Shown: positions 1 through 33,737, counted from the stretch's first letter. The stretch: DNA of 33,737 nucleotides from Desulfobacteria bacterium (GCA_030145395.1 JAQYVR010000158.1:1-33737), one strand, 5' to 3'. Program-made: numbers and translations. The notes: generated by a model not told the origin, from the letters alone.

Positions 1-1019
1 CCGATCAAATTGAAGAGATGAAAGTGGGTGCAGTTGTTGTGGCCACGGGATTTGATATCTTCGACCCAAGGCGTTCGCCTCAGTACGGGTACGGGAAGAT
101 TGAAAATGTATATACCAGCCTTGAGTTTGAAAGACTGGTGAATCCCACCGGGCCGACGGATGGAAAGATCGAACTAAAGAACGGTCAGTCTCCCGAAAAG
201 ATTGCCCTTGTTCATTGTGTCGGGTCCAGAAGCAGCAAGTTCAATGAACACTGTTCAGGCGTGTGTTGCATGTATTCGCTGAAATTTGCTCATCAAGCGG
301 CAAAGAAACTCCCGGGGGTCTCGATTACTGAGCTGTACTCGGATTTCTGTTTACCCGGCAAGAAATCACAGGGCTTCTTTGGAAAGGTCTCTCGAGAATG
401 CGGTCCTGAATTCCTTCACATGAAGGACCCCGATTCGATAGAAATTGGTGAAAAAGATGACAAGATACTAATAGACTATGTGGACGTTCATGGAAAGTCC
501 AAGACGATCACCGCTGACATGGTGGTGTTGGCTCCGGCGATTGAGGGAGCAAGAGATGCCGGGGACTTGGCCCGTATTTGTGACATATCACAAGGTGACG
601 GTGGATTTTTTGTTGAGGAAAATCCGACTATAGCCCCTGTCTCGACGGTCAGGGACGGCGTATTTATTGCCGGGTGTGCCCAGGGACCAAAGGATATTCA
701 GTCCTCGGTGGCAGACGGTCAGGCAGCAGCAGGCAGGATACTGTCACGGCTTATCCCCGGGGAGAAACTGGTGCTCGACGCGGTTACGGCTGAGGCGAAT
801 GCAGACCTGTGTTGTGGGTGCAAGCTGTGCATTGCCGTGTGTCCTTACAGGGCGATCCATTACGATGAAACAGGAAGACACGTCGTCATTAATGAAATTC
901 TGTGCAGGGGGTGTGGAGTTTGTCCTGCTGTTTGTCCCAGCGGATCGATCAAGGCTAAGCATTTTGCGGATATGCAGATATCTGCAGAGATACAGGCGCT
1001 GGCAGGAGGGGAGTCTTGA
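1..1019 (+). CDS. hdrA: HdrA-like heterodisulfide reductase iron-sulfur/FAD subunit, C-terminal part (5' end lies outside the window)
   Basis: Frame stays open to the left edge (D-Q-I-E-E before M18). Motifs VHCVGSRSSKFNEHCSGVCCMYSLK, and two C-terminal 4Fe-4S motifs CCGCKLCIAVCP and CRGCGVCPAVCP. Next to mvhD/G/A. Confidence 0.9.
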   Translation, partial: DQIEEMKVGAVVVATGFDIFDPRRSPQYGYGKIENVYTSLEFERLVNPTGPTDGKIELKNGQSPEKIALVHCVGSRSSKFNEHCSGVCCMYSLKFAHQAAKKLPGVSITELYSDFCLPGKKSQGFFGKVSRECGPEFLHMKDPDSIEIGEKDDKILIDYVDVHGKSKTITADMVVLAPAIEGARDAGDLARICDISQGDGGFFVEENPTIAPVSTVRDGVFIAGCAQGPKDIQSSVADGQAAAGRILSRLIPGEKLVLDAVTAEANADLCCGCKLCIAVCPYRAIHYDETGRHVVINEILCRGCGVCPAVCPSGSIKAKHFADMQISAEIQALAGGES

Positions 1020-1082
1020 TGCACTGCAAGATAGTTGTGGGTTCGACTCAGACTGTACTGGCATGCTGCTGTTGTCGAGATG

Positions 1083-1160
1083 TCAAATTCGAAGCACGAA
1101 TATCGAAGCTCGAAACAAATCCAAAATCCGAATGACAGAAATCCAAAACTTGTTTAGAAC
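1083..1160. repeat. AT-rich interspersed intergenic repeat built from degenerate TCGAAnnnCGAA/AAATCCAAAA units
   Basis: Direct reading: tcaaattcgaagcacgaatatcgaagctcgaaacaaatccaaaatccgaatgacagaaatccaaaac; internal near-repeats of cgaa(g/t)..cgaa and atccaaaa. Confidence 0.55.
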
Positions 1161-1245
1161 ATTTAATGGCCTTACCCCTTTTTGCAGACACACAGTGGTT
1201 AAGAATACCATATCGGTTGTCTCTGGGAGATAACACGAGACCAAG

Positions 1246-1650
1246 ATGAATCGTTTTGAACCAATAATCGTTGGTTTTCTCTGCAACTGGTGTGCTTACG
1301 AGGGTGCAGATGCCGCCGGCAGAGCGCGGAAACCGTATCCCGTAAATCTAAGGGTCATACGGGTTTTGTGCAGCGGCCGGACTGATCCCCAGTTCGTCCT
1401 GGAGGCGTTCAAGGAGGGGGCGGATGGTGTCCTCATTTTGGGATGCCACCCCGGGGAGTGCCATTATAAGGAGGGTAATTTTCATACACTCAAGAGATAC
1501 ATCATGTTACGAAAGATGCTCATGCAATTCGGTATAGAAGAAGATAGATTAAGGCTTGACTGGATTTCAGCGAGCGAGCGAGATAGGTTTGTTGAGGTTG
1601 TTTCGGAAATGGTTGAGAGAGTGAGGGAACTCGGCCCATTGGTCCGTTGA
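1246..1650 (+). CDS. mvhD: Hydrogenase/heterodisulfide reductase iron-sulfur subunit MvhD
   Basis: FEPIIVGFLCNWCAYEGADAAGRAR...VLCSGRTDP...GVLILGCHPGECHYKEGN, typical MvhD; follows hdrA. Confidence 0.93.
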   Translation: MNRFEPIIVGFLCNWCAYEGADAAGRARKPYPVNLRVIRVLCSGRTDPQFVLEAFKEGADGVLILGCHPGECHYKEGNFHTLKRYIMLRKMLMQFGIEEDRLRLDWISASERDRFVEVVSEMVERVRELGPLVR

Positions 1651-1672
1651 TGCAGGGGATTTGAGATGTGAC

Positions 1673-1794
1673 CGGCGAGCTCCCCGCGCACGAAGTGCTG
1701 CCGTAAGGCAGAACGCCCGTCCGGAAGGACGAGGGCGGGCTGCGCAGCACTGCCGTGAGGCAGAACCCCTGCCCGGAAGGGCGGGGAGGCTTCA
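1673..1794 (+). repeat. Structured repeat element, copy A (short form): GNRA hairpin plus GC hairpin module, twice
   Basis: CGGCGAGCTCCCCGCGCACGAAGTGCTGCCGTAAGGCAGAAC...CTGCCGTGAGGCAGAACCCCTGCCCGGAAGGGCGGGGAGGCTTCA, preceded by GTGAC; homologous to copies B and C. Confidence 0.85.
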
Positions 1795-1884
1795 CATGGG
1801 ATACGAGGGTTTCGATTGCGTATTTCCACATTGTCGAATCTCAAAGTTCCCTTTTGAACTGTTTATCCCGGGAAATTAAGCCGT

Positions 1885-2853
1885 ATGACAGAAAAGCCTA
1901 AAATCGCCCTGTATTGGTGTTCGAGCTGTGGAGGATGTGAGGAATCGGTCGTTGATCTGGCCGAAGATATCCTCACAGTTTCCGAGATGGCGGATATTGT
2001 GTTTTGGCCGGTTGCCTTGGATTTCAAATACAAGGACGTCGAAGCCCTAAATGATGGAGAGATTGCCGCGACCCTCATCAACGGGGCCGTCAGAATGGAT
2101 GAGCAAGAAGAGATGGCCAAGCTGTTGAGAAGGAAATCCCAATTGGTGATGGCCCACGGAGCTTGCGCCCATCTTGGTGGTGTCCCTGGTCTGGCAAATT
2201 TTTTCGAACGCCAGGATGTGTTGGATCGCTCATACAAGGAAGTTCCAACCGTAAAGAATCCTGAGGGGACTTTGCCCGAAGTTCAAAGCGTGGCGCACGG
2301 GAGAGAATTAGAGCTTTCGGGTTTTCATGATCGTGTCAGAGCCCTGGATCAAGTGGTGGATGTGGACTATTATATTCCGGGGTGCCCGCCAACACCCGAG
2401 CTGATCAGAGATGCGATCATCATGGCCCTGGAGGGGAGGCTTCCTCCCAAGGGAAGCGTGTTGGCGGAAAAGAAGGCACTCTGCGATACATGCCCCCGAA
2501 GAGATAGCAGACCCGAAAGATTACGAATAAAAGAGTTTAAAAGACTTCATCAAACCGAATGGGACCCTGAGAAGTGTTTCCTGAACCAGGCACTCATCTG
2601 TCTTGGTCCGGCTACGAGGGGCGGTTGTATGGCAAGGTGCATCCATGCAAACATGCCCTGTCGAGGCTGCTTTGGTCCGACTGATGATGTCAGAGATCAA
2701 GGGGCAAAATCTTTGTCTTTTCTGGCGTCTATGATTGACTCAAAGGACGAGAAAGAATTAGAAAGAATAGCAGATTCAATACCTGATCCTGCCGGGCTAT
2801 TCTACAGGTACAGCTTGGCTTCATCATTATTAAAGGGAAAGATCCCTGGATAG
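1885..2853 (+). CDS. mvhG: F420-non-reducing-type [NiFe] hydrogenase small subunit (MvhG-like)
   Basis: ALYWCSSCGGCEESVVDLAEDIL N-terminal cluster motif; YYIPGCPPTPELIRDA; C-terminal Cys residues CMARCIHANMPCRGCFGP. Confidence 0.9.
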   Translation: MTEKPKIALYWCSSCGGCEESVVDLAEDILTVSEMADIVFWPVALDFKYKDVEALNDGEIAATLINGAVRMDEQEEMAKLLRRKSQLVMAHGACAHLGGVPGLANFFERQDVLDRSYKEVPTVKNPEGTLPEVQSVAHGRELELSGFHDRVRALDQVVDVDYYIPGCPPTPELIRDAIIMALEGRLPPKGSVLAEKKALCDTCPRRDSRPERLRIKEFKRLHQTEWDPEKCFLNQALICLGPATRGGCMARCIHANMPCRGCFGPTDDVRDQGAKSLSFLASMIDSKDEKELERIADSIPDPAGLFYRYSLASSLLKGKIPG

Positions 2854-2857
2854 TGCC

Positions 2858-4330
2858 ATGAGCAAACGCATCACAATCCACCCGATAACAAGATTGGAAG
2901 GACACGGAAAGATTGACATCTTTCTTGACGAGAAGGGCGATGTGGAGCGTGCCTATTTGCAGGTGCCGGACTTCAAGGGTTTTGAGAAGTTCTGTGAGGG
3001 CAGAGCGGTGGAAGAGATGCCAACTATCACACAAAAGATTTGTGGGGTATGTCCTACGGCCCACCATACTGCGTCGAGTAAGGCACTGGATGATCTTTTC
3101 AAGGTGGAGCCCCCTCCCGCTGCAAAGAAGATTAGGGAACTCATGTATAATGCGTTTATGTTTGAGGACCATCTTTTGCATTTCCTTATTCTGGGCGGAC
3201 CTGATTTGATCGTTGGTCCGGATGCGCCGACTGCTGAGAGAAACATTCTCGGAGTATTAGGTAAACTAGGTATTGAAATTGGGAAGAAAGCGATTGACAT
3301 ACGCAACAGGGTGCGAGGCGTGAATGCCGCGATTAGCGGCAGCTCCCTTTATCCTGTTTGCGGACTTCCCGGCGGGATTTCAAAGGCCCTGACTGAGGAA
3401 GAAAAAGCCGAAATACAGGTTGTTACAAAAGATGCAGTAGAATTTGCCAAGTTCACTTTGAAGATATTTCATAATGATGTGCTCAAGAACAAAGAGTTCA
3501 GCGACCTGCTGACCGGTGATGTGTTCTACCACAGCACTTACTACATGGGCATGGTGGATGATAGAAACAGGGTCAATTTCTATGATGGAAAAATCAGGGT
3601 CGTTGATCCGAACGGCAACGAGTTCACCAAGTTCGAGGCGAAAGACTACTTGAAGCATCTGGAGGAACGCGTTGAATCGTGGAGCTATATGAAACTCCTG
3701 TATTTGAAGGACATCGGCTGGAAGGGATTTGTTGACGGAGAGGGCAGTGGTATTTACAGGGTTGGCCCGCTTGCTCGCCTCAATGCTGCCGAAGGTATGG
3801 CCACACCATTGGCCCAGACCGAGTATGAGAAAATGTTTGACACCCTGGGGGACAAGCCTGTCCACAATACACTGGCCTATCACTGGGCAAGGCTCATTGA
3901 AGTCCTTTATGCTGCAGAGAGAATGGATCAGCTTGCCGGAGATGACGAACTCGCGAATCCTAACGTGAGGAATCTTTCTAATCAAATCCCCAAGGAAGGC
4001 TTTGGGGTATGCGAAGCCCCGCGGGGAACCCTGTTTCATCATTATGAAACCGACGAGGCAGGCATAGTAGAAAAATTGAACCTGTTGGTCGCCACACAGA
4101 ATAGCGCTGCGGCCATTTGTATGTCGATTGAAAAGGCCGCCCGGTGCCTCATAAAGGGTGGTCGCGTTTCTGATGGCATACTCAACATGATAGAAATGGC
4201 ATTCCGGGCCTATGATCCGTGCCTTGCCTGTGCCACCCACTGTGTTACGGGAGAACCGCCGACGGTTGTGAACCTATATGATAAGGAAAAGAAGTTGATA
4301 AGGGTGATTGAACCACGGGATTTCAAATAA
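2858..4330 (+). CDS. mvhA: [NiFe] hydrogenase large subunit (MvhA-like, group 3c type)
   Basis: ITRLEGHGKIDIFLD; L1 motif KICGVCPTAHHTASSKA; L2 motif DPCLACATHC; 4 nt after mvhG. Confidence 0.93.
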   Translation: MSKRITIHPITRLEGHGKIDIFLDEKGDVERAYLQVPDFKGFEKFCEGRAVEEMPTITQKICGVCPTAHHTASSKALDDLFKVEPPPAAKKIRELMYNAFMFEDHLLHFLILGGPDLIVGPDAPTAERNILGVLGKLGIEIGKKAIDIRNRVRGVNAAISGSSLYPVCGLPGGISKALTEEEKAEIQVVTKDAVEFAKFTLKIFHNDVLKNKEFSDLLTGDVFYHSTYYMGMVDDRNRVNFYDGKIRVVDPNGNEFTKFEAKDYLKHLEERVESWSYMKLLYLKDIGWKGFVDGEGSGIYRVGPLARLNAAEGMATPLAQTEYEKMFDTLGDKPVHNTLAYHWARLIEVLYAAERMDQLAGDDELANPNVRNLSNQIPKEGFGVCEAPRGTLFHHYETDEAGIVEKLNLLVATQNSAAAICMSIEKAARCLIKGGRVSDGILNMIEMAFRAYDPCLACATHCVTGEPPTVVNLYDKEKKLIRVIEPRDFK

Positions 4331-4342
4331 GGAGACATAGCA

Positions 4343-4567
4343 ATGGCAACAGAAGTTTTGGATACGCTTGGCCTGAAGTGCCCCCAGCCGGTTCTCAAGA
4401 TAGCTGTTCGGGCTCCCGACATTAAACCTGGCGACATTCTGGAGATTTTGGGAGATTGCCCGACGTTTGAGAAGGATATTCGCATCTGGTGTGAGCGGCT
4501 GGGGAAAGTATTTCTCTCCATAAAGGATGAAGGGGGAGACAAGAAACGGATCCAGATACAATTCTAG
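4343..4567 (+). CDS. TusA/SirA-family sulfur carrier-like protein
   Basis: 74 aa, LDTLGLKCPQPVLKIAVRAPDIKPGDILEILGDCPTFEKDIRIWCERLGK; CPxP motif; 12 nt after mvhA. Confidence 0.9.
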   Translation: MATEVLDTLGLKCPQPVLKIAVRAPDIKPGDILEILGDCPTFEKDIRIWCERLGKVFLSIKDEGGDKKRIQIQF

Positions 4568-4606
4568 GAGACCCCTTATCACACATGGCAAAGAGAAATA
4601 ATTGAC

Positions 4607-4763
4607 CGGCTTGCTCCCCGCGCACGAAGTGCTGCCGTAAGGCAGAACACCCGTCCTTCAGGACGGGGTCAAGGGGAGCTATGTGAAAATGTATATGTTC
4701 CTTACCGGGGCGCGAAGCACTGGCGCAAGCCAGAACGCCGCCCTTCTGGGCGGGGAGGCTTCA
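4607..4763 (+). repeat. Structured repeat element, copy B (long form)
   Basis: TTGAC followed by CGGCTTGCTCCCCGCGCACGAAGTGCTGCCGTAAGGCAGAACACCCGTCCTTCAGGACGGGGTCAAGGGGAGCTATG...CTGGCGCAAGCCAGAACGCCGCCCTTCTGGGCGGGGAGGCTTCA. Confidence 0.88.
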
Positions 4764-4898
4764 ATTTTCGCGCTTCGCTTCACCAAGACCGCTTTACAAA
4801 ATGGTCAAGAATAGACTCCTCCGGAAGCCACAAGAGCCTCTCCACCACCTGGATAGCGGAACGTATTTATGACAGTTACTATAAAAGGAGTTTGAGGA

Positions 4899-7154
4899 GT
4901 GACAGGTAAGATGAAATGCTGGGAGTTCTTTGAGTGTGACGAAACAGAATGCCCAGTTTACATATCAAAGGACCTCAGGTGTTGGCTCGTTTCAGATACC
5001 CATTGTCGGGATGAGATCCAGGGAAAATTCCTGGAAAAGATAGAGATGTGTCTTGCATGTGAGCCTTTTAAAGCAAATGTAGATATCAGCTCATTGGAAG
5101 ATACCTTAACGGTGGTTCATGAACAGTTTGTAGAATTCAGGGGGATGGTTGATGAGCGAGACAGGGATTTGGAAGGGATCAGTATGGAGTTGGCCCTTGG
5201 CTTGTCCGAGGTTTTTGAAGCGTTGCAGAAGATTTCTTCAGGGGATCCATCAGTCAAGATATCTGAGAAGTCGGATCTCGATTTGATCACTAAATTGAAA
5301 CATATGGTCAACCTGACCGGGGAGAATCTGGCGGAAATGGTTGATCTTTCTCACGAGTTTGCCATAGGCCTGGCTGAGCACTTTGACGCATTGCACAGGG
5401 TCTCAAAAGGCGACCTGGCTGCGCGGGTCTCAGGGGGTTCTCAAGTCGAACTACTTGAAAGCCTCAAAAAAGTGACAAACGAGATGATCGATAGCGTGTC
5501 CAGAGAAATGACCGAGCGAAAACGTGCGGACGAGGCGCTGCAAACGGCTCACCACGACCTGGAAATTCGAGTTGAAGAACGAACGGCAGAGCTTACAAGG
5601 GCCAATGTGCTTCTGAAACAGGAGATATCTGAACGCAAGCGGGCCGAAGAAGCACTGCGGGACAGCGAGGAGAGATACCGGACACTTTTTGAAGACTCCA
5701 GGGACGCTATCTACGTTACGGCTCGAGCGGGCGAGTTCCTTGACATTAACCAGTCCGGGCTTGATCTCTTCGGCTACACAAGGAAGGAGATGATAGGGCT
5801 GGACGCCCGAGAGATATATGTAAATTCTGATGATAGACCCCGGTTTCAGAGGGAGATAGAGTCAAAAGGATCTGTCACAGACTATGAGGTGAAATTTCGC
5901 AAGAAAGATAAGACGGAGATGGACTGCCTGCTCACTGCCAGCGTGCGTTGTGCAAAGGATGGCAGCGTTCTGGGGTACCAGGGCGTCATACGAGATATCA
6001 CAGAACGAAAACGCCTTGAAGCCCAACTTCAGCAAGCCCAGAAAATGGAGGCGATTGGTACCCTGGCCGGCGGCATTGCCCATGACTTCAACAACCTCCT
6101 CATGGGCATACAGGGAAATGTGTCTTTACTGCTTACTCACATGGATGCTAAGGACCCAAATTGCGAACGACTGAAGAACACTGAAAAGCAAATTCAAAGC
6201 GGAGCCAAACTCACCTCACACCTCCTTGGATATGCAAGGAAGGGAAGATATGAGGTCAAGCCCCTTGATCTCAACGAACTCGTGGGAGAAACCTCAGAGA
6301 CCTTTGGCCGAACCAAAAGGGAGATAGCTATTCACCAAGAGTTTGCAGATGACCTGTTTGCCGTAGAGGCAGACGCCGGGCAAATAGAGCAGGTACTTTG
6401 GAATCTGTTTGTAAATGCTGCAGATGCTATGCCTGGTGGTGGGGATCTGATTCTGAGGACCAAGAATGTCACTCACAAGGATATCAAGAGCAAGCTGTAT
6501 GATACAGAACCTGGCAACTATGTGTCGCTAACAGTGACCGACACGGGTGCGGGCATGGATAAAAAGATCATGGAGCGTATCTTTGATCCATTCTTTACGA
6601 CCAAGGAGAGGGGAAGAGGTACGGGTCTCGGCCTGGCTTCTACATACGGGATCGTAAAAGGCCACGACGGATATATTCACGTAACCTCCAGGCAAGGGCA
6701 CGGAGCAAGCTTCAGCATCTATCTGCCAGCGTCTGAGAAGACTGTCCGTGAAGCTTTAAGGCATGCCGATAGGCTCATCGCCGGTACTGAAACGGTGCTG
6801 TTCGTGGATGATGAAGATGCCATCAGGGAGGTAGGCGAGGAGTTGTTGCAGGCCATGGGCTACAGTGTGTTGCTGGCGAGGGATGGCAAAGAGGCTGTAG
6901 AACTTTATGAGAAGAATGGGGATAACATAGACATCGTCCTTCTTGACATCGTTATGCCACATATGGGTGGGAGTGAAGTGTATGAGAAGATGAAAGAAAT
7001 CAACCCGAACATCAAAGTTCTTCTTTTGAGCGGATATAGCATTGATGGTGAAGCGACCGATATTCTGGACCGTGGATGTGATGGTTTCATTCAGAAGCCC
7101 TTCACTATGAAAGAACTGTCTGGAAAGATAAGGGAGATTATGGGAACGGAATAG
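4899..7154 (+). CDS. Cytoplasmic hybrid histidine kinase: Cys-rich two-CW-like N-terminus, two HAMP-like repeats, PAS, HisKA, HATPase and receiver domains
   Basis: [17 protein letters not shown]...[25 protein letters not shown] (PAS); [13 protein letters not shown] (H-box); [21 protein letters not shown] and GLGLASTYG (HATPase); VLFVDDED...LLDIVMP...FIQKPF (receiver). GTG start with aaaggag upstream; ATG at 4911 is the alternative. Confidence 0.92.
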
Positions 7155-7300
7155 GTCCAAGTTTTTTAAATATTGTGAGCACGCCATCCTTAAGGATGAC
7201 TTTCCATATATAATGTATCAGCCGTTTATCGGAACAGTCCTAATCCCTGCCTCCGTAGAAACAATTGAACCGCTTCATTTCAAGATAATATTTCCAATCA

Positions 7301-7338
7301 TCAACGAATTCAAAGGAAACGGAACATACTTTTGACAG
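7301..7338 (+). repeat. 38-nt imperfect direct repeat, left copy
   Basis: tcaacgaattcaaaggaaacggaacatacttttgacag; matches 9001-9038 at 31 of 38 positions by direct reading. Confidence 0.75.
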
Positions 7339-7375
7339 ACACTATATAGTTCTGGAACAACTGAAGGGCATTTAT

Positions 7376-8053
7376 ATGCAAGAAGAGTCGACCCATGAAG
7401 AACTGATACAAAGGGTCAAGGAATTAGAGAAGGAAGCTGCTGAGCGAGGGCGGGCGGAGGAGGCGTTGGGGGAAAGCGAAGTCCGCTTAAAGACTGTACT
7501 GGATACAATTCAGGCCGGAATTGTCGTTATTGACCCCAAGAAGCATATCATCGTTGGTGTCAATGCAGCCGCCGGAAAAATGGTCGGTTCTCCAAGGGAG
7601 CAGATTCTCGGCAGCCCTTGCCACGGATACATCTGTCCAGCCGAGGAGGGCGAGTGTCCGATCACCGATCTCGGACAGAACCTGGACAATGCAGAACAGG
7701 TGTTGTTGACTGCTGATGGTCAAAGGGTGCCTATTCTCAAGACAGTTGTATCTGTTATACTAGACGGCCGAAAGCATTTGCTGGAAAGTTTCCTGGACAT
7801 TACTGAGCGCAAGCAAGCAGAGGAGGAGCGAGAGAGACTCATAGGCGAACTTCAGGAAGCGCTATCCGAGGTTAAGACATTGAGCGGCCTACTTCCCATT
7901 TGTGCTTCGTGTAAGAGTATAAGAGATGACCAGGGCTACTGGCAGCAGATTGAAGCATATATCCGGGATCATTCCGAGGCCGAATTTAGCCACAGCGTTT
8001 GTCCTGAATGCGCAAAGAAGCTTTATCCCGAAGTTTTTGACAAGAAGAAATGA
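7376..8053 (+). CDS. PAS-domain protein with Cys-rich PAS insert and C-terminal four-Cys motif; no kinase domain
   Basis: VRLKTVLDTIQAGIVVIDPKKHIIVGVNAAAGKMVGSPREQILGSPCHGYICPAEEGECPITDLGQ; C-terminus LLPICASCKSIRDDQGYWQQIEAYIRDHSEAEFSHSVCPECAKKLYPE. Confidence 0.85.
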   Translation: MQEESTHEELIQRVKELEKEAAERGRAEEALGESEVRLKTVLDTIQAGIVVIDPKKHIIVGVNAAAGKMVGSPREQILGSPCHGYICPAEEGECPITDLGQNLDNAEQVLLTADGQRVPILKTVVSVILDGRKHLLESFLDITERKQAEEERERLIGELQEALSEVKTLSGLLPICASCKSIRDDQGYWQQIEAYIRDHSEAEFSHSVCPECAKKLYPEVFDKKK

Positions 8054-8054
8054 T

Positions 8055-8201
8055 TACAAGCCATCTCAAAAATGCGTCTAAGTCCCCATGGTGGCGTTCC
8101 GGGTCGCCTCAAAATGCTCACATACTACCGTGTATGCTGCGCTTTTTCGCCGCCCCGCGCCTTGCCCTGAACCCTGATCCACTCTTTTGAGACGGCTTGT
8201 A
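8055..8201. mobile_element. MITE-like intergenic element with 17-bp terminal inverted repeats
   Basis: Left end tacaagccatctcaaaa; right end ttttgagacggcttgta (reverse complement tacaagccgtctcaaaa), 16/17 match; 147 bp, no ORF; internal palindrome catac-taccgt-gtatg. Confidence 0.75.
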
Positions 8202-8274
8202 GCAGAAACGAATGGGCATCCTTCAGCATTCACTATGAATAAGGAAGAATGTACTAATGAGACAGGAGGTATAG

Positions 8275-8988
8275 ATGCAGGAATACACCATTCATCCTCT
8301 GGTAGTCGGAGCCAATGAAACAGACCAGGGAGTCATGACCTATCTGCGGGATTATGGAAAAGGAATCTGGATACCCATCTACGTATTTTATGTCAAGGGC
8401 GGTGACAAGAATATCCTTATCGACACCGGGCTAGAACAGTTTGTCGTACCGGATGACTTAGGGAAAACCCATGGTTTTGATATCCTTGAATTTGAGAATG
8501 CGCTAGCGACCCTGGGACTCAGCCCCGACGACATAGATGTGATCATTCATACCCATCTTCACAATGATCACTGTGAAAATGACTATAAGTGCTCCCGTGC
8601 CAAGGTGTATGTTCAGAAGAGAGAGATGGATTTTTTGAGGAATCCCCACCCGATTGACCACAGGTATTATCCGGATGTGCTGGACGATGTTGATGTCGTT
8701 GAGGTGGAGGGGGATACGACGATCCTTGACGGGATTGATGTGATCTTCAGCCCCGGGCATTCGGTTGGGGGCCAGTCCGTTTCCATCAACACCTCACAAG
8801 GAAAGGCGATTATCACAGGGCTTTGCTGCAACGATAAGAACTTCCCAGCCACCGGCCCTGCTATTGCCCCGGGGGTGCACATCAATGTCATGGAGGCTTA
8901 CGATAGCATGCAAAAGATCAAGGAGATGGCGGATATTCTGATCCCCCTCCACGACCTGTCAATCGGGAAGATGAAAACCATTCCGTAA
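8275..8988 (+). CDS. MBL-fold metallohydrolase (AHL-lactonase-like subfamily by motif)
   Basis: HTHLHNDHCEND (HxHxxDH), SPGHSVGGQSV, NILIDTGLE; ggaggt upstream of the ATG. Confidence 0.88.
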   Translation: MQEYTIHPLVVGANETDQGVMTYLRDYGKGIWIPIYVFYVKGGDKNILIDTGLEQFVVPDDLGKTHGFDILEFENALATLGLSPDDIDVIIHTHLHNDHCENDYKCSRAKVYVQKREMDFLRNPHPIDHRYYPDVLDDVDVVEVEGDTTILDGIDVIFSPGHSVGGQSVSINTSQGKAIITGLCCNDKNFPATGPAIAPGVHINVMEAYDSMQKIKEMADILIPLHDLSIGKMKTIP

Positions 8989-9000
8989 GGTTTGCAGTTG

Positions 9001-9038
9001 TCAACGACTTCGGGCCAAACGGAACCTACTTTTGACAG
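9001..9038 (+). repeat. 38-nt imperfect direct repeat, right copy
   Basis: tcaacgacttcgggccaaacggaacctacttttgacag; pairs with 7301-7338. Confidence 0.75.
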
Positions 9039-9082
9039 TCAACATAGAGCCGTCCAAGAATAACTCGTAACTGGGTGTGTCA

Positions 9083-9427
9083 CTAACAGGTCAGATGAAA
9101 CCCAGCCACAACTCTCTTGCCGTCCTGCAAAAGCCTAGTGTACGTATTGCACGCTGATTCGGTTTTTTCTATCAGGACTTTTACTCCACGGTTTTGGAAC
9201 TCAGATATTACAGAGTCTGATACCCGCATGGAACCATAGGCTCCGGTCCCAAAGACGCAGATTTCAGCATCTTCGCTTAGAAGATCCTTGATGTCCTTCA
9301 CTTGCACAAGGTGGCCCTGGGAGCGCCACCACTCAGGTACCACCCTCTTACCGATAAGCTTGACGTCGTTCCGGTAATCCTTTCCATCGATTTGAACGTA
9401 GCCGAATCGGTATGATTGAATATTCAT
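9083..9427 (-). CDS. MTH938/NDUFAF3-like domain protein
   Basis: YRFGYVQIDGKDYRNDVKLIGKRVVPEWWRSQGHLVQVKDIKDLLSEDAEICVFGTGAYGSMRVSD. Confidence 0.82.
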   Translation of the reverse strand: MNIQSYRFGYVQIDGKDYRNDVKLIGKRVVPEWWRSQGHLVQVKDIKDLLSEDAEICVFGTGAYGSMRVSDSVISEFQNRGVKVLIEKTESACNTYTRLLQDGKRVVAGFHLTC

Positions 9428-9494
9428 GGTGGGGAGGGGTTACGCAAAGGTCTCTACGAACGACTATACCGTGCGCTGTTGTCGAGTTGAAGCC

Positions 9495-9917
9495 CTATAG
9501 ACTGTAAATCTTATCGTCGTAAAGGTTGATCCAGTTGTCCCTCAAAGCCCGTATTGCTCCTTTAGTTTTGTCAACCTCTAGGATCAGAGCCGAATCTTGG
9601 GTCTCGAGGGATGGATAAATATGGAGGATATTAATATTGGCCGAGTCCAATACCTTAAGGATTGTGTTCAATCCGCCTGGATGATCCGGGACCTGTGCCG
9701 CAATAACATTCTTGGTCTTGGCTTTGTAGCCGAGGCCGGTCAGGACTGAAATCGCTGCTTCCGGATCGCTGGCAATAAATCGGAGGGTGGCTTTATCCTT
9801 GTCGGTGCCTACCCCAAAGGCGCAGACCCTCACATCGTTGTCATAGAGATGGCCGATGATACGAGAAAGTTCACCCTGCTTGTTCTTGACTCCTAAGACG
9901 ATTTGCTTGACGGTCAT
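9495..9917 (-). CDS. Tandem ACT-domain protein
   Basis: QIVLGVKNKQGELSRIIGHLYDNDVRVCAFGVGTD...AAQVPDHPGGLNTILKVLDSANINILHIYPSLE, two ACT-like repeats. Confidence 0.82.
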   Translation of the reverse strand: MTVKQIVLGVKNKQGELSRIIGHLYDNDVRVCAFGVGTDKDKATLRFIASDPEAAISVLTGLGYKAKTKNVIAAQVPDHPGGLNTILKVLDSANINILHIYPSLETQDSALILEVDKTKGAIRALRDNWINLYDDKIYSL

Positions 9918-9944
9918 GTCTAAGATCCCCGTTACATTCCCGGT

Positions 9945-10526
9945 TTAGGAACCCGATAGCGCATCCACAAATGCAGCACCTTCCTTGATGGCCAGGGTGT
10001 TCATCTTGTGCACCTTTGAGCCCTTTTTTTGAAAGATACTCTTTACACTCTGTATAACTGACTTCAAAGAAACCAAACCGGTTTGTTGCACCAGGGCACC
10101 GATCATAACCATGTTTGCCCCGCGAGTACTGCCCAGTCTTCCGGCGATACTGTTGACCGGTATGGATACGACCTCTATATCTCTGCGCTTAGGCCGGACA
10201 TCTACCAGGTCACTATTCAGGAAAACGGTGCCTCCCGACTTCACCCCTCCCTCAAATCTTATGAGAGAAGGGGTGTTCATCAACACGGCTGAGTCTGGAA
10301 AAGATGCCACCGGCGAGGCGATCGGCTCATCGCTTACAGTGACGGTACAATTGGCGGTTCCACCGCGCACCTCTGCCCCGTAGGATGGAAGATAGGTCAC
10401 ATGCTTGTTCTCGTTCATGCCTGAAGTTGCCAGCACGTAGCCCATCATCAGAACCCCTTGTCCGCCGAAGCCGGAAAATATGGTTTTTGCTTTTGCTATG
10501 GTGGTTTTTTGTGTTTTGGATGTCAT
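9945..10526 (-). CDS. 2-oxoacid:ferredoxin oxidoreductase gamma subunit
   Basis: TIFSGFGGQGVLMMGYVLATSGMNENKHVTYLPSYGAEVRGGTANCTVTVSDEPIASP. Confidence 0.92.
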   Translation of the reverse strand: MTSKTQKTTIAKAKTIFSGFGGQGVLMMGYVLATSGMNENKHVTYLPSYGAEVRGGTANCTVTVSDEPIASPVASFPDSAVLMNTPSLIRFEGGVKSGGTVFLNSDLVDVRPKRRDIEVVSIPVNSIAGRLGSTRGANMVMIGALVQQTGLVSLKSVIQSVKSIFQKKGSKVHKMNTLAIKEGAAFVDALSGS

Positions 10527-10530
10527 TCGG

Positions 10531-11283
10531 TCAATGACCTTTGCCTGTCGTATCCTTGATCACCCCCAGGGGGTAGCTCTTCACGACCTCTTCTTCGATC
10601 CGTTTGCAGGAGTCCACTGATGAGAGCTTCCAATTTGTGGGGCACTGAGACAATATCTCAACCAAAGCAAACCCGAGATCATTCATCTGGACCTGAAACG
10701 CTTTCTTGATGGCCTTTTTGGTTTTGAGGATGCTTTTTGGCGACGTCACCGACGTCCTTGCAACGTAAACGCTTCCCGCTGCTACACCCAGCATTTGACT
10801 CAAGTCGAGGGGATATCCATCCCTGAGGGGTGCTCTCCCCCGCTGTGTTGTTGTAGTGGTTTGTCCAATCAGTGTAGTGGGTGCCATCTGGCCCCCTGTC
10901 ATCCCGTAGACGCCATTGTTTACAAAGATGGCGGTCAGCCGTTCCCCACGGTTGGCTGCATGAATTGTCTCGGCAGTGCCGATGGCAGCGATATCGCCGT
11001 CCCCCTGATACGTAAACACTATCAGGTCCGGTCTGGCTCGCTTTATGCCTGTAGCCACTGCAAGGGCTCGTCCATGGGGCGCTTCTCCCATGTCTACATC
11101 AAAGTAATTATACGCCAGCACAGCGCACCCAGCAGGCGGGACGCCAACGGTCCTCTCCCGAATACCTAGTTCGTCAATCACTTCGGCCGTCAGCCTATGG
11201 ATAATACTGTGGCCGCACCCCGGACAATAGTGAAAAATGGCATCCTTCAGAGCCTCGGGTCTTTTGAATATCTGCTTAGCCAT
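10531..11283 (-). CDS. 2-oxoacid:ferredoxin oxidoreductase beta (TPP-binding) subunit
   Basis: YCPGCGHSIIHRLTAEVIDELG...GDGDIAAIGTAETIHAANRGERLTAIFVNNGVYGMTGGQMAPTTLIGQTTTT. Confidence 0.93.
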   Translation of the reverse strand: MAKQIFKRPEALKDAIFHYCPGCGHSIIHRLTAEVIDELGIRERTVGVPPAGCAVLAYNYFDVDMGEAPHGRALAVATGIKRARPDLIVFTYQGDGDIAAIGTAETIHAANRGERLTAIFVNNGVYGMTGGQMAPTTLIGQTTTTTQRGRAPLRDGYPLDLSQMLGVAAGSVYVARTSVTSPKSILKTKKAIKKAFQVQMNDLGFALVEILSQCPTNWKLSSVDSCKRIEEEVVKSYPLGVIKDTTGKGH

Positions 11284-11295
11284 AGGATTCCTTTG

Positions 11296-12369
11296 TCACT
11301 TATCGAGTTCGTATTTATACATTAGTTTCTTTATTACATTCTCAACCTCATGCGGGGTGGAGATGACACCTCCTGGCCTACCATGAAAGTGTACCGAAGC
11401 CTGTTCGCCCACACTAATCTTCACATCTTCCAACATCTGGCCAAGGTTCATTTCGAATACGAGGATATGCTTGACCGTACGCGTCAAGGCCCGGAGCTCC
11501 TTTTCGGGGAAAGGCCATAATGTTACAGGCCTAAAAAGCCCCACTTCTAGCCCGGCTTCCCTCGCCCGGTTCACAGCACCCTTGGCAATGCGAGCCGCGG
11601 TGCCAAAGGCAACCACAGCAAAGCGAGCACCATCAAGAAGATACGACTCATGCTGGGCTTCACGCTCGGATATGGCCGCATACTTTCTGGCCAGTTTCCA
11701 GTTGAATTGCTCCATCTCGACAGGGTCCAAATGCAATGAAGCAATAAGGCGGGTGTCCCGACCCTTCGTACCGTTTAGCACCCAGTCCTTTTTGGGCAAC
11801 TTGGATGGATCAATCGGATCCGGAAAGCTCACAGGCTCCATCATCTGGCCCATCAAACCATCGCCCAGCAATATGACCGGAGTACGATAGGAGTCAGCCA
11901 AATCAAAGGCTTTCATCGTAAGAGTAACCAGCTCTTGGCCCGAATGCGGGGCAAGCACAATGGTACGATAGCCACCGTGTCCTCCTCCTCTTGTAGCCTG
12001 GAAATAGTCCTGCTGCGAAGGAGCAATGTTCCCCAGTCCTGGGCCTCCACGCATAATGTTTACAATGACGGCGGGGAGTTCCATGCCAGCTATGTAAGAG
12101 ATCCCTTCCAGCTTCAGGCTGATGCCCGGGCTGGAGGACGACGTCATGGCCCGGACTCCGGTCATGCTTGCACCCATGACCATGTTGATTGCGGCCAGCT
12201 CGCTTTCTGCCTGAATGAATGTGGCATCTTCAAGGTCAGCAAAGCGCTCAGACATATACTCGGGGATCTCGTTTTGCGGTGTTATGGGGTAGCCTGCATA
12301 AAAACGACATCCTGCTCGTGTTGCCGCTTCTCCAATCACATGACTCCCGCGCATCAACTGCTTAGCCAT
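11296..12369 (-). CDS. 2-oxoacid:ferredoxin oxidoreductase alpha subunit (VorB/KorA-like)
   Basis: MAKQLMRGSHVIGEAATRAGCRFYAGYPITPQNEIPEYMSERF...QAESELAAINMVMGASMTGVRAMTSSSSPGISLK. Start at MAKQ preferred over the upstream start at 12387. Confidence 0.92.
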   Translation of the reverse strand: MAKQLMRGSHVIGEAATRAGCRFYAGYPITPQNEIPEYMSERFADLEDATFIQAESELAAINMVMGASMTGVRAMTSSSSPGISLKLEGISYIAGMELPAVIVNIMRGGPGLGNIAPSQQDYFQATRGGGHGGYRTIVLAPHSGQELVTLTMKAFDLADSYRTPVILLGDGLMGQMMEPVSFPDPIDPSKLPKKDWVLNGTKGRDTRLIASLHLDPVEMEQFNWKLARKYAAISEREAQHESYLLDGARFAVVAFGTAARIAKGAVNRAREAGLEVGLFRPVTLWPFPEKELRALTRTVKHILVFEMNLGQMLEDVKISVGEQASVHFHGRPGGVISTPHEVENVIKKLMYKYELDK

Positions 12370-12589
12370 GGAACACCTCAATAGCAATATCGGGGCAAGT
12401 TATTGCACACAGAGCACATCCGGTACATTTACGCTTCTTGCTCTTTTCTTTTTCAGTGTACTCGGCCGGATGATAACCCTTGATGTTGAGCTTGTTGCCT
12501 ATCTTGATCTGTCCCTTGGGGCACGCTGCGATACACAGCCCACACCCCTTGCACAGTTCTTTGTCAATCCTTATAAATCCCTTCTTCAA
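12362..12589 (-). CDS. 2 x 4Fe-4S ferredoxin (delta subunit of the 2-oxoacid oxidoreductase)
   Basis: DKELCKGCGLCIAACPKG... and KCTGCALCAITCPDIAIEV; overlaps the alpha-subunit start. Confidence 0.92.
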   Translation of the reverse strand: MKKGFIRIDKELCKGCGLCIAACPKGQIKIGNKLNIKGYHPAEYTEKEKSKKRKCTGCALCAITCPDIAIEVFHG

Positions 12590-12942
12590 ACCTCGATCTC
12601 CTATGCAATACTGTAATTGTCAGAAAATACGGTCATTTGCATGGCTTGTCAAGGGCAATTTCTTCCCTCCCATGCCCCTTCTTCGTTTCAACCATTGATT
12701 TTCCTTAATGATCGCATGATTCTTGAGTGAAGTTCCAAACACTCTTTCTCACAGATCGTGATATCGCAGTTTTCCTTTTCCTTGACACCTTGTGGGAGGG
12801 CCTGATAATTTTGCCAATGGGATCACATTGTTTAATTAGTTTCCATCCATAAATGGCCCTTTTTGCGATGAGCGGCGTTCTTCGCGGGTTTGCGCCTGCG
12901 GCGTACACTTTTGAGGCAAGGGGCAAGTTTGTGTTCCACATT

Positions 12943-12970
12943 GCCTATCACCTATGGCCTATAGCCTATG
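12943..12970. repeat. Short degenerate tandem repeat (GCCTATR-type, about 4 units)
   Basis: gcctatcacctatggcctatagcctatg. Confidence 0.6.
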
Positions 12971-13107
12971 ATCAGGCTTACTCACCACAAAAAATCCTCA
13001 GTTATGAATTGGAAACTTATCCGGTCCCAACACTTGTTACTTTATTTATGGATAGGCACTAATTAGCCCAACTCTCGACTTGTCTTACAGGAGGTAATCC
13101 TCGGCTC

Positions 13108-13716
13108 GTGAAACATTCTTGTTCAGCGATTATCTTATCCGGCGGATTGAACGAACGGATGGCAGGCAAAAACAAGGCCTTTCTTTCCTTAGGCGGTCAG
13201 ACTATCTTAGACCGGCTTTGCAAGTCCTTTCAAGGGCTTTTCGATGAAGTTCTGCTGGTCACCAGGGAACCGCTTCAATATCTATCATTCGACCTGAAGA
13301 TCGTAAGCGATCTCTTTCCAGTTCGCAGCTCTCTTACAGGCATCCACGCGGGGCTGTTTCACGCCTCCGCGCCCCATGCTTTTATTACGGCATGTGACAC
13401 GCCTTTCTTAAGACCGGAATTGATCCAGACGCTTCTGGACGAGCTGGAATCGAGATGGGATGTGATTATGCCTGTGACGGAGCGGGGTAATCAGCCCCTG
13501 TGCGCCATTTACTCAAGACGATGCATAAAACCTATTGAACGTCAGTTACAGAACGGAGAGTCCAAGATTCTCAACTTCTTCCCGAAGGTCAAGGTAAAAG
13601 AGATTCCGGAAGCTGAACTCAGATCAGCCGACCCCGATCTCATCTCCTTCTTCAACATTAATACGCCGGAAGACTTGACCGCGTCCGAGCAAATGTTAGC
13701 GGAGGACTTGAGATGA
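13108..13716 (+). CDS. mobA: Molybdenum cofactor guanylyltransferase MobA
   Basis: AIILSGGLNERMAGKNKAFLSLGGQTILDRL...ITACDTPFLRPELI...FFNINTPEDL; GTG start after aggagg. Confidence 0.9.
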   Translation: MKHSCSAIILSGGLNERMAGKNKAFLSLGGQTILDRLCKSFQGLFDEVLLVTREPLQYLSFDLKIVSDLFPVRSSLTGIHAGLFHASAPHAFITACDTPFLRPELIQTLLDELESRWDVIMPVTERGNQPLCAIYSRRCIKPIERQLQNGESKILNFFPKVKVKEIPEAELRSADPDLISFFNINTPEDLTASEQMLAEDLR

Positions 13717-13721
13717 TTCTG

Positions 13722-13879
13722 TGAAGCCTCCCCGCCCTAAAGGGCGGGGGTTCTGCCTTGCGGCAGCGCTTCGCACCCCGGTAAGGAAGATGAACATTCT
13801 TGTATAGCTCCCCTTGACCCCGCCCTACAGGACGGGCGTTCTGCCTTACGGCAGCACTTCGTGCGCGGGGAGCGAGCCG
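13722..13879 (-). repeat. Structured repeat element, copy C (long form)
   Basis: Reverse complement: TTGAC followed by CGGCTCGCTCCCCGCGCACGAAGTGCTGCCGTAAGGCAGAACGCCCGTCCTGTAGGGCGGGGTCAAGGGGAGCTAT...GCGCTGCCGCAAGGCAGAACCCCCGCCCTTTAGGGCGGGGAGGCTTCA. Confidence 0.88.
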
Positions 13880-14367
13880 GTCAAGAATCTCTTTTCAAGA
13901 AAGTCAGCCAAACCCTCTGTGTCATTCAGCTCGAAGCACGGCGCATCCAGGTCGAGGCTCGTGTCAGACACCAAGGCCACAAGGTTCTTGTCTTCCTTGG
14001 AGAGGGGTTTCTCGTGCACTTGGCTTCGAAATACCTCTATCTTGGGTTTGCCTTCTTTCTTGTATCCTTCTGTTAATATGATATCCACATCCTGGAAGTA
14101 TTTTGAAGCCAGGCTGTCAAGGCATTCCTCAGACTCAATATCCTTAACGAGGGCCAGCTTCTTAGGCGACGAGACGGCCACCGTGCACGCGCCAGCCTCT
14201 TTGTGGCGCCAGCTGTCTTTTCCCTCATGGTCTATATCAAATTCGTGGACATCGTGCTTGATCGTCCCGATGCGATAGCCCCTTTTCTTCAGTTCACGCA
14301 CAAGCTTTTCTAAAAGGGTGGTTTTTCCGGCTCCTGAATTTCCTACAACCGAGACAATCGGTGGCAT
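13846..14367 (-). CDS. mobB: Molybdopterin-guanine dinucleotide biosynthesis protein MobB
   Basis: VSVVGNSGAGKTTLLEKLVRELKKRGYRIGTIKHDVHEFDIDHEGKDSWRHKEAGA; the last 11 residues (TGSLPAHEVLP) and the stop are read from repeat copy C. Confidence 0.9.
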   Translation of the reverse strand: MPPIVSVVGNSGAGKTTLLEKLVRELKKRGYRIGTIKHDVHEFDIDHEGKDSWRHKEAGACTVAVSSPKKLALVKDIESEECLDSLASKYFQDVDIILTEGYKKEGKPKIEVFRSQVHEKPLSKEDKNLVALVSDTSLDLDAPCFELNDTEGLADFLEKRFLTGSLPAHEVLP

Positions 14368-14561
14368 GGTATAATACTCTCGTGAGTTAAATGGTCAGTA
14401 CTTGGCAATTGCTCCAACAGCATCCGGTCGTAAACGCTATTGACATGTTCTCACCTTGTCAAGCTGAAATATGCCAAATAAGGCTTAATTAAACGTTTCG
14501 GAAGTTCTACACTTCGTGGTAATCATGTAACTTTCAGTGGCAGTTTTCTATGCCATTGATC

Positions 14562-14666
14562 TGGAATGATGGAATAATGGGACAATAGAATGTTGGGGAC
14601 AAAAAGGCGAAAAGAATCTTTTCTAACTTCTCTTGAATCCTCTTAACCCATTATTCCACCATTCCA
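14562..14666. repeat. Inverted-repeat unit with 20-bp arms
   Basis: tggaatgatggaataatggg at 14562-14581 and cccattattccaccattcca at 14647-14666 (19/20 complementary). Confidence 0.75.
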
Positions 14667-14842
14667 TCGTTCCATCATAGCGCTAAGGGTTGCGCCTGAC
14701 GGCTTGAAAACATTCCACTGCGTGCCCAATTGGGGCGAAGCCCCTAAGTTCTTCCATGACGGGAATAATTGAGATTCACTTTTTAAGTATTTACATATGT
14801 TCGATTTTTTGGAATTATGTGTTTCCAAAGGGGGGACGTTTC

Positions 14843-15199
14843 ATGGGACTCACTACCTTGATTGAGAGAGTAAAATCCCGCCCGGATTACGCCAATGTTG
14901 GGATGATCCTGTGCCACAACGGCGTGGTTCGGGGGACTTCCCGGGATGGCCGACCCGTATCAGGGCTTACCATCACCGTTGATCACGAGGCCTTGGACGC
15001 CATCCTTGCTGAACAAAGACAAAGGCCGGGCATCATAGAGGTATTGGTTGAGATTAGTGACGGGTCGCTCAAGGTGGGCGATAGTGTCATGTTTATCGTG
15101 GTGGCCGGAGATTTTCGAGACCACGTTATTCCTGTGCTAGAGGATACCTTGAATGCCGTCAAGAAACGGGTGACGCAAAAGACAGAACATTTTATATAG
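14843..15199 (+). CDS. MoaE-like molybdopterin synthase large-subunit homologue
   Basis: VGMILCHNGVVRGTSRDGRPVSGLTITVDHEALDAILAEQRQRPGIIEVLVEISDGSLKVGDSVMFIVVAGDFRDHVIPVLEDTLNAVKKRV; next to moaC. Start set at the ATG after aaggggggac, not at the longer ORF start. Confidence 0.75.
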   Translation: MGLTTLIERVKSRPDYANVGMILCHNGVVRGTSRDGRPVSGLTITVDHEALDAILAEQRQRPGIIEVLVEISDGSLKVGDSVMFIVVAGDFRDHVIPVLEDTLNAVKKRVTQKTEHFI

Positions 15200-15350
15200 A
15201 GTGGAGTGATGGGTTTCAAGAACAGGAGATTTCCAACAACGTTCCGACCCACTACTCCAGTACTCCAATGGCCTATAGAAACCCTGGGACGCACAAGCAC
15301 AGCGGGATCAGTTATTCAGACAAATCTGAACTCTCACAGGGGAGGAAGCT

Positions 15351-15833
15351 ATGCCGACAATGACTCATCTTGATGAAGAAGGCCGGGTTCGCATGGTCGA
15401 TGTCTCCGAGAAATCGGCTACAGTCCGGGAAGCAGTGGCCCATGGGGTCATTACCATGCTACCTGAGACCTTTGACCTGATCAGCGAGCAAAAGGCAAAA
15501 AAAGGAAATGTCCTTGAGACCGCTCGCATTGCGGGCATCATGGCTGCGAAAAAGACAGCGGAACTGATTCCAATGTGTCACCCCCTCAGCATTTCCTTTG
15601 TGCAGATCGATTTTTTTCCGAATCCCGACACTCACAGCATCCGGATAGAGGCCGTTGTACGTGTGGTCAGCCAGACCGGGGTCGAGATGGAAGCATTCAC
15701 AGCCGCCACGATCGCGGCTTTGACCATCTATGACATGTGCAAATCATACGATCGGGCCATGACCATCTCTGATGTGTACCTGATTAAGAAGTCAGGGGGA
15801 AAGAGCGGCATCTTTGAGAGGGCATCATCATGA
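15351..15833 (+). CDS. moaC: Cyclic pyranopterin monophosphate synthase MoaC
   Basis: MVDVSEKSATVREAVAHGVITM...AGIMAAKKTAELIPMCHPL...GVEMEAFTAATIAALTIYDMCKSYDRAMTISDVYLIKKSGGKSG. Confidence 0.96.
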   Translation: MPTMTHLDEEGRVRMVDVSEKSATVREAVAHGVITMLPETFDLISEQKAKKGNVLETARIAGIMAAKKTAELIPMCHPLSISFVQIDFFPNPDTHSIRIEAVVRVVSQTGVEMEAFTAATIAALTIYDMCKSYDRAMTISDVYLIKKSGGKSGIFERASS

Positions 15834-16615
15834 AAGACTCCGTCACTTATGATGTTGTCGAATTTGGAGAAGGTATTTTCCGAAAGACCGAGGCGATTGC
15901 CATACAGGAAGTTCCCTTGACTATCTACCTCAATGGTCACGAGGTGGTCACCCTGCTGTGTACTGGAAAGGTCCCTATATTCTTGGCCGTGGGATTCCTG
16001 AAGTCTGACGGACTCATTACGGATTATGAGCAACTCAAGGATGTCAAGGTTGAAGAAGAACCCGAAAGGCTCATGGCGCATGTGGAGACAACTCACGATC
16101 CCTTCAAGTTCCAACGCTTGGAACGCTCCATTACATCCGGGTGTGGAAAAGGCACAAATTTCACGCGTAATGTAGAAACCATTGCCTCGACCACCGTTAC
16201 CACAAAGCTGATAGTGACACCGGAGCAGGTCTTGCGGTTGTCGGCCGAACTCAACGAACGTTCGACCCTCTTCAGGGCTACCGGTGGATGTCACAATGCA
16301 TCGCTTGCCACACCCGAAGGAATCCTGATCTTTAGAGAAGACATTGGCAGACATAATGCTATTGATATGATTTGCGGTGAATGTTTCTTGGACAAGATTC
16401 CCACAGAGGATAAACTCATCGTCTCTACCGGCCGCATTGCCTCGGAGATTCTGATGAAGGTTATGCGTCTGGGGGTGTCCATCCTTGTGTCAGGCGCGGC
16501 TGCGACGCGATTCTCCATCGACCTGGCCCGAAAGACCAATATGACGCTAATCGGACGGGCACGCAAAGGGCGTATGGTAGTCTACAATCACGGTGGGAGA
16601 ATTGCGGGCCTATGA
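15830..16615 (+). CDS. fdhD: Formate dehydrogenase accessory sulfurtransferase FdhD
   Basis: TSGCGKGTNF, FRATGGCHNASLATPEG, FREDIGRHNAIDMICGE, STGRIASEILMKVMRLG; overlaps moaC. Confidence 0.93.
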   Translation: MKDSVTYDVVEFGEGIFRKTEAIAIQEVPLTIYLNGHEVVTLLCTGKVPIFLAVGFLKSDGLITDYEQLKDVKVEEEPERLMAHVETTHDPFKFQRLERSITSGCGKGTNFTRNVETIASTTVTTKLIVTPEQVLRLSAELNERSTLFRATGGCHNASLATPEGILIFREDIGRHNAIDMICGECFLDKIPTEDKLIVSTGRIASEILMKVMRLGVSILVSGAAATRFSIDLARKTNMTLIGRARKGRMVVYNHGGRIAGL

Positions 16616-17850
16616 CCGACAAGGAATTCTTCAAGGTGACCTCTCTGGAGCGGGTGCTAGACCTGATTCGCACCTTTCCATGTGTCAATGAGGAGGTCCT
16701 CCCGCTGGATCAGTGTGTAGGCCGCATTCTATTCCAGGACACAGTCTCCAAGATCGATCTTCCAGAATTCAACCGTGCGACCATGGATGGCTATGCAGTC
16801 CGGGCGCAATCAACCTTTGGCGCCTCAGAGAGTTTGCCGGCCCTTCTCAAAATCGTTGGCGAGGTCGAGATGGGAGAGGTCCCCACGGTTTCGGTCCAGC
16901 CGGGTGAAGCTGTTCGGATCGCCACGGGTGGCATGCTGCCTGATGGGGCTGACAGCGTGGTCATGATAGAACATGCCCATGCCCTTGATGAGCATACCCT
17001 TGAAGTCTTTAAGAGCGTTGCTCCATTACAGCATGTTATAGAGGTCGGCGAGGATTTTGGCAGGGAGGAGCAGGTCCTTGCCAAGGGAAGCCGCATACGT
17101 CCTCAGGAAATGGGTGTCCTGGCAGCCCTTGGTCAGACCCATGTTACAGTCTACAGACAGCCGACTGTGGCGACAATCTCCTCGGGTGACGAGATTGTGC
17201 CTATCGCACAAAACCCAAGTCTTTCTGAGCTGCGGGACGTCAACGCATACACCTTAGCTGGTCTTATTAGGCTGTCAGGCGGGATTCCACTCTATCTCGG
17301 AATTGCCAGGGATAACTTTGATGAGCTGCACGGCCTCTGCAAGAATGCCCTTGACCAGGCGGACATGGTCTTGATCTCAGGCGGGAGTTCGGTGGGCTCC
17401 CGTGATTTTACCCTGGAAGTGATTGAAGCGCTTCCTGATGCCGAGATCTTAGTCCATGGGGTTTCAATCAGCCCCGGAAAGCCCACAATTTTGGCCGCGA
17501 GTAAGCAGAAGTCCATCTGGGGACTTCCCGGACAGGTCACGTCGGCCATGATTGTTTTCCATGTGATGGTTCGTCCCTTGCTTGAAAAGATAAGCGGGCT
17601 TTCCGAAGATCGGCTACTCGCCGAACGCGAGGTCTCTGCCGTTCTGAGCCGGAACCTGGCATCAGTTCAGGGACGAGAAGATTATGTGCGCGTGAAACTA
17701 GTGCATAGGGAGAACCAGATCTATGCTGACCCCATTCTTGGCAAATCAGGTCTGATCCACACGATGGTTAAGGCCGACGGACTTGTTAGAATAGATATAA
17801 ACTCAGAAGGGCTGGACAAAGGAACCCATGTGCGTGTTATTGCGTTTTAG
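16612..17850 (+). CDS. moeA: Molybdopterin molybdenumtransferase MoeA
   Basis: LPEFNRATMDGYAVRAQ, RIATGGMLPDGADSVVMIEHA, ISSGDEIVP, LISGGSSVGSRDF, ISPGKPTILA, GLPGQVTSAMIVF; overlaps fdhD. Confidence 0.96.
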   Translation: MTDKEFFKVTSLERVLDLIRTFPCVNEEVLPLDQCVGRILFQDTVSKIDLPEFNRATMDGYAVRAQSTFGASESLPALLKIVGEVEMGEVPTVSVQPGEAVRIATGGMLPDGADSVVMIEHAHALDEHTLEVFKSVAPLQHVIEVGEDFGREEQVLAKGSRIRPQEMGVLAALGQTHVTVYRQPTVATISSGDEIVPIAQNPSLSELRDVNAYTLAGLIRLSGGIPLYLGIARDNFDELHGLCKNALDQADMVLISGGSSVGSRDFTLEVIEALPDAEILVHGVSISPGKPTILAASKQKSIWGLPGQVTSAMIVFHVMVRPLLEKISGLSEDRLLAEREVSAVLSRNLASVQGREDYVRVKLVHRENQIYADPILGKSGLIHTMVKADGLVRIDINSEGLDKGTHVRVIAF

Positions 17851-17947
17851 CAGCTCAACTCAATAGACGCCGGCCAAAAGAGTTACCCCCTGACCTTGCC
17901 TGACGCAATCTGCGTTCCCCCCACTGGCACTGCTGGGCAACAATCTT

Positions 17948-20900
17948 CTATCCGAGAATACCACTTATTTTTGCAGACAGTTGTTTCATAGTGAAGGGCT
18001 TCTGAATAAACCCATCACAGCCTCGTTCCAAGATCTCGCTGGCCTCACCATCAACGCTGAAACCGCTTGATAGCAGGACCTTCACGTCAGGGTTGACTTC
18101 CTTCATGCGATCATAGGTTTTACCGCCGCCCATTCTGGGCATGACCATGTCTAAAACAACAACGTCTATCTTATCCCTATGCTTCTTATAAACCGTGATC
18201 GCCTCTTTCCCATCTTTGGCTGTTAGTACCTGGTAGCCCATGGCCTCCAACAATTCCTGCCCTACCTTCAAGACCACCGCTTCATCGTCTACCAGCAGGA
18301 CATTTGCGGTTCCCTGAGCCGCATTCCCCCGGGTTCTGACGATTCTCTTCACTTCTTTTTTTGATGAAGGCAGATAAATGCTAAAGGTGGTTCCTCGTCC
18401 CCTCTTGGAGGCGGCATCAATATATCCGCTATGGGCCTTTATGATCCCGTAGGCAGAAGCCAGACCAAGACCAGTCCCTCCGCCTATCTCCTTGGTGGTG
18501 AAGAACGGATCAAAGATTCGGTCAATCGTCTTTTTATATATGCCCATGCCCGTGTCGGTCACTTGCAACAGTACATAGTTGCTCTGCTTTGGCTCATAGG
18601 ACTTCCCCTTCATATCCTTGTCAGTGAGGTTCATAGTCTTCAGGGTCAGCTCCCCACCACCAGGCATGGCATCCGCCGCATTCACAAACAGATTCAAAAG
18701 GACTTGTTCTATCTGTCCAGAATCTGCCTCTACGGCAAATAAATCCTTGGCAAGCTCTCGGTGAATCGTAATCTCTTTTCTTGTCCTCCCAAAGGTATCA
18801 GCGGTTCCTTCCATCAATTGGTTCAGGTCAATGGGTTTGACCTCATATTTTCCCTTTCTCGCATATCCTAGGAGGCGTGAGGTGAGTCTGGCTCCGCCAT
18901 GAATCTGCTTTTCGATATTCTCCAGTCGTCCGTAATCGGGGTAGCTAGGGTCCATACTCATTAGCATTAAGGAGATATTGCCCTGTATGCCCATGAGCAT
19001 GTTATTGAAGTCATGGGCAATACCACCGGCTAATGTTCCAATGGCTTCCATTTTCTGAGCTTGTAAGAGTTGTGCTTCGAGACTCTTTGATTCAGTAATA
19101 TCCCTCAAGCTATGCGTGTAGCCGGTAAGATTACCTTCCTGGTCGATTATCGGGGATGTTGAACATCTGCAAGTCCGGCCAAGACTTGATAGGGTTAGTT
19201 CTCTGCTGGCAGGTTTTCCTGTTCGTGTTGTTGCGATCAAGGGACAGTCCTTAACCGGTTTGCTTTGCCCGTGGACTGCCTCATAGCATTTCTTGCCCAC
19301 CACGCCTTCCTTTTTGGTGCTGAAGGCCTCGGTTGCAGACCTGTTCATCCGAATGATTCGATGTTCACTGTCCAGCAGCATAACCATGTCGGTTATCGCG
19401 TCAAATGTGTTCTCCCAGTCCTCCTTGGCTTGAACCAGGGCCTCCACAGCCAACTTTTCTTCTGTAATATCAGTTGCAACACCTTCTATATAGCTCTTCT
19501 CCGGATTGACACTGGCAGAGTACCGTACCCATATGATCGAACCGTCCCTGCGCGATAAGCGAGCCTCGAAATTATGGATTTCGCCGTTCTTTTGTATTTC
19601 AGCCACCATCCGTTCACGTGTTCCTGGATCAAGGTAATGTTCGGAGGTGACAAACTGGGCTATACAGGCCTCGCGGTTCTCATAGGCAAACATTTTGGCC
19701 AGTCGTTCGTTACACTCTGCCATTTTTCCATCGCTTATCCTTGTCCGAAACAGGCCCACCTGGGCATTGTTAAACAGGTTGCGGTATTTGTCCTCGCTCT
19801 CCCTGAGCGCTTCCTCGGTCTGCTTTCGATCGGTGGTGTCCGCGATATTACCCAATATGGCAGGCCTTCCCTTATACTCTATCCTGGTGTTTCTCCTCAT
19901 AATCCATATGGTTTTCTCGTCCTTTGTCAGACCTCTTGCCTCGTATATTGATGGGGCCTGTTCCCCTTTTATCCTTTTAGCCCTTATCTCATTGGTCAAG
20001 TCCCTGTCCTCAGGATGAACCATCCTCCATGTTTCCATGCCCAGCACTTCATTTTCCGAATACCCGTAAATCTCGGAAAACCTCCTGTTGGCAAACTGTA
20101 TCTTTCCGTCCTGGTCGATATAGATGCCGGTCAGCGAGTTTTCTACCAAAGTACTGTATTTCTCTTCGGATGCCCGAAGAGCGTCATCGGCTCGTTTACG
20201 CTCGGTTATATTGAGCCCAAGTGATATTGCACCTATTATGCTTCCCTCTCTATCGCGCAGGATAGAGTTGTTCCACCGGCATAAAATAGTGTCTCCGGTC
20301 TTGGTAACATTTTCGTTGACAACGTCGCGTTCTACCCTTCCCTGAAGCAGATTATCCACAACATCCTCGACGCGAGGCCTTTCGCTTTCCGGGACGAGGA
20401 ACCCGAAAAAGTTTCTTCCCAATACCTCCTCTCTCGACCAGCCAAATGTCTCTTCGGAGCACTCATTCCAGTCCATTACACGACACTCCGGATCCCATAC
20501 AACAAAAGCCAATGGGGCGGTTTCGTACACGCTCCGGTAACGCTCCTCGCTTTCCCGGAGCGCCTCCTCCGTCGACCTGCGTTCCTTAATCCAGTCTTCC
20601 TCAAGCTGAAAGACGTCCCAGAAAAGACGGGCAGCGACATGGTTCATCAATTGAATGTTGTCTGGCTTGGTTTGGGAGATTTCCTTGGCTACCTGGGCAC
20701 GGCCTGTTAGCTCTATAATCATATCCAGGTCCTGGAGCTCATACAGATCATGGTAATCCTTCGTCGTGAAGACACCTTTTTCCTGGGCGAGACGATAACC
20801 CACAGCCTGTGGATTGGTGCAGGCCACCGCAATGAGCTTCATCCGAAGCTGGCTGAGTTTTTTGGCAAATATCATGTCTATAATTGCCTTACATCCAGGA

Positions 20901-21004
20901 CCGCCACCCACGATTCCTATGCCGAGTGCCTTAACCTTTTCCATGATTCTATCCTTCTTGAGAAGTGTTCGCTCAACCGGTGAAACATGCTTCGTGTGTT
21001 TCAC
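17948..21004 (-). CDS. Hybrid histidine kinase: N-terminal Rossmann-like nucleotide-binding domain, several PAS domains, HisKA, HATPase and receiver
   Basis: [44 protein letters not shown] (Rossmann-like); repeated [52 protein letters not shown] starts; [30 protein letters not shown]...[11 protein letters not shown]. Confidence 0.9.
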
Positions 21005-22542
21005 AGTCTCTCCAATAGTCTTTGGTGAATGTTATCAAACCCCCCGTTTGACATGATCAGTATTACGTCCTCAGGCTGTGCAACACTGATAAGATACTCG
21101 ATAATGGCGTCAGTATCCGGGAAGTAGAATGCTTTCTTTCCCCTATCGACTAAATCACAGGTCAACTCCTCGGAGGAGAACCTCTCGTCAGCCGGTATCT
21201 TGTCCAGCATGGGCGGCTTGCGGATGCATATCATATCCGCATCATCAAAGGAGTCGGGATATACTTTTTGAAAAACTTTACGCATGCTCGAATTGGTTCG
21301 TGGCTCAAAGACAGCAATAATCCTTCTGCTTGCATAAAAAGTGCCAACTGCGGCAAGGGTCTCTCGGACCTCAGTAGGATGATGGGCAAAATCATCTATA
21401 ACCGTAATATTACGCTTGATTCCTCGCACCTCCTGGCGTCGCTTGATCCCTTCAAAGGTTTCAAGTCCTTCCGATATAAGGTCTTTGGGGATCCGCAGGT
21501 CGTGGGCTACTGCAATGACGGACAGTGCATTCAGAGCATTGTGGCGACCCAAGAGAGGTGTCTTGAAAGTGCCAAAAGGCTCCCCGCGTTTTGTGATTTC
21601 AAGATAGGTCCAGGGCGGTTCAGGGCGCACACCTTCCAGTCGCCAGGGCGACCTTTCCTCAAAGCCATACATGTTGGTCCAGCAAGAGGCGTGGGCCGTG
21701 ATCTCTTTTATGGCAGGGGATTCATCCCAGGCAACCAGAAGGGTTTCTTCAGGCATGGATGTGACAAAATCGAGAAAGGCCTTCTTGACATGGGCTAGAT
21801 CGCGGTAGATGTCCGCATGATCAAATTCCACGCTGGTCAGAATCGCCCTCGATGGCGTGAAGTGAAGAAACTTGGGCCCTTTGTCAAAGAAGGCTGTGTC
21901 ATATTCATCTCCTTCCACTACAAAGTAAGGCCCGGTGCCGATATTATAGTTGCGATCAAAATTTTTCAGAATGCCGCCAACCATAAAGCCAGGATCAAGT
22001 CCTGCCATGGACAGAACCCATGCAAGGAGGGCCGCGGTGGTGGTCTTGCCATGGGTGCCTGTTACGGTGAGTGCTGCCTTTCCGTGAATGAAGAAACGAT
22101 TCAGGGCCTGGGGAAGGGAGCAAAACGGGAGGTCCATTTCAAACATGCGGACAACCTCTGGATTGTCCTTTGAGACGGCGTTGCCGACCACCACGAGATC
22201 TGGCTGATGAGAAAGGTTCTCTGGCCGAAATCCTTTAACAATATGGATACCACGTTCAGAGAGGAAGGTGCTCATTGGGGGATAGACGTGGTGATCGGAA
22301 CCGGTTACCTCAAATCCAGCCTCTTTCATCATGCCGGCAAGAGCCCCCATTCCCGTGCCACAGATGGCGATGAGATGAATGCTCTCGACCTTTTCAGGAA
22401 TTCGATTTTGCGTCAGGTTCAATGGCTTTGGTTCACTCCCATTTATTTGTCTTCGCCCCAACACACTGCAGCGCGCCGTCGCCAAAGTGGCTATGGCGCG
22501 TCGGCGACTTGTCGGAGCGAAGGCGTGTTCTGAGATGAACAA
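21001..22542 (-). CDS. mpl: Mur-ligase family protein, UDP-N-acetylmuramate:peptide ligase (Mpl) type; annotated N-terminus probably over-extended
   Basis: IHLIAICGTGMGALAGMMKEAGFEVTGSDHHVYPPMSTFLSERGI, VTGTHGKTTTAALLAWVL, EGDEYDTAFFDKGPKF, DDFAHHPTEVRETL. Homology probably begins near residue 41 (TTG codon at 22422-22420). Confidence 0.9.
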   Translation of the reverse strand: MFISEHAFAPTSRRRAIATLATARCSVLGRRQINGSEPKPLNLTQNRIPEKVESIHLIAICGTGMGALAGMMKEAGFEVTGSDHHVYPPMSTFLSERGIHIVKGFRPENLSHQPDLVVVGNAVSKDNPEVVRMFEMDLPFCSLPQALNRFFIHGKAALTVTGTHGKTTTAALLAWVLSMAGLDPGFMVGGILKNFDRNYNIGTGPYFVVEGDEYDTAFFDKGPKFLHFTPSRAILTSVEFDHADIYRDLAHVKKAFLDFVTSMPEETLLVAWDESPAIKEITAHASCWTNMYGFEERSPWRLEGVRPEPPWTYLEITKRGEPFGTFKTPLLGRHNALNALSVIAVAHDLRIPKDLISEGLETFEGIKRRQEVRGIKRNITVIDDFAHHPTEVRETLAAVGTFYASRRIIAVFEPRTNSSMRKVFQKVYPDSFDDADMICIRKPPMLDKIPADERFSSEELTCDLVDRGKKAFYFPDTDAIIEYLISVAQPEDVILIMSNGGFDNIHQRLLERL

Positions 22543-22706
22543 CTCACTGCTCTATACCTCACAGGGATGACTTCGTCCACTATATTGAGATGGCTTCACG
22601 TCTTTCATAAGACCGTCCGCTGCAAGTCATACGCAGGAATCACGTTTTACTTCGTTCCCCTTGACTTCGTCCATGAGTTTCCATAGGATAATTTTCCTGA
22701 GGTCAA

Positions 22707-23534
22707 ATGGACACATCGACACGGAGAAACATGATTGAGGCATACCTTATAGGCATCCTCGAACGCTCGGAGAGACTGTCGTATTATGTCGGGTCCAGGG
22801 GATGGGGCTTCATCCTTACCTGGGCACACAGGATTGCCGGGCTCATACTGATCCTCTATATGCTTTTTCATGTCTATACTCTTTCGGGACTGTATAACCC
22901 CGAGGCCTTTGCTTCAAAGATGAAGTTTTTTGACAATTTCATTTTCACCTTTCTTGAATGGGGGCTGGCTGTTCCGGTCATATTTCATGCTCTGAATGGG
23001 ACCAGATTGATTCTGTATGAAGGTTTTCACGTAAGACAGGATGCAGTCATGATTCGCTGGGTCTTTGTTCTCAGCACCATATATATCCTGACATTAGGCC
23101 TCCTAATGTTGATAGGCAATCAACAGGTATCTGCCGGCTTCTTCTGGCTCGTAGTAGCCATAGCCAGTGCCATCTTAAGCACTATTATATATAGAAAGAT
23201 CTGGCACACACAGAATGTCATGTTGTGGAAACTTCAAAGGGTGTCAGGGGGCTTGCTCCTTCCTTTGGTCTCAGGCCACATGTTCTTCATGCACTTGAAC
23301 TACAAGGCAGGCCACGATGTGGATACGATAATGGCAAGGATCTCTGCTCCCGGCATGAAGATCTTGGATGTTGCCTTTGTTAGCGTCGTCTTTTTCCACG
23401 CCGGCTTTGGGCTTTACACCGTTGTTGGCGATTACGTAGAACACAGGCTTCTAAGAAGCGGACTTACAATCCTGATGAGTTTTATTTTGGGTGTCTTTGC
23501 TTATGCTGGGGTCAAGCTTATCCTGAGTGTATAG
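22707..23534 (+). CDS. sdhC: Succinate dehydrogenase/fumarate reductase membrane cytochrome b subunit, apparently an SdhC-SdhD fusion
   Basis: WAHRIAGLILILYMLFHVYTLSG and second-half LQRVSGGLLLPLVSGHMFFMHLN; about 7 hydrophobic segments; directly upstream of sdhA/B. Confidence 0.85.
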   Translation: MDTSTRRNMIEAYLIGILERSERLSYYVGSRGWGFILTWAHRIAGLILILYMLFHVYTLSGLYNPEAFASKMKFFDNFIFTFLEWGLAVPVIFHALNGTRLILYEGFHVRQDAVMIRWVFVLSTIYILTLGLLMLIGNQQVSAGFFWLVVAIASAILSTIIYRKIWHTQNVMLWKLQRVSGGLLLPLVSGHMFFMHLNYKAGHDVDTIMARISAPGMKILDVAFVSVVFFHAGFGLYTVVGDYVEHRLLRSGLTILMSFILGVFAYAGVKLILSV

Positions 23535-23546
23535 GGAATATTAAGA

Positions 23547-25349
23547 TTGGGAAGCAAACTTCAAATTGACTCGATATTACGGCCTGAAGTACTAGTGATC
23601 GGCGCGGGTGGGGCGGGCCTGAGATGCGCGGCCGAAATATGCGAGAGGCGTCAGGACACAAGCGTCGTCGTTGTGACCAAGGTGTATAGTCCCCAAAAGT
23701 CTCATACTGCGGCGGCTCAGGGCGGCATGGCGGCAGTCGATCCAAACGACCCCGTGGACAAAGTCTTATACCATATGTTCGATACCTGGAAGGGTTCAGA
23801 TTGCTCTTCAGATCAGAATATTATCAAGAAGGTTTGCGAATCGGCGTGGGAGCAAATCCTTTGGCTGGAAAGACGAGGGATGCATTTTAGCCGCACCGAG
23901 GAAGGCCGTATCGCCAAGAGGCCCTTTGGTGGTCACATGCTTAATTTTGGCGAGGTCAAGGCTTTTCGTGCTTGTTACGAGGCTGATCGCACAGGCAAGG
24001 GGATTATGGATACGGTCTGGGCCGAGTCCTTGAAGCACGGAGTGGTCTCTCTAAATCAAAGTGTAGCTACAGAACTGCTCTTCAGAAATGGTCGCTGTAT
24101 AGGGGCCATTGTTTTTATGGAACAGAACGGAAAGTTTGTAGCTGTTCTGGCAAAAGCCACGGTCATGGCGACCGGTGGAAAGACCCGTATGTATCAAGTG
24201 AGCAGCAACTGCCGCCAGAATACGGGCGATGGGTTGGCTCTGATGCTGCAAGCTGGGCTTCCGGTCATGGATTTGGAGGCCGTACAGTTTCACCCCACAG
24301 GGATTGTTGGTCCTGGTATCCTTGCCAGTGAAGCCCTGCGTGGTGAAGGTGGTATTCTGCGGAACAAGGATGACGAACCGTTTATGGAGCGATATGCCCC
24401 CACGGCCAAAGACCTCGCGCCGCGGGATCTCGTTTCCCGGTGCATCATGACAGAAATCCGTGAAGGGAGGGGATGCATTCATGCAGATCACAAGCTTCCT
24501 CATGTCTGGTTGGACCTGAGGCACCTACCCGAGCACATTCACAAAACGAGAATACAGGAGGTCTGCAGCTTCTTCTGTAGATTTGTGGGGGTTGAACCTC
24601 AAAGCCAGCTATGTCCGGTTACCCCCACGGCCCACTACCAGATGGGTGGAGCACCGACCAATGAATTTGGAGAGGTCCAAAGGGACGCCCAGCAAATCGT
24701 GCCCGGTCTGTATGCTTGCGGGGAGTTTGCAGCAGCCAGCCTGCACGGTCACAATCGCCTAGGTACAAACTCCTTGTTGGAGTTGATCACCATGGGAAAG
24801 GTCGTGGGAAAGAGGGTATCAGCCTATCTTGATGAAGCAGAAGATCCGGGGAATCTTCCACAAGATGCGGGACAACACATTTTTGGGCAGTTCTCGGATT
24901 ATCTTGAAACTCAAGGAAGAGGGCGCTATTCTGAAATTCGCGATGACCTGCGGATTCTCATGACAGCAAAGGTGGGTGTATTTCGGAATGAGCAGATCCT
25001 TAGAGAAGCGATCGAAAGACTCAAAGAACTCAAGGAGAGAGCTGGAGAGATAGAACTCACCAGCAAGTCGCTAGTCATGAACCAGTCACTGGTTCAGCTC
25101 TGGGAGTTGCATCATCTCCTGGATGTTTCAATGGTCATTGCCAGCGGTGCTCTATCCAGGAAAGAGTCAAGAGGAGCCCATTACCGGGAAGACTATCCGG
25201 AGAGAAGCTCGGAGTTTCAGTATCATACACTCGCTTATATGACAGAGTTCGGAGAGGTGACCCTCGGCAGGCGCCCGATTGATATGAGCATCTTTGAAGC
25301 CCGGGGGGAGCACTATGAGAAGTTTGGCATCATTGAAAGAAAATACTGA
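23547..25349 (+). CDS. sdhA: Succinate dehydrogenase/fumarate reductase flavoprotein subunit
   Basis: VLVIGAGGAGLRCAAEI, SHTAAAQGGMAAV (flavinylation His region), VQFHPTGIVGPGILASEALRGEGG, YQMGGAPTNEFGEV, GHNRLGTNSLLELITMG. TTG start by ORF track. Confidence 0.95.
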   Translation: MGSKLQIDSILRPEVLVIGAGGAGLRCAAEICERRQDTSVVVVTKVYSPQKSHTAAAQGGMAAVDPNDPVDKVLYHMFDTWKGSDCSSDQNIIKKVCESAWEQILWLERRGMHFSRTEEGRIAKRPFGGHMLNFGEVKAFRACYEADRTGKGIMDTVWAESLKHGVVSLNQSVATELLFRNGRCIGAIVFMEQNGKFVAVLAKATVMATGGKTRMYQVSSNCRQNTGDGLALMLQAGLPVMDLEAVQFHPTGIVGPGILASEALRGEGGILRNKDDEPFMERYAPTAKDLAPRDLVSRCIMTEIREGRGCIHADHKLPHVWLDLRHLPEHIHKTRIQEVCSFFCRFVGVEPQSQLCPVTPTAHYQMGGAPTNEFGEVQRDAQQIVPGLYACGEFAAASLHGHNRLGTNSLLELITMGKVVGKRVSAYLDEAEDPGNLPQDAGQHIFGQFSDYLETQGRGRYSEIRDDLRILMTAKVGVFRNEQILREAIERLKELKERAGEIELTSKSLVMNQSLVQLWELHHLLDVSMVIASGALSRKESRGAHYREDYPERSSEFQYHTLAYMTEFGEVTLGRRPIDMSIFEARGEHYEKFGIIERKY

Positions 25350-25380
25350 CGGCTTCGCAAAGAGTCCATCTGCGGTGTTA
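25347..25380. repeat. Solo end of the GACGGCTTCGTAA-type repeat (same family as 28024-28196)
   Basis: tgacggcttcgcaaagagtccatctgcggtgtta compared with 28028: gacggtttcgtaagaagttcacctgcggcgttg. Confidence 0.6.
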
Positions 25381-25553
25381 TGCTTCAAGCCCAACGGCGT
25401 AGGGCACAAGGCGTAAGGCCCAAGGGTTACGCTTTTCTTCCTTTAAAGAGCCGTGAGCCTTAGACCTTGCGCCTTACACCGGCATCTTTTTGATTTCTGC
25501 TGTGCAGGTGCTTGTGTCAAGGAACAGCTATTGGCCTTCTCGGGAGAGACCAC

Positions 25554-26264
25554 ATGTCTCAAGAATATGATCTGACGCTGAAAGTTAGCCGCTATAACCC
25601 TGATATACGGCGTTCGTGGATCCAGGTTTACCGACTCAAGGCGGGCCGGATCTTGCGCTTTGTGGACCTCTTTCAAAAGATCAATGACGAGCAGGACTCT
25701 ACCCTGGCATGGCGTTCTTCGTGCGAACATGGGCAGTGCGGCACATGTGGGATTAGAATCAACGGCAAGCCGCTCTTGTCATGCGAACTACTGGTAGAAG
25801 ATGCTGTAAGACTCTTCAAAACGCAGACCTTCACGGTTGAGCCTCTGACAGTTGCTCCGGTCACTCGCGACCTGGTAATAGATATGGAAAAGGCCTATGA
25901 GCAAGTCCATTTTGTGAAACCTTACATTATTCAACCTGCCCCTGAGCATCCCGAGGGCGACGAATACCGGATCTCGCCACGTGAGTTGGAGGCCTATGTT
26001 GAAGCCACCCGTTGCATCAATTGTTTCTGCTGTGTGGCTGCATGCGTCACACAAAAGAATTATCTAGGGCCAAATGCCGTGCTCGCCAACATTGTCCGTC
26101 TCATGGACCCAAGGGAAATGGCCAAGCAGGAAAGGATGGATATCTTGTATAGCGAGCAGGGAACTCCCAGGTGCAGGACAGCCCGGGCGTGCAGTTTCGT
26201 GTGTCCCAAAGAGATCGACATCGCCCATTTCATCGCCTCAGCCAAGGAAGGGAACCTCAAGTAG
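25554..26264 (+). CDS. sdhB: Succinate dehydrogenase/fumarate reductase iron-sulfur subunit
   Basis: SSCEHGQCGTCGIRINGKPLLSCELLV; CINCFCCVAAC; CRTARACSFVCPKEID. Start set at the ATG at 25554 after gggagaga. Confidence 0.94.
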   Translation: MSQEYDLTLKVSRYNPDIRRSWIQVYRLKAGRILRFVDLFQKINDEQDSTLAWRSSCEHGQCGTCGIRINGKPLLSCELLVEDAVRLFKTQTFTVEPLTVAPVTRDLVIDMEKAYEQVHFVKPYIIQPAPEHPEGDEYRISPRELEAYVEATRCINCFCCVAACVTQKNYLGPNAVLANIVRLMDPREMAKQERMDILYSEQGTPRCRTARACSFVCPKEIDIAHFIASAKEGNLK

Positions 26265-26270
26265 GAACGG

Positions 26271-27479
26271 ATGCGTCCCAGACAGAAAAAGCAGATCAAG
26301 AGACAAAGGCAGGATGGCATCAGAAATCAGTTCCCCACTCTGAGTCGGATATGGCGCCGCTTTCTGGGGAGCGGGACCTGGCCGGTCGTGTTCGTTATCA
26401 TCTCTATCTTTTTGCTCACATCTGTGACTATTTTGGTTCTTGAGTATGACGTGAACCAGGGTTTTCGCAGCTTTGGTGACGTTGTTTGGTGGACCATAGT
26501 TACAGCATCAACCGTGGGCTATGGCGACAAGGTGCCGGCAACCGCGGGAGGACGGGTGATAGCTATCATAGTAATAGTTATCGGCGTGCTCACGGCAAGT
26601 ATCGTGACCGGCAGAATTGCCTCATGGCTGGTGGAATGGAAAATAAAGGAGGGGAGGGGTTTGGCTACTCAAAAGAAACTAAGAAACCACCTCGTAATAA
26701 CCGGCTGGAAAAACGACATGGCCAACTTCTTGATGGGCATCCTTAGGGCCAATCCAAAACTGACCTCCGAGGATATCGTCCTTGTCAGTATGGTTAAGCC
26801 GGCTGCAATAGAGAATCTTCGATCCGTACCTGAATTGCAGAACATAGGCTTTGTCCGGGGCGAGTATGTAGATGAGGCGGTGCTTCATCGGGCCAACATC
26901 AGGAGGGCGGCCAAGATACTGGTTCTGGCTGACAGCAGTATTGACGCCAGCCCGCAGGAGATCGACTCGCGAACAGTGATGACTGCCCTAACGATTAAAT
27001 CGATTTCCAAGGATATTTATACGTGCGTTGAATTGATTGATTCCAAGTTCGAACGCTATCTGCGAAGTGTTCACTGTGACGAGGTGTTTTTATCCAGACA
27101 TCACAATCGGATTCTTCTGGCCAACGCCTCTGCCGAGTCCGGTGTTTCCCACATTATTAGCAACCTCCTTGATATGGAACATAACCGCTTAGTGACAAGG
27201 GAACTCCCGGCTCGGTTTGTCGGGGAAACCTTCGCCAGCCTCAGCCAGCACTTCATGGAGGCTGAAAGCGGCATCTTAATCGGCGTTCTGGAAAACATCG
27301 GAAACATCTATACGCGCAAGAAAGAAGCATTACGCATGGCACAAAGGACCCCCGATCTTTCCCGATTGGTTGCCAACCTCCAAGAGGTAAAGAAGCTGCG
27401 GGGCAACCACCCGGTATTTAACCCCGGCCCTGATTACGAGATCAAACCATATTCCAGGGCCATACTGATACAGACATAA
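26271..27479 (+). CDS. Potassium channel-like protein (two TM segments plus pore) with RCK/TrkA-N-type cytoplasmic domain
   Basis: WWTIVTASTVGYGDKVPAT selectivity filter; hydrophobic segments either side; NHLVITGWKNDMANFLMGILRANP Rossmann-like RCK. Confidence 0.9.
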   Translation: MRPRQKKQIKRQRQDGIRNQFPTLSRIWRRFLGSGTWPVVFVIISIFLLTSVTILVLEYDVNQGFRSFGDVVWWTIVTASTVGYGDKVPATAGGRVIAIIVIVIGVLTASIVTGRIASWLVEWKIKEGRGLATQKKLRNHLVITGWKNDMANFLMGILRANPKLTSEDIVLVSMVKPAAIENLRSVPELQNIGFVRGEYVDEAVLHRANIRRAAKILVLADSSIDASPQEIDSRTVMTALTIKSISKDIYTCVELIDSKFERYLRSVHCDEVFLSRHHNRILLANASAESGVSHIISNLLDMEHNRLVTRELPARFVGETFASLSQHFMEAESGILIGVLENIGNIYTRKKEALRMAQRTPDLSRLVANLQEVKKLRGNHPVFNPGPDYEIKPYSRAILIQT

Positions 27480-27496
27480 CCGGCAGGATTAGGATC

Positions 27497-28021
27497 ATGG
27501 ATGAAAGATCAATCGTTGAGAAGTTGAGAAAGATTGAATTGTTTCAAGGCATCAAGGATGATGATGAAAGACTGACTAAGGTGTCAGGAATCGTCTCCGT
27601 CCGGCGATGCAAGGCAGGTCACCAAGTCATTACTGAAGGTGAAGCCGGAAGAGAGTTCTTCGTCTTGAACAAAGGCACTGTGGATGTCCTCAAACGCACC
27701 CTCGAAAACGATGTCTTCACAATCGTTACACTAACGGATGAGGAAGATGTGTTTTTTGGCGAACTGGCGCTAATGGACGATGAACTCCGCTCGGCTTCCG
27801 TGACTGCCAATACGGATTGTGAGTTTCTGGTGATCAACCGTGATGACTTTGACCGTTTGGGTGAAAAGGATCCGAGATTGGGCCTGCTCGTCACAAGAGC
27901 AGTGGGCCGTGCACTGTCGACAAGACTTAGAAAGACGAACGAAGATCTGATCACCCTGTTCGAAGCACTTGTTGGAGAGGTGGCCGAAAGTGGTAACTTG
28001 GAGGAGCCGGGTGAGGATTAA
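27497..28021 (+). CDS. Cyclic nucleotide-binding domain protein
   Basis: LRKIELFQGI...GHQVITEGEAGREFFVLNKGTVDVL...FFGELALMDDELRSASVTANTDCEFLVINRDDF. Confidence 0.9.
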   Translation: MDERSIVEKLRKIELFQGIKDDDERLTKVSGIVSVRRCKAGHQVITEGEAGREFFVLNKGTVDVLKRTLENDVFTIVTLTDEEDVFFGELALMDDELRSASVTANTDCEFLVINRDDFDRLGEKDPRLGLLVTRAVGRALSTRLRKTNEDLITLFEALVGEVAESGNLEEPGED

Positions 28022-28023
28022 AG

Positions 28024-28196
28024 ATGGACGGTTTCGTAAGAAGTTCACCTGCGGCGTTGCGGTTGTCTGCAAGCAAAGCCACCTGCTTCGCAGGTTGCTG
28101 TCTATGCCTCTTTCGTCATTGCAACGTACTATAAGTACGCCTCATTCCTCAAGACTCGCACGCCTTGCATCTGGAACTCCTTACGAAGCCGTCCAT
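28024..28196. mobile_element. MITE-like intergenic element with 23-bp terminal inverted repeats
   Basis: Left atggacggtttcgtaagaagttc; right gaactccttacgaagccgtccat (21/23 complementary); internal hairpins ACCTGC-TTC-GCAGGT and CGTACT-ATA-AGTACG; no ORF. Confidence 0.8.
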
Positions 28197-28335
28197 TTGA
28201 TGACTTTTTGCGAGTCCATCAAGATTAAAGGATTTGGAGGAGGTCTCTGATTGCCGACTGATCACTGGCTGCTGGTCCCCGATATGTCGGGATTTCCGCT
28301 CCGCTCCAAAAATCGTTAATTGCAAGTCTTCAATG

Positions 28336-28992
28336 CTACAACCCGTATTTGATGGCGTAGGCAATGATTTTTATATATTCTGTAAAGATGTACATGACGT
28401 AATCTTCTTCTTCCGCAAAAAAATCCTCGAGGGGCCTGTCGGGAAATGAAGGACACGACAGGACCTTCACCGTCTCATCTCGAAAGACCATGTCGAAGAC
28501 TATCCTGAAACGACGGGCATGGGGCGCATCAGTCACCACAAGGACCGATTGAAAGGGCCGCTCTTTCCAGTGGGCATACAGGAGCGTGCAATCGGTCAAG
28601 CTGCTCAGTGAACCTTCCAGGATAGTGAGCTTCTCCATGGGCAGCTTGTCTTTTCGGAACACTTCTCTCAAAACCGAAACCCATGAGCAATCCGTCATCC
28701 CGTAGATTTCCCGGAACTCTTTCGTTACAGGGGAGAGCTTTGGAGCCGTTGTAATCAGCCGTTCGCCCCACCCGTCCTGTAGCAGGTGCACCGCGTAAAC
28801 GAAGTTCGTGTCTATGCGACTGGCTGGTGCAAATATAACATCGCATTTTTCAAGAGAGTCTTGTTTGCCGAGAAAACTGCCGAGGCTTTTTGCGATGGGG
28901 AACCGATAGTGGAAGATCAGGAATACAAGGAAAACTACAGTGAGGAGGCCAGCCCAGAATCTTCTGCTCTTCATCGAGTAGCAGATGCCCAA
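28336..28992 (-). CDS. YdcF/SanA-like (DUF218) membrane-anchored protein
   Basis: N-terminal TM segment FWAGLLTVVFLVFLIFHYRF; CDVIFAPASRIDTNFVYAVHLLQDGWGERLITTAPK; LVVTDAPHARRFRIVFDMVF. Confidence 0.7.
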   Translation of the reverse strand: MGICYSMKSRRFWAGLLTVVFLVFLIFHYRFPIAKSLGSFLGKQDSLEKCDVIFAPASRIDTNFVYAVHLLQDGWGERLITTAPKLSPVTKEFREIYGMTDCSWVSVLREVFRKDKLPMEKLTILEGSLSSLTDCTLLYAHWKERPFQSVLVVTDAPHARRFRIVFDMVFRDETVKVLSCPSFPDRPLEDFFAEEEDYVMYIFTEYIKIIAYAIKYGL

Positions 28993-29062
28993 TCTCAGCG
29001 CTCAGCAGATGCCCGCCCGAATCAGGTTACTTCGAGCGGGCACCTTGCGTAAGCGACAGATA

Positions 29063-29737
29063 TTATAGTTTTGACATAAGCTCCGCTGTCACATCTTGAA
29101 CACTCGGAGCCCCGTCCAGTATGACATATTTTATCTTGCTCTCTCTGTCAGCCAGATCCTTAAAATAATAGGAAGAGGCCAAAGTGCCTGTTTCTGCATC
29201 GTAATAGATGCTGTGGCGTTTGTCGATGGCGCCTTCGTCCTGGTCATCGGCGCGTTCTGTGAGGTCCCCGCCGCAAACCCGGCATTTGTCCCCGTCCGGC
29301 TTGATGGCGTCGATAAATTTATTATTAGGATGGTTGTTGTCGTTTGCGCACAGTCGCCGGCCCATGATCCGATTCTTTGCAATCTGTTTATCCAGCAGGA
29401 CCTCTATGACAACGTTCAGGTCAAGGCCTGCGGTTTTGAGAGCCTCATCGAGTTTTATGGCCTGATTCTTGTTTCTGGGGAATCCGTCCAACAGCCAGCC
29501 ATTCGCACAATCGTCTTGTTGTAGGCGGTCCAAAATCATAGGGATGGTGATGTCATCAGGCACGAGATCTCCTCGGTCAATGTATTCTTTGGCCTTGGCA
29601 CCCAACTCGGTACCTTTGGAGATATTTTCCCGGAAGATTGCTCCCGATTCAATGTGGGGAAGGTTGTATTTATCCTTAACAATCGCACCTTGTGTCCCCT
29701 TGCCACTGCCGTTCGGTCCAAACATTAGAATGTTCAT
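29063..29737 (-). CDS. adk: Adenylate kinase with Cys-containing lid insertion
   Basis: MNILMFGPNGSGKGTQGAIVKDKYNLPHIESGAIFRENI; WLLDGFPRNKNQA; lid RRLCANDNNHPN...KCRVCGGDLTERADDQDE. Confidence 0.88.
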   Translation of the reverse strand: MNILMFGPNGSGKGTQGAIVKDKYNLPHIESGAIFRENISKGTELGAKAKEYIDRGDLVPDDITIPMILDRLQQDDCANGWLLDGFPRNKNQAIKLDEALKTAGLDLNVVIEVLLDKQIAKNRIMGRRLCANDNNHPNNKFIDAIKPDGDKCRVCGGDLTERADDQDEGAIDKRHSIYYDAETGTLASSYYFKDLADRESKIKYVILDGAPSVQDVTAELMSKL

Positions 29738-29976
29738 ATACCTCTCCTTTCTTATAAAGTTTCTATATGAAGTATGAATTGAGAATACGGCCGGGCTGCG
29801 GATTCACTCACAGACATAATATGAAGGTTTGAGCTAACCGCAATGCTTCCCCTATAAGAACCCGTGAATTTTGTCAAGGAATTTACAGGGGAAAGACCCG
29901 CGGAATGCTCGTGTTGACAGGTGTGTGCCAGCCTGTTAAGTGAGGACAAATTTCGCTCTTAAGGAAATCTCCAGCT

Positions 29977-31029
29977 GTGATAACATTAAAAAATCTCCTT
30001 GAGTCGGGTCCTGTAAAAGCCGCGGCTGCCTGTAGGATCGATTGTGGCGGGACCCTTGATATCAAAACCTTTTATTATCCGCTGCATTATTTGTCTCCGT
30101 GTACCTTCAATATTGCCCTTGGCATGAAGACCCGGGTTAGGCTTCTTCCTTACAGTTCCGGTGAAATAAGGGTCTCTTCAAGCGGCTTTAGTGCTGAAGC
30201 GCACGCGGCTGACAAGGCTCCCTTCAGTGGCCCGTTAGGTTTGGTTTTTGCCATCGCGACCTATTTCAGGGTTGGGGGCGTGCATATCGAGATCACATCC
30301 AAGTCGCCCCCAAGAAGTGCCCTTGGAGGTTCTTCCACAGCGGCTGTAGCCGTAATCGGGGCTCTGGCAAATGCCTTGACAGGGAAGGGCGTCGCCCCAA
30401 TGAGCACAGAGCAAATCGTGCTCTTAGCCCACTCAATTGAGGAATCAGTTGCGGGGATTCCTTGTGGGATGCAGGATCAGTTGGCCGCAGCCTACGGGGG
30501 CGTCCACGCCTGGTATTGGCCTGGAATTCCCGGGGAACCCCGTTTCAAGAGGACCGAGGTTCTGAAGAAGAAGGATTACGCCATACTGGAGAAACACCTG
30601 CTGATTGCCTACTGCGGTGTGCCTCATCATTCGCATGACATTAACAGCAAGTGGATTGAGCAGTTTGTGATGGGTAGGGGAAGGCATCTTTGGCCGGAAA
30701 TTGTCTCCTGCACAAAGGAATTCGTTGAATCCATTATGATCAGGGATTGGGGTGCAGCTGTGTGGGCTATGAATAGGGAGGTCGAAATAAGAAGAAAAAT
30801 GACGCCCGAGGTCTTTGACGAAATAGGCGTGGCACTCCTTGAGCAAGCCTTGTCCGGCAGTTGCGGAGCAAGGTTTACGGGTTCTGGAGGTGGAGGATGC
30901 ATCTGGGCTTTGGGTGAAGAGGAAGATATTCGTACCTTAGAGCCGGAGTGGGCCGATATATTATCTGGGAGGCAAGGTGCGAAGCTGCTTGATGTGAAAA
31001 TAGATCCGAAAGGATTAGAAGTGACCTGA
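29977..31029 (+). CDS. GHMP-family sugar kinase-like protein
   Basis: RIDCGGTLDI; SPPRSALGGSSTAAVAVIGAL (PxxxGLGSS-type ATP motif); GSCGARFTGSGGGGCIWAL; GTG start. Confidence 0.82.
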   Translation: MITLKNLLESGPVKAAAACRIDCGGTLDIKTFYYPLHYLSPCTFNIALGMKTRVRLLPYSSGEIRVSSSGFSAEAHAADKAPFSGPLGLVFAIATYFRVGGVHIEITSKSPPRSALGGSSTAAVAVIGALANALTGKGVAPMSTEQIVLLAHSIEESVAGIPCGMQDQLAAAYGGVHAWYWPGIPGEPRFKRTEVLKKKDYAILEKHLLIAYCGVPHHSHDINSKWIEQFVMGRGRHLWPEIVSCTKEFVESIMIRDWGAAVWAMNREVEIRRKMTPEVFDEIGVALLEQALSGSCGARFTGSGGGGCIWALGEEEDIRTLEPEWADILSGRQGAKLLDVKIDPKGLEVT

Positions 31030-31187
31030 TGTTGACGTCGCCTTCTCTCGTACATATGTTTATAGTGTTATGGCCCAAACGATCTTGATTTAAGGGAACG
31101 CGAAGGCGCCAAGGAGTTCCGGCATTAAGAAATGCCTGTTTGGGCAATCTGCTGGCGACAATACGAGAATAGTTACAGGAGGACTTC

Positions 31188-31496
31188 ATGTTCGGATTAG
31201 GCGTACCAGAACTGCTGATCATTGCGCTGCTCATCCTTCTCTTCTTCGGAGCCAAACGTCTTCCAGGCATAGGGACTGGACTTGGCAAGACCGTGAAGGA
31301 GATTCGTGATATCAAGAAGGACATGAGCCCAGACAAAAAAACAGGAAAAGAGACTGAGTCAGCTGAAGATCCTGGATCGGAAAAGAAATCGCTTGAGGGC
31401 AAGCTGGCCGAAAAAGTGATTGACCGGGTTCCGGGTATAGGGCAGGCCAGGAAGCTCAAGGACAAGGCTGAAAAGATCAAAAAGTTCGTCAGTTGA
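31188..31496 (+). CDS. tatA: Twin-arginine translocase TatA/E-like subunit
   Basis: MFGLGVPELLIIALLILLFFGAKRLPGIGTGLGKTVKEIRDIKKDM: single TM, FGxxxLP and amphipathic helix. Confidence 0.92.
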   Translation: MFGLGVPELLIIALLILLFFGAKRLPGIGTGLGKTVKEIRDIKKDMSPDKKTGKETESAEDPGSEKKSLEGKLAEKVIDRVPGIGQARKLKDKAEKIKKFVS

Positions 31497-32374
31497 AAAA
31501 AACACATATTCTAATCAATCCTGTTGCGGGCGGCAGGAAATGCAAGAAGCAGTATCCTGCCGTGGTGCGCCGGCTGGGCGAGTCAGGGGTGACATGTGAT
31601 GTGACGGTCAGCCAATATCCCGGGCAAATGACTGACTTAGCAAGCGGACTTGCCGCCCGAGGCTGTGAAACCGTTGTTGTCTGTGGGGGTGACGGGACAG
31701 TCAATGAGGTGATCAACGGGATAGCTGGTACAGACACAGCTTTGGGGGTTGTGCCTCTGGGCACTGCAAATGATTTTGCGGCCAACATGGGCATAAAAGA
31801 CATTAACAGTGCCTGCGCCGCCATCACGCAAAGACAAACGAAAAAGATAGACTTGGTTAGAGTCAATCATGACAAGTTCTTTGCCGGCACAGCGTGTCTG
31901 GGCTTTGATGCAGAGGTGGCTGCTTTCGCCAGAAGTAGACGGGTAAACCCCTTTTTGATGCACGTTGCTGGCGGTTTGTTCAAGTTTTTTTCGTATAGGC
32001 CAAAGACTGTAGAACTCAGATTTGATGGGCAGAAGTGTTTTGGGGATATCTTCCTTGTGGCCTTCAGCAATATCAGGTCGTATGCCAAAGGTATGCTCAT
32101 TACACCTGAGGCCGAATATGATGATGCCCGGCTGGACATCTGTGTTGTCAAGGCGATGCCTAAACGTAAGGTCCTTTCTATCTTTCCTTCGGTTTACAAG
32201 GGAAAACATGTAAAGCGCAAGGGAGTCACGCTGTATCGGACGGAGGCCGTATTTATTCAATCCATGGGTCCGATGGACTTATACGCCGACGGAGACTTTA
32301 TAGCTTCGACCCCGGTTCGCCTGGAGGTGGTACCAAAATGCCTCGAGGTGATTATGGGCCCCTCTCCTTCCTAG
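31493..32374 (+). CDS. Diacylglycerol/lipid kinase family protein (YegS/BmrU-like)
   Basis: HILINPVAGGRKCKKQYPAVVRRL; VVVCGGDGTVNEVINGI; LGVVPLGTANDFAANMGI; overlaps the tatA stop. Confidence 0.9.
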   Translation: MKKTHILINPVAGGRKCKKQYPAVVRRLGESGVTCDVTVSQYPGQMTDLASGLAARGCETVVVCGGDGTVNEVINGIAGTDTALGVVPLGTANDFAANMGIKDINSACAAITQRQTKKIDLVRVNHDKFFAGTACLGFDAEVAAFARSRRVNPFLMHVAGGLFKFFSYRPKTVELRFDGQKCFGDIFLVAFSNIRSYAKGMLITPEAEYDDARLDICVVKAMPKRKVLSIFPSVYKGKHVKRKGVTLYRTEAVFIQSMGPMDLYADGDFIASTPVRLEVVPKCLEVIMGPSPS

Positions 32375-32519
32375 TTCCCATCCATTTTTTCCTGCCTACG
32401 AAACCCTGTCCCGCGTTTTTGCCCCTGAAAATCCCGTCTCAAGGCCCATGCGGGAGCTTATTCTATCGCTATCTCTTGGAATATTAATTGGTTAGCGTGG
32501 TCCGACCGTGTTTTTCACC

Positions 32520-32547
32520 TTGACTGTAATCCCATCTTGACTATATT
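32520..32547 (+). promoter_or_regulatory. Candidate sigma70-type promoter for the downstream Fe-S gene
   Basis: TTGACT, 16 nt, TATATT, about 22 nt upstream of the ATG at 32569. Confidence 0.45.
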
Positions 32548-32568
32548 GGTATTGCCTATGAGGACAAC

Positions 32569-33696
32569 ATGGAAATAGACATCTACAAGAAGTTGGCCAA
32601 GTATCTGGACAAACTCCCCGGCGGCTTTCCTTCGACCGAAACAGGTGTGGAGCTGCGGATCCTTCGTCGGCTCTTCACTCCCGAGGAAGCGGAGTTTGCC
32701 CTGCACCTTACCCTGATCCCTGAGGAACCCCACGTTATCGCCCGCCGGGCCAGAATAACGACCGAAGAGGCCTCCCGGCGTTTGGAGGAGATGGCCGGTA
32801 AGGGTCTCATCTACAGTATGGGGCCGAAAAGAGGAGCAACAAAATACATGGCCTCTCAGTACGTCATCGGAATCTGGGAGTACCACGTAAACGATCTGGA
32901 CGAGGGACTCATCCGCGACATGAGCGAGTACTTTCCCACCCTGATGAATGTGGAGACCTGGAAAAAGGCCCCTCAGCTGCGCACGATACCCGTTGGCCGA
33001 AGTATTGATGTCGAGCTTGCAGTGCTGCCCTATGAGAAGGCAGAGGAGCTTGTAGGGGCCCATAAAAAATTCCTGGTTGCCCCCTGCATTTGCCGCAGGG
33101 AGCACAAAATGGTCGGAAAGGGCTGCAAAAAGCCCGAGGAATCATGCCTTGTTTTCGGGACAGGAGCCGATTACTACGAACGAAACGGGCTTGGCCGAGT
33201 CATCGATAGAGAAGAAGCCCTGAAGATTCTGAAAAAGGCCGATAAAGCGGGGTTGGTGCTGCAGCCCAGCAACGCTCAGAAGATCGTCAATATATGCTGC
33301 TGCTGCGGTTGCTGCTGCCAGGTCCTCAAAACCCTTAAGAGGTATCCGAAGCCGGCAAGCCTCTTTTCCACTCCGTTCGTCGCAACGAGCAATTCGGACA
33401 CGTGTGAGGGCTGCGGCGTCTGCGTCAAGCGTTGTCAGATGGATGCTTTGCGACTGGAAGATGCTGTGGCCGTGCTGGACATTGACCAATGCATAGGCTG
33501 CGGGCTGTGCGTCTCCACCTGTCCCACGGAATCTCTCACTCTGGCGCGTAAGCCCGAATCCGATCAGGCAAGTGTTCCCGGGAACATGATCGAAGCCTAT
33601 GTGAAACTGGGACGGGAGCGTGGAAAGCTGTCAAGTTTCAGCCTGGTTCAGATGCGGATGAAATCGAAGCTGGACAGGCTTCTGGCGTCGAAGTAA
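32569..33696 (+). CDS. Cys-rich 4Fe-4S ferredoxin-domain protein with winged-helix-like N-terminus
   Basis: LHLTLIPEEPHVIARRARITTEEASRRLEEMAGKGLIYSMGPKRG; CICRREHKMVGKGC; ICCCCGCCCQ; CEGCGVCVKRC and CIGCGLCVSTC ferredoxin motifs. Confidence 0.85.
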   Translation: MEIDIYKKLAKYLDKLPGGFPSTETGVELRILRRLFTPEEAEFALHLTLIPEEPHVIARRARITTEEASRRLEEMAGKGLIYSMGPKRGATKYMASQYVIGIWEYHVNDLDEGLIRDMSEYFPTLMNVETWKKAPQLRTIPVGRSIDVELAVLPYEKAEELVGAHKKFLVAPCICRREHKMVGKGCKKPEESCLVFGTGADYYERNGLGRVIDREEALKILKKADKAGLVLQPSNAQKIVNICCCCGCCCQVLKTLKRYPKPASLFSTPFVATSNSDTCEGCGVCVKRCQMDALRLEDAVAVLDIDQCIGCGLCVSTCPTESLTLARKPESDQASVPGNMIEAYVKLGRERGKLSSFSLVQMRMKSKLDRLLASK

Positions 33697-33737
33697 TCCA
33701 GCTGCGGATTGACCGCAGCCGGTATCAACCCCCTCCA

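Follow-up and report, generated by a model that had tools for sequence, protein, structure and literature searches.

The window, a stretch of 33,737 nucleotides from a Desulfobacteria bacterium (GCA_030145395.1, JAQYVR010000158.1:1-33737), carries three copies of a structured repeat, here called A, B, and C (Table 1). Copy A has an MvhD-like gene (FlpD domain) on one side and a hydrogenase small-subunit-like gene on the other, and copy B has a tusA-like gene and a gene for a sensor histidine kinase as its neighbors. The end of MobB is replaced by copy C, which provides the mobB stop codon: the mobB frame enters the element (window positions 13846-13880) and stops at the TAA within the CTGCCGTAAGGCAG cassette of the element. 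An earlier note on this DNA had described the three copies, their CTGCC-GNRA-GGCAG hairpins, and their varied GC-rich hairpins, and all are present as claimed, with starts or ends off by one base; we corrected these limits because empty sites set the ends of the element. Copy A is missing from the orthologous intergenic site in genomes G003, G006, and G014, and the orthologous site of copy B is without such an element in G001, G003, G006, G010, and G014, these intergenic regions being too diverged to reveal the exact junction. The right flank of copy B (window positions 4764-4810, ATTTTCGCGCTTCGCTTCACCAAGACCGC...) is a repeat too. It recurs with element copies on contigs C179, C270, C50, and C84, and the left flanks of those copies are unlike the left flank of copy B.

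Table 1. Features of the three element copies in the window.
Feature	Position	Strand	Basis
Copy A, left flank (target), GTGA (consensus TTGA)	1668..1671	+	Flank consensus, empty sites
Copy A, rearranged short-type element, 123 bp, with two CTGCC-GNRA-GGCAG cassettes and the end GGGGAGGCTTCA	1672..1794	+	
Copy B, target TTGA	4602..4605	+	
Copy B, complete long element, 158 bp, CCGG...CTTCA	4606..4763	+	
Copy B, left-end outer stem, 5' arm GCTCCCC, pairs with 4673-4679	4613..4619	+	
Copy B, optional cassette hairpin a, CTGCC-GTAA-GGCAG; many family copies are without the cassette	4632..4645	+	
Copy B, left-end inner hairpin, CCCGTCC-TTCA-GGACGGG	4650..4667	+	
Copy B, GTCAA, perfectly complementary to the target TTGAC; some family copies have GTCGA	4668..4672	+	
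Copy B, left-end outer stem, 3' arm GGGGAGC	4673..4679	+	
Copy B, optional cassette hairpin b, swapped stem CTGGC-GCAA-GCCAG	4720..4733	+	
Copy B, right-end hairpin, GCCGCCC-TTCT-GGGCGGG	4737..4754	+	
Copy B, right terminal CTTCA, predicted right cleavage site; CTTC pairs with upstream GAAG	4759..4763	+	
Copy C, complete long element, 159 bp, between convergent mobA and mobB	13722..13880	-	Empty counterpart G001:415822
Copy C, target TTGA, within the mobB 3' end (mobB ORF 13846-14367, minus strand)	13881..13884	-	

The architecture of the family was drawn from 190 collected elements together with raw copies, the collection having been made with a permissive pattern that admits a few chance entries. 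Directly after the target TTGA, the common plan begins with CCGGCnYGCTCCCC, continues with a slot that holds either GCAA or a CTGCC-loop-GGCAG cassette, and completes its left part with a GC-rich hairpin, TCRA, and GGGGAGC; an AT-rich core then leads to CCTTACCGGG, a second slot (AAG or a second cassette), a further GC-rich hairpin, and AGGCTTCA, after which comes C(A/T). The CTGCC-GNRA-GGCAG hairpins are optional cassettes outside the conserved core: in the collection, long forms (110-160 bp) carry no, one, or two cassettes in 39, 36, and 13 cases, respectively, and short forms (47 or 71 bp) carry none or one in 42 and 59 cases. Copy A is atypical in having two modules without the middle of the long form, an arrangement seen in 1 of the 190 collected elements. 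The short form is what the long form becomes when the sequence separating its two directly repeated GC-rich hairpins is dropped, and short forms are best read as fusions of left and right ends (LE-RE) through deletion across the repeated hairpin. Ten identical 47-bp copies stand at different sites in G001, so the 47-bp form is either self-mobile or repeatedly formed. There are no terminal inverted repeats, the ends being CCGGCNYGCTCCCC and GGGGAGGCTTCA with the subterminal CTCCCC/GGGGAG as their sole match, and palindromes lie close to both termini. At 47-160 bp the element is too short for a transposase gene, and its core is gene-free.

We took a census of the family by sequence searches and by inspection of the G001 scaffold sequence. 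The BLASTn search of the host and its relatives that the earlier note had proposed recovered 42 places matching a copy in the MAG to which the window belongs (G000; 2.87 Mb, 288 contigs), or about 40 copies, and a wider search found matches in 24 of 96 genomes of the genus and order; the relatives with matches are Desulfobacterales MAGs, CP070769 among them. Across 22 genomes of the genus, a degenerate pattern located 38 left ends in G000, 87 in G001, 52 in G007, 37 in G016, 16 in G020, and 11 in G014, with none to three in each of the other species. The reversed control pattern gave a single match over all 22 genomes and 0 in G000; set against the 42 places and 38 left ends there, this puts the copy count far above chance. 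The G001 scaffold contains 437 N gaps of about 100 bases, and element-like sequence lies within 60 bp of 29 of them, compared to 11 for random positions; because the gaps are enriched for adjoining element-like sequence, copies in G001 are probably undercounted. Viral contigs, phages, and plasmids were also searched, and the element was found in none of them.

Empty sites, identified by BLAST as collinear element-free flanks with junctions examined base by base, define how these elements insert. A 47-bp copy in G1 (minus strand, index 714592) compared with empty paralogous sites at G1:179537 and 555302 gives the junction ...GTAGCTTGA^CTTCGACG..., a 71-bp copy in G001 compared with the empty site at 943174 gives ...GGACTTGA^CTTTTTC..., and copy C compared with its empty counterpart in the mobB 3' end gives ...GATTTTTGA^TAGG.... 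At these sites, within G001 and between species, target duplication and base loss are both zero; some further empty-site comparisons pair diverged sequences and are consistent only. The insertion point is TTGA^C(A/T), in a single orientation relative to the target, with T at -1 in 173 of 190 flanks, C at +1 in 150 of 187 (C follows 22% of genomic TTGA sites), and A/T at +2 in 173 of 187 (46% expected after TTGAC). At GCGA^A and TTGA^A sites the target A stays on the right while the left carries the C of the element, which places the cut after TTGA. Most copies (63 of 75) lie outside ORF proxies, intergenic or at gene ends, with no fixed orientation to genes and with the two strands used about equally; the GC skew of G001, against which a lagging-strand bias would be read, is disordered in the gapped scaffold. 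The family is thus real, well-bounded, interspersed mobile DNA that inserts precisely.

A second high-copy family is present in G001 (loci L201-L320), where ACTGCAACAGCGAGCGCATTCCCTG...CAGGGAGCTTCA is preceded by TTGA and followed by A(A/T) in at least 106 places, for example at G1:753471, 793779, and 929638. Its TTGA/TTCA limits parallel those of the first family, and there are chimeras of the two, as at G1:1489565 (minus strand).

The earlier note had argued for selection on RNA or single-stranded DNA structure, and comparison with shuffled sequences bears this out. In 19 diverse, cassette-free long elements, 98.1% of cells are paired, compared to 96.4% in shuffles, and there are 8 double-change cells compared to 1.5, a value that 0 of 500 shuffles reached. 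Pairs with changes on both sides number 3 compared to 1.4 in the same elements, and since 50 of 500 shuffles matched this count the covariation signal is moderate; the outer left stem and CCGG/CCGG are invariant here and hence uninformative on covariation. Larger sets point the same way: 569 of 680 are paired in the right hairpin (shuffles, 533.7, SD 3.9) and 280 of 304 in the left hairpin (shuffles, 269.8, SD 1.7). The GC-rich hairpins keep their pairing with compensatory changes and show stronger covariation than the small CTGCC hairpin, in which most variation breaks pairs (decay). G.T pairs outnumber A.C pairs by 74 to 24, one pair position, largely inherited, contributing 34 of the 74, and this excess points to the plus strand as the folded strand. 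Copies B and C also fold better as DNA than their shuffles (z of -3.4 and -2.9). Two details of the earlier description have a narrower reach: the loop is GNRA in all six window modules, as stated, but 67 distinct modules genome-wide include GCAG (7) and GTCA (6), in a permissive pattern with some noise; and the CTGCC/GGCAG to CTGGC/GCCAG swap of copy B, present as described, is shared by many copies and has the look of a variant inherited within a subfamily.

No named RNA family had been recognized in these repeats, and Rfam likewise returned no match at the gathering cut-off for the window (sub-threshold matches only, with no HEARO up to an E value of 10 for copy B). With covariation above shuffles and no Rfam entry, the outcomes that had been named as a refutation were not found, as far as the shuffle comparison and Rfam reach. 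The suggested HEARO and TnpB/IscB omega-RNA candidates failed: the HEARO model had no match across the genus, the control genomes giving none either, and the OrfB/TnpB domains were absent (PF07282, 0 in the own genome; PF01385, 0 in 22 genomes), which speaks against a TnpB omega-RNA.

We consider it likely that the family consists of small noncoding, nonautonomous elements of the IS200/IS605 type (HUH Y1, single-strand), equivalent to the palindrome-associated transposable elements (PATEs) of Haloquadratum walsbyi. Transposition in trans of this type is suggested by the zero duplication, the short 5' target, the subterminal hairpins, the single folded strand, and the gene-free core, and is in line with IS200/IS605 biology, in which subterminal hairpins and guides operate and the target flanks LE (PMC6006769). 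The plus strand would fold during replication or repair, a Y1 transposase supplied in trans would cut after TTGA on the left and after TTCA on the right, and the resulting single-strand circle would enter another TTGAC site. Plausible guides are GTCRA, which is complementary to TTGAC, and GAAG, which is complementary to CTTC; the GTCAA of copy B is a possible left guide from its complementarity to the target, and the short form would arise by loss of the core between the direct hairpin repeats.

The enzyme itself was sought among Y1_Tnp genes, which occur in 20 of the 22 genomes of the genus and mostly encode RAYT-like proteins. Family ends were found near Y1_Tnp genes at none of the loci examined, nor was an autonomous element with family ends found among them, and when G001 was scanned for a hidden autonomous element, in the form of orphan left and right ends separated by 0.2-3 kb, loose chance pairs were all that came up. 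G007 (96% complete) combines its many left ends with no Y1_Tnp match, and G012 has five Y1 matches and no left end. The textbook IS608/ISDra2 pattern has no target requirement 3' of the cut. These two genomes, the absent autonomous relative, and the target preference 3' of the cut count against the IS200/IS605-type reading. An IS200-like tnpA with flanking hairpins CCCCGTGC-GGRA-GCACGGGG (loci L044:1320-1975, on G000:C32, and L079) is present in G000 and G012; in other species, some right ends of the element have this hairpin as well, which makes the tnpA a possible mobilizer. At L048:278-480, an IS200-like tnpA fragment has a lone right-end hairpin inside its truncated end. RAYT-like Y1 genes at L045:820-1925, L046:1380-2450, and G001:621950-623060 are bounded by GGGGACG...CGTCCCC-type inverted repeats and resemble the TIRYT/subclass 2.1 type of the literature.

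There is a small chance that the mover lies outside the recognized Y1_Tnp family, or is an HUH enzyme that reads its target across the cut (TTGA^C/A, then A/T), and that it serves both this element and the second TTGA/TTCA family, with the GNRA-type cassettes as interchangeable recognition modules. We regard as unlikely a non-HUH recombinase (IS110-type DEDD, IS607-type serine, or another site-specific enzyme) acting through a 2-bp core, AC here and AA in the second family, which would also be duplication-free. The element base after TTGA matches the first right-flank base as core matching predicts (C in 150 of 187 and, in the second family, A in 45 of 46), and IS110 genes occur in 11 of 22 genomes; however, the GCGA^A and TTGA^A sites, with element C on the left and target base on the right, show no strict core match, and the folded-strand asymmetry with paired subterminal hairpins better suits a single-strand mechanism. 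IS110 as the mover is no better than Y1, since G000 has no IS110 match and no examined IS110 locus has family ends.

It is quite unlikely that the family is REP/BIME-like and spread by a resident RAYT (TnpA-REP) protein, mechanistically a subcase of the IS200/IS605-type reading. This would fit the copy number, the intergenic position of the hairpins, and the presence in most genomes of the genus of RAYT-like genes encoding about 320-360 amino acids, but the modules stand in direct rather than inverted order, no RAYT gene is flanked by them, and the element-rich G007 is without a Y1 match. The inspected resident RAYTs moreover look like subclass 2.1 (long, with inverted repeats of the GGGGACG type), a subclass without known REPs (PMC6006769), and one has a weak DnaA-type HTH at its C terminus, as in that subclass. 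REP membership was rejected on two counts: the hairpin foot lacks a GT[AG]G guide, and the examined RAYT genes are not flanked by REPs. Very improbable is the spread, as a gene family, of a conserved structured RNA, whether omega-RNA/HEARO-like or regulatory. Paired, covarying hairpins, GNRA-type loops, and G.T pairs suit RNA too, but there is no gene-orientation rule, many copies do without the core and cassettes, and the empty sites are precise. More generally, the RNA reading is unlikely, and a mobile single-stranded DNA element is preferred over a regulatory RNA because insertion is precise and duplication-free and uses both strands with no fixed gene orientation.

A conspicuous structured repeat is explained here as mobile DNA whose ends and empty sites are defined. 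On the IS200/IS605-type reading, the PATE concept would be carried from haloarchaea to Desulfobacterales, and the family shows how repeated GC-rich hairpins could turn 110-160-bp elements into 47/71-bp ones. This raises the question of the transposase behind 40-90 copies per genome, given that a gene bearing matching ends was not found; the points of interest are this enzyme and the preference for target bases on either side of the cut.

Among known systems, the family shares with ISDra2 and IS608 (IS200/IS605 family) hairpins that are subterminal at both ends and insertion 3' of a short fixed target without duplication, ISDra2 inserting 3' of TTGAT (PMC2806898); unlike them, it has no tnpA or tnpB, its cut falls within TTGA^C rather than after the pentanucleotide, and its preference extends 3' of the cut. 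With REP/BIME sequences and their RAYTs (PMC2817692, PMC6006769, PMC3733652) it has in common high-copy intergenic hairpins attributed to Y1 proteins, but it has no GTAG/CGTC foot and no flanked RAYT gene, and it has two ends in direct order and defined termini. PATEs are defined by the absence of terminal inverted repeats, near-terminal palindromes, lack of target duplication, and core deletion down to a 52-bp form, and their ends are reportedly related to those of IS605-type transposons in the same genome (PMC3119063). The present family differs in its Desulfobacterales host, its optional GNRA-type cassettes, its TTGA^C target, and in that no IS605-type relative sharing its ends was found. 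Like PATEs, it is without terminal inverted repeats, target duplication, or a gene, has near-terminal palindromes and a high copy number, and includes a very short form (47 bp here, 52 bp in PATEs) apparently made by core deletion between repeated palindromes; judged on these shared sequence features, the PATEs of Haloquadratum appear to be its closest match.
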